From: Acidovorax sp. A79
Lineage (GTDB): Bacteria > Pseudomonadota > Gammaproteobacteria > Burkholderiales > Burkholderiaceae_C
Assembly (NCBI RefSeq): GCF_041154505.1
Contig: NZ_AP028672.1
Location: forward strand, 3,760,501-3,824,500
Reading direction: 5' to 3'
Length of the DNA stretch: 64,000 nucleotides
Shown: positions 1 through 64,000 of the stretch, in pieces
Position numbering within the stretch: position 1 is the first letter of the stretch
Layout: every line of letters starts with the position of its first letter
The notes under the pieces: model-generated
Databases searched by the model: none
What the model was told of the DNA's origin: nothing
The model's input: only the letters and a program-made list of their open reading frames with translations
Made by a program: the position numbers and the translations under genes

Positions 1-1310
1 TGCAGCACATCGATGGCGCTGGCCTCCATGCTGGGTTCGTAGAACTGGCGGTTGCCCCGGCCGCTTTCCTTGGCGTGGTGCATGGCCGCGTCGGCGCAGC
101 GCAGCAGCGCGTCGCCGGTGGCGGCATGCTCCGGAAAGAGGCTGATGCCGATGGACGGCGAGACGGTCAGCGGCACCTGGTCGAGCGTGAACACGCCGTG
201 CATGGAGTCGAGCAGCTTGTCGGCCACCCTGGCGGCGTCATCGGGGCTTTGCACGTCGGTCAGGACCACCACGAACTCATCGCCGCCCAGCCGCGCCACC
301 ACGTCGGCATCGCGCACGCCCTGGCGCAGCCGCTCGGCCACGTTGCACAGCAACTGGTCGCCCGCGTGGTGGCCGAGCGAGTCGTTCACCGTCTTGAAAT
401 GGTCCAGGTTCACGAACAGCACGGCCGCGCGGCCGTGGCGCCTGCGCGCCAGCGACAGCACCCGCGACAGCTGCTCCATCAGGAAATGCCGGTTGGGCAA
501 CTGCGTGAGGGTGTCGTGCAGCGCGATGAAGGCCTCGCGCTCCTGCGCCTGCTTGCGCGCGGTGATGTCGCGCACCACCACGATGCGGTAGTCCGCATGG
601 TGCAGCGGCATGGTCTTGCCCACCACCTCGACGGGGATGGCATGCCCGTCCTTGTGGCGGATGGTCACTTCGTAGGGGTCTTCGCGCCCGCTGCGGGTGT
701 AGTCCAGCGCCACGGCCCGCCATTCGGGACTGATGAAGTGGAAGATCGAGACCCCCAGCACCTCCTGCAGCCCGTAGCCCACCAGGCGGGTGAGCGCCTC
801 GTTGCCGTCCGTGATGATGCCGTCGCGGTGGAACACGATGGCCTCGTCCGTGGCCTCGGTGAACTTGCGCATGCGCTCTTCGCTCTGGCGCACCTGGCGT
901 TCCGCGCGCCAGCGCTCGGTGATGTCGGTGATCAGCACGAACGAGCCCAGCTGCTGCGAGCCGGCGCCGAAGTGCGGGATCAGGTTGACCTCGATCATGC
1001 GCGTCTCGCCATTGGGCAGGATCTGCTCGCGCGTGTACTTCACGTGCTCGCGGCGCGTGGAGCGCTCCACATGCGGCTGGATCACCTGCCAGGCCTTGTC
1101 GCCAATGGCTTCCTGCACCGTGAGCCCCAGGATCGATTCGGTCGTGTGGCCGTTGTAGGCGGCGTAGCCCTGGTTGGCGAACTGGCAGCGCAGGCCGGGC
1201 AGGTCGAAGTACGCCATCAATGCGGGCACGGAATCGGCGATCAGGCGCAGCAGCGAGTCGCTGGAGCCCCCCTGGCCAGGGGCGTTGGCTGCGTTGATTG
1301 AATCTGGCAT
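1..1310 (-). CDS. PAS-PAS-GGDEF diguanylate cyclase, C-terminus cut by window edge
   Basis: Cytoplasmic c-di-GMP signalling protein. From the ATG at 1310 the visible 436 residues contain two PAS-type sensor domains (about 15-130 and 140-260) and a GGDEF domain. The active-site GGDEF is intact at residues 342-346, and the product-inhibition I-site RDAD (333-336) lies exactly five residues upstream, so an active, feedback-inhibited cyclase is expected. The reading frame runs off the left edge just after the GGDEF domain; in this family an EAL phosphodiesterase domain often follows, which cannot be seen here. No membrane segment is visible, so it probably senses an intracellular ligand. It is divergent from the helicase gene. 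Confidence 0.88.
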   Translation of the reverse strand, partial: MPDSINAANAPGQGGSSDSLLRLIADSVPALMAYFDLPGLRCQFANQGYAAYNGHTTESILGLTVQEAIGDKAWQVIQPHVERSTRREHVKYTREQILPNGETRMIEVNLIPHFGAGSQQLGSFVLITDITERWRAERQVRQSEERMRKFTEATDEAIVFHRDGIITDGNEALTRLVGYGLQEVLGVSIFHFISPEWRAVALDYTRSGREDPYEVTIRHKDGHAIPVEVVGKTMPLHHADYRIVVVRDITARKQAQEREAFIALHDTLTQLPNRHFLMEQLSRVLSLARRRHGRAAVLFVNLDHFKTVNDSLGHHAGDQLLCNVAERLRQGVRDADVVARLGGDEFVVVLTDVQSPDDAARVADKLLDSMHGVFTLDQVPLTVSPSIGISLFPEHAATGDALLRCADAAMHHAKESGRGNRQFYEPSMEASAIDVL

Positions 1311-1449
1311 GTCCCACCCGGTGCTGAGAAGGTGTGGCGGTCTGCACGCGGCCCCGTGGAGATCGCCAGCACGTTCTTCCGTTATAGCCGATAGACCTTG
1401 CGCGCGTGCAAGGTAGTTGCCCGGATACCCCGGGCGGGATAATCGGGCC

Positions 1450-2853
<1,404 letters not shown>

Positions 2854-2897
2854 TGGCGGCTTGCCGAGCGGGCACCCCCCCCTCAGGATGGCAAATG

Positions 2898-2926
2898 CCG
2901 CTGGACCTTGTCCGGCGGTTTTTTTT
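2898..2926 (+). terminator. Rho-independent terminator of dbpA
   Basis: A nine-pair stem CCGCTGGAC / GTCCGGCGG with one G-T wobble and a three-base loop is followed directly by eight T residues. It lies 45 bp downstream of the dbpA stop and is oriented to end that transcript. Confidence 0.85.
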
Positions 2927-3018
2927 GCTCCTTTTTGTGGGTAGCTGATCGTCCGCAACGGGACCCCCATCCCGAAGCCTGGGCATCCGCCGCCGTGCCT
3001 GTGGTATTCACTTATTGT

Positions 3019-3050
3019 GCAAAGACCTATAGAGGACTATAGTTCTTTGC
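3019..3050. promoter_or_regulatory. 32-bp palindrome abutting the GntR start codon (likely auto-operator)
   Basis: Left arm GCAAAGACCTATAG and right arm CTATAGTTCTTTGC flank AGGA. Thirteen of fourteen arm positions pair. The element ends one base before the regulator ATG at 3052. A GntR dimer site that overlaps promoter or translation start is the simplest reading; a start-occluding RNA hairpin is the alternative. Confidence 0.6.
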
Positions 3051-3051
3051 C

Positions 3052-3795
3052 ATGATCTCCCATTCAAAAGTCGTGGCGCTGGATTCCTCCCCGGGCCTGA
3101 GCCGGTACGCCGCCCTGGCGGCTGCACTGCGTGCCCGCGTGGTGGCCGGCGAATGGCCGCCCGGCTCGGCCCTGCCGGCAGAAAGCCTGCTGGCCACGGA
3201 GCACCAGGTGGCGCTGGGCACCATGCGCCGTGCGCTGGAACTCCTGGTGGCGCAAGGGCTGGTGGAGCGCATCCACGGCCGGGGCACCTTTGTGCGCCAG
3301 GGCATTGCCGGCGCCTCGATGCTGCGGTTTTTCCGGTTTGACAGCGGCGGCGGCGAAATGCCGCGCTCGCGCATCCTGTCGCGCCAGCGCATGGCGGCCC
3401 CGGCCGCCGTGGCCCGCAGGCTGGGCCTGGCGACGGGCGAGATGGTGCTGCGGCTGCAGCGCCTGCGCCTGCTGGCCGACCAGCCCTGCCTGCTGGAAGA
3501 CCTGTGGCTGCCGCTGGATGTGTTTGCGCCCCTGGCAGAAGGAAACACCGCCGAGTGGGACGACCTGCTGTACCCCATGTTCGCGCGCCGCTGCGGTGTG
3601 CATGTGCACCGGGCCGTGGACGACATTGGCTTTGCCATGCTGACAGCCCCGCAGGCCGTCCACCTGGGGCTGGCCGCAGGCCATCCGGGCGTGGTGGTGC
3701 AACGGGCCGCCTACGACCTGGGCGGGCGCTGCATCGAATGGCGCACCACGCGCGGCGATGCCCACGCCTTTCACTACACCGTGACCATTACATGA
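3052..3795 (+). CDS. GntR family transcriptional regulator (HutC/UTRA type)
   Basis: 247-residue DNA-binding regulator. An N-terminal winged helix-turn-helix (about 15-80) contains the GntR hallmark region GTMRRALELLVAQGLVERIHG, and a C-terminal UTRA ligand-binding domain (about 95-240) places it in the HutC subfamily. It is followed by a Bug-type periplasmic receptor and an amidohydrolase on the same strand, so its ligand is probably an organic acid or lactone handled by those proteins. A near-perfect 32-bp palindrome sits immediately before its start codon, suggesting autoregulation. The ligand is not predictable from sequence alone. Confidence 0.88.
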   Translation: MISHSKVVALDSSPGLSRYAALAAALRARVVAGEWPPGSALPAESLLATEHQVALGTMRRALELLVAQGLVERIHGRGTFVRQGIAGASMLRFFRFDSGGGEMPRSRILSRQRMAAPAAVARRLGLATGEMVLRLQRLRLLADQPCLLEDLWLPLDVFAPLAEGNTAEWDDLLYPMFARRCGVHVHRAVDDIGFAMLTAPQAVHLGLAAGHPGVVVQRAAYDLGGRCIEWRTTRGDAHAFHYTVTIT

Positions 3796-3917
3796 ACGGC
3801 ACCCCTGTGCGGTGCCACGGGCCTGGCAAGGCCCGTGCCGCTGCGCCTGCCGGCCTGGGGCGCGCCGCTCCCGGCGCACTCCCATGAACGACTGAAGACG
3901 AAACCAAGGAGACCCGT

Positions 3918-4928
3918 ATGCACCATCTATCCGATCCTCTGAATTCACCAGATCTGTCGCGTCGTGCGGCGCTGGCTGCCGTGGGTGTCACGCTGGCAGC
4001 GCCCTGGGTGCGCACCCACGCTGCGGGCGTGGGGGGCGGGCGCACCGTGACCCTGGTCGTCTCCTACCCCGCAGGCGGCGGCGCCGACCTGATGGCGCGC
4101 ATCATCGCGCCCCGCATGGCCGAAGCGCTGGGGCAAGGCGTGGTGGTGGACAACAAGCCCGGCGCCAGCGGTCAGCTGGCCGCATCGGCCGTGGCCCGCG
4201 CCACGCCGGATGGCACGACCCTGCTGCTCGATGCGTCGTCGTTCGCCGTCAATCCATCGCTGTATCCCAAGCTGCCCTACGACAGCAACACCGCCTTTGT
4301 GCCGCTGGCCGTGCTGGCGACCTTTCCGAACGTGCTGGTGTGCCACCCGGGCTTCGGTGTCAACTCCGTCAGGGAGGTCATCGCACGCGCCAAGGCCAAG
4401 CCCGAGGACGTGGCCTATGCGTCGTCCGGCAATGGCTCGGCCCAGCATCTGGCCGGGGCGTTGTTTGAAGAGCGCACGGGCGTGAGGCTGTCCCACATTC
4501 CCTACCGTGGGGGCGGCCCTGCCATGAACGACGTGATGGGCGGCCAAGTGCCGCTGTTCTTTGCCAATGTGGCCTCGTCCCTGGGCCACATCCAGGCGGG
4601 CAAGCTGCGGCCGCTGGCGGTAACCAGTGCGCTGCGCGCCCGATCGCTGCCGGATGTGCCCACCATGGCGCAGGCCGGCGTGGCCGACTACGAAGTGCTG
4701 GAATGGAATCCGGTGCTGGCCCCGGCGGGCATTGCGCCCGAGGTGCGCACGCAGCTGGTCAACGCCATCCGCAAGGCGCTGGCCGACCCCGAGGTGCTGG
4801 GCCGCATCCGCGCGCTGGGCGGCGATGCCTTTCCCGACGCGACCCAGGCCAGCGCGGGCAGGTTCATCCAGGCCCAGCAAGCGCAATGGGGCAAGGTCAT
4901 CCGCGAGCGCAAGATCGTGGTGGGCTGA
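3918..4928 (+). CDS. Bug/TctC family tripartite tricarboxylate transporter receptor
   Basis: 336-residue periplasmic solute-binding protein. The N-terminus carries a twin-arginine-like signal (SRRAALAAVGVTLAAPWV, cleavage near residue 36), then the TctC fold with the typical early motif VSYPAGGGADLMARI and the segment IPYRGGGPAMNDVMGGQV. Bug receptors bind carboxylates; the TctA/TctB membrane partners are absent from this window, as is common for the expanded Bug set of Comamonadaceae. It lies 122 bp after the GntR gene and 3 bp before the amidohydrolase gene, so these two almost certainly share a transcript. A GGAG ribosome-binding site precedes the ATG. Confidence 0.9.
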   Translation: MHHLSDPLNSPDLSRRAALAAVGVTLAAPWVRTHAAGVGGGRTVTLVVSYPAGGGADLMARIIAPRMAEALGQGVVVDNKPGASGQLAASAVARATPDGTTLLLDASSFAVNPSLYPKLPYDSNTAFVPLAVLATFPNVLVCHPGFGVNSVREVIARAKAKPEDVAYASSGNGSAQHLAGALFEERTGVRLSHIPYRGGGPAMNDVMGGQVPLFFANVASSLGHIQAGKLRPLAVTSALRARSLPDVPTMAQAGVADYEVLEWNPVLAPAGIAPEVRTQLVNAIRKALADPEVLGRIRALGGDAFPDATQASAGRFIQAQQAQWGKVIRERKIVVG

Positions 4929-4931
4929 CCC

Positions 4932-5750
4932 ATGGGTGCGCTGGCCCCCTCCGCGCCGTTGCGGGATGTCCCGGAGGGATGGGACACGCATGTCCATGTC
5001 TTTGATGCCGCCGCCCCGGTCCAGGCCGGGCACTACCAGCCCGCGCACCAGCCCCTCGAACGCATTGAGGCCGAAGCCGCGAGGCTGGGCGTGGGGCACC
5101 TCGTGCTGGTGCAGCCCAGCGTGTACGGCACCGACAACCGGCTTGTGCTCGAGGCCCTGGCGCGCGAGCCGGGTCGGCACCGCGCGGTGGTCGTGGTGGA
5201 TACCGACATTGCCGATGACGCGCTGCAGACGATGCACATGCTGGGCGTGCGCGGCGTGCGTTTCAATCTGGTGTCCCCGGTGGGCAACGGGGCGCAGGCC
5301 ATGCAGTCGCTGGCGCCCCGCCTGAAGGCGCTGGGCTGGCATGTGCAGTGGTATGCGGCGCCTGCCCAGCTGGCGCAGATCGCCCAGCTGCATGCGCAAA
5401 CGGGCCTGCCCTGCGTGCTGGACCACCTGGCGGGCATGCATGCCGCCCTGGCGCGGGACGATGCGGCCTGGCAGGCGCTGGCAAGGCTGGCCGGCCTGGG
5501 GGCGTGGATCAAGCTGTCAGGCTGGTACCGCCTGCAGGCCGCGGCGCCCTACGCCGAACTGCACGATGCGATCCGCCGCGTGGCCGGGCTGGCGGGGGAG
5601 CGGCTGGTGTGGGGTTCGGACTGGCCGCATACCGCATTTGCACCGGACTCCATGCCCGCCTACGCGAGTGTGTGGGAGCCGGTGGTGAATGCCCTGGGCG
5701 CGGTACGCGCCGACAGGGTGCGCATGGCGGGCGCAGCGCTGTACCGCTGA
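4932..5750 (+). CDS. Amidohydrolase family TIM-barrel hydrolase (LigI-like)
   Basis: 272-residue predicted metal-dependent hydrolase of the amidohydrolase-2 family. Visible motifs are the HxH pair in WDTHVHVFD near the N-terminus, CVLDHLAG in the middle, the strand WIKLSGWYRL, and LVWGSDWPHTAF, whose Asp is the usual catalytic base. The family includes 2-pyrone-4,6-dicarboxylate lactonase and dicarboxylic-acid lactone hydrolases. Start is 3 bp after the Bug receptor stop. Together with the receptor and the GntR regulator it suggests uptake and hydrolysis of a lactone or cyclic carboxylate. Substrate is inference only. Confidence 0.82.
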   Translation: MGALAPSAPLRDVPEGWDTHVHVFDAAAPVQAGHYQPAHQPLERIEAEAARLGVGHLVLVQPSVYGTDNRLVLEALAREPGRHRAVVVVDTDIADDALQTMHMLGVRGVRFNLVSPVGNGAQAMQSLAPRLKALGWHVQWYAAPAQLAQIAQLHAQTGLPCVLDHLAGMHAALARDDAAWQALARLAGLGAWIKLSGWYRLQAAAPYAELHDAIRRVAGLAGERLVWGSDWPHTAFAPDSMPAYASVWEPVVNALGAVRADRVRMAGAALYR

Positions 5751-5802
5751 AGTGGGTGGGGGCAGTGCGCCCGCACGGGTGCATCCCGCATCCGCGGGCT
5801 AC

Positions 5803-6495
5803 CTACCTGGCGCCCGCGGCCTCCAGCATCCGCACCATCTCGCTGAAGCCCCGCTGGCGGGCCAGCTGCAGCGGCGTGTTGCCCTGCCGGTCGGTCAGCG
5901 CATGGCTGGCGCCGGCCTGCAGCAGCGCCTGCAGCGTGGCCTGGTGGCGCGGGCCTCCGTCGCCCAGCACGATGGACTCGATCAGCGCCGTCCAGTGCAG
6001 GTTGTTCACATGGTCCAGCGGAGCGCCGGCGGCGATCAGCTGGCGCACCACGCCGTCGTGCCCCAGGTGGGCCGCGGCGATCAGTGCCGTGCCGTCGTAC
6101 CGGCTCGTCACCTGCCCGGCGCGGGCGCCCAGGGCCAGCAGCAGGCGCAGGGTGTCTTCGTCGTCCGCCACCGCCGCGATGGTCACGGCGTCGTAGCGGT
6201 CGTTCTCCAGCGCATTCACATCGGCCCGGGCCTGCACCAGCTGCCGGATCACATCGCGCTGGCGGGCGAACGTGGCCACGTGCAGCGGCGTGCGGCCGTG
6301 GGCATCGCGGGCATTCACATCGGCGCGTGCCGCCACGAGCTTTTGCAGCATGCCCACATCGCCGCGCGCGGCGGCGGCGTGCAGGCCCTGGTAGGCCGCC
6401 GTTTGCGCCGCGGTGGGCGCCATCTGCGCCTGGGTGGGCTGCGCCAGCAGCAGGGCCGCGGCCAGGGCCAGGGGCATTGCGGTGTGTCGGTTCAT
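5803..6495 (-). CDS. Secreted ankyrin-repeat protein (AnkB-like)
   Basis: 230-residue protein with a Sec signal peptide (MNRHTAMPLALAAALLLAQ, cut near residue 24) followed by about five ankyrin repeats, recognisable from GRTPLHVATFARQRDVIRQL, GTALIAAAHLGHDGVVRQL and GNTPLQLARQRGFSEMVRML. Periplasmic ankyrin proteins such as Pseudomonas AnkB support catalase activity. Here the partner is unknown, but the gene follows the HbpS-like gene by 86 bp on the same strand, so a shared redox or heme role is plausible. Start chosen at 6495 because it begins the signal peptide. Confidence 0.82.
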   Translation of the reverse strand: MNRHTAMPLALAAALLLAQPTQAQMAPTAAQTAAYQGLHAAAARGDVGMLQKLVAARADVNARDAHGRTPLHVATFARQRDVIRQLVQARADVNALENDRYDAVTIAAVADDEDTLRLLLALGARAGQVTSRYDGTALIAAAHLGHDGVVRQLIAAGAPLDHVNNLHWTALIESIVLGDGGPRHQATLQALLQAGASHALTDRQGNTPLQLARQRGFSEMVRMLEAAGAR

Positions 6496-6581
6496 GGCGT
6501 GTCCCTTCAGCGGTTCGTGGTGCTTTGGCGGGTGTCTGCGCAGCGGGCGAGCGCCCCAGGACGGGGCGCTGCGCTGTGGGC

Positions 6582-7079
6582 TTACTTCAGCTGGTCCGCC
6601 ACCTTGGCGATGGCGGCCATGGCGCATTGCTCGTCCAGGTGGCCGCCGGGCGCGCCGCCCACGCCCACGGCGCCGATGACTTCATTGCCCACCTTCAGGG
6701 GCACGCCGCCGCCCAGCAGCAGGTAGCCGGGGATCTGGCCCAGGTTGGCGGCGGCGGGGTTCTTCTGCGAGCCTTCCATGATGGCCAGCGTGGTGTTCTT
6801 GGCCGATGCCGAGGTGTAGGCCTTCAGGCGGCTGGCTTCCAGGGTGTGGGGGCCGGCGTTGTCGGCACGCTGCACGGCGCGCACGGTGCCGGCGCGGTCC
6901 ACCACGGTGGCGGTCACGTTGTAGCCGGAGGCCGTGCACGCGGCCACGGTGTGGGCGGCGATCTGGTTGGCCAGGTCCAGCGAGATGTTCTTTTCGGTGC
7001 GCACGCCTTCGGCGCTGGCAGCGGCGCAGGCGGCCAGGGACAGGGTGAGGGCGGCGGCTTTGGCAAGGGGGTTCTGCAT
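6582..7079 (-). CDS. Secreted HbpS/GlcG-like (DUF336) heme-binding family protein
   Basis: 165 residues: a signal peptide (MQNPLAKAAALTLSLAACAA, cleavage near 23) and one complete DUF336 domain with the family features DRAGTVRAVQRAD, the central helix A-S-A-K-N-T and the glycine-rich end YLLLGGGVPLKVGNEVIGAVGVGG. Members include HbpS, a secreted heme-binding protein that signals to the SenS/SenR two-component system in Streptomyces, and GlcG. Here a histidine kinase/response regulator pair lies immediately upstream on the same strand, an arrangement reminiscent of hbpS-senSR. Two CGTA-N4-TACG palindromes lie in the 185 bp upstream of its start. Confidence 0.82.
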   Translation of the reverse strand: MQNPLAKAAALTLSLAACAAASAEGVRTEKNISLDLANQIAAHTVAACTASGYNVTATVVDRAGTVRAVQRADNAGPHTLEASRLKAYTSASAKNTTLAIMEGSQKNPAAANLGQIPGYLLLGGGVPLKVGNEVIGAVGVGGAPGGHLDEQCAMAAIAKVADQLK

Positions 7080-7174
7080 GGTGTTCTCCGTGGGCGTTCG
7101 GTGGTTTCGGGTCCGGTGCCACCCGTTGTGGCGCCGTGGGAGAACTGTAGGAAACGGCGTGGATTCCGGCCATT

Positions 7175-7208
7175 CGTACGCCTACGCCAGAGCCTCCGTA
7201 GAACTACG
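7175..7208. promoter_or_regulatory. Paired CGTA-N4-TACG palindromes upstream of the HbpS-like gene
   Basis: Two identical-format inverted repeats, CGTA-N4-TACG at 7175-7186 and 7197-7208, have centres 22 bp apart (two helical turns). They sit 96-129 bp upstream of the HbpS-like start and just downstream of the response-regulator gene, a good position for activator sites of that FixJ/LuxR-type regulator. Confidence 0.5.
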
Positions 7209-7264
7209 CAGTGCCCGCCAGGCGGTGGGCGGGATGAAGGCCGCATCCGCAGCCCGCGGGCTGG

Positions 7265-7888
7265 CTATTGCACCAGGGCTGCGTAGCGCCGGATCAGTTG
7301 CGCCAGCGACTCGGCCCCGAGCTTTGCGAACAGGTTGGCGCGGTGGGTTTCCACCGTGCGGGGCGAGAGTGCCAGCACCCGGCCGATTTCCTTGTTGGTC
7401 AGGCCCTCGACGATGAGGCCCAGCACCTCGCGCTCGCGGCCCGAGAGCTGGGCGTAGCGCTCGCGGGCTTGCTGGTCGGCCTGGTGGCGTTCGCGCGAAC
7501 GCACATGCTGGCGCACGGCGTTCTGCAGGGCTTCGATCAGCACCTCGTCATCCACCGGTTTTTCCAGGAACTCCGCCGCGCCTGTCTTGAAGGCGCGGCG
7601 GCACATCTCCACCGTGCCGTGGCCGGTGAGCAGGACCACCGGCTGGTCCACGCCCTGCGCCAGCAGCTGCTCCAGCACCGCGAGGCCGCTGATGCCGGGC
7701 ATGCGCACATCCAGCACGATGGCGCCGATGCTGGCCCGGTCAAACCCGGCCATGAAGGCATGCGGGTCGGCCCAGGTCTGCACGCGCAGCCCGACGGTGC
7801 TGATGAGCAGGCCCAGGCTGTCGCGCACGGCGGCGTCGTCGTCCACCAGGTGAATGAGGGGGGAAAGGGACGTGGCGCTGTCGCTCAT
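7265..7888 (-). CDS. FixJ/NarL-type two-component response regulator
   Basis: 207 residues. The receiver domain (about 8-125) has the acidic pair DDD at 16-18, the phospho-acceptor Asp60 in VLDVRMPG, the Thr of LLTGHG and the Lys of LEKPVDD. A LuxR-type helix-turn-helix follows (about 140-200; LSGREREVLGLIVEGLTNKEIG, then SPRTVETHRANLFAKLG), typical of FixJ/StyR/TodT regulators. Its ATG overlaps the kinase stop by four bases (ATGA), so the two are translationally coupled. The likely local target is the HbpS-like gene downstream, which has paired palindromes in its upstream region. Confidence 0.9.
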   Translation of the reverse strand: MSDSATSLSPLIHLVDDDAAVRDSLGLLISTVGLRVQTWADPHAFMAGFDRASIGAIVLDVRMPGISGLAVLEQLLAQGVDQPVVLLTGHGTVEMCRRAFKTGAAEFLEKPVDDEVLIEALQNAVRQHVRSRERHQADQQARERYAQLSGREREVLGLIVEGLTNKEIGRVLALSPRTVETHRANLFAKLGAESLAQLIRRYAALVQ

Positions 7889-9474
7889 GGCTGCGGAGAG
7901 GGTGGCGCGGCGGCAGGGGTGCCAGGCGCCGCGGGCAGCACCAGCACGAACTCGGCGCCGCGTTGGGCGGCGGCGTTGCCTGGCGCCGCAGGGGCCAGTT
8001 CCAGGCTGGCGCCCATGGCCTGGGCAAGGCTTTCGCACAGTGTCAGGCCCAGCCCCAGGCCGCCCGAGCGCGTGGTGTAGAAGGGCTCGAACAGATGCTC
8101 GCGGGCTTCGGGCGGCACGCCGGGGCCGTGGTCGCGAACCGACAGGGCGATCCGCGTGCCATCCCGCGCCGACAGCCGCAGCGTGAGCCGGCGTTCGGCG
8201 GGGGGAACCTGCTCCATGGCCTGCATGGCGTTCATCAGCAGGTTGTGGATGATCTGCTGCAAGGCCACGGGCTCGGCCAGCACGGGCGCCAGGTCGGGCG
8301 CCACCGTCACCTCGGCCGCGATGGCGCGCTGCGCCAGCTCGGGCTCCAGCAGGTGCAGCACATCCTGCAGCGCCGTGGCCAGGTGCAGCGGCTGGGCCTG
8401 CGCCGACAGGTCGGGTCGCTCCACCAGGCGGCGCAGGCGGCCCACCACCGTGGAGGCACGCCGGGCCTGCTCCACCGCGCGCGCCATGGCTGTCTGGGCC
8501 GTCTCCAGATCCGGCGGGTCGTCCGCCAGCAGCCGCTGTGCGGCCTGGGTGCTGGACAGCAGCGCCGTGAGCGGCTGGTTCAGCTCGTGGGCCATGCCCG
8601 CGGCCAGCTCGCCCAGGGTGTTCAGGCGGGCGACCTGGCCGAGCCGCAGCAGCTCTTCCGCCCGCTGGCGCGCAATGCGCTGGCGCCACAGCGCCCGGCC
8701 CGCCGCCCACAGCGCGGCGGTCAGCACGCACCAGCCCAGCATGCCCAGCCAGGGAAGCTCGCGCAGGCCCACATGGCGCTGCGCCACCACATCCAGGGGC
8801 TGGCTCGGCGCCGCGAGCAGCTTGTGAAAACCATACGACCAGCCCAGGCCCCAGCGGCCCGGTTCCGTGCGGCCCGGCTGCACGACGAAGGCCGTGCCGC
8901 CCTGGGCGAGCGTGACGCGCACCGGGCTGCTGTCCATGGCCATCGGCCATTCGTCCCGGGGGATGGTCATGCGCAGGTCGATCTGCAGCGCATAGCTTGC
9001 GGGGGTGCTGGCCAGCACCAAGTGGTAGCGGCCCGCAGGCAGGTCGGGCAGTGCCATTTCGGCATGGCCTGACTGGCGCGATGCGGCCTCGGCGGCCGCC
9101 AGGGGCGGCTGCAGCGCGGTGGGCCATGCGCCCCCCGCAGGCCGCTGCAGCACGGAAAGGATCTGCGGGTAGACCGAAGGCAGGCGCGGCAGCGGGGAGG
9201 CTGCCGTGGCCTCTTCGGTGGCGCGCGCGGCATCCGGGGTGGCGCCTGGCTCCGGAGGCTGCAGCAGGGCCAGGGTGGCCATCACCGCGTCGTGCTGCAC
9301 CACGCGCTGGCTCAGGAGCCGGTGCACGATACGGGCATCGGTCTCGAAGGCCTCCCGCAGCTGCTGCAGGCGCGCGTGAACCAGCCAGCCCGCGCCCGCG
9401 CAGGCCACCACGGCCCACAGCAGCAGGCCGGTGAAATGAACCCGCGCGAAACGGCGGCGCCATGCCCTGGTCAT
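7885..9474 (-). CDS. Membrane-bound sensor histidine kinase
   Basis: 529 residues. A first transmembrane helix (about 13-33), a periplasmic sensor region of roughly 200 residues with no recognised fold, and a second helix (about 242-262) precede the kinase core. The H-box GMAHELNQPLTALL places the phospho-accepting His at residue 296; the N-box is QIIHNLLMNAMQAM, and the G boxes are DHGPGVP and GLGLGL. The HELNQPL type H-box is typical of FixL-like kinases. Start taken at the ATG at 9474, directly before the first membrane helix; earlier in-frame codons belong to the intergenic region. It forms an operon with the response regulator and is divergent from the CDF gene. Confidence 0.88.
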   Translation of the reverse strand: MTRAWRRRFARVHFTGLLLWAVVACAGAGWLVHARLQQLREAFETDARIVHRLLSQRVVQHDAVMATLALLQPPEPGATPDAARATEEATAASPLPRLPSVYPQILSVLQRPAGGAWPTALQPPLAAAEAASRQSGHAEMALPDLPAGRYHLVLASTPASYALQIDLRMTIPRDEWPMAMDSSPVRVTLAQGGTAFVVQPGRTEPGRWGLGWSYGFHKLLAAPSQPLDVVAQRHVGLRELPWLGMLGWCVLTAALWAAGRALWRQRIARQRAEELLRLGQVARLNTLGELAAGMAHELNQPLTALLSSTQAAQRLLADDPPDLETAQTAMARAVEQARRASTVVGRLRRLVERPDLSAQAQPLHLATALQDVLHLLEPELAQRAIAAEVTVAPDLAPVLAEPVALQQIIHNLLMNAMQAMEQVPPAERRLTLRLSARDGTRIALSVRDHGPGVPPEAREHLFEPFYTTRSGGLGLGLTLCESLAQAMGASLELAPAAPGNAAAQRGAEFVLVLPAAPGTPAAAPPSPQP

Positions 9475-9592
9475 GCGCCGATTCTGGCATGGGGCCCTGG
9501 CGGTGGCTGCCCGGCGCAGCCTCTCTGGCTCTGGTGTAATCGGCTGCGCTCGCCGGTTTCCGTTTCCCCTGTCGCGTCTGGATGCCTCTCTC

Positions 9593-10543
9593 ATGCCTGC
9601 AACTGCCCCCGTGGTCCATCGCTGGTTCTCGCCCCGCAACCTGCTGTGGGCTTCCGTGGCGGTGGCCGTGGTCACCATCCTGCTCAAGACCCTGGCCTGG
9701 CTGGTGACGGGGTCGGTCGGGCTGCTGTCGGATGCGATGGAGTCGTTCGTCAACCTGGCCAGCGCGATGTTCGCGCTGGCGATGGTGACCGTGGCGCAGC
9801 GCCCGGCCGACGACGACCATCCCTATGGCCACCACAAGGCCGAATACTTCTCGTCGGGTTTCGAGGGCATCCTGATCGTGGGCGTGTCCGTGGGCATCCT
9901 GTGGGCGGCAGGCCACCGCCTGGTGGCGCCCCAGCCCCTGGAGCAGGTCGGCTGGGGCCTGGGCCTTTCGGTGCTCAGCTCGGCGCTCAATGGCCTGCTG
10001 GCCTGGCTCATGTTCCGTTCGGCGCGCGAGCACCGCTCCATCGCGCTGGAGGCCGATGCCCGCCACCTTGTCACCGATGTGTGGACCTCCGCCGGCGTGC
10101 TGGTGGGCATCGCCGGCGCGGCCCTGACCGGCTGGCTGTGGCTGGATGCGCTGGCGGCGATCGTGGTGGCGCTGAACATCCTGAAAGAGGGGCTGGAGCT
10201 GGTCTGGCGCTCGTCCCAGGGCCTCATGGATTCGGCGGTGGAACCCGAGGTGCAAGCCACCATCGACGCCACCTTGCAGCAGTTTGTGCAATCGCAGGCG
10301 CCCGGCGCCGTGCGGTTCGACCATGTATCCACCCGCCGCGCGGGCCAGCGCCGGTTTGTGGACATGCACCTGCACATGCCCGCCGACTGGACCCTGCGCC
10401 ACGCCGCCGAGCTGCGCGGCCAGGTCGAGCGCGCGCTGATGGCCGCCGTACCCGGCCTGCGCGCCACCATCGAGCTGCTGCCCACCGATGTGGAGGCGCA
10501 TTTCGACGACCCCCGTGACGATTTGAAGGATGCCGTGAAGTGA
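9593..10543 (+). CDS. Cation diffusion facilitator (CDF) family metal exporter
   Basis: 316-residue inner-membrane antiporter for divalent metals such as zinc, iron or cobalt. It shows the CDF signature near the N-terminus ([20 protein letters not shown], the site-A Asp in TM2), the [13 protein letters not shown] loop, the second metal-site helix containing [16 protein letters not shown], and a cytoplasmic C-terminal ferredoxin-like domain ([20 protein letters not shown]). The ATG at 9593 gives the normal family length; upstream in-frame codons would run through the divergent promoter. Its stop overlaps the next start (GTGA). Which metal it carries cannot be told. Confidence 0.9.
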
Positions 10544-10992
10544 TCAGCGTATTGCAACGTGTGCGCGAAGCGCGCGTAGATGTGGACGGGCAGACCGTGG
10601 GCGCCATCGGCGCAGGCCTGCTGGTGCTGGTGTGTGCCGAACGCGGTGACACGGAGGTGGAGGCCGACAAGCTGCTGGCCAAGATCCTCAAGCTGCGCAT
10701 TTTTTCGGACGCCGCAGGCAAGATGAACCAGAGCGTGCAGGACACCGGTGGCGGCCTGCTCCTGGTCAGCCAGTTCACCCTGGCGGCAGACACCACCGGC
10801 GGCAACCGCCCCAGCTTCACCCAGGCGGCTGCACCCGATGAGGGGCGGCGGCTGTACGACTATGTGGTTGCCCAGGCGCGCAAGGTGCACCCCGAGGTGG
10901 CCACGGGCCAGTTTGCCGCCGATATGCAGGTGCATCTCATCAATGACGGCCCGGTGACCATCCCGCTGCGGATACCTCCTAGAGCGGCTTGA
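10540..10992 (+). CDS. dtd: D-aminoacyl-tRNA deacylase
   Basis: 150-residue homodimeric editing enzyme that hydrolyses D-amino acids mischarged on tRNA. The two family signatures are present: [17 protein letters not shown] (with the SQFTL active-site strand) and the C-terminal NDGPVTIPL (Gly-cisPro loop). It starts with GTG at 10540, overlapping the CDF stop as GTGA, which indicates translational coupling to the metal exporter. Length is normal for the family. Confidence 0.94.
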
Positions 10993-11000
10993 TAGTCAAA

Positions 11001-11050
11001 AAAGATAGCATTCAGCGCTTGATGGATAAGCGCTATGACCCTGTTTTCTT
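11001..11050. repeat. Dispersed palindromic repeat, intergenic copy
   Basis: Core AGCGCTT-N7-AAGCGCT at 11014-11034, flanked by GATAGC on the left. It lies in the 40-bp gap between the convergent dtd and MFS genes and overlaps the MFS stop codon, so it may double as a bidirectional terminator hairpin. The same core recurs at 35219-35239 with one base change. Confidence 0.75.
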
Positions 11051-12337
11051 CTTGTTTTCGAGGGAGACCAAGGGCGACACCGGCAGCACCCGGAACCCTG
11101 CCGACGCCAGCGCCAGCCAGGTGGCAATGGCCAGCATGACGGCCGTGTAGGCATCCCACCCCTGGCGCTGCGCCCAGGTGGCGACGATGCCTGTGAACCA
11201 CTGCATCAGCGCCACCCCCAGGAACATCGCCATGGTGTAGGCCGACAGTGCCCGGCCTGTGAGCGTGGGCGGATAGGAGGCCCGCACATCGGCGTACTGC
11301 AGCACGCCGTAGCCCGACAGCAGGCCCATCAGCAAAATCAGCACCACGCTGGCCCAAGCGTTCCCGTGCAGGAACGCCAGCACGATGAACAGGCTCGCCA
11401 TGAGCAGCGAGGCATTGCCGATCCAGCGCCTGCGGCGGGCGATGCCCGGGTCCAGCCGGCCGCCCAGACCCGGTGCGAAGAGGGCAATCAGCGAGAGCCC
11501 CAGCGCAACGTTGCCACTGTCTACCAGCGAGAGGTGGTAGCGGTCCATCAGCAGCGGTGCCAGCCACAGGCCGCGCAATGACAGAAACGCGGCGTAGCCC
11601 GACATGCCCAGCAGCAGGATGCCCCAGGTGTGCGGCACCGTGAGCAACTGGCCAAAGCCCAGCAGCGCCTGGCCCCAGGTTTCGCGCTGTGCCGGGGGCT
11701 GCACCAGCGGGGTGGGCTCGTGCACGCGCAGCCAGATCAGCAGCCACGACAGCGCGCTGAGCACCGCCAACACGGCATAACCCGTACGCCAGCCGCCGCC
11801 GTGTTGCACCAGCCAGGCCAGCGGCGTGCCGGTGAACAGCAGGCCCAGGCCACCCACACCCATCGCCACGCCCGACAGGTAGGCAAACCGCTCTGCCGGA
11901 AAATGCCGCGCAATGAACAGCGTGCAGGCCAGAAACGCGGGCGAGCAGCCCACGCCGATCAGCAATTGCCCTGCCATCAGCCAGGGGTAGGCCGGCGCGG
12001 TGGCCGAGAGCGCCGACCCCGCAACCGCCAGCGGAAACGCCGTGAGTACCGTGCGCCGCAGGCCGTACAGGTCCAGCCCCACGCCCATCAGCAACTGGGC
12101 CACGCCGAAGGAAAGGCCAAACAGCCCCGCAAACGCGCCCAGCGACCCTGGCGAGAGCCCGAAGTCCGCCGTCAGTCCCTGGGCCACCATGGCCGTGGTG
12201 GTGCGAAAGGCCTGGCTCAGTGCAAACCCGCTGAGCAGCGCAAGCAGCATGGCCCACAGCGCACGCGGTGATGGCCGGCCGCTGCCCGCGGGCAAGGATG
12301 GAGGCGCCGACGAGGACGGCAGGGGATTGCCGCTCAC
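11033..12337 (-). CDS. Major facilitator superfamily transporter
   Basis: 434 residues with twelve predicted transmembrane helices. The MFS loop 2-3 signature is visible as GVGLDLYGLRRTV, and a second conserved segment is IGVGCSPAFLACTLFIARHFP, resembling hexuronate/organic-anion type carriers. A GTG at 12337 is taken as the start because it overlaps the TGA of the upstream TSUP exporter as GTGA; an internal ATG about 24 residues later, at the first membrane helix, is an alternative. Substrate unknown. It is co-transcribed with the TSUP gene, which suggests a shared small-anion role. Confidence 0.85.
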   Translation of the reverse strand: MSGNPLPSSSAPPSLPAGSGRPSPRALWAMLLALLSGFALSQAFRTTTAMVAQGLTADFGLSPGSLGAFAGLFGLSFGVAQLLMGVGLDLYGLRRTVLTAFPLAVAGSALSATAPAYPWLMAGQLLIGVGCSPAFLACTLFIARHFPAERFAYLSGVAMGVGGLGLLFTGTPLAWLVQHGGGWRTGYAVLAVLSALSWLLIWLRVHEPTPLVQPPAQRETWGQALLGFGQLLTVPHTWGILLLGMSGYAAFLSLRGLWLAPLLMDRYHLSLVDSGNVALGLSLIALFAPGLGGRLDPGIARRRRWIGNASLLMASLFIVLAFLHGNAWASVVLILLMGLLSGYGVLQYADVRASYPPTLTGRALSAYTMAMFLGVALMQWFTGIVATWAQRQGWDAYTAVMLAIATWLALASAGFRVLPVSPLVSLENKKKTGS

Positions 12338-13074
12338 TGCCGCCAGAAGAACAGAGCGGCCATGACCAGCCCGGTAGCCACAATGCCCCAGCGCAGCACG
12401 TTGGCAGGCAGCTTGCGCGCTACGCGTGCACCGCCGTACCCGCCAGCGGTGGCGGCCACCATCATCATCAGCGCCTGCGGCCACAGCACCACGCCACCCG
12501 CTGCATAGATGAGCACGGCAATGGCTGTGAGCAGGGCCGACACCCAGTTCTTGAGGCCGTTCATGGCGTTCAGGTTCGTCTGCCCCAGCAGGCCGAACAG
12601 CGCCAGCAGAAGGATGCCCAGCCCGCCGTTGAAGTAGCCGCCATAGGCGGCCACCGCCAGCACGCCCACCGTGGCCTTGGCGGTGGAGGGTTTGCCGCCC
12701 GCCAGCATCCGGCGCAGCTGAGGCCCGAACGCAAACAGCGCCGTGGCCGCCAGCAGCAGCCAGGGCACCACGCGGCGGAAGGTGGCGTCGGGCGTGACCA
12801 GCAGCAGCGCCGCACCCGCCGCGCCGCCGATGAGCGACAACACCACCAGCAGCCGCATCGACAGCCCTGGCGGCGGTGCCGTGTCCTCTCGAAACCCCCA
12901 CGCCCCAGCCATGTAGCCGGGCAGCAGCGCGACCGTGCCCGTGGCATTGGCCACCACGGGCGGCACGCCGGTGAAGACCAGGGCGGGAAGGGTCAGGAAG
13001 CTGCCGCCTCCGGCGACGGCGTTGAGGGCGCCGGCGACGAAGGCGGCGGTGAGCAGCAGGGCGGTTTCGAACAT
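12334..13074 (-). CDS. TSUP/TauE-SafE family membrane exporter
   Basis: 246 residues, about eight transmembrane helices. The family signature near the N-terminus is FVAGALNAVAGGGSFLTLPAL, repeated in weaker form in the second half (VGVLAVAAYGGYFNGGLGIL), consistent with the internally duplicated TSUP fold. Characterised members export sulfite, sulfoacetate or other small sulfur-containing or organic anions. It overlaps the MFS gene by four bases. The specific substrate is not predictable. Confidence 0.87.
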   Translation of the reverse strand: MFETALLLTAAFVAGALNAVAGGGSFLTLPALVFTGVPPVVANATGTVALLPGYMAGAWGFREDTAPPPGLSMRLLVVLSLIGGAAGAALLLVTPDATFRRVVPWLLLAATALFAFGPQLRRMLAGGKPSTAKATVGVLAVAAYGGYFNGGLGILLLALFGLLGQTNLNAMNGLKNWVSALLTAIAVLIYAAGGVVLWPQALMMMVAATAGGYGGARVARKLPANVLRWGIVATGLVMAALFFWRQ

Positions 13075-13167
13075 GGGTCACTCCAGTGTTCGATCCTACG
13101 GGCTGCGGTGTGGCCGATTGGGCCACCGGAAGGCGCAGGTGTTTTGCGCACAGGGCCAATCAGTCAA

Positions 13168-14322
13168 TCAATACAGATACACAGCCCCGTAGCTGGCATA
13201 GGGCTTGTACGCACTGGTCGCGCTGGCGGCGCTGCTGTTGTCCGACGAGTCACCCTGAATGTCGGCGGCCTGGCTGTCTTCGCCGGCGGCGCCCATGGCC
13301 AGCGTCTGGCCGTCGAACGACAGTGCCAGGGTGGCGCTGACCCAGAAGTCCATTTGTTTTGCGACTTCCAGCTGGGCCCGTTGGGACCATGCCCCATTGC
13401 TGCGGACGAATACGAAAGCGGTGGGGTACACGCCCGTTTCTCCGAGGCGGAATGGCTCAAACAAAGCGTTGACGGCCAGAGTGTTGCCGTCGGCCGCAAT
13501 GGCCGTGCTGGTGCCGAAGAAGCCGATGCGATACTCCGTTCCGGCAGGTGGTGGCATCTTGCTGCCTTCGAGATGGGCTTGCTGGTTCCAGCCCCCACGG
13601 TCTCCCGTGAACACGTGCACATCCTTCCAGCCGCCCACGGCCATCGTCCGTCCACCCCCAGCCAAAGCAACGCTGGCTCCAAAATGGCCTTCCGCGCTGG
13701 TGCCGGCCTTGATGTAGGCCTGCTGGCTCCATGACGTGCCGAGGGCAAACACATAGACTGCGCCCGCACCCCCTCTGGAGGTGCTGTCCTGGTTGCCATT
13801 GATGCCGGTCGCGTCGCTTGCTTCGCCGGGCGCGCCCACCGCGAGGGTGCTGCCATCGGCCGAGAGCGCAACGCTTGCGCCGTATCCGTCGTGGTCGCCG
13901 CTGTTGCTGGCCTTGAAATAGCCAATGGCCTTGGACAGGTCGGGCACCCATGCTGCCGTCAAGGCGCCGCAGCCGCTCGCGTCGCACGCGCGCAGGCGGT
14001 AGCTGGCGTTCACGCGTTCATGCAGCATCTGTGGAGCCAGGCTGTGGATATACGAGGTGCCGCAGAGTGCGCTGCCAATATGCATTTCGGGCATCGGCCC
14101 CGCCGCGCCATCGGGGGCCTCGAACAGTTCGTAGCGTGTGGCGTTGGCGCTGGCGTTCCAGCTGAAGTGATAGGCCTTGACGCCGTAGCCCACGGTGAAG
14201 CCCGCAGGGGCAGCAGGGCCGGAGGTTTCGGCGCTGCCGGAGCCATCGCCGCAGGCGGCCAAAGTCAGCACCAGGAGCGCTGCCAGCAACAAGGGGCGCT
14301 GGCGCCGGGGAGGCCAGAGCAT
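13168..14322 (-). CDS. FG-GAP/beta-propeller lipoprotein, copy 1 (short, about 4 repeats)
   Basis: 384-residue predicted lipoprotein. Signal peptide with lipobox LAAC (MLWPPRRQRPLLLAALLVLT then LAACGDG), an N-terminal fibronectin-III-like domain (AGFTVGYGVKAYHFSWNA to RACDASGCGALTAA, with a conserved Cys pair), then about four FG-GAP-like repeats of the form FGASVALSADGSTLAVGAPGE...GAVYVF. The two full-length paralogues immediately upstream have seven such units, so this copy appears to have lost about three blades; its second repeat is also shortened. It ends in GAVYLY, like copy 3. Function unknown; surface or periplasmic display is expected from the lipobox. Confidence 0.82.
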   Translation of the reverse strand: MLWPPRRQRPLLLAALLVLTLAACGDGSGSAETSGPAAPAGFTVGYGVKAYHFSWNASANATRYELFEAPDGAAGPMPEMHIGSALCGTSYIHSLAPQMLHERVNASYRLRACDASGCGALTAAWVPDLSKAIGYFKASNSGDHDGYGASVALSADGSTLAVGAPGEASDATGINGNQDSTSRGGAGAVYVFALGTSWSQQAYIKAGTSAEGHFGASVALAGGGRTMAVGGWKDVHVFTGDRGGWNQQAHLEGSKMPPPAGTEYRIGFFGTSTAIAADGNTLAVNALFEPFRLGETGVYPTAFVFVRSNGAWSQRAQLEVAKQMDFWVSATLALSFDGQTLAMGAAGEDSQAADIQGDSSDNSSAASATSAYKPYASYGAVYLY

Positions 14323-14344
14323 CGCTGGCTTCCTTTCCGGGCGG

Positions 14345-16192
14345 TCAATACAGGTAGAGTGCGTCGTCGAACTGGTTGTCCGCACCGATGGCCAGCGTGT
14401 GCCCGTCGGCCGACAAGGCCAGGGTCCGGCCGAAGGCCAGCGACATCCTGGTGCCCACAGGCTTCACGTAGGCGCGCTGGCTCCAGGTGACGCCATCGCG
14501 GCGGTAGACATACGCGGCGCCTGCCTGCCAGGCGGTGTTGTCGGCTTGGTTGCCATTGATGCCGGTGGCGTTGCTGGCCTCCTGGGGGGCTCCCACGGCC
14601 AGTGTGCTGCCGTCAAACGACAGCGCCAGCGCATTGCCGAACACATCCCCGGCGTCGGTGTTGCTGGCCTTGATATAGGCCTGCTGGTCCCAGCCACCGC
14701 TGCCACGCGTGTACACATAGGTCGCCCCGGCGCCTGGTGCGGCGTTGTCGCCCTGCGCCCCCTGGATGCCCGTGGCCTTGCTGGCTTCGCCCAGCGCGCC
14801 CACGGCCAGCGTGGCCCCGTCCCCCGAAAGGGCGAGGCGATGGCCGAAGAAGTCGTTGGCGTTGGTGTTGCTGGCCTTGACATAGGCCAGCTGGCTCCAG
14901 AGGCTGTTGCTGCTGCGGGTGAAGAGGTACACGGCCCCCGCCTTGTTCGCGGACCGGTCGGACTGGTTGCCATTGACACCCATTGCCGCGCTGCGCTCGC
15001 CCGGTGCTCCCACTGCCAGCGTGTTTCCGTCGGCCGAGAGGGCCAGGCTGGTGCCGAATTGCTGTGCGTTGGCGATGACAGGGGTGAACAAGGGCGGGGA
15101 CGTCACGTATTCAGGCGTCGGCTCGGTGTTGCTGGCCTTGACATACGCCTGTTGGTTCCAGGTGCTTCCAAAACGGCTGAACACGTAAACGGCACCGGCG
15201 GTTGGCATCGTGGAATTGGTCTGATCTCCCTGGATGCCGGTGGCGTTGCTCGACTCGCCGACCGCGCCCACGGCCAGGGTGTTGCCGTCGGCCGCCAGCG
15301 CAACACTCGAGCCAAACGACTGGGCCACGCCGGTATTGCTCGGTTTCACATAGGCCTGCTGAGTCCATTGGCTGCTGCTGCGGGTGAAGACATACGCTGC
15401 TCCCGGGCTGCCCGGTTTGGAGGTGTCCGTCTGGTCGCCATTGATGCCCGTGGCGCCACCACGTTCCCAGACGGATCCCACGGCCAGCGTATTGCCGTCG
15501 GCCGAGAGCGCCACGCTGTAGCCAAATGCCATGCCGAGCGCGGTATTGCTGGCCTTGACGTAGGCCTGCTGGCTCCAGCCGCCACCGCTGCCGCGCACGA
15601 ACACCACCACGGCACCGGAACCGGAGGCGGCGGAGTTCGTGGGGTCCCCATCGATTCCGGTGGCGCCGCTGTCATCACCCGGCGCTCCCACCGCCAGGGT
15701 GCTGCCGTCGGCGGAGAGGGCCACGCTGGCACCCCATTGGGCCGACAGGCCGGTGTGGCGGGGCTGGATCTGGCCAATGGCCTTCGTCAGGTCGGGCACC
15801 AGTGCGGCTGTGAAGGCACCGCAGCCGCTGGCATTGCAGGCGCGCAGGCGGTAGCTGGCATTCACCCGCTCGTGCAGCAGCTGCGATGCCAGGCTGTGGG
15901 CATAGGTGCTGCTGCTGAGCGCGCCGCCGATCTGCGCTTCGGGCAGGGGGCCGGCTGCACCGTCTGGGTCCTCGAACAGTTCGTACCGTGTGGCGGTGGC
16001 GGTGGTGCTCCAGCTGAAGTTGTAGGCCTTGGCGTCATAGTCCAGGGTGAAGCCCGCAGGGGCCCCCGGGCCGGAGGGCACGGGACCGGAAGAGTCGGAG
16101 CCGCCGCCGCAGGCCGTCAGTGCCAGCGCCAGCGGTGCTGCCAGCACCCAGGCGCCGAGCCGGCGGGTGGACCAGGGCATGGGGCTTGGCAT
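14345..16192 (-). CDS. FG-GAP seven-repeat beta-propeller lipoprotein, copy 2
   Basis: 615-residue predicted lipoprotein with signal peptide and lipobox LTAC (from MPSPMPWSTRRLGAWVLAAP). A fibronectin-III-like domain (AGFTLDYDAKAYNFSW to RACNASGCGAFTAA) precedes six full and one terminal FG-GAP-like unit, each about 68 residues: FGxSVALSADGxTLAVGAxGExSxATGIxGDQ...GAVYVFTR...WxQQAYVKASNT. Seven units match the seven-bladed propeller of integrin alpha heads. It lies 22 bp upstream of copy 1 and 195 bp downstream of copy 3. The ATG at 16192 is chosen for a compact signal peptide; 16258 is an in-frame alternative. No enzymatic motif was found. Confidence 0.83.
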   Translation of the reverse strand: MPSPMPWSTRRLGAWVLAAPLALALTACGGGSDSSGPVPSGPGAPAGFTLDYDAKAYNFSWSTTATATRYELFEDPDGAAGPLPEAQIGGALSSSTYAHSLASQLLHERVNASYRLRACNASGCGAFTAALVPDLTKAIGQIQPRHTGLSAQWGASVALSADGSTLAVGAPGDDSGATGIDGDPTNSAASGSGAVVVFVRGSGGGWSQQAYVKASNTALGMAFGYSVALSADGNTLAVGSVWERGGATGINGDQTDTSKPGSPGAAYVFTRSSSQWTQQAYVKPSNTGVAQSFGSSVALAADGNTLAVGAVGESSNATGIQGDQTNSTMPTAGAVYVFSRFGSTWNQQAYVKASNTEPTPEYVTSPPLFTPVIANAQQFGTSLALSADGNTLAVGAPGERSAAMGVNGNQSDRSANKAGAVYLFTRSSNSLWSQLAYVKASNTNANDFFGHRLALSGDGATLAVGALGEASKATGIQGAQGDNAAPGAGATYVYTRGSGGWDQQAYIKASNTDAGDVFGNALALSFDGSTLAVGAPQEASNATGINGNQADNTAWQAGAAYVYRRDGVTWSQRAYVKPVGTRMSLAFGRTLALSADGHTLAIGADNQFDDALYLY

Positions 16193-16387
16193 GTGGTGCT
16201 TGTTTCCCGGGCAGGGCGCGGCAGGGCGTTTCTGCCGCGGAGTGGAAATTGACGTCATGTCGTATTGCCTCGCTGCTGTGAATAGGTCGTCTGCAAGGGA
16301 AGGGGTGGTCCTGGCATGCCGCAGGCACTTCGTGGTGCTGCCCTGTGGCGCCCCCATCGCGGTTCGGCGTTGGAAGCGCCCGCGCCT

Positions 16388-18223
16388 TCAATACAGGTAC
16401 ACCGCTCCTCCGGCTCCCGATTGAACGGTGTTGGGGTCTGTTGCGCTGGTGGCTTCCGAGCGGGAAGCCGCTGCAAGCGTATTGCCATCCGCCGATAGCG
16501 CCATGGCCCTGCCGAAGTCGATGTAGCTGGCCGTGTTGCTGGGCTTGAGGTACGCGCGCTGGCTCCAGGCACTGCCGTTTTGCGTGAAGACATAGGCAGC
16601 GCCCGCGAGCCTGGCCGAGTTGTCTGTCGGGTCGCCCTGGATGCCGACCGCCTTGCTCATTTCCGCAGGGGCGCCCACGGCCAGCGTGCGTCCGTCCGCC
16701 GACATCGCGAGCGTGCGGCCAAAGCCCTCCAGCTTTTCGGAGACGGTGGCTTGCAGGAGCGCCTGCTGGCTCCATTGGCCGGCCTGCCGGCTGAAGGTGT
16801 ACACGGTTCCCGGAGCCGCGGCCTCCGGTGCGGGAACCGGGCGCGGCGTGACGGCGTCGGTATATCCGGGAGCGCCCACCGCCAACGTGTTTCCGTCGGT
16901 GGACAGTGCGAGCGCGGTGCCGAAAGCCGTGGATTCGATGACCGGGGGTTTCAACGCTGCTTGCTGAGTCCAGGTGGCACCATTGCGGGTCAGGACATAG
17001 GCCGCCCCCATGCTGCTCACATACCGCCCACTCGGGTGGAGGGCATCTGGAACCAGGAAGCCTTTTCTGTGGGGGACGCCGACGGCCAGCGTCTGCCCAT
17101 CTCCCGAGACGGCCAATTGAGTGCCAAAACGGTCATCATCTTCGGCTTCGCTGGAAGTGACCCGGCTATGGACGGTCCACGTGTCGTTGTTGCGCGCGTA
17201 GACATGGACCGCCCCCCCAAAGTTGACCTGACTGGGTGTATGGAGACCGTTGGTTTCGCCGGGCGACCCCACGGCCAAAGTCTTGCCATCTGCGGAGATT
17301 GCCAGGGCCGACCCAAAATAGGTACTGGGTTGCAAGACCTCCAGCACGGATTTGATATAGGCCTGTTGTGCCCAGGTGTCCGCTGTGCGCGTGAACACAT
17401 ATACGGCCCCCGCACCAAATACGGATGTGTCGGCCTGATTGCCATTGACCCCCGACGCGTTGCTGGATTCGGCCGGCGCGCCTGCGACCAGCGTGTTGCC
17501 ATTCGCCGATAGGGCCACGGTGGCTCCAAAACCACCGCCGTGGTTGCTGGCCTTGACATAGGCTTGCTGGTTCCACCGGCCATTGGCTCTGGCGTACACG
17601 TAGATCGCACCGCTGCCTATGGATTCGACGGACGGTGATTGATCGCCATTGATGCCATGCGACGCGCTGCTGTCCCCGGGCGCACCGATTGCCAGGGTGG
17701 AACCATCCGCCGACAGCGCCACACCGTCGCCGAAGCCATGGTTTCCGAGGTGACCGGGCAGTCGGGGGGCGGGCGCGCTGGCCCGGAAGTACCCGATGGC
17801 CCGGGTCAGATCCGGTACCAAGGCATTGGTGAGTGCGCCGCATCCGCTGGCGTCGCAGGCGCGCAGCCGGTAGCTGGCATTCACGCGCTCGTGCAGCAGC
17901 TGCGCGGCCAGGCTGTGGGCGCGGCTGGTACTGGTGATTGCACTGCCCACCGGCGCCTCAGGCAGCGGGCCAGCGCCATCAGGGTCCTCGAAGAGTTCGT
18001 AGTGCGTGGCGCCTGCGCTGGCGGCCCAATTGAAAAGATAACCCTTGGCGTCGTAACCGACCGAGAAGCCCGAAGGGGGCGCTGCCTTGTCCAGGGATGC
18101 GCTGCCACCACCCCCGCCTCCCCCACAGGCGCTGATCGCCAAAGCAACAAGAACGCCCGTCGCAGTGAATTGAATGGTTCGCAACAGCGCGCGCTGTGCT
18201 CCCTCGCCTGGCAAGTGCATCAT
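16388..18223 (-). CDS. FG-GAP seven-repeat beta-propeller lipoprotein, copy 3 (promoter-proximal)
   Basis: 611 residues with lipobox ISAC followed by a run of seven glycines, a fibronectin-III-like domain (SGFSVGYDAKGYLFNWAA to RACDASGCGALTNA), and seven FG-GAP-like repeats, more diverged than those of copy 2. Repeats 3-5 carry longer loops (for example PVPAPEAAAPG). It is the first gene of the three-gene array and is preceded by an AT-rich promoter region with a TATAAA box and a TACCA-TC-TGGTA inverted repeat. A ribosome-binding site AGGGAA lies before the ATG. Probably displayed on the envelope for protein or glycan binding; function unknown. Confidence 0.84.
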   Translation of the reverse strand: MMHLPGEGAQRALLRTIQFTATGVLVALAISACGGGGGGGSASLDKAAPPSGFSVGYDAKGYLFNWAASAGATHYELFEDPDGAGPLPEAPVGSAITSTSRAHSLAAQLLHERVNASYRLRACDASGCGALTNALVPDLTRAIGYFRASAPAPRLPGHLGNHGFGDGVALSADGSTLAIGAPGDSSASHGINGDQSPSVESIGSGAIYVYARANGRWNQQAYVKASNHGGGFGATVALSANGNTLVAGAPAESSNASGVNGNQADTSVFGAGAVYVFTRTADTWAQQAYIKSVLEVLQPSTYFGSALAISADGKTLAVGSPGETNGLHTPSQVNFGGAVHVYARNNDTWTVHSRVTSSEAEDDDRFGTQLAVSGDGQTLAVGVPHRKGFLVPDALHPSGRYVSSMGAAYVLTRNGATWTQQAALKPPVIESTAFGTALALSTDGNTLAVGAPGYTDAVTPRPVPAPEAAAPGTVYTFSRQAGQWSQQALLQATVSEKLEGFGRTLAMSADGRTLAVGAPAEMSKAVGIQGDPTDNSARLAGAAYVFTQNGSAWSQRAYLKPSNTASYIDFGRAMALSADGNTLAAASRSEATSATDPNTVQSGAGGAVYLY

Positions 18224-18249
18224 TCTTGGTTCCCTGAAAGTAGAAAACT

Positions 18250-18265
18250 TTTATACCATCTGGTA
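18250..18265 (-). promoter_or_regulatory. AT-rich promoter with inverted repeat upstream of the FG-GAP array
   Basis: On the minus strand a TATAAA box occupies 18250-18255, 27 bp before the copy 3 ATG. It overlaps a perfect TACCA-TC-TGGTA inverted repeat at 18254-18265, placed where a repressor would block RNA polymerase. The surrounding 70 bp are much richer in A and T than the rest of the window. Confidence 0.4.
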
Positions 18266-18346
18266 AAGAAATCAGAAGATACTTTTTGTTTCCGATGTGC
18301 TCTGTTCAGGGCGTGAGAAGCGGGCCGGGCACCACCGCGGGCGCGC

Positions 18347-18811
18347 CTAGGGGCTGGCCGCGTACGGGTCTTCAAACCCCAGTTCGCGCAGGATGTCCGT
18401 CTCATACGCTTCCATCTCCTGCGCATCTTCTTCGCTGGTCTCGTGGTCCCACCCCTGCGCATGCAGCGTGCCGTGCACCAGCATGTGGGCGTAGTGCTCT
18501 TCCAAGCTTTTGTTCTGCTCTTTGGCCTCGCGCTCGATCACGGGGGCGCACAGGACCAAGTCGGCGGTCACGACCGGCTCCTGGGTGTAGTCGAAGGTGA
18601 GCACGTTGGTGGCGTAGTCCTTCTTGCGGTACGCGTGGTTGAGCTGCTGGCCTTCTTCGCTGCCCACAATGCGCACGGTGATCTCGGCATCGGTGGCCAG
18701 TGCGTGGCGAATCCAGCGCGTGACCTTGTGGCGTGGCAGCACGGCGCGGTGTGCCGCCGCGCCGTCAAATGCGCCGAATTGCAGCGACAGGGAGAGGTGG
18801 TTCAAGGGCAT
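18347..18811 (-). CDS. ybeY: Endoribonuclease YbeY
   Basis: 154-residue metal-dependent RNase required for 16S rRNA 3' end maturation and 70S quality control. The zinc-binding signature HxxxHxxxxxH is present as [11 protein letters not shown], together with [14 protein letters not shown]. It lies 58 bp downstream of phoH on the same strand, the classical phoH-ybeY order. The usual downstream corC/lnt genes are not here; the FG-GAP lipoprotein array follows instead on the same strand. Confidence 0.94.
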
Positions 18812-18813
18812 TG

Positions 18814-18866
18814 GAGCCTCAGGCGCTTGATTGGAAAGCGCGGATAGCTATAAAAACAGGAGCACA
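18814..18866. repeat. Dispersed palindromic repeat between phoH and ybeY
   Basis: Diverged copy: GCGCTTGATTGGAAAGCGC at 18823-18841 followed by GGATAGCTATAAAAACAGGAG. It fills nearly the whole phoH-ybeY intergenic gap. Confidence 0.65.
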
Positions 18867-18869
18867 TGC

Positions 18870-19823
<954 letters not shown>

Positions 19824-19904
19824 GCGGATAATTCCAGTCAGGCAACGGAAAAACAGCAAGAACGACGGCGCAGGGTGTCATGCCAGCGGCGTCAAAGGAC
19901 ATCA

Positions 19905-20480
19905 ATGATAGGCAAATTGACCGGCACCCTGCTGGAGAAGAATCCCCCCGAGGTGCTGCTGGACTGCCACGGCGTGGGCTATGAGGTGAATGTGCCCATG
20001 AGCACGTTCTACAACCTGCCCGCCGTGGGCGAGCGGGTGAGCCTGCTCACCCAGTTCATTGTGCGCGAGGACGCGCAGCTGCTGTATGGCTTCGCCACGG
20101 CGCCGGAGCGCCAGGCATTTCGCGAGTTGATCAAGATTTCGGGCGTGGGGCCGCGCACTGCGCTGTCCATCCTGTCCGGCATGGGTGTGGCCGACCTGGC
20201 GCAGGCCATCACGCTGCAGGAAGCGGGCCGCCTGGTCAAGGTGCCGGGCATCGGCAAGAAGACGGCCGAGCGGCTGCTGCTGGAGCTCAAGGGCAAGCTG
20301 GGGGCCGACATGGGGGCCGTGCACGGTGGCGCCACCAGCGACGCGCAGGCGGATATCCTCCAGGCATTGCTGGCGTTAGGGTACAACGACAAGGAAGCCG
20401 CGGCGGCGCTCAAGGCGCTGCCGGCGGACGTAGGGGTAAGTGACGGGATCAAGCTGGCGCTGAAGGCGCTGGCCAAGTAA
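19905..20480 (+). CDS. ruvA: Holliday junction branch migration complex subunit RuvA
   Basis: 191 residues, normal length. Begins [20 protein letters not shown], an OB-fold domain; the two helix-hairpin-helix motifs are [15 protein letters not shown] and [16 protein letters not shown], and a C-terminal UBA-like domain ([20 protein letters not shown]) contacts RuvB. It tetramerises on Holliday junctions and directs RuvB motors. Unusually, ruvB does not follow directly: a 1.5 kb protease gene separates them. Confidence 0.96.
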
Positions 20481-20506
20481 CGGGTTCAACCGGAGGGATA
20501 ACCGAG

Positions 20507-22045
20507 ATGACGTATCGCGCTTCGTTCAAATTTGCCGGACTGCTGGTCGCGCTGGCCATGGCGGCTTGTGGCGGCGGCGGGGGGGATTCACCTGCAGCGC
20601 CCCCGGTGCCGACCACCCCGGCCGGCCCGGAACAGCCTACCACCCCCACCGTTCCCGTCACGCCAACGCCGGTGAGCACCGACCGTATCGAGCCGCTCGA
20701 CACGGGGCTTCCCAAATCCGCCAGCAGCGCCGGAGCCAAGGTCGCAGTGCGTAGCGGCACCGCCGTGCAGGCGACGTCCATCCGCCTCGGCCCGCTGGAA
20801 GGCGACACCCAGGCCCTCGTGAAGAAGGCCATGCAACCCGCGGGGCTCACCAAGGGTGATCCCCAGCAGATTGGTGTGGCCCGCCCGGTGGCAGCCACCG
20901 CCAAGGCGCGCGACCTGATGGGCCAGCTCAATTGGCAGCCGGTAGGTGCGGGCCTGCAGCGGGCCGCCATCAGTTTCACAGCAGAGGGCGCCCTCGGCGT
21001 CCGGCTGGGGCTGGTGGTGCGCCAACTGCCCGCTGGTACGGTGCTGCGTTTTTACGCCCAGGCCGGCGGCGATTCGGTGCAGGTTTCGGGCGCCGAAGTG
21101 CTGCGCAGCATCCAGCGCAACCTGGATGCCGGCGACACCGGCGATGCGGCACGCACCTATTGGAGTCCGGATTTTGGCGGGGCCGAGACCACGCTGGAGC
21201 TGGAGGTTCCCGTGGCCGCGCGGCTGGAGCAGGAACTGGACATCGCGGTGCCCATGCTCTCGCACTTCTTCGTGTCGCCCGACCAGGCCACGGCCGCAAG
21301 CTTTGCCAAGGTGGGTGAATCCGGCACCTGCAACATCGACGTATCTTGCAAGCCCGAACTCAGCGCCGAAAGCCGATCGGTGGCGCGCATGGTGTTTGTC
21401 GTCGAGGGCGGCAGTTTCCTGTGCACGGGCACCTTGCTCAACGACGCCCCGTCGAGCAAGAAGCCGCACTTCCTGTCGGCGCACCACTGCATTTCCACCC
21501 AGACGGTCGCATCGTCCCTCACCACCGACTGGTTCTACCGCTCGTCGGCCTGCAACAACGCTACCGCAAATCCCGGTACGCAAAAGGTCAGGGGCGGCGC
21601 AGAGCTGCTGTTTGCCGACTCGCAGACTGACACGTCCTTCATGCGCCTGAACAGCGCGCCGCCGCAGGGCGTTGTGTATGCGGGTTCGTACGTCGGATCC
21701 GTGAACACCTCCGCCGCCGTGGTGGGCATCCACCATCCCCGTGGCGACCTGCAAAAGACGAGCGCTGGCTCGGTGGCCCAGTTCAGCTATTGCAGCGGCG
21801 AACGGTGCTTCCCCGAAACGCAGCAGGACGGAAAGTTCTACGCGGTGGGATGGACGGAGGGCACGACAGAGGGCGGCAGCAGCGGCTCCGGCCTGTTCTT
21901 CACCATCGGCTCCAGGCGGTACCTGGTCGGCCAGCTCTACGGCGGATCGTCCAGTTGCGCGGCGCCCACGGGCCTTGACCACTACGGGCGCTTCGACCTG
22001 CCTTTCAAGCTGGCTCTCAAGACCTGGTTGATGCCCGGTTCCTGA
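20507..22045 (+). CDS. Lys-C-like trypsin-fold serine protease lipoprotein
   Basis: 512-residue predicted secreted lipoprotein: lipobox MAAC followed by five glycines, a Pro/Thr-rich linker (about 27-60), a propeptide-like region, and an S1-family protease domain from about 285. The triad reads as His327 (SAHHC), Asp375 (TDTSFMRL) and Ser459 (GGSSGSG). The segments [15 protein letters not shown] and [10 protein letters not shown] followed by LDHYGR resemble Achromobacter protease I, and Asp491 aligns with its lysine-specificity Asp225, so cleavage after lysine is predicted. Several paired cysteines fit an extracytoplasmic enzyme. The gene sits between ruvA and ruvB on the same strand. Confidence 0.85.
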
Positions 22046-22076
22046 TGCCGGAGACGGCGAGAGCGCACACAAAAAG

Positions 22077-23138
<1,062 letters not shown>

Positions 23139-23192
23139 GAAGCCTCCTACCGACCTTCACGTCCGCCGCCGCCCAGGCCGCGCAGCACCGCC

Positions 23193-24104
23193 ATGGCAAC
23201 ACCGCGCAAGCATCCCAAGAAGAGCGACCGACGCCGCCAGTTGCGCGCCGAGGCCCGGACGCGCGCTGCGCGGGGCTGGGCGAGGTCGGACGGACCCGTG
23301 ACCGTGCCCGAGCAACAGTTCCTGCGGTCCTGCGCCGTGGCCTTGCTGGCGGGCACGGTCGCATTGCATGCGCTGGGCGCGCTCATCTATGGCCAGCTGT
23401 CCATCTTTGTGCTGGAAGGCTTTGCCGACCTGCGCGGCCGCGTCGCCGTGTGCGCGGCGGTGGCCGAGGCCGCACTGGTGGCAGGCCTGGCACTGCACCT
23501 GATCGACGGCCACAGGCGGGGCAGGACGACCGCCGCGTGGTCGCACCGCCTGCTGGTGTGGCGTGCCAGCGCCTACATCCTGTTCGCCGTGCTGGTGCCG
23601 GTGACCTTTGTGCTGTGGATGGTGGACAGGCCGCGCTTCTCCATGGACCTGCCTGCGCAGCGCTGGCCGGGGCTGGCCGCGCAATCGGAATGGCTGTTGG
23701 CGCCCTTGCCCTGGGCCTGGCATTGGCTGCTGCCGGTGGCCAGCGACCGCCTGCAGGCCTGGCTGGTGGCCGGTGCGGTGCTGGCCGGTTGCCTGGGGGT
23801 GTGGTGCACGGCAGGTTCCACCAAGCGATGGCGCACCGGGTACGCCTTCTATGGCCTGGCGCTGGTGCTGACCGGGTTCTGGGCCCTGGGAGGCGCCGTG
23901 TACCACTACACCGCCGGGCGGGGCTTGATTGCCGTGCAGGAAGCGGCCATGGTCGCCCTGCTGCAGGCGCGGCCTGGCTGGTACAACGCCGACACCCTGC
24001 TGTGGTTGCTGAGCGCCGGCTCGTTCACCCTCGCCGGTGTGCTGTTCATTGCGGGTGCGGCGTACATTCCGGCCGCAGCGCTGGCCCGCACGTGGTCGCA
24101 TTAG
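23193..24104 (+). CDS. Conserved membrane protein of unknown function
   Basis: 303 residues. A basic N-terminal cytoplasmic tail (MATPRKHPKKSDRRRQLRAE to about residue 35) is followed by about seven hydrophobic segments (for example about 48-66, 86-104, 127-143, 190-208, 224-244 and 272-296). No family motif was recognised. It follows ruvB by 54 bp on the same strand, so readthrough is possible. Its last 59 bp overlap the 3' end of the convergent desaturase-YhhN gene, which constrains both C-termini. Confidence 0.68.
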   Translation: MATPRKHPKKSDRRRQLRAEARTRAARGWARSDGPVTVPEQQFLRSCAVALLAGTVALHALGALIYGQLSIFVLEGFADLRGRVAVCAAVAEAALVAGLALHLIDGHRRGRTTAAWSHRLLVWRASAYILFAVLVPVTFVLWMVDRPRFSMDLPAQRWPGLAAQSEWLLAPLPWAWHWLLPVASDRLQAWLVAGAVLAGCLGVWCTAGSTKRWRTGYAFYGLALVLTGFWALGGAVYHYTAGRGLIAVQEAAMVALLQARPGWYNADTLLWLLSAGSFTLAGVLFIAGAAYIPAAALARTWSH

Positions 24105-25899
24105 CCACGACAGGAACAGAAGCAACAACGACCGGCGGGTTGTCAGGCGCTGTTGCTTCGAGCGCAGGCACCAGCAACGCCTTCAGCACCCCCGCCACGA
24201 TGCACGCCTGCGCCGCGTAGTAGGTGCCCAGCACCCACACCTGCGACCACGGCAGGGGCTGCACGAAGCGGTGGGTGGCCAGCAGGGAATCGCTGAGCAT
24301 GAAGAACACCGCCCCCACCGCCACCAGCACCGACGCTCCATCGCGCAGCACGCTGGCCCGACCGATGGCCTGCGCGGCCATCAGTGCGATCACCAGCACG
24401 TAGGCTGCCACCGGCCCCCGCAGCGCGGCGGGCAACCCGCCCATCCACAAGAAGGCATACATCGCCACGCCGACACCGAGCGTGCCCGCCAGCGCGCCGC
24501 GGTGCGGAAACCACCGCTGGCCGTTCTTGAACAGCGCCACATAGAACAGATGGGCCACCAGGAAGCTCACCAGTCCGGGGATGAAAAAGCCCTCGAACAT
24601 CAGAAACACATCGCCCGCCAGCGACCCCGCCAGCGCGGCACCCAGCAGTGCCAGGGTTTTTGATCCAAATCTGCCCCTGTCGCTTGACTGGTAAGCGCTG
24701 GCAGCTACCAAGACAATAGCAATCACCATGGTCAGCGGCTTGAACACCCAGTGCCACTGCACGAACCCCAGCGCGCTGGTGGCCGTGGCGAGCGCGCCGC
24801 TTTGCAGCACCAGGGCCATCAGCATGCCGATGCGCCCCTGCATCACCGCGCCCAGCGCCCACTGCGCGACCAACAGCGTGGCGAACCAGACGGCGTTCCT
24901 GGCCAGCGGCGCGCTGTCGGCCTGCCACAGAAAGGCCGCCACCCCCGTGAGCAGCAGCGCGAACTGCACCAGCGCGAACCACTGCACCGCGCGCGACATC
25001 GGCGGGTGGTACAGCTGCATCTGCGCCATGCTGAAGGCGGGCTTCGGAAAACGCTCTGCCACATCGGCGGGCCGCCAGCCCGGGGGCTTGAGCCACACCC
25101 GGAGCTTGTCGGCCCAGCTGCGCGCATGCCAGCTGTCGTGCGCCAGGCCCGCGTACACCTGGGCATTGGCCCACAGCGGGTCCCAGCTGTTGAGCAGGCC
25201 GCGCGTGCCGTACACGCAGCGGTCCTGGTCGTCTTCGTCCTTGAAGGTGCCGAACAGGCGGTCCCACACGATGAGGATGCCGCCGTAGTTCTTGTCGAGA
25301 TAGGCGTCGTTCACCGCATGGTGCACGCGGTGGTTGCTGGGGCTGCAGAACCAGCGGTCGAACCAGCCCAGGCGCCCCACCTGCTCGGTGTGCACCCAGA
25401 ACTGGTAGAGCAGGTCGATGAGCGCCACCACCGCAAACACCAGCGGCGGCACGCCCGCCAGCGCCATGGGCACATAGAAGATCCAGCCCAGCGCTGCGCC
25501 AGAGCTGGTCTGGCGCAGCGCGGTGGACAGGTTGTAGTCCTGGCTCTGGTGGTGCACGGCATGCGCCGCCCACAGCACCGCCGACTCGTGCCCCATGCGG
25601 TGCAGCCAGTAGTAGCACAGGTCGTAGAACACCAGCGCCAGCAGCCAGCCGGGCAGGCTGGTCCAGAACGCGTCGTTGTGCCACAGGGCCACGTGCTCGA
25701 ACAGGGCGGTGTAGATGCCAATGCGCAGCAGCCGCGTGAACACGGCGCTCGTCTGGCTGAGCATCCCCAGGCTGATGCTGCTGACCGCGTCGGCCAGCCG
25801 GTAGGTATTGCGCCGGCGCCGGTAGCCCACCACCAGCTCGATGGCGATCAGCAGGAAGAAGACGGGGGTGGCGAGAACGATGATCTGGCTGGGGCTCAC
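24046..25899 (-). CDS. Sterol desaturase/AGMO-like hydroxylase fused to a YhhN (TMEM86-like) domain
   Basis: 617-residue multi-pass membrane protein. The N-terminal half (about 1-270) is a fatty-acid-hydroxylase-superfamily di-iron domain with HxxxH (100, 104), HxxHH (113, 116, 117) and HxxHH (190, 193, 194). The C-terminal half (about 385-590) resembles YhhN/TMEM86 lysoplasmalogenases (KPLTMVIAIVL, SLAGDVFLMFEGFFIPGLVS, FFMLSDSLLATHRF). The first family includes alkylglycerol monooxygenase and the second cleaves vinyl-ether lysolipids, so an ether-lipid-degrading fusion is a reasonable inference. The start is GTG at 25899, with GAGGT nine bases upstream. A dispersed repeat copy encodes residues of about 394-415. 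Confidence 0.8.
   Translation of the reverse strand: MSPSQIIVLATPVFFLLIAIELVVGYRRRRNTYRLADAVSSISLGMLSQTSAVFTRLLRIGIYTALFEHVALWHNDAFWTSLPGWLLALVFYDLCYYWLHRMGHESAVLWAAHAVHHQSQDYNLSTALRQTSSGAALGWIFYVPMALAGVPPLVFAVVALIDLLYQFWVHTEQVGRLGWFDRWFCSPSNHRVHHAVNDAYLDKNYGGILIVWDRLFGTFKDEDDQDRCVYGTRGLLNSWDPLWANAQVYAGLAHDSWHARSWADKLRVWLKPPGWRPADVAERFPKPAFSMAQMQLYHPPMSRAVQWFALVQFALLLTGVAAFLWQADSAPLARNAVWFATLLVAQWALGAVMQGRIGMLMALVLQSGALATATSALGFVQWHWVFKPLTMVIAIVLVAASAYQSSDRGRFGSKTLALLGAALAGSLAGDVFLMFEGFFIPGLVSFLVAHLFYVALFKNGQRWFPHRGALAGTLGVGVAMYAFLWMGGLPAALRGPVAAYVLVIALMAAQAIGRASVLRDGASVLVAVGAVFFMLSDSLLATHRFVQPLPWSQVWVLGTYYAAQACIVAGVLKALLVPALEATAPDNPPVVVASVPVVANATTCGPALRPECTPHPQ
24657..24720. repeat. Dispersed palindromic repeat inside the desaturase-YhhN gene
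   Basis: Copy with core TCGCTTG-N5-TAAGCGCT at 24680-24699, then GGCAGCTACC and a trailing ACAATAGC. It lies within the coding sequence and is translated in frame as about 21 residues after the first helix of the YhhN-like domain. Confidence 0.6.
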
Positions 25900-25984
25900 T
25901 GGATTACCTCGGTGCTGCGCATTGCGGTGCGAGCTGGCTGGCGCGGCCCGGTGCGGCGCTCATGCCGCAGCATTCTTGCCCCAA

Positions 25985-27154
25985 TCAGGTCAATGCGCCT
26001 CTGGCATCAACCCTGATGATGCGCTCGACCACGCCCGCGGCCAGGCCGCCGCGCACCCCGGTCATGAAGTCGTGCAGGTTCACCGTGGGGTCGCAGTGCC
26101 CCGGGATGAGCCACAGCATGCGGCCCAGCGCGGGCAGGCGGGCCTTGGGGCCATCGGCGTGGAGCACGCCGTGTTCGTCGCCTCCATTGGAAAAGCGCAG
26201 CGCGCGGTCCGGGGGCAGCAGGGCCACGGTGGGCAGGCCGGAGTCGATGGCGTGGCTCTTGTGGCCCGCGTCGCACACCGCATGGGTGTCGCGCACCGAT
26301 ACCACCTGGGTCTTGATGAAAAGCGCGTGCTCGAACGGGGGCTGCGCGGGTTCGCGTTCGTTGCGCGCGTAGTCGGCGTCCATGAACAGGAAGGATCCCG
26401 CCTGAAGCTCGCCGAACACCCCGCTGGCCGCCTCGTGCACCAGCGTGCCGGTGCCCGAGCCCGTGACCAGCGGCACGGGCACGCCGGCGGCCTCGATCAG
26501 CTGGCGCGTGTGTTCCGCGGCGCGCACCACGGCGGCGATGGCCTCCCTGCGGCCCACCGTGCTGGCCAGGTGCTGGGCACGTCCGTGGTAGGCCTGCAGC
26601 CCCGCAAAACGCAGGCGGGGGCTGCGCGCCACGGCCAGTGCCAGCGGCACGGCGGCCTCGCCCGGCGGCACGCCGCAGCGGCCCTGGCCGACGTCGATCT
26701 CGACCAGCACGTCGATGCCCGCGTCGCTGCCGGATTGCGCCATCGCCTCGTTCAGGCGTTCGATGCCCTCCAGGTGATCCACCGCCAGGCCCAGGCGGCC
26801 CCCCCGTGCCGCCAGCAGGGCCGCCAGCCGTGCCACGCGGTGCAGCTTGGGCATGGCGATGACCTGGTTGGTGATGGTGATGTCGTCCACGCCGCCCGCC
26901 GCCAGGGCCTCGGCCTCGGCGACCTTCTGCACGCACGCCCCCTGGGCGCCCGCGCGCTGCAGCTGCAGCGCGAGTTCGGCGCTCTTGTGCAGCTTGGCAT
27001 GGGGGCGCCAGCGCACCTGGTGCTTGCGCGCGAAGTCGGCCATCCGCTGGATGTTGCGGTCCATGGCGTCCAGGTCGATGACGAGGGAGGGGGTGTCGAT
27101 CAGGTCCACCCGCAGGCCGACGGTGGCCTGGAGGGCGTCAGGAATGGGTTTCAT
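25985..27154 (-). CDS. DSD1-family PLP enzyme (D-threonine aldolase/D-serine dehydratase-like)
   Basis: 389 residues with an alanine-racemase-like PLP barrel. The PLP lysine lies in VRWRPHAKLHKSAELA, the usual DSD1 position, and metal ligands characteristic of D-threonine aldolase and D-serine dehydratase are visible near the C-terminus (IPGHCDPTVNLHD, His and Cys). The central AGLQAYHGRAQH and LVTGSGTGT segments are also family features. Reaction: cleavage or dehydration of a D-beta-hydroxy amino acid. Its start overlaps the phosphatase stop by 17 bp, so they are co-transcribed. Confidence 0.84.
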   Translation of the reverse strand: MKPIPDALQATVGLRVDLIDTPSLVIDLDAMDRNIQRMADFARKHQVRWRPHAKLHKSAELALQLQRAGAQGACVQKVAEAEALAAGGVDDITITNQVIAMPKLHRVARLAALLAARGGRLGLAVDHLEGIERLNEAMAQSGSDAGIDVLVEIDVGQGRCGVPPGEAAVPLALAVARSPRLRFAGLQAYHGRAQHLASTVGRREAIAAVVRAAEHTRQLIEAAGVPVPLVTGSGTGTLVHEAASGVFGELQAGSFLFMDADYARNEREPAQPPFEHALFIKTQVVSVRDTHAVCDAGHKSHAIDSGLPTVALLPPDRALRFSNGGDEHGVLHADGPKARLPALGRMLWLIPGHCDPTVNLHDFMTGVRGGLAAGVVERIIRVDARGALT

Positions 27155-27776
27155 CGCGCGCTGCGTTGTCCAGGTGCTGGGTGTCGGCCCAACCCACGAG
27201 GGTCAGGCCATCCGGGGTCCACAGCAGCCGGTTGATGGCCGCGTTGGAGAGTTGCCAGGTGCGCGGCGCCTGGATGTCCTGGCGGGTGGCCAGGCGGTAC
27301 AGCACGTCCAGCACACCGCCGTGCGCCACCATCACCACCTGCTCGCCCACATGCTGCTGGGCCAGGGCCGTCACGGTGCGCTCGATGCGCTCGCGCAGCG
27401 CCACCAGCGATTCGCCGCCCTCGGGCGTGTAGTGCGGATCGCGCTTGCGCCAGCGCAGGGCATCTTCGGGCAGCTCGGCCTCGATCTGCGCGAAGGTGCG
27501 CCCCTGGAAATGCCCGAAACTGCGCTCGCGCAGGCCGGGCTCCGCCGTGAGGGGCGCACCGGTGGCGCGGGCCACGGCCTGGGCCGTGGCGTGGGCGCGT
27601 TGCAGGTCGCTGGTATAGATGGCGGCGATCGGCTCGCCCGCCAGGGCGCGGGCGACCTGGTCGGCCTGCCACAGGCCGGTGTCGTTGAGGGGGATGTCCA
27701 GGTGGCCCTGGATGCGGGTGTCCACATTCCAGGCGGTTTCGCCGTGGCGGATGGCGACGATGCGGGTGGCGTGCAT
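27138..27776 (-). CDS. Histidine phosphatase family protein (GpmB-like)
   Basis: 212 residues of the phosphoglycerate-mutase/acid-phosphatase branch. The catalytic RHGET motif sits at about residues 10-14, the second catalytic His in VMVAHGGVLDVL, and the acid residue in GLRERSFGHFQG. Cofactor-dependent mutases are normally longer and tetrameric, so a broad phosphatase role is more likely than glycolytic mutase activity. It heads a two-gene unit with the DSD1-type enzyme. Confidence 0.86.
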   Translation of the reverse strand: MHATRIVAIRHGETAWNVDTRIQGHLDIPLNDTGLWQADQVARALAGEPIAAIYTSDLQRAHATAQAVARATGAPLTAEPGLRERSFGHFQGRTFAQIEAELPEDALRWRKRDPHYTPEGGESLVALRERIERTVTALAQQHVGEQVVMVAHGGVLDVLYRLATRQDIQAPRTWQLSNAAINRLLWTPDGLTLVGWADTQHLDNAARDETHS

Positions 27777-27836
27777 GCAGGTGGCGGTGTGTGTGGGCGG
27801 GCGGGCGGAAACGAAACAGTGTTTGGTGAGCGTTCT

Positions 27837-28448
27837 TCAGGGCGCGGGCGGCGCCAGCGGCAGCCGCACCTGGCGTACCCCGCCGGGCGGCTTGGGGAAT
27901 CCGTTGAGCGCGGCATCGAACAGCACGCCATAGACGGCCGGGTCGCTCACCCACACGTCCTCGTGCACGGCGGAGGTCTCGTACACCACGGCCTGCGTGG
28001 CCGCGTCGCGCAGCACGATGCTGACCGCGCGGCGGTGCAGGGGCGTGGGTTCGCTGAACCGCCAGGCGCCCTGCATGCCCCAGCCCCGGCCGTACCAGCC
28101 GCCAAAACCCCAGGGGTAGGGGCCGTAGGGGCCGTACGGACGGAAGGGGTCGTGGCGCGGCACGGCGTCGGCGTGGGCGCCGATCTGCACGAGCAGCCGG
28201 GGGGCGGTCTCGTCGCGCTGCAGGCCCGCGCGCGCCAGCGCCTGGTCAGCCAGGGTGGCGATCGGGTCGAACGACGGCGTCTGTTGCGATGGCAGGCGCT
28301 CGATGCGGTAGGTGGCGGGCGTGGGCAGGGCCGCCAGGGTGGAAAAGCTCTGCACCTGGCCCTCGACGATCCGGGGGGCGCTGCTGCAGCCCATCAGGGC
28401 GGCCGCGGCCGCATGCAGGAACAGGGTGGAAATCCATCGGCGCGTCAT
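27837..28448 (-). CDS. DUF4136-type lipoprotein
   Basis: 203 residues. Signal peptide with lipobox LMGC (MTRRWISTLFLHAAAAALMG), followed by a DUF4136-like domain (SFSTLAALPTPATYRIERLP and DQALARAGLQ) and a Pro/Gly/Tyr-rich segment about 100-125 (DPFRPYGPYGPYPWGFGGWY). An AGGAGG ribosome-binding site directly precedes the ATG at 28448. Such lipoproteins are common in Burkholderiales envelopes; the function is unknown. It lies 63 bp downstream of ttcA. Confidence 0.8.
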   Translation of the reverse strand: MTRRWISTLFLHAAAAALMGCSSAPRIVEGQVQSFSTLAALPTPATYRIERLPSQQTPSFDPIATLADQALARAGLQRDETAPRLLVQIGAHADAVPRHDPFRPYGPYGPYPWGFGGWYGRGWGMQGAWRFSEPTPLHRRAVSIVLRDAATQAVVYETSAVHEDVWVSDPAVYGVLFDAALNGFPKPPGGVRQVRLPLAPPAP

Positions 28449-28511
28449 GGTGAAGCCTCCTGGGCGGAAGGAAAAGGGATTCCCGTCAGAGTGCTGCGGC
28501 ACCCGGGAGGT

Positions 28512-29525
28512 TCACGACAGCTGGACCACCTGCACACCCGGCAGCGAGGGCGACGGCGCCGAGAACTCCTCCTTGTCGAAGGCCTTGTCGCCGTCCTCGT
28601 TCGCCACGCCCGTGGCCTTGGCATTCTTGAAGTCGTACAGGCCGCCGTCGAGCAGGTGCGAGGGCACCACGTTCTGCAGGGCGTTGAACATGTTCTCCAC
28701 GCGGCCGGGGAATTTTTTCTCCCACTCGCGCAGCATCTCGCCCACCTGCTTGCGCTGCAGGTTCTCCTGGCTGCCGCACAGGTTGCAGGGGATGATGGGG
28801 AAGTCGCGGTGCGCGGCCCAGCGGGCGGTGTCCTTCTCGGCCACGTAGGCCAGCGGGCGAATCACCACGTGCCTGCCGTCGTCGCTCACCAGCTTGGGGG
28901 GCATGCTCTTCATCTTGCCGCCAAAGAACATGTTGAGCAGCAGGGTCTGCAGGATGTCGTCGCGGTGGTGGCCCAGCGCGATCTTGGTGCAGCCCAGCTC
29001 GTCGGCCACGCGGTACAGGATGCCCCGGCGCAGGCGGCTGCACAGGCTGCAGGTGGTCTTGCCCTCGGGGATCAGGCGCTTGACGATGCTGTACGTGTCC
29101 TCGTTCTCGATGTGGAACGGCACGCCGGTGCTCCGGAGGTACTCGGGCAGCACGTGCTCGGGAAAGCCGGGCTGCTTCTGGTCGAGGTTGACGGCCACCA
29201 GGTCGAAATGGATGGGCGCGCGCGCCTTGAGCTTGAGCAGGATGTCGAGCAGGGCATAGCTGTCCTTGCCGCCGGACATGCAGACCATCACCTTGTCGCC
29301 TTCCTCGATCATGTTGAAGTCGACGATGGCCTTGCCGACCTCGCGGCACAGGCGCTTCTCGAGCTTGTGGGTTTCGCGCTCGATCTTCAGTCGTGCCGGA
29401 GCGCCGGCCTCTGGCACCGCGGGCGCGGCGGCCTCGGGCACGTCCGCCATGGCCCAGGTGGAATCCGGCCCGGTCTGGGCACCGGGGTGAGTTGCTGTCG
29501 TCATCGTCATCGTTGCTGCGCTCAT
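28512..29525 (-). CDS. ttcA: tRNA 2-thiocytidine biosynthesis protein TtcA
   Basis: 337-residue enzyme that thiolates cytidine 32 of tRNA using ATP and an iron-sulfur cluster. The PP-loop [13 protein letters not shown], the central [13 protein letters not shown] and the second pair PCNLCGSQ give the CxxC motifs of the family, and [17 protein letters not shown] is the GHxxDD-type helix. An N-terminal Ala/Pro-rich extension of about 45 residues precedes the core. It is the third gene of a run SDR-folB-ttcA with gaps of 28 and 8 bp. Confidence 0.94.
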
Positions 29526-29534
29526 GGGGTCACC

Positions 29535-29906
29535 TCACCACTGTCCTGTCTCTACGCGAATCGCCACTTCGCAGTCATCAAAAATCTCCAGCTTGGCGAT
29601 CTTCACGCGCACGCCCAGCACGCCGGGCAGCTGCATGAGGCGGTGGGCCAGCTTGCCGATCAGGCTCTCGAGCAGGTTCACATGTTCGGCCCGGCATTCG
29701 TCGATGATGATCTGGCGCACCTTGCGGTAGTCCAGTACATGCAGGATGTCGTCGTCGCGCGGCGTGAGCGGCTGCACGCCCAGGCTCAGCTCGGCATCCA
29801 CCTGGATGGGCTGCGGCGTCGTCTTCTCATGCGACAGGATGCCCAGGTTGGCGTCAAAGCGCAGTCCGGTGAGCGTGAGGATCTGGGTGCCAGCGGCGTT
29901 GTTCAT
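29535..29906 (-). CDS. folB: Dihydroneopterin aldolase
   Basis: 123-residue folate-pathway enzyme converting dihydroneopterin to hydroxymethyl-dihydropterin and glycolaldehyde. Features are GLRFDANLGILSHEK (the L-G-I-x-x-x-E active-site strand), VLDYRKV (the D-Y motif) and NLLESLIGKLAHRL. The ATG at 29906 starts just before the first strand. It follows the pteridine-reductase-like SDR gene by 29 bp, which ties both to pterin metabolism. Confidence 0.9.
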   Translation of the reverse strand: MNNAAGTQILTLTGLRFDANLGILSHEKTTPQPIQVDAELSLGVQPLTPRDDDILHVLDYRKVRQIIIDECRAEHVNLLESLIGKLAHRLMQLPGVLGVRVKIAKLEIFDDCEVAIRVETGQW

Positions 29907-29935
29907 GGATGGATGCTTTCTGCGTGAGCATGTGC

Positions 29936-30721
29936 TCACATCATGGAGAAGTCGCGCTCGAACTTCATCAGGTGCTGGCCGCCGTCGACCAGCAGCGTGG
30001 TGCCGGTGATCGAGCGGTTCTCCAGCGCGAATTTCACGGTCGCGGCCACGTCCTCGGCCGTGGACGATCGGCCCAGCGGGCTCAGCGCATGCAGCTGCTG
30101 GAACTTTTCCTGCGCCAGCATGTGGCTCGTGATCGTGAGGCCGGGTGCCACACCGACCACGCGCACCCGCGGTGCCAGGGCCAGCGCCAGCATGGTGCCG
30201 GCGGCTTCGAGCGCCGCCTTGGACAGCGTGTAGCTCACGAAGTCGGGGTTCTGGTTCCAGAGCTTCTGGTCCAGCAGGTTGACCACGGCGCCCTGCGCGT
30301 CGGCCTCGCCCTTGGCAACGCGGTCGGCCACGTGCTGGTGCAGCGCCTGGGCCAGCAGCATGGGGGCGGCGGTGTTGCTGCGCAGGTGCTTTTCGAGCGC
30401 GGCAAAGCCAAAGGTGGCGGCGTTGTCATGCTCGAACAGCGAGGCGCTGTTGACCACCGCATCCACGCCGCCAAAGTGCGCCACCACGCGGGGCAGCAGG
30501 TCACGCACGGCGGCCTCGTCCTCGAAATCAGCGTCAAAATGGGCGCTGGCGCTTGTCAGTTGTGCGCAAGCAGCTACGGTATCGATAGCATCCTGCTTGG
30601 ATGAACGGTAGTGCACCGCCACCTGCCAGCCCCCCGCCGCCAGGGCCAGCGCAATGCTGCGGCCCAGGCGCTTGGCGGCGCCTGTGACCAGAACGGTGCG
30701 TGCGGGGGCGGGGTGGGACAT
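29936..30721 (-). CDS. SDR oxidoreductase, probable pteridine reductase (FolM/PTR1-like)
   Basis: 261 residues, NADPH-dependent Rossmann fold. The cofactor motif TGAAKRLGRSIA is the TGxxxRxG form seen in pteridine reductases rather than TGxxxGxG. The active site has Asp in LLDQKLWNQ exactly 13 residues before Tyr of YTLSK, the spacing of Asp181 and Tyr194 in PTR1. Together with folB directly downstream this supports dihydropteridine/dihydrofolate reduction. Residues about 41-62 are encoded by a diverged dispersed repeat. Its start is only 15 bp from the divergent methyltransferase start. Confidence 0.83.
   Translation of the reverse strand: MSHPAPARTVLVTGAAKRLGRSIALALAAGGWQVAVHYRSSKQDAIDTVAACAQLTSASAHFDADFEDEAAVRDLLPRVVAHFGGVDAVVNSASLFEHDNAATFGFAALEKHLRSNTAAPMLLAQALHQHVADRVAKGEADAQGAVVNLLDQKLWNQNPDFVSYTLSKAALEAAGTMLALALAPRVRVVGVAPGLTITSHMLAQEKFQQLHALSPLGRSSTAEDVAATVKFALENRSITGTTLLVDGGQHLMKFERDFSMM
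30530..30595. repeat. Diverged dispersed repeat inside the pteridine-reductase gene
   Basis: Core GCGCTTG followed after eight bases by GCGCAAGC and GCAGCTAC, with a flanking GATAGC. It is translated in frame between the second strand and the DADFED segment of the Rossmann fold. Confidence 0.45.
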
Positions 30722-30736
30722 GTGGGGTGGGAGACA

Positions 30737-31855
30737 ATGCGGGCCGTGACCCAAAGACCCGACAGTTTAACGACCGCCCTGCACCAGCACATTGCCCAGG
30801 CCATTGCCGCCGAGGGTGGATGGCTGGGTTTTGACCGCTTCATGGCGCTGGCCCTGTACACCCCGGGCCTGGGCTATTACGCCAACGATTCCACCAAGTT
30901 CGGCGCCATGCCCGAGTCCGGCAGCGACTTCGTCACCGCACCTGAGATGACCCCGCTGTTCGGCCAGGCGCTGGCCGTGCAGGTGGGCGAGGCCCTGGCG
31001 CAGACTGGTACCTCCGAGGTGTGGGAGTTTGGCGCGGGCTCAGGCGCGCTGGCGCTGCAACTGCTGGATGCCCTGGGCGACCAGGTGCGGCGCTACACCA
31101 TCGTCGATCTGTCGGGCAGCCTGCGGGCCCGCCAGCAGGCCAAGCTGGTGGCGCATGCCGACAAGCTGCGCTGGGTGGATGCACTGCCCGACCAATTCAG
31201 CGGCGTGGTGGTGGGCAACGAAGTGCTCGATGCCATGCCCGTGCAACTGCTCGCCCGCCACGGCGGCCAGCAGAATGGGGCGTGGCACGAGCGCGGCGTG
31301 GTGGTGCAGGCTGACGGCAGCTTTGCCTGGGCCGACCGCCCCACCGGCCTGCGCCCGCCCGTCGACATCGACGGCCCGCAGGATTACCTGACCGAGATCC
31401 ACGCCCAGGGCGAGGGCTTCATCCGCACGCTGGCCGACCGGCTCACGCGCGGCGCGGCTTTCCTGCTGGACTACGGTTTTGGCGAGAGCGAGTACTACCA
31501 CCCCCAGCGCCACATGGGCACCGTGATGTGCCACCAGGGCCACCAGGCCGATGGCGACCCGTTGGTGGAAGTGGGGCGCAAGGACATCACCGCCCATGTC
31601 AACTTCACCGCCATGGCCCTGGCCGCGCAGGAGGCCGGGTTGAACGTGCTGGGCTACACCACACAGGCGCACTTCCTCATCAACTGCGGGTTGCTGCAAA
31701 AAATGGAGCAACTACCGCAAGCACAGCGGGCGATAGCGGCCAAATTGATCATGGAACATGAAATGGGCGAGCTGTTCAAGGTGCTGGCCCTCGGCGCGGG
31801 CGAGGCGTGGGAGCCCGTGGGGTTCGTGCACGGGGACCGGTCGCACCGGCTGTAG
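30737..31855 (+). CDS. MidA/NDUFAF7-type SAM-dependent methyltransferase
   Basis: 372-residue class I methyltransferase of the COG1565 family. The SAM-binding loop is VWEFGAGSGALALQLL, the acidic strand YTIVDLSG follows, and the family-specific NEVLDAMPVQLL is present; FLLDYGFGESEYYHPQR is also conserved. The eukaryotic relative NDUFAF7 methylates an arginine of complex I subunit NDUFS2; the bacterial substrate is unproven. The ATG at 30737 is the first after the divergent SDR start, only 15 bp away. The stop abuts the convergent eutC stop with no spacer. Confidence 0.87.
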   Translation: MRAVTQRPDSLTTALHQHIAQAIAAEGGWLGFDRFMALALYTPGLGYYANDSTKFGAMPESGSDFVTAPEMTPLFGQALAVQVGEALAQTGTSEVWEFGAGSGALALQLLDALGDQVRRYTIVDLSGSLRARQQAKLVAHADKLRWVDALPDQFSGVVVGNEVLDAMPVQLLARHGGQQNGAWHERGVVVQADGSFAWADRPTGLRPPVDIDGPQDYLTEIHAQGEGFIRTLADRLTRGAAFLLDYGFGESEYYHPQRHMGTVMCHQGHQADGDPLVEVGRKDITAHVNFTAMALAAQEAGLNVLGYTTQAHFLINCGLLQKMEQLPQAQRAIAAKLIMEHEMGELFKVLALGAGEAWEPVGFVHGDRSHRL

Positions 31856-32671
31856 TCAGGCCGTGGCGGGCCCGCCGGGCAACACCTTGCCTGTCGCGCT
31901 CCCCACCACCACGCCATCACTGCGGTCCTTCAGGCCCACGCCCGTCAGGGCCAGGTGCCGGGCCTCCTGGCACAGCCACCACAGGCGTGCTGCGGCAGCC
32001 GACGGCGCCAGCCCCTCGGCCCGCACGTTGGAGATGCAATTGCGCTCGGCATCGCTGCGGCCCACCTGCGGGTGCCAGGTGAGGTAGATGCCCAGGCTGT
32101 CGGGCGAGCTCAGGCCCGGGCGTTCGCCGATCAGCACCGCCACCAGGCGTGCGCCCAGCAGCGCGCCCACCTCGTCGCCCAGCGCCACGCGGGCCTGGGT
32201 GGCGACGACCACCGGGCCGATCCGCCAGCCCTGCGGCGCGGTGCGCACGATGTTTTCCACAAGGGGCACGGCGTTGCGTTCGACGGCCAGGGACGAGAGC
32301 CCGTCGGCCACGACCACAAGCAGGTCGCAGGGTGTGTGGCCGTCCCCCAGACCGCGCAGCCGCTCCGCATCCGCATCGCCAAGCCGCCGGCCGAGGTCGG
32401 GCCGCAGCAGGTAGGTGGCGCGGTCGGGTGCGGCGCTGGCCACCTGCAGCGTGCTGCAGCCCAGCGCCCTGATTTGTGCCGCCAGCGCCTCCGCGCCGAG
32501 CTGCAGGTGCACGGCATCGCGCGCCTGCGCGTGGGCCAGGCCAAAACGGAGCAGCTCGCGCGTGGGGACGGCCGTGCCCGCGCGGCCCAGCGCCAGCCGC
32601 GCGGCGGTGTGGGCGCGCAGGTCATCCCAGGGGTCGGGCAGAGGGCCGGTGATAGGGGCCGGCTCGCTCAT
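31856..32671 (-). CDS. eutC: Ethanolamine ammonia-lyase small subunit EutC
   Basis: 271 residues. EutC contributes to the adenosylcobalamin-binding interface of the (EutB-EutC)6 enzyme that converts ethanolamine to acetaldehyde and ammonia. Recognised from TPCDLLVVVADGLSSLAVE, VALGDEVGALLGARLVAVLIGERPGLSSPDSLG, RNCISNVRAEGL and a C-terminal GVGLKD. Its ATG overlaps the eutB stop as ATGA. No eutA reactivase, permease, aldehyde dehydrogenase or shell genes are in the window. Confidence 0.94.
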   Translation of the reverse strand: MSEPAPITGPLPDPWDDLRAHTAARLALGRAGTAVPTRELLRFGLAHAQARDAVHLQLGAEALAAQIRALGCSTLQVASAAPDRATYLLRPDLGRRLGDADAERLRGLGDGHTPCDLLVVVADGLSSLAVERNAVPLVENIVRTAPQGWRIGPVVVATQARVALGDEVGALLGARLVAVLIGERPGLSSPDSLGIYLTWHPQVGRSDAERNCISNVRAEGLAPSAAAARLWWLCQEARHLALTGVGLKDRSDGVVVGSATGKVLPGGPATA

Positions 32672-34077
32672 CTCCGCATCCCGATCTGCCGCAGCTGCGC
32701 AATGGCGGCCTGCTGCTGTGCGGCAGGCAGCAGCCGGCCCGCGCCATCGGCCAGGTGCATGTGCTGCAGCCAGGCCTCGAACTCGGGCGCGCGTTGCAGA
32801 CCCAGCACCTCGCGCAGGTACAGCGCGTCGTGGAAGGAAGTGCTCTGGTAGTTGAGCATGATGTCGTCCGCCCCCGGCACGCCCATGATGAAGGCCACGC
32901 CCGCCACGCCCAGCAGCGTCATCAGCGTGTCCATGTCGTCCGAATCGGCCTCGGCATGGTTGGTGTAGCAGACGTCGCAGCCCAGCGGCACGCCCAGCAG
33001 CTTGCCGCAGAAATGGTCTTCGAGGCCGGCGCGGATGATCTGCTTGCCGTCGTACAGGTACTCCGGGCCGATGAAGCCGACCACCGTGTTGGTGAGCAGC
33101 GGCGAGAACGCGCGCGCCACGCCGTAGGCCCGGGCCTCGCAGGTCTGCTGGTCCACGCCATGGTGGGCGTTGGCCGACAGCGCGCTGCCCTGGCCGGTCT
33201 CGAAATACATCACGTTGTCGCCCCGGCCATCGCCAAAGTCCGTGCCGCGCTTCAGGGACAGGGCCGCCTCGCGTGCTTCGCGCAGCAGCGCCAAGTTGAT
33301 GCCGAAGCCGGTGTTGGCCTTCTCGGTGCCTGCGATGGACTGGAACACCAGGTCCACCGGCGCGCCCTGCTCGATCATCTGCACCGTGTTCGTCACGTGC
33401 GTGAGCACACACGACTGCGTGGGAATCTGCAGCTTGGTGATGACGTCGTCCAGCATGTGCACCAGCCCCGTGAGGGCAGCGATGCTGTCCGTCGCCGGGT
33501 TGATGCCGATCACCGCGTCGCCCGCGCCGTACAGCAGGCCATCGACCATCGACGCCGCGATGCCACGCACATCGTCGGTCGGGTGGTTGGGCTGCAGGCG
33601 CACGGCCAGGTGGCCGGGCAGACCGAGGGTGTTGCGAAAGCGCGTGACCACGCGGCAGTTGCGCGCCACGGCGATCAGGTCCTGGTTGCGCATGAGCTTG
33701 CTCACGGCGGCCGCCATCTCGGGCGTGAGGCCCGGTGCCACGGCGGTCAGGGCGGCCGTGTCAGCTGCCAATAGCCAGTCACGCAGCCCGCCCACGGTGA
33801 GGTGGGCGATGGGCGCAAAAGCCGCCGCGTCGTGCGTGTCGATGATGAGGCGCGTGACCTCATCGCTCTCGTAGGGCACCAGCGCCTCGTTCAGGAAGCG
33901 CGCCAGCGGCACGTCGGCCAGGCACATGCGCGCGGCCATGCGCTCCACCGCCGAGCCTGCGGCAATGCCGGCCAGCGTGTCGCCCGAGCGCGCGGGCGTG
34001 GCCTTGGCCATCACCTCGCGCAGGTCGCAGAACGACCAGCGCTGGCCGCTGACGGTGTGGTGGTAGGTCGCAGGCAT
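32668..34077 (-). CDS. eutB: Ethanolamine ammonia-lyase large subunit EutB
   Basis: 469-residue catalytic TIM-barrel subunit binding ethanolamine and the adenosyl radical. Conserved stretches include MAKATPARSGDTLAGIAA, NHPTDDVRGIAASMVDGLLYG, FQSIAGTEKANTGFGINLALL and GCDVCYTNHAEADSDDMDTL. The ATG at 34077 gives the normal N-terminus; a further in-frame ATG at 34116 would add thirteen unconserved residues. The gene is divergent from the TauD-type dioxygenase gene, with a perfect GTTGTTAACAAC palindrome in the shared 195-bp region. Confidence 0.95.
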   Translation of the reverse strand: MPATYHHTVSGQRWSFCDLREVMAKATPARSGDTLAGIAAGSAVERMAARMCLADVPLARFLNEALVPYESDEVTRLIIDTHDAAAFAPIAHLTVGGLRDWLLAADTAALTAVAPGLTPEMAAAVSKLMRNQDLIAVARNCRVVTRFRNTLGLPGHLAVRLQPNHPTDDVRGIAASMVDGLLYGAGDAVIGINPATDSIAALTGLVHMLDDVITKLQIPTQSCVLTHVTNTVQMIEQGAPVDLVFQSIAGTEKANTGFGINLALLREAREAALSLKRGTDFGDGRGDNVMYFETGQGSALSANAHHGVDQQTCEARAYGVARAFSPLLTNTVVGFIGPEYLYDGKQIIRAGLEDHFCGKLLGVPLGCDVCYTNHAEADSDDMDTLMTLLGVAGVAFIMGVPGADDIMLNYQSTSFHDALYLREVLGLQRAPEFEAWLQHMHLADGAGRLLPAAQQQAAIAQLRQIGMRR

Positions 34078-34173
34078 CGGCAAGGATGGAAGTGGGCCCG
34101 GTGGCGATGATGGCATGTGCGTGCCGCAGAGCGCCATAGCGGGTGGGAGCCACAGGGCACGTTAGCTGTTTTG

Positions 34174-34185
34174 GTTGTTAACAAC
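34174..34185. promoter_or_regulatory. Perfect palindrome GTTGTTAACAAC between eutB and the tauD-like gene
   Basis: A 12-bp perfect palindrome in an AT-rich part of the divergent intergenic region, 97 bp upstream of eutB and 88 bp upstream of the dioxygenase. It suits a dimeric regulator controlling one or both nitrogen/sulfur-source operons. No regulator gene is adjacent. Confidence 0.4.
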
Positions 34186-34272
34186 TGAGAAAACCTTCGT
34201 TCCCTGAATAAGCAACGCGGCCTAGAGTGCAGACCTCGGGGCACGCCTGTCCCCATTCCCCACGAGGCTCCC

Positions 34273-35193
34273 ATGTCGGCTGTTCCGTCATTCCCGTCCC
34301 TTTCCGCCACCGATGGCGACGCGCCACCGCAAGGTCTGGTGATCCGCACTGTGGCGGGCTCTGCCGGCCCGCTGGGGGCCGAGGTGCTGGGCCTGGACCT
34401 GTCGCGCCCGCTGGGCCGCGAGGACTTCGCGCGCATCCACCGCGCGCACCTGGACCACCATGTGCTGGTGTTCCGCGACCAGCGCATCACGCCGCAGCAG
34501 CACATCGACTTCAGCCGCCTGTTCGGGCCGCTGCAGATCCACGTGCTCAAGAACTTCCAGCTCGCGGACCACCCCGAGATCCTGATCGTCTCCAACATCA
34601 AGGATGCGGCCGGCCAGCCCATCGGCCTGGGCGACGCGGGCCACTACTGGCATTCGGACCTGTCGTACAAGGACAAGCCCAGCCTGGGCTCGCTGCTGCA
34701 CGCGCAGGAGCTGCCGGGCGAAGGCGGCGACACCCTGTTCGCCGACCAGCATGCCGCCTACGATGCGCTGCCCGAAGCGTTGAAGGCGCGCATCGCGCCG
34801 CTCCAGGCCGAGCACAGCTACCTGGCCAAGTACGAAGAACTGCGCGCCAGGAGCCCCTGGCGCCCGAAGCTCACCCAGGCGCAGATCGCCGAGGTGGCGC
34901 CCTCCATCCACCCCGTGGTGCGCACCCACCCCGAGACGGGCCGCAAGGCCCTGTTCGTGAGCGAGCACTTCACCACGCGCATCGTCGGCCTGCCCGAGGA
35001 CGAAAGCCAGGCCCTGCTGGCCGAGCTGTTCGCCGCCAGCGTGCGCCCCGAGTTCACCTACCGCCACCCGTGGCAGCCGCACGACCTGGTGTTCTGGGAC
35101 AACCGGTCTGTCATGCACCTGGCGGCGGGCACGCCAGACACCGAACGCCGCAAGCTGTACAGAACCACGATCGAAGGCGACCTGCCTTTCTGA
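34273..35193 (+). CDS. TauD/TfdA family Fe(II)/2-oxoglutarate dioxygenase
   Basis: 306 residues. The iron-binding facial triad is visible as HSD in GHYWHSDLSYKDKPS and the distal His in WDNRSVMHLAAG; the 2-oxoglutarate-binding Arg lies about ten residues after that His. TauD-type enzymes hydroxylate taurine or other alkylsulfonates to release sulfite. A complete ABC importer of the sulfonate/nitrate class follows on the same strand, which supports an organosulfonate or similar substrate but does not prove taurine. A GAGG ribosome-binding site precedes the ATG. Confidence 0.87.
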   Translation: MSAVPSFPSLSATDGDAPPQGLVIRTVAGSAGPLGAEVLGLDLSRPLGREDFARIHRAHLDHHVLVFRDQRITPQQHIDFSRLFGPLQIHVLKNFQLADHPEILIVSNIKDAAGQPIGLGDAGHYWHSDLSYKDKPSLGSLLHAQELPGEGGDTLFADQHAAYDALPEALKARIAPLQAEHSYLAKYEELRARSPWRPKLTQAQIAEVAPSIHPVVRTHPETGRKALFVSEHFTTRIVGLPEDESQALLAELFAASVRPEFTYRHPWQPHDLVFWDNRSVMHLAAGTPDTERRKLYRTTIEGDLPF

Positions 35194-35194
35194 G

Positions 35195-35272
35195 TTTGCT
35201 CTGTTTTTAATAGCTGTCAGCGCTTGTTGGATAAGCGCTGAGGCCATATTTTGTTTGATTTTTGATTTTTGA
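35195..35272. repeat. Dispersed palindromic repeat between the dioxygenase and ABC receptor genes
   Basis: Core AGCGCTT-N7-AAGCGCT at 35219-35239, preceded by TTTTTAATAGCTGTC and followed by an AT-rich tail. It differs at one position from the core at 11014-11034. It separates the dioxygenase from its transporter and may attenuate readthrough. Confidence 0.75.
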
Positions 35273-35286
35273 TTTGAAGGACTTCC

Positions 35287-36339
35287 ATGACCACCTCCAC
35301 CCACCACCGTTTTGACCGCCGAAGCCTCGGCCGCAAGACCGCCGCGTGGCTCGCTGCCACGGGCCTGCTGCTGGCCGGCGGGTTGAGCGCTACTGCCCAT
35401 GCTGCTGAAGGCCAGCTGCGCATCGCGCAGCAGTTCGGCATCGTCTACCTGCTGCTCAACGTGGCGCAGGAGAACAAGCTCATCGAGAAGCACGGCAAGG
35501 CCGCGGGCGTGGACATCAAGGTCGAGTTTTTGCAGCTGTCGGGCGGTTCGGCCGTCAACGATGCGCTGCTGTCGGGCAACATCGACATCGCCGGTGCCGG
35601 CGTGGGCCCGCTGTTCACGCTGTGGGACCGCACCAAGGGCCGCCAGAACGTCAAGGGCGTGGCCTCGCTGGGCAACTTCCCCTACTACCTGGTGAGCAAC
35701 AACCCGGCCGTGAAGACCATTGCCGACTTCACCGACAAGGACCGCATCGCGCTGCCGGCCGTCGGTGTCTCGGTGCAGTCGCGCGTGCTGCAGATGGCCT
35801 CGGCCAAGCTCTGGGGCGACAAGGAGTTCAACCGCCTGGACAAGAACCAGGTGGCCCTGCCGCATCCCGATGCGGCGGCCGCCATCATCAAAGGCGGCAC
35901 CGAGATCACCGGCCACTTCGGCAACCCGCCCTTCCAGGAGCAGGAGCTGGCCGGCAACCCCAAGGCGAAGATCGTCCTCAACTCGTACGACGTGCTGGGC
36001 GGCCCGGCATCGGCCACCGTGCTCTACGCCACGGAGAAGTTCCGCGCCGAGAGCCCCAAGACCTACAAGGCCTTCGTCGATGCGCTCGACGAGGCCGCGA
36101 AGTTCGTCGCCGCCAACCCCGAGAAGGCGGCCGACATCTACCTCAAGGTGTCGGGCGGCAATACCGACCGGGGCCTGCTGCTCAAAATCATCCAGAACCC
36201 CGAGGTGCAGTTCAAGGTGCGCCCCGAAAACACGCTGGGCATGGGCCAGTTCCTGCACCGCGTGGGCGCCATCAAGAACCAGCCGACCGCGCTCAAGGAC
36301 TATTTCTTCGAAGACGCGCACACGGCGTCGGGCAACTGA
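35287..36339 (+). CDS. ABC transporter substrate-binding protein, nitrate/sulfonate/taurine class
   Basis: 350-residue periplasmic receptor with a long signal peptide (MTTSTHHRFDRRSLGRKTAA..., cleavage near residue 38 after ATAHA). The mature protein has the NMT1/THI5-like SsuA fold: LRIAQQFGIVYLLLNVAQE, FLQLSGGSAVNDALLSGNIDIAG, then DRIALPAVGVSVQSRVLQM. It is followed by ATPase and permease genes at 13-bp and overlapping spacing, making one importer. A short DRRSLGRK stretch in the signal might direct Tat export, though without a clear second motif. Confidence 0.9.
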   Translation: MTTSTHHRFDRRSLGRKTAAWLAATGLLLAGGLSATAHAAEGQLRIAQQFGIVYLLLNVAQENKLIEKHGKAAGVDIKVEFLQLSGGSAVNDALLSGNIDIAGAGVGPLFTLWDRTKGRQNVKGVASLGNFPYYLVSNNPAVKTIADFTDKDRIALPAVGVSVQSRVLQMASAKLWGDKEFNRLDKNQVALPHPDAAAAIIKGGTEITGHFGNPPFQEQELAGNPKAKIVLNSYDVLGGPASATVLYATEKFRAESPKTYKAFVDALDEAAKFVAANPEKAADIYLKVSGGNTDRGLLLKIIQNPEVQFKVRPENTLGMGQFLHRVGAIKNQPTALKDYFFEDAHTASGN

Positions 36340-36352
36340 GAGAGTCTCGGGC

Positions 36353-37378
36353 ATGAGCGAGCACACCCTCCGCATGGGCCCCTTCTCGCCGCCGCTGCAG
36401 AGCGAACGCAATGCGCTGGAGGACGAGGCGCAGGCACTGGCACTGGGCTGGGCCATGGGCGAGGGCCGTGCCTCCGCCGCGCCCACCCGCCCCAACGCCG
36501 CCTTGCTGCAGGTGCAGGGCGTGAGCATCGACTACCGCACGCGCGAGCGCGTGGTGCGCGCCACGCACCGCGTGGGTTTCGATGTGCATGCGGGCGACCG
36601 CTTCGTGCTGCTCGGTGCCTCGGGCTGCGGCAAGTCCACCTTGCTCAAGTCGATCGCCGGCTTCATCGCGCCCAGCGAGGGCCAGATCCTGCTGGACGGC
36701 CGCGCCGTCACGCGGCCCGGGCCCGACCGGGTGGTGGTGTTCCAGGAGTTCGACCAGTTGCCCCCGTGGAAGACCGTGCGCGAGAACGTGATGTTCCCGC
36801 TGCTGGCCTCGCGCAGCGTGGGCCGCAAGGAGGCGGCCGAACGCGCGGCTCTGTACATCGACAAGGTGGGCCTGTCCAAGTTCGCCGACGTGCATCCGCA
36901 CCAGCTCTCGGGCGGCATGAAGCAGCGCGTGGCCATTGCGCGCGCGCTGGCCATGCAGCCCCAGGTGCTGCTGATGGACGAGCCCTTTGCCGCGCTCGAC
37001 GCCCTCACGCGCCGGCGCATGCAGGAGGAGCTGCTTTCGCTGTGGGACGAGTTCCGCTTCACGCTGATCTTCGTCACGCACTCCATCGAAGAGGCGCTGG
37101 TGGTGGGCAACCGCATCGCCATCCTCTCGCCGCACCCGGGGCGGCTGCGCGCCGAGGTCAACAGCCACCAGTTCGGGCTGCACAGCCTGGGCGGCACCGA
37201 GTTCCAGGCCACGGCCCAGCGCATCCACCGCCTGCTGTTCGACGAACCCGATGCCGGGGCCGTGCCGGGGTCGGTGCAGGCCGATGCCGAAGCTCTGGCA
37301 CCTGGCCGCCGTGGTGGCGTGCCGCTCATTCCCCCACAGCGGCCTGCGGGTTCGCTGCCCTTCCAGATTTCCGTATGA
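36353..37378 (+). CDS. ABC transporter ATP-binding protein (SsuB/TauB type)
   Basis: 341 residues. Walker [18 protein letters not shown]-loop [14 protein letters not shown], signature [17 protein letters not shown], Walker [13 protein letters not shown] and the switch His in [10 protein letters not shown] are intact. N- and C-terminal extensions of about 50 residues each make it longer than the typical 255-residue TauB/SsuB. It energises import with the adjacent receptor and permease, and its stop overlaps the permease start as ATGA. Confidence 0.92.
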
Positions 37379-38250
37379 GTGCCTCCCTGCTGACCCCTCC
37401 CGTGCGCCCCGAGTTCGAGCGCAGCCTGGAGCCGCTGGGCGGTATCGCGCCCGTGTTGCCCCTGCCCCTGGCCGCGCGCATCTGGCAGCAGGCCTTTGTG
37501 CGCAAGCTCGTGATCCTGGCGGTGCTGGCCGTGCTGTGGGAGGTGGTGGCGCGCTGGCAGGACAACGACCTGCTGCTGCCCACCTTCCTGCAGACCGCCA
37601 GGGCGCTGGTCGAAGGCCTGGCCTCGGGCGAGCTGATCGCCAAGACGGCGATCTCGCTGTCGGTGCTGCTCAAGGGCTACCTCGCGGGCATCCTCGGGGC
37701 CTTCGTGCTCACCACGCTGGCCGTGTCCACCCAGTTCGGGCGCGACCTGCTGTCCACGCTGACCTCCATGTTCAACCCCTTGCCAGCCATCGCGCTGTTG
37801 CCGCTGGCGCTGCTGTGGTTCGGCCTGGGGCAGGGCAGCCTGGTGTTCGTGCTCATCCACTCGGTGCTGTGGCCGCTGGCGCTCAACACGTACGCGGGCT
37901 TCCAGTCCGTACCCGAGACCTTGCGCATGGCCGGCCGCAACTACGGCCTCACCGGCATCCGCTATGTGCTGCAGATCTTGGTGCCGGCCGCGCTGCCGTC
38001 CATCCTGTCGGGCCTGAAGATCGGCTGGGCCTTTGCCTGGCGCACGCTGATCGCGGCCGAGCTGGTGTTCGGCGCCTCGTCGGGCAAGGGCGGCCTGGGC
38101 TGGTACATCTTTCAGAACCGCAATGAGCTCTATACCGACAAGGTGTTCGCGGGACTGGTGCTGGTGATCCTGATCGGCCTGGCGGTGGAGAGCCTGGGTT
38201 TCCACACGCTGGAACGGTTGACGGTGCGGCGCTGGGGTGTGCAGCGCTGA
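37375..38250 (+). CDS. ABC transporter permease (SsuC/TauC type)
   Basis: 291 residues with about six transmembrane helices and the BPD_transp_1 EAA loop region [33 protein letters not shown]. The N-terminal 35 residues are cytoplasmic. Four-base overlap with the ATPase gene shows translational coupling. Completes the transporter of the dioxygenase cluster. Confidence 0.91.
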
Positions 38251-38355
38251 AGGGGTCGGCGCCAGCCCGGCGCTCGTGGCGCGGGATGCCGTGAGGGCAC
38301 GCCGCATGCCTGCGCCGTGGGGGGGCGACCGGGTCTGCAGCCCTACACTGTGGGC

Positions 38356-38550
38356 ATGATCCGCTGGCTTCTCGTCATCTTCCTGGCTCTGATGTTGCTG
38401 AGCTGGCTGTCGCCCCTGCTCAGGCGCATGGGGTTTGGCCGCCTGCCCGGCGACCTGCGCTTTCGCTGGCTGGGCCGGGACTGGGACGTGCCCTTGGCGT
38501 CGACGCTGCTCCTGAGCTTTGTGGTGAGCCTGCTCACGAAGTTGCTCTGA
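38356..38550 (+). CDS. DUF2905 small membrane protein
   Basis: 64 residues: one N-terminal helix ([19 protein letters not shown]), the conserved [11 protein letters not shown] turn, and a second C-terminal helix ([15 protein letters not shown]). The family is widespread in Proteobacteria and of unknown function. The ATG at 38356 begins the first helix directly. Confidence 0.85.
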
Positions 38551-38601
38551 CCCCCTGCGGCACGCGCACCGGGGCAGAATGTGCCGCCGCGCGTGGCGGC
38601 T

Positions 38602-39981
38602 TCAGTCGCCTGCCGCCTGGAGCGCCTGCAGGAACGACCTGCGCCACCAGTGCACGTCATGTTCGCGGATGCGGGCCATGAGCTTTTGGTGGCGAGCCTG
38701 GCGCTCGGCCAGCGGCATCTGCAGCGCCTGCTGGATGGTGTCGGCCATGCCCTGGGTGTCGTAGGGGTTCACCAGCAGCGCTTCCTTGAGTTGCTCGGCC
38801 GCCCCCGCGAAGCGGGACAGCACCAGCACCCCCGGGTCGTCCGGGTCTTGCGCCACCACGTATTCCTTGGCCACCAGGTTCATGCCGTCGCGCAGCGGCG
38901 TGACCAGGCCCACGGCGGCGGCGCGGCACAGGCCCGGTACCCGCTTGCGCGCCACCATGCGGTGGATGTAGCGCACCGGCATCCAGTCCAGCTCGCCATA
39001 GTCGCCGTTCACCGCGCCGCACAGCCCCTCCAGCTCCTGGCGCAGGTCGGCATAGGCATGCACGTCGTCGCGCGAGGGCGAGGCGATCATGATCATGGTG
39101 GCGCTGTTGCGGTTCTCGGGGTAGCGGTCGAGCAGCTCGCGGTAGGCGCGCACGCGGTGCGGTATGCCCTTGGAGTAGTCCAGCCGGTCGATGCCCAGCA
39201 GCAGGCGCCGGCGCGAGTACTCGTCGCGCATGTTCTCGTAGGTTTCCACCGCGTCGGGGGCCTGCGTGAGGCGCGTGAACTCGTCCACGTCGATGCCGAT
39301 GGGAAAGGCCTTGACGTGCACCGTGGCGCCAAAGGCGCGCAGGCGCTGGGCATCCACCTCCTCGGCACTGCCTTCATTGCGCACGTAGCGCGTGAAGTGC
39401 GACACGTCGGCTTCGCTCTGCAGGCCCACGAGGTCGTAGGCGAACAGCGAGCGCATCAGCCATTCGTGCTGCGGGATGGCCGCCATGATGAGCGGCGGCG
39501 GCATTGGGATGTGCAGGAAGAAGCCGATGCGCTGCCTGCAGCCCATGGCACGCAGCTCGGCGGCCAGCGGAATCAGGTGGTAGTCGTGCACCCAGATGAT
39601 GTCGTCGTCGCGCAGCAGGGGCAGCAGCTTGCGCGCGAACATCTGGTTCACGCGCCGGTACCCCGCGATGTAGCGGGTGTTGAAGTCCGCCAGGTCCAGC
39701 CGGTAGTGGAACACCGGCCAGAGCACGCTGTTGCTGTAGCCGTGGTAGTACGTGTCATGGTCTTCGCGGCACAGGTCCACGGTGGCGAGCGTCACGGGGC
39801 CCGCCTGGCGGGTCTGGAGCTCGCCTTCGCCGGGCGTGCCCGCCTCCGCGATGTTGCCGCTCCAGCCAAACCACAGGCCGCCCGTACGGTTGAGAGTGTC
39901 GCCCAGTGCCACGGCCAGACCTCCGGCTGCGGGTTTGCGGGGGTCTGCGATGCGGTTGGATACGACGACGAGGCGGCTCAT
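38602..39981 (-). CDS. otsA: Trehalose-6-phosphate synthase
   Basis: 459-residue GT20 glycosyltransferase joining UDP-glucose and glucose-6-phosphate. Characteristic segments are [10 protein letters not shown], the N-terminal GGLAVAL loop that binds the sugar phosphate, [28 protein letters not shown] and the C-terminal [17 protein letters not shown] and [17 protein letters not shown] nucleotide-binding region. It is the last gene of an otsB-GH15-otsA unit, 48 bp after the GH15 gene. Confidence 0.95.
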
Positions 39982-40029
39982 CCCCCGATCATCGGCGGGG
40001 TTGGGGGGCGCCGCCTGTCGGACACGGCC

Positions 40030-41835
40030 TCAAATCACGCTGTCCCAGGGCGCGGACAGGCGCACGGCGGCGTTGATCACGCCCACCATCGAATAGGTCT
40101 GCGGGAAGTTGCCCCACATCTCGCGCGTTTCGGGGTGCGTGTCTTCGGACAGCAGGCCCAGCGGGTTGCGCGCGGCCAGCATGGTCTCGAAGATGGCGCG
40201 GGCCTCGGCCTTGCGGCCGATGCGCGCGAGCGCGTCGATGCGCCAGAAGGTGCAGATGTTGAACGCCGTCTCGGGCTTGCCGAAGTCGTCGGCCGCTTCA
40301 TAACGGCGCATGTACGGGCCGTCGCACAGGCTCTTTTCCATGGCCTCCACCGTGCTCACGAAGCGCGGGTCCCTGGGGTCGATGAGGCCGACCTCGGCCA
40401 TCAGCAACACGCTGGCATCGAGTTCATGGCCGCCAAAACTCTCGGCGAACGCCTGGCGCGCTTCGCACCAGGATTTGTCGAGGATCTCGGCGCGCATGCG
40501 GTCCGCATGCTGCTGCCAGTGGCTGGCGCGGTCTGCCAGTTGCAGGGTGGCGGCGATCTTGGCCAGCCGGTCGCAGGCCGCCCAGCTCATCAGCGCGGAC
40601 GAGGTGTGCACCCGGGCGCGCGTGCGCAGCTCCCACATGCCCGCATCGGGCTGGCCATAGACGCGCACCGCGTTCTCGCCCACCTGTTCCAGTCGCGTGA
40701 ATTCGGCCAGGCCCGCGCGGTGCAGCAGGCGGTGGTCGTGGAAGGCCTGGGCCGCGCCCAGCACGATGTTGCCGTACACGTCATGCTGGAAATGCTCGGC
40801 TGCCTGGTTGCCCACGCGCACGGGGCCCATGCCCCGGTAGCCCGCCAGCTGGGGCACGAGGCTTTCGGGCAGGTCGTGCTCCAGGCCAATGCCGTACAGC
40901 GGCTGGATGTGGCCGTCGCCGCCTTCCACCACCACGTTGCTGAGCCAGCGCAGGTAGTCCTCCATGGTGCCGACCTCGGAGATGCTGTTGAGCGCGCGCA
41001 CCACGAAGAACGCGTCGCGCAGCCAGCAGAAGCGGTAGTCCCAGTTGCGCCCGCTGTGGGCGGATTCGGGGATGCTGGTGGTCATGGCGGCCACGATGGC
41101 GCCGGTGTCCTCGTACAGCGAGAGCTTGAGCGTGATGGCCGCGCGGATCACCGCGTCCTGCCACTCCAGCGGCACGGCCAGGGCGCGGGTCCAGTTGCGC
41201 CAGTACGAGGTGGTTTCCTGCTCGAACAGGCGGGCGGTGTCGGCGATGCCCTCCACCAGCGTCTCGTCGGCTCCCAGCAGGAAGTTGTGTTCGCGCGTGA
41301 GCACGAAGGCCTGGCCCGACAGCACGTGCGAGACCGGCGCATCGGTGGACAGGCGCAGCGTCATGCCCTCGCCCACATAGCGGATGTGGTTGCTGCCGCG
41401 CGTGATCCGGGGTTCCGTCTGCCCCCAGTCGTAGCGCACCTTGAGCGCCACGCGGATGCGCGGCGCGCCCTGGATGGGGCGCACCCGGCGTACCAGCGTC
41501 ATGGGCCGGAAGTAGCGCGAGCGGCTGTAGAAGCGCGGGGCGAAGTCGGTGATCTCGATGCCGTGGCCCGCCTTGTCGAACAGCTGCGTGCGCAGGATCG
41601 CGGTGTTGGGCTCGTACCACTGGTGGGCCGAGGCCAGGTCTTCCAGTTCGACGGCGAAGTGGCTGCCCTCATCGCCGGGCTGCAGCAGGGCGTTGAAGAC
41701 CGGGTCGCCGTCGAACCGGGGCAGGCAGCACCACACCATGCGGGCGTGGTCGTCGATCAGCGCGCTGATGGCGCAGTTGCCAATCATGCCCAGGTTCAAG
41801 GACCCGGGCTGGGGTTCGGTGGCTGGCGTGTTCAT
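40030..41835 (-). CDS. Glycoside hydrolase family 15 protein (glucoamylase/trehalase-like)
   Basis: 601-residue (alpha/alpha)6-barrel protein. The N-terminal beta domain begins MIGNCAISALIDDHARMVWCCLP, the family's usual opening (IGNGxxxALVxxxGxIxWxCxP). The barrel contains GRNWDYRFCWLRDAFFVVRALN with the catalytic-acid region, and the second catalytic region near FNICTFWRIDALARIGR. Bacterial GH15 members of this layout include acid trehalases and glucoamylase-like enzymes, and several are encoded between otsA and otsB. Here the ATG overlaps the otsB stop as ATGA. Trehalose turnover is the likely role. Confidence 0.88.
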   Translation of the reverse strand: MNTPATEPQPGSLNLGMIGNCAISALIDDHARMVWCCLPRFDGDPVFNALLQPGDEGSHFAVELEDLASAHQWYEPNTAILRTQLFDKAGHGIEITDFAPRFYSRSRYFRPMTLVRRVRPIQGAPRIRVALKVRYDWGQTEPRITRGSNHIRYVGEGMTLRLSTDAPVSHVLSGQAFVLTREHNFLLGADETLVEGIADTARLFEQETTSYWRNWTRALAVPLEWQDAVIRAAITLKLSLYEDTGAIVAAMTTSIPESAHSGRNWDYRFCWLRDAFFVVRALNSISEVGTMEDYLRWLSNVVVEGGDGHIQPLYGIGLEHDLPESLVPQLAGYRGMGPVRVGNQAAEHFQHDVYGNIVLGAAQAFHDHRLLHRAGLAEFTRLEQVGENAVRVYGQPDAGMWELRTRARVHTSSALMSWAACDRLAKIAATLQLADRASHWQQHADRMRAEILDKSWCEARQAFAESFGGHELDASVLLMAEVGLIDPRDPRFVSTVEAMEKSLCDGPYMRRYEAADDFGKPETAFNICTFWRIDALARIGRKAEARAIFETMLAARNPLGLLSEDTHPETREMWGNFPQTYSMVGVINAAVRLSAPWDSVI

Positions 41836-42569
41836 CGTTCGCGCTCCCAGGTGGTGCGTGCAGAAGACAGCCAGCCGCGCAGCGCGGCGGATGTCATGCA
41901 GCGGTGTTGTGCCATGGTCGGCCCCTCGCCGACCTTGATGCCCCATCCCCCCAGCGCCTGCACGGCGGCAAAGCCGGCCTCGTCGGTGACGTCGTCGCCC
42001 ACGAAGACCGGCGTTCGGCCCGCGAACGGCGGCTGGGTCATGAAGTCGACGATGGCCTGGCCCTTGTGGACGCCACGGGGCTTGACTTCAAAGACACATT
42101 TGCCGCGCAGCAGTTCCACGCCGTCCACGTGCTGCATCGCGCGCACCAGGGTGTCGTGGCACAACGCTTCCAGCGGGGGGGCCAGGCGGTAGTGCAGGGC
42201 CACGCTGGCGCGCTTGGCCTCCACCAGCAGGCCGGGGTGCCGCGCCGCGAGGTTCCGCGCGGCCTGCAGGACGGGCGCCAGGTCCGGCGGCTCGATGGCG
42301 GGGTGGGAGGTGTCGCCCAGGCGGTATTGCGCCCCGTGCTCGCTGGCCAGCGGCAGGCGCAGCGGCGCGAGGAATCCATCGATGTCGGACTCGGGCCGCC
42401 CGGTCACGATGGCCAGCGCCCCCCCCAGATGGGCATGCAGGGACGCCAGTGTGGGAACCAGGCCGGAGGCTACGCGCACCGCCTCGGGGCGCGGTGCCAA
42501 CTCGGTCAGCGTGCCGTCGAAATCGAGAAAAAGCGCATGGGCAGTTGTCAGTAACGGGAGCAGCTGCAT
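41832..42569 (-). CDS. otsB: Trehalose-6-phosphate phosphatase
   Basis: 245-residue HAD-superfamily enzyme that dephosphorylates trehalose-6-phosphate. HAD motif I is FLDFDGTLTEL, motif II is AIVTGRP, and the C-terminal motif is PVFVGDDVTDEAGF; the Lys of motif III lies in KPRGVHKGQAI. It heads the otsB-GH15-otsA operon, giving synthesis and probable degradation of trehalose in one transcript. Confidence 0.94.
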   Translation of the reverse strand: MQLLPLLTTAHALFLDFDGTLTELAPRPEAVRVASGLVPTLASLHAHLGGALAIVTGRPESDIDGFLAPLRLPLASEHGAQYRLGDTSHPAIEPPDLAPVLQAARNLAARHPGLLVEAKRASVALHYRLAPPLEALCHDTLVRAMQHVDGVELLRGKCVFEVKPRGVHKGQAIVDFMTQPPFAGRTPVFVGDDVTDEAGFAAVQALGGWGIKVGEGPTMAQHRCMTSAALRGWLSSARTTWERER

Positions 42570-42775
42570 GGGGCAGGACCTTAGCAGATGGCGCTAAACC
42601 GCCTCCCGTGGAAGGGGGCTTTGGCCGTGGTAATCGTGCGTAACTTCCTGCCACTGGCCGTGCGCGGGTTTGCGCCGGGCGAAGAGTTGCCGGCCGCGGC
42701 TTGAAATGCCACGCCTTGGCCGCACTGTGCAGAAGGAAGCGATCCCCTTACCCCTCCACCCACCACGTCCACCGC

Positions 42776-43213
42776 ATGACCGACGCCCTGCACATCGTCT
42801 GCCCGCACTGCCACACCACCAACCGCGTGCAAGGCGCCGACCTGGCCAGCGCGCCCGACTGCGGCAAATGCCACCAGCCCCTGTTCGCGGGCGCGCCGCT
42901 TGCGCTCGACGCCGACACTTTTGATCGCCATGTGGGCCGAAGCCACATCCCGGTGCTGGTCGATTTCTGGGCGCCGTGGTGCGGGCCATGCCGGCAAATG
43001 GCCCCGGCGTTCGCGCAGGCCGCCCGCGAGCTGGAGCCGCGCGTGCGCCTGGCCAAGCTCGACACCGAAGAGCACCAGGCGATCGCGGCGCGCTATGCGA
43101 TCCGCAGCATTCCGACCATGATCCTCTTCCAGCAGGGGCGCGAGGTGGCGCGCATCTCGGGGGCGCTCGGCGCGGCGGACATCGTGCGCTGGGTGCGGAC
43201 GGCGGCGGGCTAA
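42776..43213 (+). CDS. trxC: Thioredoxin 2
   Basis: 145 residues. An N-terminal zinc finger (CPHC at about 9-12 and CGKC at about 29-32) precedes a thioredoxin fold with the active site WCGPC and the cis-Pro loop IRSIPTMILF. Zinc-bearing thioredoxin 2 is induced by oxidative and metal stress in other Proteobacteria. The stop overlaps a small GGGCT-A6-AGCCC hairpin facing the convergent DoxX gene. Confidence 0.93.
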   Translation: MTDALHIVCPHCHTTNRVQGADLASAPDCGKCHQPLFAGAPLALDADTFDRHVGRSHIPVLVDFWAPWCGPCRQMAPAFAQAARELEPRVRLAKLDTEEHQAIAARYAIRSIPTMILFQQGREVARISGALGAADIVRWVRTAAG

Positions 43214-43227
43214 AAAAAGCCCACGCG

Positions 43228-43701
43228 TCAGCGAATTCCGAGCGCCCGGTCGAGCGACACCTTGCCCGCGCCGCGCCCCGCCAGGTACAGCAGCAACCCC
43301 GCCCACGACAGGTGCGTGGGCCAGGCATCGGGGTAGACAAACACCTGGATGACCAGCGTCATGCCGAGCAAGGCCAGTGCGGACAGGCGCGTGCACAGGC
43401 CCAACACCAGAAGGACAGGGAACACATGTTCGGCCACGGTGGCCATCTGCGCAGCCAGCTCCGGCGCGATCAGGGGCAGCCGGTACTCCTCGCGGAAGAG
43501 CGCATGGGCGCTGTCGGAGAGGGTGAACCAGCCCTCGACCTTGGTGCGCGCCGACCGCCAGAAGATGCCCGCCACCGCCACCCGGTTGACCAGGGCCAGC
43601 AGGCCGTGCGGGGTGAGGCGGGCGGCGGCATCGGCCAGCCGTGCCAGCAGCACGCGGGGGCCCTTGGCGGGGGCGGTGGGGAAGTGGGTGGTTGTTGCCA
43701 T
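43228..43701 (-). CDS. DoxX family membrane protein (BufD/GigT position)
   Basis: 157-residue integral membrane protein with about four helices. The DoxX features are [19 protein letters not shown] near residue 45 and [20 protein letters not shown]. It is the fourth gene of a run peptide-MNIO-DUF2063-DoxX, spaced 9 bp after the DUF2063 gene. In bufferin operons of Caulobacter and in the gigPABT operon of Cupriavidus metallidurans a DoxX protein occupies this position. Its role in metal handling or redox chemistry is unproven. Confidence 0.86.
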
Positions 43702-43710
43702 GGGGGCTCC

Positions 43711-44478
43711 TCAGCCTGTCTGTGAAGGGGGCTGGACCAGGGCGCCCGCGTCCAGCAGGGCGCCCATCAGCGCGGCAAGATCGGTGGCGGGGTCGGTGGC
43801 CAGTGCGCAGGTGGCGGCAGCCTCCAGGGGCAGGCCCCCGGCACAGGCGTCCAGCAGGGCCATCCCCGCACGCGATAGGGGGCGCCATGCCACTTCGGCC
43901 CGGGGCCGGGTGAGCAGGCCGCCATCACCCACCCAGGCCAGGTGCGTGGGGATGTCCAGGCCATCGCGGTGCCTTTGCCACAGGGCGTAGGCGGGGTGTT
44001 CGTCGCACCAGGGCCAGCGCGCTGCGGGGTGCGGCCGCAGCCGCATGCCGGGCAGCGCACCGGGCGCTTGCCGGGCCCACCAGCCACGGTCCACGGCGGT
44101 GGCATCCGCCGCCAGGTGGCATTCGGTCCAGCAGCGGTCCAGGCGCGCCACTGCGGGCAGGTAGGGCAGCCCGGCGGCCGGTTCGAACCCGGCCAGAAAA
44201 CCGCCAAACCCCGCGCCGTAGTCCATCAGCAGCCCGTCACGGGGCGGCCGCGCGCGGGCATACACCCCCGCTGCCGCGCGGAACCAGTCTTCGCCCACCA
44301 GCTGGCACACCGTGGGGTAGCTGGCCTGCAGGGCGTCGATGCAGCCCTTGAGCACGGTGTTGCGGTACACGGCAAAGCCGGGCTGGGCCTCCAGTGCCGC
44401 TGACCACGCGGTGGCCGGGGCACGGCCGGTGCCGAGCAGGGCGGCCGAGAAACCGTCCTGAAATTCGGTCAGCTGCAT
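43711..44478 (-). CDS. DUF2063 MNIO partner protein (BufC/GigB/HvfC-like)
   Basis: 255 residues. The conserved N-terminal helical domain (LTEFQDGFSAALL, then FAVYRNTVLKGCIDALQASY and PTVCQLVGEDWFRAAAGVY) defines the DUF2063 family, once labelled putative DNA-binding but now known as the recognition partner of MNIO enzymes, presenting the precursor peptide. Its start overlaps the MNIO stop by 10 bp. The C-terminal half is a variable second domain. Confidence 0.88.
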   Translation of the reverse strand: MQLTEFQDGFSAALLGTGRAPATAWSAALEAQPGFAVYRNTVLKGCIDALQASYPTVCQLVGEDWFRAAAGVYARARPPRDGLLMDYGAGFGGFLAGFEPAAGLPYLPAVARLDRCWTECHLAADATAVDRGWWARQAPGALPGMRLRPHPAARWPWCDEHPAYALWQRHRDGLDIPTHLAWVGDGGLLTRPRAEVAWRPLSRAGMALLDACAGGLPLEAAATCALATDPATDLAALMGALLDAGALVQPPSQTG

Positions 44479-45314
44479 GCGGCCTCCCCGGCGTGCGCGG
44501 CCATGAGTGCGTGGTGGGCCTGGTCGCGCTCGCCCAGCAGTTCACTGAAGCCGGGCAGGTTGCCATCGCGCTCGATGAGGGTGGGGATGGGACCTGTGCG
44601 CTCGATCACGCGTTGGTACAGCGCCCACACGGCGGGGGCCACCGGGGCGTCGTGGCTGTCGATGAGCAAGGCGTTGCCATGCACCGGGTCGGCGTGGTGG
44701 CCCGCCAGGTGGATCTCGGCCACGGCGTGCAGAGGGAACGCCTCCAGGTACGCCTGCGCGCAAAAGCCCAGGTTGCTCGCGCTGACATGGACGTTGTTCA
44801 CGTCCAGCAGCAGGCCGCAGCCGGTGCGGCGCACCAGCTCGGCCAGGAATTCGGTTTCGGCCCAGTCGTGGCCGTCGATGTGCAGGTAGTGCGTGGGATT
44901 CTCGATGGCGATGGGCCGCTGCAGCACGTCCTGCGTGCGGGCGATGTTGCCAGCGATGCGGTGCAGCGCCGCGTGCGTGCGGGGAAACGGCAGCAGGTCG
45001 GGCAGGTACTGCCCGCGCCAGCGGGACCACGCCAGGTGTTCGGACACCAGGACGGGTTCCACGCGCCGCGCCAGTGCGGCCAGGCGGGCCAGGTGCGCTG
45101 TGTCGGGCGGTTCATCGGCAGCGAGCGACAGGGACACGCCATGCAGCGCCACGGGGTGGCGCGCGCGGATGGCTTCCAGCCAGGCCAGGCGCGGGCCGCC
45201 GTCGGCCAGGTAGTTCTCGGGGTGCACCTCCCACCACAGGCCGGGGGCGGTGCACCGCAGCGCCTCGTCGTAGTGCAGGGGCTTGAGGCCCAGGCCAGCG
45301 GTGGGAAGCGCCAT
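44469..45314 (-). CDS. MNIO-family (DUF692) peptide-modifying enzyme (BufB/GigA-like)
   Basis: 281-residue TIM-barrel multinuclear non-heme iron oxidase. Family motifs are LKPLHYDEAL, WWEVHPENYL, LHGVSLSLA, VSEHLAWSRW, IENPTHYL, LLLDVNNVHVSASN, EIHLAGHH and LIDSHDAPV; the His, Glu, Asp and Asn residues in these form the iron site in characterised MNIOs. These enzymes convert Cys residues of a precursor into oxazolone/thioamide or thiooxazole-type groups that bind copper. The putative precursor gene lies 4 bp upstream. Together they form a RiPP-like maturation unit. Confidence 0.9.
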   Translation of the reverse strand: MALPTAGLGLKPLHYDEALRCTAPGLWWEVHPENYLADGGPRLAWLEAIRARHPVALHGVSLSLAADEPPDTAHLARLAALARRVEPVLVSEHLAWSRWRGQYLPDLLPFPRTHAALHRIAGNIARTQDVLQRPIAIENPTHYLHIDGHDWAETEFLAELVRRTGCGLLLDVNNVHVSASNLGFCAQAYLEAFPLHAVAEIHLAGHHADPVHGNALLIDSHDAPVAPAVWALYQRVIERTGPIPTLIERDGNLPGFSELLGERDQAHHALMAAHAGEAACS

Positions 45315-45318
45315 GGCC

Positions 45319-45606
45319 TCAGGCCTTGGCGGGTGTCAGCGAACCCATGCCCTTGGGCGTCTTGATCGATGCGCAGGTGCCCGCGGGCACGAACTTCCAG
45401 GCGTTGCCCTGGTAGTCCATCTTCGAGGTGCCGGCGCAGGTGGTGCCGGGGCCGGCGGCGCAATCGTTCTTTCCGGCCATCGAGACGCCGTAGCACTTCT
45501 CCATGGCGGGCTTGGCGCCGTCCATCGGGGCGGTCTGGGCGATGGCGGCGCCAGAGGCCAGGGCGGCAAGGGCCAGGGCGCCGAGGCTGAGGGTGCGTGT
45601 GGTCAT
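45319..45606 (-). CDS. DUF2282 bufferin-type precursor peptide (BufA1/GigP-like)
   Basis: 95 residues. A Sec signal peptide ([20 protein letters not shown], cleavage near residue 23) is followed by a short mature peptide with four cysteines at 38, 49, 57 and 78. The pattern [14 protein letters not shown]...TTCAG...VPAGTC matches DUF2282 bufferin-1 peptides. In Caulobacter such peptides are modified on Cys by an MNIO and exported to bind excess copper. A GGAG ribosome-binding site precedes the ATG at 45606. The gene is transcribed from a SigF-type promoter at 45690-45715. Confidence 0.9.
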
Positions 45607-45689
45607 GGTGGGATCTCCAAGGGTTGAGGGTTGCATCCGACCGGGGCGCTGCACGAAGGTGGATTCCAGCTGCCCGATCTGCGTTGTAA

Positions 45690-45715
45690 TTCGCGCAGTG
45701 CGGCGGGCCGGTTAC
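45690..45715 (-). promoter_or_regulatory. SigF-type promoter of the bufferin operon
   Basis: On the minus strand GTAACC (45710-45715), a 16-base spacer and CGAA (45690-45693). This is the -35/-10 pattern described for the Caulobacter SigF regulon. It lies 84 bp upstream of the precursor-peptide ATG. Confidence 0.8.
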
Positions 45716-45768
45716 GGTGCTGCGCAAAAAAATGCGGTGGCAGTGCAAGAAAATTTTTTGCGGTGCCT

Positions 45769-45794
45769 GTAACCCGTTGGCCCCGGCATACGAA
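45769..45794 (+). promoter_or_regulatory. SigF-type promoter of the sigma factor gene
   Basis: Plus-strand GTAACC (45769-45774), a 16-base spacer and CGAA (45791-45794), 20 bp upstream of the sigma ATG. It is the divergent partner of the site at 45690-45715. Between the two lies an AT-rich inverted repeat (GCAAAAAAAT at 45724-45733, AATTTTTTGC at 45752-45761). Confidence 0.8.
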
Positions 45795-45813
45795 TTGCCT
45801 GCAGGGAGACGCC

Positions 45814-46458
45814 ATGGAGATTGTGGAAGAGCGCCTGCGCGGTTTGCTGCTGCAGGGGCTGGATGCCGATGCAGCCGCTTACCAGCGCTTTCTGAAGGAG
45901 CTGAGCGCGCACCTGCGCGCCTTCCTGCGCCGCCGCCTGGCGCAGCGGCCCGATGAGGTGGAGGACCTGGTGCAGGAAACACTGCTGGCGGTGCACAACC
46001 AGCGCCACACCTACCGGCCCGAGATGCCGGTGACGGCCTGGGCGCATGCGATTGCGCGCTACAAGCTCATCGACTGGCTGCGTTCGCACGCCGTGAAGGA
46101 AGGGCGCAACGACCCGCTGGACGATGCCAGCGAGCTGTTTGCCAGCAGCGACAGCGAGGCCGCCGAAGCCCGGCGCGACCTGGGGCAGCTGCTGCGCACC
46201 TTGCCGGACAAGCAGCGCCTGCCGATCGAGTACGTGAAGCTGGAAGGTCTGTCGGTGGTCGAGACGGCGCGCCTCACGGGGCTGTCGGAGTCGGCCGTCA
46301 AGGTCGGCGTGCACCGGGGGCTCAAGGCCCTGGCCGCCAGGATCAGGGATATGACTCACGCAAAACAGGGCTTGCGCAAATCGCCCGCCACGGCCGACGG
46401 GTCGTTGGCGCGTCCTGATTTGCGCAAGTCCCAGGAGGAATGGCATGAAAACCGATGA
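45814..46458 (+). CDS. ECF sigma factor, SigF/RpoQ-like
   Basis: 214 residues. Region 2 includes [21 protein letters not shown] and the promoter-melting segment [20 protein letters not shown]; region 4 is [21 protein letters not shown] followed by the [27 protein letters not shown]. It recognises, by inference, GTAACC-N16-CGAA, present before its own gene and before the peptide operon. An unusual C-terminal tail of about 30 residues follows region 4. The anti-sigma NrsF gene overlaps its 3' end by 14 bp. In Caulobacter (SigF) and Cupriavidus (RpoQ) relatives respond to heavy metals. Confidence 0.88.
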
Positions 46459-47086
46459 ATTGATCCACCTGCTGGCCGCTGATGGCGGACCGGTGCGGGC
46501 CACCGCGATAGAGCAACGGTTTGCCGTGGCCGCCGCCGTGGGCATTGCCGGTGCCGGGGTGCTGATGCTGGCCCTGTTCGGCCTGCGCCCCGACCTGCCG
46601 GCGACCCTGGCGCAGCCCATGTTCTGGGGCAAGCTGGTGTTTGCCGCTGCACTGGCCGCCGCCGGGCTGGCGCTGCTGCGCCGCATGGCCCGGCCGGGCA
46701 TGGCGGTGCGGCCTGCGGCGCTGCTGCTGGCGGTGCCGCCGCTGCTGCTGTGGGCCCTGGCCCTGCTGGCCCTGTCGCAGGTGACGGCGGCGGAGCGGGT
46801 GCCGCTCATCCTGGGCAGCACCTGGCGCACCTGTCCGTTCAATATCGCCGCGCTGTCGGTGCCTGCGCTGGCCGCGGGCTTCTGGGCCCTCAGGGGTGCC
46901 GCACCCACGCGCCTGGCCTGGACGGGCGCGGGTGCCGGCCTGCTCGCGGGCGCGCTGGGCGCGCTGGTGTATGCCCTGCATTGCCCCGAGATGGCCGCGC
47001 CGTTCCTGGCGGTCTGGTACCTGGCGGGCATGGCCATCCCGACGGCGCTGGGGGCCGTGCTGGGGCCGCGCCTGCTGCGCTGGTAG
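46445..47086 (+). CDS. NrsF-like (DUF1109) membrane anti-sigma factor
   Basis: 213 residues with six predicted transmembrane helices after a short cytoplasmic N-terminus ([18 protein letters not shown]). Two cysteines, Cys130 in WRTCPFN and Cys180 in ALHCPEM, occur at positions matching the pair required for metal sensing in Caulobacter NrsF. It should hold the ECF sigma factor at the membrane until metal or oxidant alters these thiols. Overlap with the sigma gene points to coupled synthesis. Confidence 0.88.
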
Positions 47087-47121
47087 CCGCTATCGGCGCA
47101 GGCCCGGCGGCGGGCCGCCGC

Positions 47122-47580
47122 TCAGGCCGCCACCCGCCTGTTGTAGGCGCGAAAGACCGTGTCCAGCGTCCACCCCAGCGATTCATACAGCGCCTGCGCG
47201 GCGGTGTTGGTGTGCGCCGTGGTCAGGTCCATGCGCACCTTGCCGTGGGCGCGGGCCGTGGCCTCGGCGGCCACCAGCAGGCTGCGCCCGGCGCCCGCCT
47301 TGCGCGCCGTGGGGGCCACGAACAGGTCGTACAGCGTGTAGATGGGCGCCGCCTCCACCGAGCAGAACGTGGGGTACAGCTGGCAAAAGCCCACTGCCGC
47401 CCGGGACGCGTCCTGCGCCAGCAGGATCACCGACTCTGCGCGCTCCAGCCGCTCCGCAATGAATGCCCGTGCTCCGGCGAGGTCCGGCGCCTGCTCGTAG
47501 AACTGCCGGTAGGCATCAAACAGCGGGGCGATGGTGTCGGTATCGGCCGGGGTGGCCAGGCGGATGTGCACAGTGGTCAT
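47122..47580 (-). CDS. GNAT family N-acetyltransferase
   Basis: 152 residues with a GNAT fold: an N-terminal IRLATPADTDTIAPLFDAYR, the acetyl-CoA pyrophosphate loop ARKAGAGRSLLVAAE (R/Q-x-x-G-x-G/A form), and a C-terminal TNTAAQALYESLGW. Substrate not predictable. It is convergent with nrsF, 35 bp apart, and is probably not part of the metal regulon. Confidence 0.87.
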   Translation of the reverse strand: MTTVHIRLATPADTDTIAPLFDAYRQFYEQAPDLAGARAFIAERLERAESVILLAQDASRAAVGFCQLYPTFCSVEAAPIYTLYDLFVAPTARKAGAGRSLLVAAEATARAHGKVRMDLTTAHTNTAAQALYESLGWTLDTVFRAYNRRVAA

Positions 47581-47714
47581 GGAGGCGTGGAGAGGGCCGC
47601 GGGGCGCGAAAATGCGCCCCCGGGGCTGGCAAGAGGCGCACCCCGGAGGGGGTGCGAGCGGACGCGGATTGTAGGCAGGGTTCTGCCCGTGCTGTGGCGG
47701 CGCTTTGCGCGGGG

Positions 47715-48968
47715 TCAGTCAGCCTCGCTGCGGGTGTGTTGCCACCGCGCCACCGCCGCCACCCGCGCCTGGTGGATCAGCGTGCCCACCTGCGGGCCGC
47801 TCAGGCCCTTGGCCGCCGCCTGCGCGGCAATGTCGCGCGTGGCCACCGACTGCACGGCACCCAGCACGGCCAGGAGCCGGGGGCGTTGCGGGTAGGCCGA
47901 TTCCTCGAACCCCAGGCGCCCGCGCGCATCGCATTCGCAGGCCAGCAGGATGTCGGCAAAGCGCGCAGGCTTGCGAATGGCGTCGCAGCGCTCCAGCAAC
48001 CGCACCAGGGCGGCGGCCGACAGCTCGTTGCTGCGGTGGATGTGGCCGTGCTCGCGGGCCACTACCTCGGCCGTCTCGCGGCAGTCCACGGGCACGCGCA
48101 GACGCTCGGCCACGTCCTTGAGCAGCGCGGCGCTGCGCTCCTCGTGCCCGATGTGGCGCGGCAGCACGTCGGCGGGCGTAGTGCCCTTGCCCAGGTCGTG
48201 CGCCAGGCAGGCAAAGCGCACCGTCAACGGGGATTGCAGGCGGGCGGCCATGTCCAGCACCATCATCAGGTGCACGCCCGTGTCCACCTCGGGGTGGTAC
48301 TCCGCCCGCTGGGGCACGCCCCACAGGCGCGCCACTTCGGGCAGCAGCACCTGCAGCGCGCCGCACTCGCGCAGCACCTCGAACATGCGCGACGGCTTTT
48401 CTTCCATCAGCCCGCGCGCCAGCTCCTGCCACACGCGCTCGGCCACCAGGTGGTCCGCCTCGCCATGCTGCACCATCTCGCGCATCAGCTGCATCGTCTC
48501 GGGCGCCACCGTGAAGTCGGTGAACCGCGCCGCAAACCGCGCCACGCGCAGGATGCGCACCGGGTCTTCGCGAAAGGCATCCGTCACGTGGCGCAGCACC
48601 CGCGCCGCGATGTCTCTGGCTCCCAGATAGGGATCAAATAGGCCTGTGGCGCTTGTCCCATCGGCGCTGCTAGCTATCGCATTGATAGTAAGGTCGCGGC
48701 GCGACAGGTCTTCTTCCAGTGTCACGTCGGGCGAGCTTTGCACCACAAAACCCCGGTAGCCCCGCCCGCTCTTGCGTTCGGTACGGGCCAGCGCGTATTC
48801 CTCGCGCGTCTCGGGGTGCAGGAACACGGGGAAGTCGCGCCCCACGGGCAGATAGCCCAGCTTCAGCATCTGCTCGGGCGTGGCGCCCACCACCACCCAG
48901 TCGTGGTCGTTCACGGGCCGGCCCAGCAGCTTGTCGCGGACGGCGCCGCCCACCATGTAGATTTGCAT
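47715..48968 (-). CDS. cca: Multifunctional CCA tRNA nucleotidyltransferase/phosphohydrolase
   Basis: 417 residues. The class II head domain has MVGGAVRDKLLGRP, the DHDWVVVGAT catalytic strand with metal-binding acids, RRDLTINAIA and RVLRHVTDAFREDPVRILRVARFAARF; an HD phosphohydrolase domain follows (FACLAHDLGKG). It adds and repairs the CCA end of tRNAs. Residues about 94-113 (SSADGTSATG region) correspond to a dispersed repeat copy in the head domain, replacing the short loop usually found before DPxxGxxDL. The frame is intact. Confidence 0.93.
   Translation of the reverse strand: MQIYMVGGAVRDKLLGRPVNDHDWVVVGATPEQMLKLGYLPVGRDFPVFLHPETREEYALARTERKSGRGYRGFVVQSSPDVTLEEDLSRRDLTINAIASSADGTSATGLFDPYLGARDIAARVLRHVTDAFREDPVRILRVARFAARFTDFTVAPETMQLMREMVQHGEADHLVAERVWQELARGLMEEKPSRMFEVLRECGALQVLLPEVARLWGVPQRAEYHPEVDTGVHLMMVLDMAARLQSPLTVRFACLAHDLGKGTTPADVLPRHIGHEERSAALLKDVAERLRVPVDCRETAEVVAREHGHIHRSNELSAAALVRLLERCDAIRKPARFADILLACECDARGRLGFEESAYPQRPRLLAVLGAVQSVATRDIAAQAAAKGLSGPQVGTLIHQARVAAVARWQHTRSEAD
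48631..48690. repeat. Diverged dispersed repeat inside cca
   Basis: GGATCAAATAGGCCTGTGGC, then GCTTGTCCCATCGGCGCTGC, then TAGCTATCGCATTGATAG. It resembles the dispersed element with an imperfect core, and is translated in frame within the cca head domain. Confidence 0.55.
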
Positions 48969-49013
48969 CGGTGTAGTTTAGGCCGGGCCCCCGGCCGTAT
49001 ATTCCAGCCCACC

Positions 49014-49469
49014 ATGCCCCTATCGTCCGACCTCACAATTGCCCAGCTCAACCCCGACGGCAGCGTGCCCGTGCCCACGGCGCCCGACGCGGCCGCCAAC
49101 GCGGCCGCCGAGGCCCTGCAGCGCGAGGCGCAGCTCGAAGCCCTGAAAGCCAAGGTGGACGACCTGCAGGAGATCCTGGCCAAGCCGCTGAACGAAATCC
49201 TGGCCGACCGCGACAAGTTCAAGGAAGCGATGGCCGCGTGGGATGCCTTTGGCGCGATGTGGATGCTGTCGCAGCGCGCCATGAAGCGCGTGGCGCTGGA
49301 CCTGGCCGCGCAGCAGGGCGTGAGCGACGAAGAGGTGGTGGCGCGTGCGCTGGCCTATGCCAACCAGGTGCTCAACGCGCAAGAGGAGGACCTGGGCGGC
49401 ACCGTCGCCCCGGCGCAGTTGGCGCACATCGCGCGGCACAAGCCGTTTTTGCGCAAGCAGTTCCGGTAG
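49014..49469 (+). CDS. Conserved hypothetical protein with N-terminal coiled coil
   Basis: 151 residues. After a Pro/Ala-rich start, residues about 30-65 are Ala/Leu/Glu-rich and heptad-like (coiled coil predicted), then a helical C-terminal region (AMKRVALDLAAQQGVSDEEV). No signal peptide or membrane segment. The ATG at 49014 is 45 bp from the divergent cca start. Family not recognised. Confidence 0.7.
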   Translation: MPLSSDLTIAQLNPDGSVPVPTAPDAAANAAAEALQREAQLEALKAKVDDLQEILAKPLNEILADRDKFKEAMAAWDAFGAMWMLSQRAMKRVALDLAAQQGVSDEEVVARALAYANQVLNAQEEDLGGTVAPAQLAHIARHKPFLRKQFR

Positions 49470-49493
49470 CGGGGGCGGGCTGCCCGCGCCCGT

Positions 49494-49802
49494 TCAGCTG
49501 AACACCGGCCTGAAAAAACTCCGCTCGTAGCTCACGATGCAGCCCGTTTCCTCGGCGTAGCGGAACGCCGCCTGGCAGTCCGCGTCCTGCATCGACTGCT
49601 GGCGGTACACCTCGTACGCCGCCAGGCTCTCGAACGTGAACAGCGCCAGCGCGATGTTGTTCGCGCCCTCGCTGGGCATGAAATAACCGTGGTGTTTACC
49701 GCCGAACTTCTCGACCAGCGGGATCCACAGTTTTCCGTAGTGCTCGAACTCTTTGAGCTTGCTGGTGTTGAGCACGTAGCGCAGGTAGATGGTGACGGCC
49801 AT
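49494..49802 (-). CDS. NIPSNAP family protein
   Basis: 102 residues forming a single dimeric alpha/beta-barrel domain of the NIPSNAP type: MAVTIYLRYVLNTSKLKEFE, then HHGYFMPSEGANNIALALF and ending near SFFRPVF. Function in bacteria is not established. It follows the glutathione S-transferase gene by 8 bp and is probably co-transcribed. Confidence 0.82.
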   Translation of the reverse strand: MAVTIYLRYVLNTSKLKEFEHYGKLWIPLVEKFGGKHHGYFMPSEGANNIALALFTFESLAAYEVYRQQSMQDADCQAAFRYAEETGCIVSYERSFFRPVFS

Positions 49803-49810
49803 GGCGCTGC

Positions 49811-50503
49811 TCAGCCTTGCGTGTGGCGCAGGCGATAGGGTTCTTCGAAGTCCAGGAAGTCCTTCTCGGCCAGGGCCTCGTCGATCCAGTCCTTCACGCC
49901 GGGCAGGGCGCGCACGCGCTGCACGTAGTCGGCGATGTGGGGTGGCACGGGCAGGGCGTAGGTGTGCAGGCGCATGCACACGGGGGCGAAGTAGGCGTCG
50001 GCCACGGTGAATTGGCCGAACAGCATGGGGCCGCCGTGTTCCTGCAGCAGCGCGCTCCACATGTCCACCAGGCGCTGCACATCGGCGCGCACGCCGGCCT
50101 GGTCGCGCCATATCAAGGCGCCGGTGTCGGCCAGGTTCGCCTCGATGTTCATGGGGCAGTGGCTGCGCAGGGCGGTGAAGCCGCTGTGCATCTCGGCGCA
50201 GATGCTGCGGGCGCGTGCACGGGCCTTGGCATCGGCGGGCCAGAGCTTTTGGGCGGGGTGGGTTTCGGCCACGTATTCGGCAATCGCCAGGGTGTCCCAC
50301 ACCACCAGGTCGCCGTCGACCAGCACGGGCACCTTGCCCGTGGGGTTCACGGCGCCAATCGCGCGCTTGAATTCTGAATTGGCGTCGAAGCTGTCAAAGC
50401 GCACGCGCACTTCCTCGAACACGATGCCCGCCTGCTTGAGCAGCACCCAGGGGCGCATGGACCAGGACGAGTAGTTCTTGTTGCCGATATAGAGCTTGAG
50501 CAT
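49811..50503 (-). CDS. Glutathione S-transferase family protein
   Basis: 230 residues. N-terminal thioredoxin-like domain starts LKLYIGNKNYSSWSMRPWVLL, where the Asn-Lys-Asn-Tyr-Ser-Ser-Trp-Ser turn supplies the glutathione-activating Ser; GKVPVLVDGDLVVWDTLAIAEYV holds the cis-Pro and the glutathione gamma-Glu site. An all-helical C-terminal domain follows. Substrate unknown; detoxification is the usual role. Confidence 0.9.
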   Translation of the reverse strand: MLKLYIGNKNYSSWSMRPWVLLKQAGIVFEEVRVRFDSFDANSEFKRAIGAVNPTGKVPVLVDGDLVVWDTLAIAEYVAETHPAQKLWPADAKARARARSICAEMHSGFTALRSHCPMNIEANLADTGALIWRDQAGVRADVQRLVDMWSALLQEHGGPMLFGQFTVADAYFAPVCMRLHTYALPVPPHIADYVQRVRALPGVKDWIDEALAEKDFLDFEEPYRLRHTQG

Positions 50504-50641
50504 GAGGCACCTGCCGATGGAAATCAGAGAAAAGAAAGCCAGCCCGCCATGCTAGCGGCAGTGGCGCGCGCCAGCGATGTGAAAACACGGCCCCAATGAT
50601 GCGCGGCACGCATCACGGGCCGTGCCGGCCCTGTTGGCGGC

Positions 50642-51214
50642 TCAGACCGGCCAGACCACGCCGTTGTCGTTCAGGATGGCATCGAGCGGCAGGTCGAACG
50701 CTTCGGGCTCGAAGTCGTCCAGGTAGCCATGGGTGAAGCCCAGGCCCACGGTGAACGGCTTGGGCTGCAGCGTGGCCAGGGTGCGGTCGTAGAAGCCGCC
50801 GCCATAGCCCAGCCGGTAGCCGCCCGGCGCGTAGCCCACGCAGGGCACGAAGAGCAGGGTGGGCACGATGACCTCGGTGTCCTTGGGCTTGGGGATGCCG
50901 TAGGCGTCTTCCTCCATGGGGCATCCGGGGTACCAGGCGTGGAAGGTGAGGGTCTTGTGCAGCTTGTTCACCACCGGCAGGCCGATGCGGCGCAGCTGGG
51001 GTTCATCGAGCAGCTCGCCGTCTTCCTTCCAGCGGTGCAGGGCGGGCAGGGGGTCGAATTCGCCCTTGATGGGCCAGTAGGCGCCGATCACGGTGTCGGG
51101 CCGGTTGACCAGCCAGATGCGCATCACCTGCTGTAACAGGTCGGCCCGCTGTAGGCGGTCGGGCAGGTTGAGGCGTTCTTCTATCAACGCGCGCCGAAGG
51201 GCTGCTTTGTCCAT
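50642..51214 (-). CDS. 5-formyltetrahydrofolate cyclo-ligase
   Basis: 190 residues. The ATP-binding region is in the C-terminal half (VPCVGYAPGGYRLGYGGGFYDRTL), and the N-terminus MDKAALRRALIEERLNLP is typical (K-x-x-L-R). It converts 5-formyl-THF to 5,10-methenyl-THF. Its start is only 14 bp from the divergent lytic transglycosylase start, so any promoter must lie inside the neighbouring coding region. I looked for a 6S RNA gene beside it, where one often lies, and saw none. Confidence 0.9.
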   Translation of the reverse strand: MDKAALRRALIEERLNLPDRLQRADLLQQVMRIWLVNRPDTVIGAYWPIKGEFDPLPALHRWKEDGELLDEPQLRRIGLPVVNKLHKTLTFHAWYPGCPMEEDAYGIPKPKDTEVIVPTLLFVPCVGYAPGGYRLGYGGGFYDRTLATLQPKPFTVGLGFTHGYLDDFEPEAFDLPLDAILNDNGVVWPV

Positions 51215-51228
51215 CAGATAATTCCCCC

Positions 51229-53214
51229 ATGCAATTTCTCAGAGCGATTCTGACACCCCTTGTCGCGGCCAGCCTGCTGGCCGCCACCGCGCCCCTTGTC
51301 ATGGCGCAAAACCGTGGTGACGATACCCTGCTCGAAATGCAGCAGGCCTTCCGCAAGGGAGACCGCAAGAAACTCGAGCAGCTCCTGCCCGCCGCACGCG
51401 GCCATGCGCTGGAGCCCTGGGCGGCCTATTGGGAGCTCAAGCTGCGCCTGGGCGAGGCGTCGCCATCGGAGATCCAGTCCTTCCTGCAGCGCTACGCGGG
51501 CAGCTACCAGGAAGACCGCCTGCGCAACGACTGGCTGCTGCTGCTGGGCCAGCGGCGCGACTGGGGCCAGTTCGCCGAGCAGCATCCCGGCTACCGCATG
51601 TCGGACGACCGCGAGGTGCGCTGCTACGCACTGCTGATCGACCAGATCAAGGGCACGGCCAGCCCCACGGTGGCCGAGGACGTGCGCAGCAACTGGTACG
51701 CCCAGCGCGATGGCGACGACGGCTGCACCCACGCCGCGCGGGAGCTGCATGGCTACAAGAAGCTGTCGGCCCTGGACATCTGGCGCAAGGCCCGCCTGGG
51801 CGTGGAGGCCAACCGCCCCCGCGTCGTGCGCACGGCGGTCGAGATCGTCTCGCCCGAATCGCTGCCGCAGGTCAAGGAGGTGCTCGACGCGCCCGCCAAA
51901 TACCTGCTCTCGCGCGCCACGGCCGCCGGCAAGGCCAGGCAGGAACTGGTGCTGCTCGCGCTCCTGAAGCTGGCCACCACCGACCCGGAAGGCGCTGCCC
52001 ACCAGCTCGACAGCAAGTGGGGCGTGCACCTTTCGTCCGAGGAGCGCAACTGGGCCTGGGCCGTGATCGGCAAGACCGCCGCGCAGAAGCTGGCCAGCAA
52101 CGCCCACGGCTACTTCGCCAACGTGACGCGCGACAGCGACCTGAACGACGACCTGCTGGGCTGGAAGGTGCGGGCCGCGCTGCGCGCCGGCCAGTGGAAG
52201 ACAGTGGGCAAGGCCGTGGACGCCATGGGCCCCGAGGCGCGCCAGGAAAGCACCTGGGTGTACTGGAAGGCGCGCTCGCTCCTGGCGGGCCGCGTGACCG
52301 ACGCGGAGCGCGCCGAGGCGCGCCAGCTGCTAGAAGGTATTGCCAGCACGCGCGGTTTCTACGAGCAGCTGGCGCTGGAAGAACTGGGCCAGCGTATCAC
52401 CGTGCCGCCCGCGCCCGCGCCGCTCACGCCGGAAGAAAAGGCGGCAGCCCGCGCCAACCCGGGCCTGAACCGCGCGCTGTACGCCATCCTGCTCGGCCTG
52501 CGCAGCGAGGGCGTGCGCGAGTGGAACTACACCACCAACCTGCACCAGAGCGGCGGCATGGCCGACCGCGAGCTGCTGGCCGCCGCCGACTTCGCGTGCC
52601 AGCGCGAGGTGTGGGACCGCTGCATCAACACCAGCGAGCGCACCAAGGCCGTCGTGGATACCACGCAGCGCTTTCCCACGCCGTTTCGCAGCGCCGTGGT
52701 GGAGCGCGCCACCGGCATCGGGCTGGACCCGGCCTACGTCTACGGCCTGATCCGCCAGGAAAGCCGCTTCATCATGGATGCGCGCTCCCACGTGGGCGCC
52801 TCGGGCCTGATGCAGGTGATGCCCGCCACCGCGCGCTGGACGGCCAAGAAGATCGGCCTCGCCAACTTCACGCCCGACCAGATCAACGACCGCGACACCA
52901 ACATCACCATCGGCACGGCCTACCTCAAGCTCGCGCTGGACGATTTCGCGGGCTCCATGCCCATGGCGGCGGCCGCCTACAACGCCGGCCCGGGGCGCCC
53001 GCGCAGCTGGCGCAACGGCCCGGTGCTGGACGCCGCCATCTGGGCCGAAAACGTGCCCTTTGCCGAAACGCGCGACTATGTGAAGAAGGTGCTGTCCAAC
53101 ACCACCAACTACGCCGCCATGCTCACGGGCCAGCCCCAGTCGCTCAAGAGCCGCCTGGGCACCATCGGCCCGCGCGATGCGTCCGCGCCCGAGGTGAACA
53201 AGGACCTTCCCTGA
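51229..53214 (+). CDS. slt: Soluble lytic murein transglycosylase
   Basis: 661-residue periplasmic enzyme that cleaves peptidoglycan to 1,6-anhydromuropeptides. A signal peptide (MQFLRAILTPLVAASLLAAT, cut near 26) is followed by a long alpha-superhelical U domain, then the catalytic domain at about 490-610: YVYGLIRQESRF with the catalytic Glu, GASGLMQVMPATA, and AAAAYNAGPGRPRSWR. Length matches Slt70-type enzymes. Confidence 0.93.
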   Translation: MQFLRAILTPLVAASLLAATAPLVMAQNRGDDTLLEMQQAFRKGDRKKLEQLLPAARGHALEPWAAYWELKLRLGEASPSEIQSFLQRYAGSYQEDRLRNDWLLLLGQRRDWGQFAEQHPGYRMSDDREVRCYALLIDQIKGTASPTVAEDVRSNWYAQRDGDDGCTHAARELHGYKKLSALDIWRKARLGVEANRPRVVRTAVEIVSPESLPQVKEVLDAPAKYLLSRATAAGKARQELVLLALLKLATTDPEGAAHQLDSKWGVHLSSEERNWAWAVIGKTAAQKLASNAHGYFANVTRDSDLNDDLLGWKVRAALRAGQWKTVGKAVDAMGPEARQESTWVYWKARSLLAGRVTDAERAEARQLLEGIASTRGFYEQLALEELGQRITVPPAPAPLTPEEKAAARANPGLNRALYAILLGLRSEGVREWNYTTNLHQSGGMADRELLAAADFACQREVWDRCINTSERTKAVVDTTQRFPTPFRSAVVERATGIGLDPAYVYGLIRQESRFIMDARSHVGASGLMQVMPATARWTAKKIGLANFTPDQINDRDTNITIGTAYLKLALDDFAGSMPMAAAAYNAGPGRPRSWRNGPVLDAAIWAENVPFAETRDYVKKVLSNTTNYAAMLTGQPQSLKSRLGTIGPRDASAPEVNKDLP

Positions 53215-53239
53215 CACGGGGAGGGGGTGGCTGCCGCAT

Positions 53240-53308
53240 GGGATTGCTATAAAAACATGAGCTGCCGGCGCTTTGGTGAAAAGCGGTGGAGCCCATTGGA
53301 ATCAAAAA
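53240..53308. repeat. Diverged dispersed repeat upstream of the DUF4124 gene
   Basis: GGGATTGCTATAAAAACATG, GAGCTGCCGGCGCTTTGG, then GAAAAGCGGTGGAGCCC. It occupies most of the 111 bp between slt and the DUF4124 gene and resembles the element between phoH and ybeY (both share CTATAAAAACA). Confidence 0.55.
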
Positions 53309-53325
53309 CTACGGAGGGAAGCGAG

Positions 53326-53925
53326 ATGAGAGATGCCAAAAAGATGGCGGCCCGTGCCGCCATGGCGGTGGCGGCGATGGCCATGGTCCTGGGCGCCGGT
53401 GCCCAGGCGCAGCCGGTCTACAAATGGGTGGATGCCGAGGGCAAGACCCACTATGGCTCCCAGCCGCCGCCGTCCAAGCAGGATGCCGAGCCGCTGAAGC
53501 TGCAGGGCACCAACGGAACCGGTGGCGCCGGTGCGAGCGGCAAAGGGGGCGGCAAGCCCGGCAGCGTCCAGTACAACGCGGACGGCACCAAGAAGATTCC
53601 CAAGGACGTGCAGGAGTTTGCCGAGGGGGCCACGAAGGCCCTGGGCACGGTCGACAGCAAGCAGGTGCCGCTGAACTGCCAGGCCGCCGTGGGCAACATC
53701 CACGACCAGGCCGACTCCATGCTGGAAGTGGGGCAGAAGAATGTGCGCGATGGCTACATGGCCCAGGCCGACTTCGACAAGACGGCGCCCAAGATCCGCG
53801 AGGCGAAGGGCAAGTACAGCGTGTCGGACTGCCAGGGTGCGTCGGGCAACAAGAAGTCGTTCTACCAGTGCATGTCCAGCAGCTACAACCACGTGATGGG
53901 GTGCGACAAGCAGTACAAGCATTGA
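53326..53925 (+). CDS. DUF4124 domain-containing secreted protein
   Basis: 199 residues: signal peptide (MRDAKKMAARAAMAVAAMAM, cleavage near 29), a DUF4124 segment (QPVYKWVDAEGKTHYGSQPP), a Gly/Ser-rich linker (about 66-80), and a C-terminal region with four cysteines (CQAAV, SDCQG, QCMSS, GCDKQ). DUF4124 proteins are periplasmic and of unknown function. A GGAGGG ribosome-binding site lies just before the ATG at 53326. Confidence 0.83.
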   Translation: MRDAKKMAARAAMAVAAMAMVLGAGAQAQPVYKWVDAEGKTHYGSQPPPSKQDAEPLKLQGTNGTGGAGASGKGGGKPGSVQYNADGTKKIPKDVQEFAEGATKALGTVDSKQVPLNCQAAVGNIHDQADSMLEVGQKNVRDGYMAQADFDKTAPKIREAKGKYSVSDCQGASGNKKSFYQCMSSSYNHVMGCDKQYKH

Positions 53926-54032
53926 GCCTGCCGTGAGGCGCCGCGCGCCTTCCCGCAGGGGGTGCCCGCGCTGGCCGGGTGCCGCCGGGCCGCGTGCGGT
54001 GGCGCGGCCGCCTGCAGCCGCCCCCGCGCGGC

Positions 54033-54965
54033 TTACACGTTGTGCAGCACCTCGCCCTGGCGCAGCGCGGCGCCGGAGCGCACCAGGTCATCGGCCAGGC
54101 TGCGCAGCCATTCGGCCTGCGTCTGCTCCGCGAAGTGGCGCTCGCGCAGCATCCCGAAATAGGGCGTGGCCTCGGCCCAGGCCGTGAGGTCGGCCATGCT
54201 GATCTGCTGCCACTCCAGCAGCTTGTACTTGAGCAGCACCTTCGCGGCGTAGAGCGCGTGCTTGGCCGGGTTGCGCACGAAGCCGTCCAGGCGCCGGCGC
54301 GCGCCGTCGATGGCGCGGGGCGCATCGGCAAACACCGGCCCGTGGCCGGGGATCACCACCTGGGGCGAGAGTTTCTCGATCACGTCCAGCGTGGCGCCCA
54401 CCTCGGCAAAGGCATCGTCGCCTTCCAGCTCGGGAAACACCACGCCAAAGCCGCTTTCCCAGAGCGCATCGGCCGAGATCAGCACGCGGCCCTGGGGCTC
54501 GAACAGCACCACCGAATGCGGGTCGTGCCCCGGGGCGGCATGCACCTGCCAGGGCTTGTCGCCCAGCAGCACGCAGGAGCCGGGCGTGAGCAGCGTGTCG
54601 GCCCGAAAGGGCGGGCATTCCTGGCCCGTGGGGGTGTAGCTCAGCGCATAGGCGTCCCATTGGCGCACATGGTCCGCCTGGCCGGGCGGGATGGCCGTGA
54701 GCACGCCCGGCCAGGCCTTTTGCAGCGCGGCGTTGCCGCCGCAGTGGTCGCTGTGCAGGTGGGTGTTGAGCACGCGGTCCAGCGGGCGGCCGGCCAGCGC
54801 GTCACGCACCAGGGCGACGGTCTGCTCGGCATGGCTGCAGTAGCCCGTGTCCACCAGCGCGGTGTCGTGGTGGCCGATGAAGAGAATGTTGTTGGCCGAC
54901 AGCCAGCCGCGTTCGAGGACGGTGATTTCGGGGGGCAGGAGGTCGTGGGGCGCGGTGGTGGGCAT
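54033..54965 (-). CDS. MBL-fold metallo-hydrolase
   Basis: 310 residues. The metal-binding motif HxHxDH is present as NTHLHSDHCGGN, with further ligands in HAAPGHDPHSVVLF and the late His of GHGPVFAD. The 107 bp between its stop and the DUF4124 stop contain no gene. Substrate unknown; a broad MBL hydrolase or lactonase. It is upstream of, but separate from, the ribose operon. Confidence 0.85.
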   Translation of the reverse strand: MPTTAPHDLLPPEITVLERGWLSANNILFIGHHDTALVDTGYCSHAEQTVALVRDALAGRPLDRVLNTHLHSDHCGGNAALQKAWPGVLTAIPPGQADHVRQWDAYALSYTPTGQECPPFRADTLLTPGSCVLLGDKPWQVHAAPGHDPHSVVLFEPQGRVLISADALWESGFGVVFPELEGDDAFAEVGATLDVIEKLSPQVVIPGHGPVFADAPRAIDGARRRLDGFVRNPAKHALYAAKVLLKYKLLEWQQISMADLTAWAEATPYFGMLRERHFAEQTQAEWLRSLADDLVRSGAALRQGEVLHNV

Positions 54966-55112
54966 GGGGGCGGGAATTCGATGGCGTCGGTGGCGGGCAT
55001 GCGTGCCGCGCCGTGGGCTGCTGCCCAGCGTACCGCAGGTGGGGGCCGCCCGAAGCCCTCCAAAACCCGCAAACAGCTTCTCCGCCTGGTGGCCCCGCAG
55101 GCCCAGGCTGTA

Positions 55113-55502
55113 TCAGAACGTCACACCCGCCACCAGGATCACGTTGGCATACGGCGTGCACTCCCCCGTGCGCACCATCACGCGGGCCTGCTGGGTCAGG
55201 CGCTTGAAGTCGTCGTGGGGCACGGCCTGCGGCTCCACCGGGAGCTGGCACCAGCCGGGCAGATGGCCTGCGCCGCGCTCCACGGCCTCGGTGGCGATCA
55301 CGGCCTTTTCCACCTGCATCTCCGACAGCACCACGCGCAGCACGTCGGCCACGGCCGGGATGCCCGGGGTGAGTGCCAGGTCGATGCGGCGGGGGCCGGG
55401 CGGGATGGGCAGGCCCACGTCGCCGATCACCAGCATGTCGCCGTGGCCCAGGCTGGCGATGGCGTGGGAGAGTTCGGCGTGCAGCAGGGTGGTGCGTTTC
55501 AC
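55113..55502 (-). CDS. rbsD: D-ribose pyranase
   Basis: 129 residues. RbsD interconverts beta-pyranose and beta-furanose forms of ribose. The family segments are LLHAELSHAIASLGHGDMLVIGDVGLPIP near the N-terminus, with the catalytic His, and a C-terminal TGECTPYANVILVAGVTF. The start is GTG at 55502, overlapping the rbsK stop as GTGA. Last gene of the ribose operon. Confidence 0.92.
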   Translation of the reverse strand: MKRTTLLHAELSHAIASLGHGDMLVIGDVGLPIPPGPRRIDLALTPGIPAVADVLRVVLSEMQVEKAVIATEAVERGAGHLPGWCQLPVEPQAVPHDDFKRLTQQARVMVRTGECTPYANVILVAGVTF

Positions 55503-56449
55503 AGGGCGATCCAGTCGGGAGGCAGGGGGCTGTGCGCCACGGCGGCGCGGGTGGGGATGGAGGGCTGGGCGCCCGGCTGCGTCACGCACAGCGCGGCGGC
55601 GCGGATGCCGTCGCGCACGCCGGCATCCAGGGGCTCGCCGCGCGCAAGCGCCACGGCCAGCGCGCCCAGGAAGGTGTCGCCCGCCGCCGTGGTGTCCACG
55701 GCCCGCACCACCCTGCCGGGGTGGTGGCGGCTGCCGGCAGCGTCGGCGGCCACGGCGCCTGCCGCGCCCAGCGTCACCACCACCTGGGCCGGGCCCTTGG
55801 CGCGCAGGGCTTGCGCGGCCTTGGCTGCTTCCACGGGCGTGGTCACGTTCTGGCCTGCCAGCGCCGTGGCTTCCAATTCGTTCACCACCAGCGTGTGCAC
55901 CAGCGGCCACAGGGCTTCGGGCAGGGGCTGGATGGGCGAGGGGTTGAGCACCACAGGGTAACCAGCGGCATGCGCCATCTCGGCGGCGGCCAGCACCTGG
56001 GGCAGGGGCGTTTCAAACTGCAGCACCAGGCCGCCTGCGCCTTGCAGTGCGGTGCCCAGCGCGGCGGCATCCAGCACAAAGCGGCCATTGGCGCCCGGCA
56101 CGACCACGATGCGGTTTTGCCCGCTGGCCTCCACGGTGATGGCGGCCACGCCGGTGGTGGTTTCTGTGTCGGTTTGCACGCCGCCGTGGTCGATGCCGTC
56201 GGCGTCAAGCCCCGCGCGCAGCGTGTGGCCGTAGCCATCGTCGCCCACGCGGCCAAACAAGGCCACCCGGGCGCCCTGGCGGGCGCAGGCCACGGCCTGG
56301 TTGCCGCCCTTGCCGCCGGGCACCAGGTGCAGGGCGTCGGCCAGCACGGTCTCGCCGGGGCCGGGGGCGTGTTGCACCTGCAGCACCAGGTCCATGTTCA
56401 GGCTGCCGACCACGGCGATGCGCGGCACGCGCGCGGCGGAGGCGCTCAT
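55499..56449 (-). CDS. rbsK: Ribokinase
   Basis: 316-residue PfkB-family kinase making D-ribose 5-phosphate. N-terminal GSLNMDLVLQV and LVPGGKGGNQAVAC (GGKGxNQA is the ribokinase signature), the C-terminal anion hole AVDTTAAGDTFLGAL with catalytic Asp, and VVTLGAAGAV. Its ATG overlaps the rbsR stop and its stop overlaps the rbsD start. Confidence 0.94.
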   Translation of the reverse strand: MSASAARVPRIAVVGSLNMDLVLQVQHAPGPGETVLADALHLVPGGKGGNQAVACARQGARVALFGRVGDDGYGHTLRAGLDADGIDHGGVQTDTETTTGVAAITVEASGQNRIVVVPGANGRFVLDAAALGTALQGAGGLVLQFETPLPQVLAAAEMAHAAGYPVVLNPSPIQPLPEALWPLVHTLVVNELEATALAGQNVTTPVEAAKAAQALRAKGPAQVVVTLGAAGAVAADAAGSRHHPGRVVRAVDTTAAGDTFLGALAVALARGEPLDAGVRDGIRAAALCVTQPGAQPSIPTRAAVAHSPLPPDWIAL

Positions 56450-57471
56450 GCGCGGGTCTCCAGGGCGGGCGGCGCGGTGGAGGCGCGCACGCGCAGCTCG
56501 GGCTGCAGCATCACCTTGCGCGCGTCCTGGCGCTTGCCGTCGATGCGTTCGAGCAGCATGTCCACCGCCAGCGCGCCGATGCGCTGCTTGGGCTGGGCCA
56601 CGGTGGTCAGCGGCGGGCTGGTGAAGGCGGCCAGCTCGATGTCGTCGAAGCCCACGATGGACAGCGCCTCGGGCACGCGCAGGCCCCGTTCATGCGCGGC
56701 GCACAGCGCGCCCATGGCCATGAGGTCGTTGCAGACGAAGACGGCGGTGGGCGGCGTGTCCGCGCGCAGCAGGGCGTGCATGGCGTCGTAGCCGCCCTGG
56801 CTGGTGAAGTGGCCGTTGCACAGCATGAGCGCCTCGCCGCGGGCATCCGCAGCCGCGGACAGGGCGGCGCGCCAGCCCGCGATGCGCTGCTCGCTCGGCA
56901 CCAGGCCCTCGGGCCCGCTGATGCAGGCGATGCGGCGGTGCCCCAGGTCCAGCAGGTGCTGCGTGGCGAGCTGCCCGCCTTGCATGTGCGCGGTCTCGAC
57001 GAGGTCGCAGGGCTGCTCGGCGATCTCGATCTCGCGGTCCACCAGCACGGTGGGGATGGACAGGCCCGCCAGCTGTGTGGGCAGCGTGGCGTCATGCCCG
57101 GTGGAGACGACGATGAGTCCGTCGATGCGCCGCTCGGCCAGCACCTGCAGGTAGGTGCCCTGGCGGTGCGCCTCGTCGTTGGTGTTGCACAGGATTAGGT
57201 TGTAGCCCGCGCCGAAGCAGCGGTCTTCCACGCTGTGCACGATCTCGGCGAAGTAGGGGTTGGAGCTGTTGGGGATCAGCATGCCCAGCGTGCGCGTGTT
57301 GTTGCTCTTGAGGCTGCGCGCGATGGCGCTGGGCACGTAGCCCAGCGCGCGGATGGCTTTTTCGACGCGCTCGCGCCCCTCGGGGCTCACGCGGCGCGTG
57401 CCGTTGACCACGTGCGACACCGTGGTGACCGACACGTCGGCGTGGCGCGCAACGTCCTTGATAGTGGCCAT
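56446..57471 (-). CDS. rbsR: LacI-family ribose operon repressor
   Basis: 341 residues. The LacI HTH and hinge are ATIKDVARHADVSVTTVSHV and ARSLKSNNTRTLGMLIP; the periplasmic-binding-protein-like core follows, with a terminal GFDDIELAAFTSPPLTTVAQ. Encoded inside the ribose operon between rbsC and rbsK, it should bind the two abutting GCAAACGTTTGC palindromes before rbsB and release on ribose. Confidence 0.9.
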   Translation of the reverse strand: MATIKDVARHADVSVTTVSHVVNGTRRVSPEGRERVEKAIRALGYVPSAIARSLKSNNTRTLGMLIPNSSNPYFAEIVHSVEDRCFGAGYNLILCNTNDEAHRQGTYLQVLAERRIDGLIVVSTGHDATLPTQLAGLSIPTVLVDREIEIAEQPCDLVETAHMQGGQLATQHLLDLGHRRIACISGPEGLVPSEQRIAGWRAALSAAADARGEALMLCNGHFTSQGGYDAMHALLRADTPPTAVFVCNDLMAMGALCAAHERGLRVPEALSIVGFDDIELAAFTSPPLTTVAQPKQRIGALAVDMLLERIDGKRQDARKVMLQPELRVRASTAPPALETRA

Positions 57472-57527
57472 GGGAAGAAGAAAAAAATTGGGAGGAGAGG
57501 AAGTCGGTGGGCAAGGAGGGAGGGGTG

Positions 57528-58520
57528 TCAGGCGGCGGCGCGGCGCTGGCGCAGCGTGTCCACGATGACGGCCGCCACGATCACGAACCCCGTGATGATG
57601 CGCTTGCTGGGCTCGCTCGCGCCCACCTGGGCCAGGCCCGCCTCCAGCACCGCGATGATGAGCACGCCAAACGCGGTGTTCACCACCGAACCGCGCCCGC
57701 CCATGAGGCTGGTGCCGCCAATCACCACGGCGGCGATCACCTGCAGTTCCATGCCGGTGCCGGCGTTGGGGTCGGCGGCTTCGAGCCGGGCCGACTGCAT
57801 CAGCCCCGCCAGCCCCGCGAGCAGGCCGGTCATGGCAAACACGATGATGCGGATGGGGCGCGGGTCCACGCCCGCCAGGCGCATGGCTTCCTCGTTGGTG
57901 CCGATGCCCACCACGCAGCGGCCGAACACGGTGCGCGACAGTACCAGCTGCGCCACCACCACCAGCAGCACCGCCAGCAGAAAGGCGAACGAGATGCCGC
58001 CGAAAAACGGCGCCGACAGCCACGAGATCGCATCGCCGACGTACTGCGTGCGCGAGTCGGTGACCACGTACGCGCTGCCGCGCACGGCTTCGAGCATGCC
58101 CAGCGACACGATGAACGAGGGCAGCCGCCAGGCCACCGAGATGGCGCCCGTGATGGTGCCGCACACCAGGCCGGTGGCCAGCGCCAGGGCTGCGGCGGCG
58201 GGCACCGTCCAGCCCCATTGCAGGATGGCGGCGGCCGAGGTGGCGGCGGCCAGCGCCATCACCGAGCCCACCGACAGGTCGATGCCCGCGATGATGAGCA
58301 CGAAGGTCATGCCCACCGCCATCACGGCCAGGGCCGGGATCTCGTTGGCGATGGTGATGAAGGTCTCGGCGCTCCAGAAGTAGTCGGACAGCGACGAGAA
58401 CAGCGCCACCATGCCCGCCAGCACGGCCAGCAGGCCCAGGTAGGTGCCCAGCTGGCTGCGCCAGACGGAGGAGGCGGAAGGTGCCGCCGCGGGGGCGGCA
58501 GAGTGTGCGGGGGCGTTCAT
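57528..58520 (-). CDS. rbsC: Ribose ABC transporter permease
   Basis: 330 residues with about eight to ten transmembrane helices of the BPD_transp_2 class. Conserved pieces are MTFVLIIAGIDLSVGSVMAL, RLPSFIVSLGMLEAVRGSAY and GGTSLMGGRGSVVNTAFGVL. Start overlaps the rbsA stop as ATGA. The closest alternative would be another sugar permease of this class, but the operon fixes it as ribose. Confidence 0.92.
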   Translation of the reverse strand: MNAPAHSAAPAAAPSASSVWRSQLGTYLGLLAVLAGMVALFSSLSDYFWSAETFITIANEIPALAVMAVGMTFVLIIAGIDLSVGSVMALAAATSAAAILQWGWTVPAAAALALATGLVCGTITGAISVAWRLPSFIVSLGMLEAVRGSAYVVTDSRTQYVGDAISWLSAPFFGGISFAFLLAVLLVVVAQLVLSRTVFGRCVVGIGTNEEAMRLAGVDPRPIRIIVFAMTGLLAGLAGLMQSARLEAADPNAGTGMELQVIAAVVIGGTSLMGGRGSVVNTAFGVLIIAVLEAGLAQVGASEPSKRIITGFVIVAAVIVDTLRQRRAAA

Positions 58521-60184
58521 GCGGTGACAGGAGAGGGGGTGGAAGGGGTGGTGCCGGTACGGCCGCCGGGCTCGGAAAACGCGGCCGCCAGCAGCGATTG
58601 CTCGGACCACTCGCCGCGCTCGAACACGGCCACCAGGCGGCCCGCGCTCATCACGCCGATGCGGTCGGCCATGGCCATGAGTTCGCGCAGGTCGGACGAC
58701 ACCATGAGCAGCGCGCGGCCTTCCGAGGCCATGCGGTCGAGTTCGCCATACAGCTCGGCGCGCGCGCCCACGTCCACGCCGCGCGTGGGTTCGTCGAGCA
58801 GCAGCACGCGGCCCTGGCGGTGCAGCCAGCGGGCGAACACCACCTTTTGCTGGTTGCCGCCCGACAGCTGCCCCACGGGTTGCTCGGGGCTGCGGCAGCG
58901 GATGCCCAGCGTGCGCACAAAGCCCTGCACCAGCCGGCTTTCGAGCCCGCGCAGCAGCCAGCCGCCGCGCGAGACGGCCGACAGGTCGGACAGCGTGGCG
59001 TTGATGCGGATGGGCTGCGCCAGCAGCAGGCCCTGCGATTTGCGGTCTTCGGTGACCAGGCCCACGCCGGCGGCGATGGCCTGCAGGGGGGATGCGAAGC
59101 CACGCGCAATGGTGCGTGGTGTGGCGAGGGGCGCCTTGGCCCCCTGGTTTGCTATGTTTTGTGTAGCTGCTTGCGCTTGTCCATCAAGCGCTGGGGGCTG
59201 TTTTTGCTCAAATTCCGGGTGCAGCGTGATGCTGCCCCGGTCTGCCCGGTCGGCGCCAAACAGCAACCGGACCAGCTCGGTGCGGCCGGAGCCGACCAGC
59301 CCGGCAATGCCCAAGATCTCGCCCGCGCGCAGTTCCAGGCTCACGTCCTGCACGGCGGTGCCCCGGCCCAGGCCCCGGGCGCCCATCACCACCGGGCCGG
59401 CGGGGCGGCGCGGGCGGTGCTCCAGGTCGCTCACCGACCGGCCCACCATGCGCTGCACCAAGTCGTCCTCGCTCATTCCGGCCATGGGGCGCGCGTCCAC
59501 CAGGCGGCCGTCGCGCAGCACGGCCACGCGGTCGGCGATGCGCCGCAGCTCTTCGAGCCGGTGCGACACGTAGATGATGGCCACGCCGCGCGCGGTGAGG
59601 TGCGCGATCTGCTCGAACAGGTAGTTGGTCTCGCGCGGCGTGAGCATGGCCGTGGGCTCGTCGAGCACCAGGATGCGCGTGTCGTCCTGCAGGTTGCGCG
59701 CGATCTCCACCATCTGCTGCTGGCCGATGCCCAGCTGCGACACCGGCGTGGCGGGGTCGATGCCGCGCAGGCCAATCTTGTCCAGCTGCGCGCGCGCGGC
59801 CGTGTGCAGCGCATCGCGCCGCAGCCAGCCCAGGCGGTGCGGCAGGCGGCCCATCAGCAGATTCTCGGCCACGGTGAGCGTGGGCACCAGGCCCAGCTCC
59901 TGCATCACCATGCGCACGCCCTGGCGTTCGGCGTCGCGGCGGGAGCCGGGGGTGTAGGTCTGCCCCGCCAGGCGCATGCCGCCCCGCGTGGGCGACTCCA
60001 GCCCGCAGATGATCTTGGAGAGCGTGCTCTTGCCCGCGCCGTTCTCGCCCGTCAGCGCCAGCACCTCGCCCGCGTTCAGCGCCAGCGTCACGCCGTCCAG
60101 CACCGTGGCCGTGTAGTCCTTGCCCACGGCGTCGATCGTGAGCAGGGGAGTGGCCAGGGCGGGGGCGGCGGTCGTGCGGGGCAT
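58517..60184 (-). CDS. rbsA: Ribose ABC transporter ATP-binding protein (double ABC)
   Basis: 555 residues with two fused nucleotide-binding domains. Domain 1: GENGAGKSTLSKIICG, QLGIGQQQMVEIARNL, ILVLDEPTAML. Domain 2: GLVGSGRTELVRLLFG, LSGGNQQKVVFARWL, VLLLDEPTRGVDVGARAEL; the degenerate second Walker A is normal for this class. At about 325-346 (EQKQPPALDGQAQAATQNIA) a dispersed repeat copy is translated in frame, a stretch not expected in RbsA and partly responsible for its length over the usual ~500. Confidence 0.93.
   Translation of the reverse strand: MPRTTAAPALATPLLTIDAVGKDYTATVLDGVTLALNAGEVLALTGENGAGKSTLSKIICGLESPTRGGMRLAGQTYTPGSRRDAERQGVRMVMQELGLVPTLTVAENLLMGRLPHRLGWLRRDALHTAARAQLDKIGLRGIDPATPVSQLGIGQQQMVEIARNLQDDTRILVLDEPTAMLTPRETNYLFEQIAHLTARGVAIIYVSHRLEELRRIADRVAVLRDGRLVDARPMAGMSEDDLVQRMVGRSVSDLEHRPRRPAGPVVMGARGLGRGTAVQDVSLELRAGEILGIAGLVGSGRTELVRLLFGADRADRGSITLHPEFEQKQPPALDGQAQAATQNIANQGAKAPLATPRTIARGFASPLQAIAAGVGLVTEDRKSQGLLLAQPIRINATLSDLSAVSRGGWLLRGLESRLVQGFVRTLGIRCRSPEQPVGQLSGGNQQKVVFARWLHRQGRVLLLDEPTRGVDVGARAELYGELDRMASEGRALLMVSSDLRELMAMADRIGVMSAGRLVAVFERGEWSEQSLLAAAFSEPGGRTGTTPSTPSPVTA
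59149..59211. repeat. Dispersed palindromic repeat inside rbsA
   Basis: Core GCGCTTG-N5-CAAGCGC at 59173-59191, flanked by TGTAGCTGCTT and GGGGGCTGTTTTTGC. Its reverse complement GCGCTTGATGGACAAGCGC matches the 11014 core closely. It is read in frame as part of the second ABC domain. Confidence 0.75.
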
Positions 60185-60222
60185 GGCGGGCGAAGCGGGT
60201 GCGGCTGGGGTCGGGGTGCGTC

Positions 60223-61176
60223 TTACTTGCTGCCCTTGGTCACGAGCACCACGTCGGTCTTCACCAGGGCGGGCAGCTGCGCCTGGGGTGTCTTGGCGGC
60301 CAGGGCCTTCTGCGCCAGCTCGATGCCGAACACGGCCTGCTTGGCGGCGTACTGGTCGGCGGTGGCCAGCACGCGGCCGTCGGCCAGCATGGGCTTGATG
60401 GCGCCGATGTTGTCGTAGCCCACCACCTGCACTTTGCCGGTCTTGCCGGCGGCCTTCACGGCGGCCACGGCGCCCAGGGCCATGCTGTCGTTGCCGGCCA
60501 GCAGCGCCACCAAGTCGGGGTGCTCGCGCATCATGCCGGCGGCCACGGTGTTGCCCTTTTCAATTTCCCAGTTGCCGGACTGCACGCCCACCACGGTGAT
60601 GTTGGCGGCCTTCATCGCGTCCTGGTAGCCCAGCGTGCGCTGCTGCGCATTGAAGGTGGTGGACACGCCTTCGATGATGCCCACCTTGTCGCCGGCCTTC
60701 AGTGTCTTGGCCAGGTGGTCGCCCACCAGCTTGGCGCCCGCGCGGTTGTCGGGGCCCACGAAGGGCACGGTGATGTTCTTTTCCTTCAGCGCGTCGGCAT
60801 CGAGCTGGTTGTCGATGTTGACCACCAGGATGCCCTTGTCGATGGCGGACTTGACCACGGGCACCAGCGCCTTGGAGTCGGCCGGGGCCAGCACGATGGC
60901 GCTGACCTTCTGCGCCACGGCCTGCTCGATCATCTTGATCTGCGCGGCGGTGTCGGTCTCGTTCTTGATGCCGTTGGCCACCAGCGTGTATTCGCTGGCG
61001 TGCGCCTTCTGGTGCGCCTTGGCGCCGTCTTCCATGGTGCGGAAGAACTCGTTGGCCAGCGACTTCATGACCAGGGCGATCTTGGGCTTGTCCTGCGCGA
61101 ACGCAGGGCTGGCCAGCAGGCTGCCCACAACGGCAAGGGCGGCGGCGGTCTGAACGGAACGGCGGGTGAACTGCAT
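60223..61176 (-). CDS. rbsB: Ribose ABC transporter periplasmic binding protein
   Basis: 317 residues. Signal peptide (MQFTRRSVQTAAALAVVGSL, cleavage near 28 at AFAQ), then a type I periplasmic binding fold: IALVMKSLANEFFRTMEDGAK, IVLAPADSKALVPVVKSAID, VPFVGPDNRAGAKLVGDHLA and ALLAGNDSMALGAVAAVKAAG. First gene of the operon, 38 bp upstream of rbsA, with an AGGAGA ribosome-binding site. Transcription control is through the operators at 61277-61300. Confidence 0.94.
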   Translation of the reverse strand: MQFTRRSVQTAAALAVVGSLLASPAFAQDKPKIALVMKSLANEFFRTMEDGAKAHQKAHASEYTLVANGIKNETDTAAQIKMIEQAVAQKVSAIVLAPADSKALVPVVKSAIDKGILVVNIDNQLDADALKEKNITVPFVGPDNRAGAKLVGDHLAKTLKAGDKVGIIEGVSTTFNAQQRTLGYQDAMKAANITVVGVQSGNWEIEKGNTVAAGMMREHPDLVALLAGNDSMALGAVAAVKAAGKTGKVQVVGYDNIGAIKPMLADGRVLATADQYAAKQAVFGIELAQKALAAKTPQAQLPALVKTDVVLVTKGSK

Positions 61177-61574
61177 GGTGTCTCCTGTTGGAATGGGGCT
61201 TCAAGCGCCAGCGGCGCCCACAAAAACGCTTCGGGCGACCCGCCAAAGCGATGCCGCGGCGCGAATCATATCTAAAGCAAACGTTTGCGCAAACGTTTGC
61301 TAGTTGGTGAAAACCCTGAAATAGCACGCAATGGCCTAGCGGGGAGAAAGCCGGGAACGGCTCTGCCGCCGTGCCGCCCTGCGCGGAGCCCGGCCCCGCA
61401 GAGAAGAGCAAGGGCCGGGCCGTGGCGCCAGGGCGTGGAAACCTGCGCGCTGCCTTGCCAGAAACACCGCGCAAGGCCCGCCCCGCCGCGCCGGTGTTGT
61501 GCCCCCTTTCCCTGGCGCGAAGCGCGTGAGGAGAAGGGGGAAAGGAAGGAGAAGAGGAAAGGGGGCGGAGCCGC
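61177..61574. other. Intergenic region between rbsB and fadD
   Basis: 398 bp. The rbsB-proximal part holds the promoter and two RbsR operators. Bases about 61301-61574, downstream of fadD on the other side, contain no gene I recognise: a purine-rich stretch near 61532-61570 lies just after the fadD stop, and I see no T-tract terminator in it. Confidence 0.7.
61265..61300 (-). promoter_or_regulatory. rbs promoter with two abutting RbsR operators
   Basis: GCAAACGTTTGC occurs twice, at 61277-61288 and 61289-61300, head to tail with no spacer. Each is a perfect 12-bp palindrome of the LacI-family CG-centred type. A TATGAT -10 box lies at 61265-61270 on the minus strand, so the operators cover the -35 region of the rbs promoter. 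Confidence 0.85.
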
Positions 61575-63260
61575 TCAGGCGGCGGTTCTCAACTCCCGCC
61601 GCAGGATCTTGCCCACGTTGCTCTTGGGCAGCTCGTCGCGGAACTCGATGTACTTGGGCCGCTTGTAGCCGGTGAGGTTCTCCTGGCAGTAGCGGGCCAC
61701 GTCTTCCTCGCTGAGAGTGGGGTCGTTCTTGATGATGAACACCTTGATCGCCTCGCCCTGCTTTTCGTCGGGGATGCCGATGGCCGCGCATTCCACCACG
61801 CCGGGGCACAGGCTGATGACCTGCTCCAGCTCGTTGGGGAACACGTTGAAGCCGCTCACCAGGATCATGTCCTTCTTGCGGTCGATGATGCGCGTGTAGC
61901 CCTCGCTGTCCATGATGCCGATGTCGCCCGTGCGCATGAATCCATCGGGCGTGAAAGCCTTGGCGTTCTCCTCGGGCTGGTTGTAGTAGCCCGTCATCAC
62001 GTTCGGGCCGCGGATGCAGATCTCGCCCGGGTCGCCCTGAGGCACGCTGTGGCCGGCGTCGTCCTTGATGGCGATGTCGATGCCCGGCAGCGGCAGGCCG
62101 ATGGTGCCGCTGAAGGTGGTGTTGTTCACCGGGTTGTTGGTGCCGATGGCGCAGGTCTCGCTCATGCCCCAGCCTTCGATCATGGTGCTGCCCGTGACCT
62201 TTTGCCACTGCTTGGCCGTGCCTTCGCTGGCGGCCATGCCGCCGGCCTGCGACACGCACAGGTGCGAGAAGTCGAGCGTGCGGAACTGCGGGTTCTGCAG
62301 CAGCGCGTTGAACAAAGTGTTCACGGCGGGCAGCATGTGGAAGGGGCGCTTCTTGAGCTCGGCCACGAACTTGGGAATGTCGCGCGGGTTGGGGATCAGC
62401 GTGAGGCTGGAGCCCTGGCGGATGGCCAGCAGGCACAGCGTGAGCGCGAAGATGTGGTACAGCGGCAGCGCGGCGATGGAGTTGGCCTTGCTGATGTCGC
62501 CCACCTTCGACAGCGCGGGCGTGAACCAGGCCTCGGCCTGCAGCGTGGCGGCCACGATGTTGCGGTGGGTGAGCACCGCGCCCTTGGACAGGCCCGTGGT
62601 GCCGCCCGTGTACTGCAGGAAGGCGATGGAGTCGAGCGTGGCCTGGCTCGGGGCCAGGGACTTGTGCTCGCCCAGCGACAGCGCCTTCTTGAAGGTGACG
62701 AGCTTGCGGCCGCCGGTCAGGGGCAGCTCGTAGGCCGGCACCATCTTGGCCAGGTGGCGCACCGCGAAGGTGATCCAGGCGCCGAACGCGGCGCCCAGCA
62801 GGTCGCCCATCGAGGTCATCACCACGTGCTGGATGGCGGTGCGGTCCACCACCTCGGCCAGCGTGTGCGCGAAGTTCTCCAGGATCACGATGGCCGTGGC
62901 GCCCGAGTCCCTGAGCTGGTGCTCCAGCTCGCGCGCCGTGTACAGCGGGTTCACGTTCACGCAGGTGTAGCCCGCGCGCAGCACGGCCGCCATGGTCACG
63001 CCGAACTGCGGGATGTTGGGCAGCATGATGGCCACGCGCGCGCCGGGGGCCAGGCCCAGGCTCTGCAGGTAGGCGCCCAGCGCGGCCGAGCGGCGCTCCA
63101 GTTCGCCATAGGTCATCCACCGGTCCATGCAGACCGAGAAGGGGCTCTTTGCGTGCTTGCGGAAGGATTCCTCCAGCAGGTGGGCCACGGAGCGGTATTG
63201 CTCGGGCTGCACATCGTGCGGTACGCCCGGGGGGTAGCTCTTGAGCCAGATCTTTTCCAT
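61575..63260 (-). CDS. fadD: Long-chain fatty acid-CoA ligase
   Basis: 561-residue acyl-adenylate-forming enzyme activating fatty acids to acyl-CoA for beta-oxidation. The AMP-binding signature is YTGGTTGLSKGAVLTHRN; GWGMSET, YTRIIDRKKDMILVSGFNVFPNELE (with the family Asp-Arg-Lys) and a C-terminal Lys in PKSNVGKILRRELR are present. The ATG at 63260 gives the normal N-terminus (MEKIWLKSYPPGVP). Confidence 0.94.
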   Translation of the reverse strand: MEKIWLKSYPPGVPHDVQPEQYRSVAHLLEESFRKHAKSPFSVCMDRWMTYGELERRSAALGAYLQSLGLAPGARVAIMLPNIPQFGVTMAAVLRAGYTCVNVNPLYTARELEHQLRDSGATAIVILENFAHTLAEVVDRTAIQHVVMTSMGDLLGAAFGAWITFAVRHLAKMVPAYELPLTGGRKLVTFKKALSLGEHKSLAPSQATLDSIAFLQYTGGTTGLSKGAVLTHRNIVAATLQAEAWFTPALSKVGDISKANSIAALPLYHIFALTLCLLAIRQGSSLTLIPNPRDIPKFVAELKKRPFHMLPAVNTLFNALLQNPQFRTLDFSHLCVSQAGGMAASEGTAKQWQKVTGSTMIEGWGMSETCAIGTNNPVNNTTFSGTIGLPLPGIDIAIKDDAGHSVPQGDPGEICIRGPNVMTGYYNQPEENAKAFTPDGFMRTGDIGIMDSEGYTRIIDRKKDMILVSGFNVFPNELEQVISLCPGVVECAAIGIPDEKQGEAIKVFIIKNDPTLSEEDVARYCQENLTGYKRPKYIEFRDELPKSNVGKILRRELRTAA

Positions 63261-63329
63261 GCGCTTGTTTCCTTGTGCTCGCCAGTGAAAGGGTGGGCAC
63301 AGATTGTGGAAGCGCGGGCGTGCAGTCAG

Positions 63330-64000
63330 CTACCGGGCTTGTCCTAGGGTGCGCGCCAGTTGGGTCTCGCAGGTGACAGGATCGGCATCGAACAGCTGCG
63401 CCATCAGCGCACCTTCGCGCTCCTGGATGGTGGCCAGGAACTGCTCGACCCCGCCGCGCTGGCGCGCGAGCTGGCCAAAGGTGTCGAAGCCCGCCTCCAG
63501 GAACCGCTGCAGCGCGCCCATGCCGGCCGCCTGGGCGGGCGCGCGCATCATGCGCAGCATCATGCGCAGGCCGGGGGTGCGGGTCAGGCGGGCGAGGTCG
63601 GTGCCCATGGCCAGCACGCGCTGCAGTTGCTGCTGGCGCGCATGGCGCTGCCCCACGGCGCGCCAGGCGGCGGTGTAGCGGGCGGCGTCCGGCATGCCGC
63701 CCCCGCCGGAGGCGTCGAGCCAGGCGCGGCCCATCTCCTGGTCGAGCCCCTCGGTCTGCGCATGCAGCACGGCCAGCGCCACGGCGGTGGCCACCACGGG
63801 CTGGGGGAACATGGTCTGCAGCGTGCCCGCGATGCGGCCGAACTGCAGGTCGCGCTCGGTGTAGTCGGTGTCGCTGTACAGCTCCTCGAGGAAGAACCGG
63901 GCCGCGGGGCCGAACGAGGGCGAGCCCATGAGGTCGGCATAGGTGCCCCTGAAGCGCCGTGCCTGCAGGGTCTTGACCTGGCCCACCGCCGCGCCCAGTG
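63330..64000 (-). CDS. FFLEELY-motif hypothetical protein, N-terminus possibly beyond window
   Basis: At least 218 residues. The name-giving FFLEELYSDTDYTERDL segment is visible near the N-terminus, followed by a long helical region and a C-terminal RGGVEQFLATIQEREGALMAQLFDA. No signal peptide, metal site or catalytic motif seen. The frame remains open to the right edge through a GTG at 63986, so the true start may lie outside. It lies 69 bp upstream of fadD on the same strand and may share its transcript. Function unknown. Confidence 0.72.
   Translation of the reverse strand, partial: LGAAVGQVKTLQARRFRGTYADLMGSPSFGPAARFFLEELYSDTDYTERDLQFGRIAGTLQTMFPQPVVATAVALAVLHAQTEGLDQEMGRAWLDASGGGGMPDAARYTAAWRAVGQRHARQQQLQRVLAMGTDLARLTRTPGLRMMLRMMRAPAQAAGMGALQRFLEAGFDTFGQLARQRGGVEQFLATIQEREGALMAQLFDADPVTCETQLARTLGQAR

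What the first reader, a model, noticed from the sequence alone, without database searches (positions are those of the whole stretch)
43228..47086. Bufferin/gig-type copper-peptide operon wired to a SigF-NrsF metal switch
Seen: a 95-residue secreted peptide with four Cys (DUF2282 pattern EKCYGV...KNDC), a complete MNIO (DUF692) enzyme, its DUF2063 partner and a DoxX protein in one operon. Divergent from them are an ECF sigma factor and a DUF1109 anti-sigma. Known: this matches the Caulobacter bufferin operon and the Cupriavidus gigPABT operon, in which Cys residues of the peptide are oxidised to copper-chelating groups. Inference: this strain makes a periplasmic bufferin against copper or gold. 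The exact modification of this peptide (four Cys, with MDYQGNAWK between the last two) is not known.
Basis: partly seen in the sequence, partly recalled or inferred. Interest (0 to 1): 0.85.

Follow-up and report, generated by a model that had tools for sequence, protein, structure and literature searches.

The report
Acidovorax bufferin operon with SigF-NrsF switch
This is an ordinary Acidovorax copy of a known bacterial gene set that makes a small modified copper-binding peptide under a dedicated sigma-factor switch; its promoters and one more likely target gene can be read from the DNA, but the system itself is already described.

Summary
It is a Buf1-type bufferin (gig) cluster of an Acidovorax sp.; the same arrangement is published for Caulobacter, Sinorhizobium meliloti and Cupriavidus metallidurans.

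I added a promoter test. The published SigF site GTAACC-N16-CGAA occurs exactly four times in the 5.87 Mb genome (no more than a reversed-pattern control, so position, not number, is the evidence). Two copies lie in the 207-bp gap, one facing the peptide gene and one facing the sigma gene; a third lies about 60 bp before msrP, which is followed by msrQ. So the Caulobacter SigF regulon can be read from sequence here. The pair is exact in 44 of 49 related loci; the msrP site is exact in 27 of 28 Acidovorax msrP genes. C. metallidurans gig-rpoQ carries the exact pair too, although a paper found no evidence for RpoQ-dependent initiation there.

Copper protection is the best-supported role, by analogy; gold is unproven, and related switches also answer oxidants. 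Real, well interpreted, new member of a known kind, low interest.

The parts
43228..43701 (-). DoxX-family membrane protein, last gene of the bufferin operon
   Evidence: PF07681 64 bits; NCBIfam HvfX family 45.9 bits, below its cut-off of 80; present in 49 of 49 related loci
43711..44478 (-). BufC-type DUF2063 partner protein
   Evidence: PF09836 75.9 bits; no NCBIfam match; 49 of 49 related loci
44469..45314 (-). BufB, MNIO (DUF692) bufferin maturase
   Evidence: PF05114 324.8 bits; NCBIfam MNIO_BufB 359.7 bits, cut-off 310; H58, H93, E138, D171, H202, D219, H221, E248 identical to MbnB 7dz9 in the alignment
45319..45606 (-). BufA1, DUF2282 precursor peptide, 95 aa, Cys 38, 49, 57, 78
   Evidence: PF10048 91.3 bits; four Cys aligned in 6 of 6 sequences
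45690..45715 (-). SigF-type promoter site GTAACC-N16-CGAA of the bufferin operon
   Evidence: exact match; conserved in relatives
45769..45794 (+). SigF-type promoter site GTAACC-N16-CGAA of sigF-nrsF (self-activation predicted)
   Evidence: exact match; conserved in relatives
45814..46458 (+). ECF sigma factor, SigF/ECF16 type
   Evidence: PF04542 and PF08281 above cut-off; NF009188 301.2 bits, cut-off 250
46445..47086 (+). NrsF (DUF1109) anti-sigma factor with Cys130 and Cys180
   Evidence: PF06532 237.8 bits; NCBIfam NrsF equivalog 142.7 bits, below its cut-off of 300; Cys positions

Best explanation
A complete Buf1 bufferin cluster under a self-amplifying SigF-NrsF switch. NrsF, a membrane protein with two conserved Cys, holds SigF inactive; periplasmic copper (or another thiol-reactive insult) disturbs those Cys and frees SigF. 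SigF then transcribes bufABC-doxX, its own sigF-nrsF operon and, elsewhere in the genome, msrP(Q). BufB with BufC oxidises the two central Cys of BufA (Cys49, Cys57) to 5-thiooxazoles, Cys38-Cys78 form a disulphide, and the peptide, exported by Sec, chelates copper in the periplasm while MsrPQ repairs oxidised methionines. Shown here: genes, order, conserved residues, promoter sites and their conservation. Inferred from characterised relatives: transcription, signal, modification, export, copper binding. The role of DoxX is unknown.
For: Family models. MNIO residues identical to MbnB (their role as metal ligands is recalled). Published SigF motif (PMC3511200) exact before bufA and before sigF. 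Pair at no more than one mismatch per site in 47 of 49 relatives, both exact in 44; box columns 96-100% conserved, most spacer columns variable. Pair exact in 25 of 25 full-length NrsF loci from 30 Acidovorax genomes. msrP site exact in 27 of 28 Acidovorax genomes with msrP, reversed-pattern control 0 of 28; MsrP and MsrQ above cut-off. The same regulon (bufferin genes, sigF, nrsF, MsrPQ) is copper-induced in Caulobacter and sigF::Tn5 is copper-sensitive. In S. meliloti RpoE7 activates the divergent operon and appears to activate its own.
Against: No expression, mass or copper data for this strain. The number of exact sites genome-wide (4) does not exceed the reversed-pattern control (6); only their positions and conservation speak. 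In C. metallidurans the contribution of Gig to copper resistance is small, rpoQ deletion raised gig expression, and rpoQ-rsqA is reported to depend on RpoD; another paper cites no effect of the cluster on copper resistance there. S. meliloti rpoE7 and its target did not respond to H2O2, Cd or chromate. Caulobacter sigF is not strongly self-activated under Cr or Cd. The msrP site persists in 2 of 3 genomes without NrsF, so it alone does not prove SigF control.
Confidence: 0.85

Rival explanations
1. The switch is mainly an oxidant (HOCl or thiol-oxidation) sensor; copper is only one trigger, and the bufferin and MsrPQ together guard envelope proteins against oxidation.
For: The Brucella ECF16 system drives an HOCl-induced msr operon; sigF/nrsF with yedYZ and mrpX detoxify hypochlorite in perchlorate reducers; msrP carries the site in Acidovorax; in G012 the same switch stands beside a cytochrome b561 and an MsrP-like oxidoreductase, with no MNIO gene in the genome.
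Against: Caulobacter SigF responds to Cr and Cd in a manner the authors call independent of oxidative stress and to copper in all tested conditions; the divergent payload here is a metal-binding peptide system.
Confidence: 0.3
2. The peptide is mainly for another metal (gold, silver, cadmium, chromate).
For: gig is gold-induced in C. metallidurans and Legionella; the Caulobacter regulon is induced by Cr and Cd.
Against: Caulobacter sigF mutants are not sensitive to Cr or Cd but are sensitive to Cu; [quoted passage not shown]
Confidence: 0.08
3. The cluster is expressed from housekeeping promoters and the SigF-type sites are leftovers.
For: The C. metallidurans paper assigns rpoQ-rsqA to RpoD and found no promoter upstream of gig.
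Against: Boxes are kept while spacers change in 47 of 49 loci, and the pair is kept in C. metallidurans and a Pseudomonas plasmid.
Confidence: 0.05

Closest known systems
Caulobacter SigF-NrsF regulon with bufferin operon CC3254-CC3257
   Same: Same six genes; promoter motif GTAACC-N16-CGAA; YedY/MsrP as a further target; two conserved NrsF Cys
   Different: Caulobacter has a second DUF2282-DUF692-DUF2063 set (CC2905-CC2907); this genome has one DUF2282 and one MNIO gene
Cupriavidus metallidurans gigPABT-rpoQ-rsqA
   Same: Same divergent layout; BufB 68.2% identical over 94% of the query; GigP 94 aa with 4 Cys; exact promoter pair in its DNA
   Different: On the chromid; the paper found no promoter upstream of gig, assigns rpoQ-rsqA to RpoD and has no evidence of RpoQ-dependent initiation
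Sinorhizobium meliloti RpoE7-EcfR7 with SMb20527-SMb20530
   Same: Divergent DUF692/DUF2063 operon activated by RpoE7, which appears to activate itself; the listed promoter sequences on both sides contain GTAAC-N17-CGAA by my reading
   Different: Inducer not found there; no msrP target seen in the passages I read
Brucella BcrS-AbcS and perchlorate-reducer SigF-NrsF systems
   Same: ECF16-type sigma with NrsF-family anti-sigma, related promoter motif, Msr genes as targets
   Different: No bufferin operon in the passages read; inducer or role is hypochlorous acid/hypochlorite

Membership tests
Buf1 bufferin cluster | DUF2282 precursor with four conserved Cys | tested here: met
   PF10048 91.3 bits; four Cys aligned in 6 of 6 sequences
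Buf1 bufferin cluster | BufB-type MNIO next to the precursor | tested here: met
   NF050167 359.7 bits, cut-off 310
Buf1 bufferin cluster | DUF2063 partner and DoxX in the operon | tested here: met
   PF09836 and PF07681 above cut-off
Buf1 bufferin cluster | Sec signal peptide on the precursor | tested here: inconclusive
   hydrophobic N-terminus ending AIAQ seen by eye; no signal-peptide predictor was run
Buf1 bufferin cluster | thiooxazoles on the two central Cys, outer Cys disulphide, copper binding | not testable with these tools
   family statement in PMC12452194
BufA2 (Buf2) bufferin | NCBIfam BufA2 model above cut-off | tested here: not met
   20.6 bits against 60; 4 Cys rather than 6 or 12
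ECF16 SigF-NrsF system | NrsF/DUF1109 anti-sigma with two conserved Cys beside an ECF sigma gene | tested here: met
   PF06532 237.8 bits; Cys130 and Cys180; note that the NCBIfam NrsF equivalog scores 142.7, under its cut-off of 300
ECF16 SigF-NrsF system | GTAACC-N16-CGAA promoters at targets | tested here: met
ECF16 SigF-NrsF system | release of sigma from NrsF by a thiol-reactive signal | not testable with these tools
   shown for chromium in Caulobacter (PMC3511200)

The most novel reading that the evidence does not exclude
The SigF-NrsF divergent promoter pair is an exchangeable module in this family: switch and sites stay while the divergent payload changes (bufferin operon in Acidovorax; cytochrome b561 plus an MsrP-like oxidoreductase in G012), with msrP as a distant target that keeps its site even in two Acidovorax genomes without the switch (G055, G058), where another sigma factor would have to read it or the switch was lost recently.
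Probability: 0.35. Interest if true: 0.4.

Novelty: new member of a known kind. Interest (0 to 1): 0.22.

Why it matters
It shows that a Caulobacter-type SigF regulon (bufferin, switch, MsrPQ) can be read from promoter sites in a betaproteobacterial genus, and it gives an exact, testable promoter pair for C. metallidurans gig-rpoQ, where RpoQ control has been assumed but not shown. The bufferin itself is one more copy of a widespread family.

Tried and rejected
BufA2 membership rejected on score. No solved structure resembles the peptide: two LIM-domain chains at E 0.18 and 0.2 only. The DUF2063 protein has no PDB match by phmmer at E 0.01. The remaining exact SigF-type site in the genome (L003) was seen only through an ORF list; I saw nothing relevant and did not pursue it. 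A first tally of msrP sites (13 of 25 and 1 of 3, reversed-pattern control 2 of 28) was wrong because minus-strand loci had not been turned round; one search replaces it (25 of 25 and 2 of 3, control 0 of 28). In the family-wide sample only 2 of 30 msrP loci have the exact site (G000, G003) and one has a one-mismatch site (G008, which lacks NrsF); a one-mismatch site in L074 lies inside the gene on the locus minus strand. So the msrP link belongs to Acidovorax and near kin, not to the family; of 5 NrsF-bearing genomes in that sample, 3 (G009, G012, G025) lack it. My first peptide pattern missed the peptide in 13 of 49 loci; tblastn found it in 12 of those 13. The genes beside NrsF in G009 were not resolved: the three ORFs I tested there gave unrelated or no families. 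A paper search with 'bufferin' as word start returned 'buffering' papers and was replaced. Six long ORFs elsewhere in the window were scanned only to orient myself; no tRNA genes were found in the window. No structure prediction, homologous-protein search or Rfam search was run.
Full report
What is there. The window lies in an Acidovorax genome: the nearest named record is Acidovorax sp. sif1233, whose BufB is 100% identical. The genome held has 5,872,218 bases in 2 contigs. In NCBIfam the MNIO protein passes the bufferin maturase model (359.7 against 310 bits); the peptide fails the BufA2 model (20.6 against 60), which fits its being Buf1/DUF2282; NrsF and DoxX fall below the cut-offs of their NCBIfam equivalogs (142.7 of 300; 45.9 of 80). 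The genome holds one DUF2282 and one MNIO gene.

Peptide and enzyme. The 95-aa peptide has Cys at 38, 49, 57 and 78; all four align in the window, C. metallidurans, a Pseudomonas plasmid, a Variovorax plasmid, Asticcacaulis and a distant metagenome-assembled genome (6 of 6 sequences aligned). PMC12452194 (passages seen) states that in Buf1 the central Cys are modified and the first and last form a disulphide; PMC12668002 (passages seen) describes 5-thiooxazoles for MNIO-PME1 clusters, with 4 Da lost per Lys-Cys motif in fontiphorin. So Cys49 and Cys57 are the predicted targets. In the alignment of the window's MNIO to MbnB (7dz9), H58, H93, E138, D171, H202, D219, H221 and E248 are identical; their role as metal ligands is recalled.

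Switch and promoters. NrsF has Cys130 and Cys180, the counterparts by position and context of C131 and C181 of Caulobacter NrsF, whose substitution raises SigF-dependent expression and lets SigF accumulate in the soluble fraction (PMC3511200, passages seen). That paper gives the SigF site as GTAACC-N16-CGAA. Exact matches in the whole genome number 4, the reversed pattern 6, so the count is not above chance; the positions are. Two of the 4 lie in the 207-bp gap between bufA and sigF, one facing each gene (window 45690-45715 minus, 45769-45794 plus). Of 49 related loci, 47 have the divergent pair at no more than one mismatch per site and 44 have both exact; the two without are L049, which starts at the MNIO gene, and L054 (45% identical). 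Box columns are 96-100% conserved while most spacer columns vary. Of 30 Acidovorax genomes drawn evenly, 25 have NrsF, and all 25 full-length loci carry the exact pair; a further weak partial hit (L122) does not. The two sets may share species and are not independent.

A likely third target. One more exact site lies about 60 bp before a gene for MsrP (486.5 bits, cut-off 207), followed by MsrQ (179.5 bits, cut-off 130). MsrP was found in 28 of 30 Acidovorax genomes; the exact site precedes it in 27 of these 28: 25 of 25 with NrsF and 2 of 3 without; the reversed-pattern control gives 0 of 28. In twelve Acidovorax genomes scanned whole, exact sites number 2 to 8 per genome, reversed-pattern controls 3 to 17; in each of the seven with NrsF the pair and the msrP site are among them. 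In Caulobacter the SigF regulon likewise comprises two DUF692 clusters, sigF-nrsF and MsrPQ, all induced by copper, and sigF::Tn5 is copper-sensitive (PMC8224329, passages seen). Across the family the msrP site is rare: 2 of 30 exact.

Against too narrow a reading. Of four other family genomes with NrsF (G003, G009, G012, G025), three lack the msrP site and two (G009, G012) have no MNIO gene. In G012 the same switch, with exact paired sites, stands beside a cytochrome b561 and an MsrP-like molybdopterin oxidoreductase (the latter scores 76.6 against the MsrP cut-off of 207), resembling the hypochlorite-defence sets of perchlorate reducers (PMC4623255, passages seen). Brucella's ECF16 system drives an HOCl-induced operon (PMC8315932, passages seen). 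So the signal may be thiol damage in general. Gold protection is unproven. In C. metallidurans the effect of Gig on copper resistance is small.

Comparison. Divergent layout and sites on both sides are published for S. meliloti RpoE7, which appears to activate itself (PMC6180224, passages seen). For C. metallidurans the paper reports no promoter found upstream of gig, assigns rpoQ-rsqA to RpoD and has no evidence of RpoQ initiation, while assuming RpoQ control (PMC10304878, passages seen); its DNA carries the exact site on both sides. A search for papers with both Acidovorax and DUF2282 gave 0; one for at least two of ECF16, msrP and bufferin listed 9, of which by title only the Brucella paper concerns such a switch. 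Both searches cover only the open library held here. The founding bufferin paper (Leprevost 2024) was not held and is known to me only through the papers that cite it.

Verdict. A new member of a known kind.

Noticed in passing
L060 1415-1440 (G000:C1:4310651-4310676): Exact SigF-type site about 60 bp before msrP-msrQ, exact in 27 of 28 Acidovorax genomes with msrP; its spacer is more conserved than those of the buf promoters, which may mean a second protein binds there.
   Followed up: partly
L146 (G055), L140 (G058): Two Acidovorax genomes with no NrsF, no close SigF (best match 26-30% identity) and no MNIO gene still keep the exact msrP site.
   Followed up: partly
L056 2476-2561 (C. metallidurans CH34): Exact SigF-type sites facing gigP and rpoQ, where no RpoQ promoter is reported.
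   Followed up: yes
L057 (Pseudomonas sp. p1(2021b) plasmid, NZ_CP083747.1): Bufferin operon and nrsF with exact paired sites on a plasmid typed as conjugative, but no sigF found there by tblastn.
   Followed up: partly
L058 (Variovorax paradoxus plasmid, NZ_CP138516.1): Bufferin operon with an exact site facing it, but no sigF or nrsF match and no opposite site in the fetched stretch.
   Followed up: no
L059 (Asticcacaulis excentricus pASTEX01): Two DUF692 operons back to back, sigF-nrsF at the end of one; paired sites with CGTA in place of CGAA.
   Followed up: no
L154 1658-4405 (G012): SigF-NrsF divergent from cytochrome b561 and an MsrP-like molybdopterin oxidoreductase; no MNIO gene in that genome.
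   Followed up: partly
L094-L096 (G003:C1:3808595-3809204): NrsF matched in three separate pieces, so the gene is probably broken or misread there; the exact promoter pair is present.
   Followed up: no
window 42776-43213: TrxC-type thioredoxin with zinc ribbon, convergent with doxX; a match lies within the fetched stretch in 42 of 49 related loci.
   Followed up: no
window 45716-45768: A- and T-rich tracts between the two divergent -35 boxes, possibly UP-like; weakly conserved.
   Followed up: no
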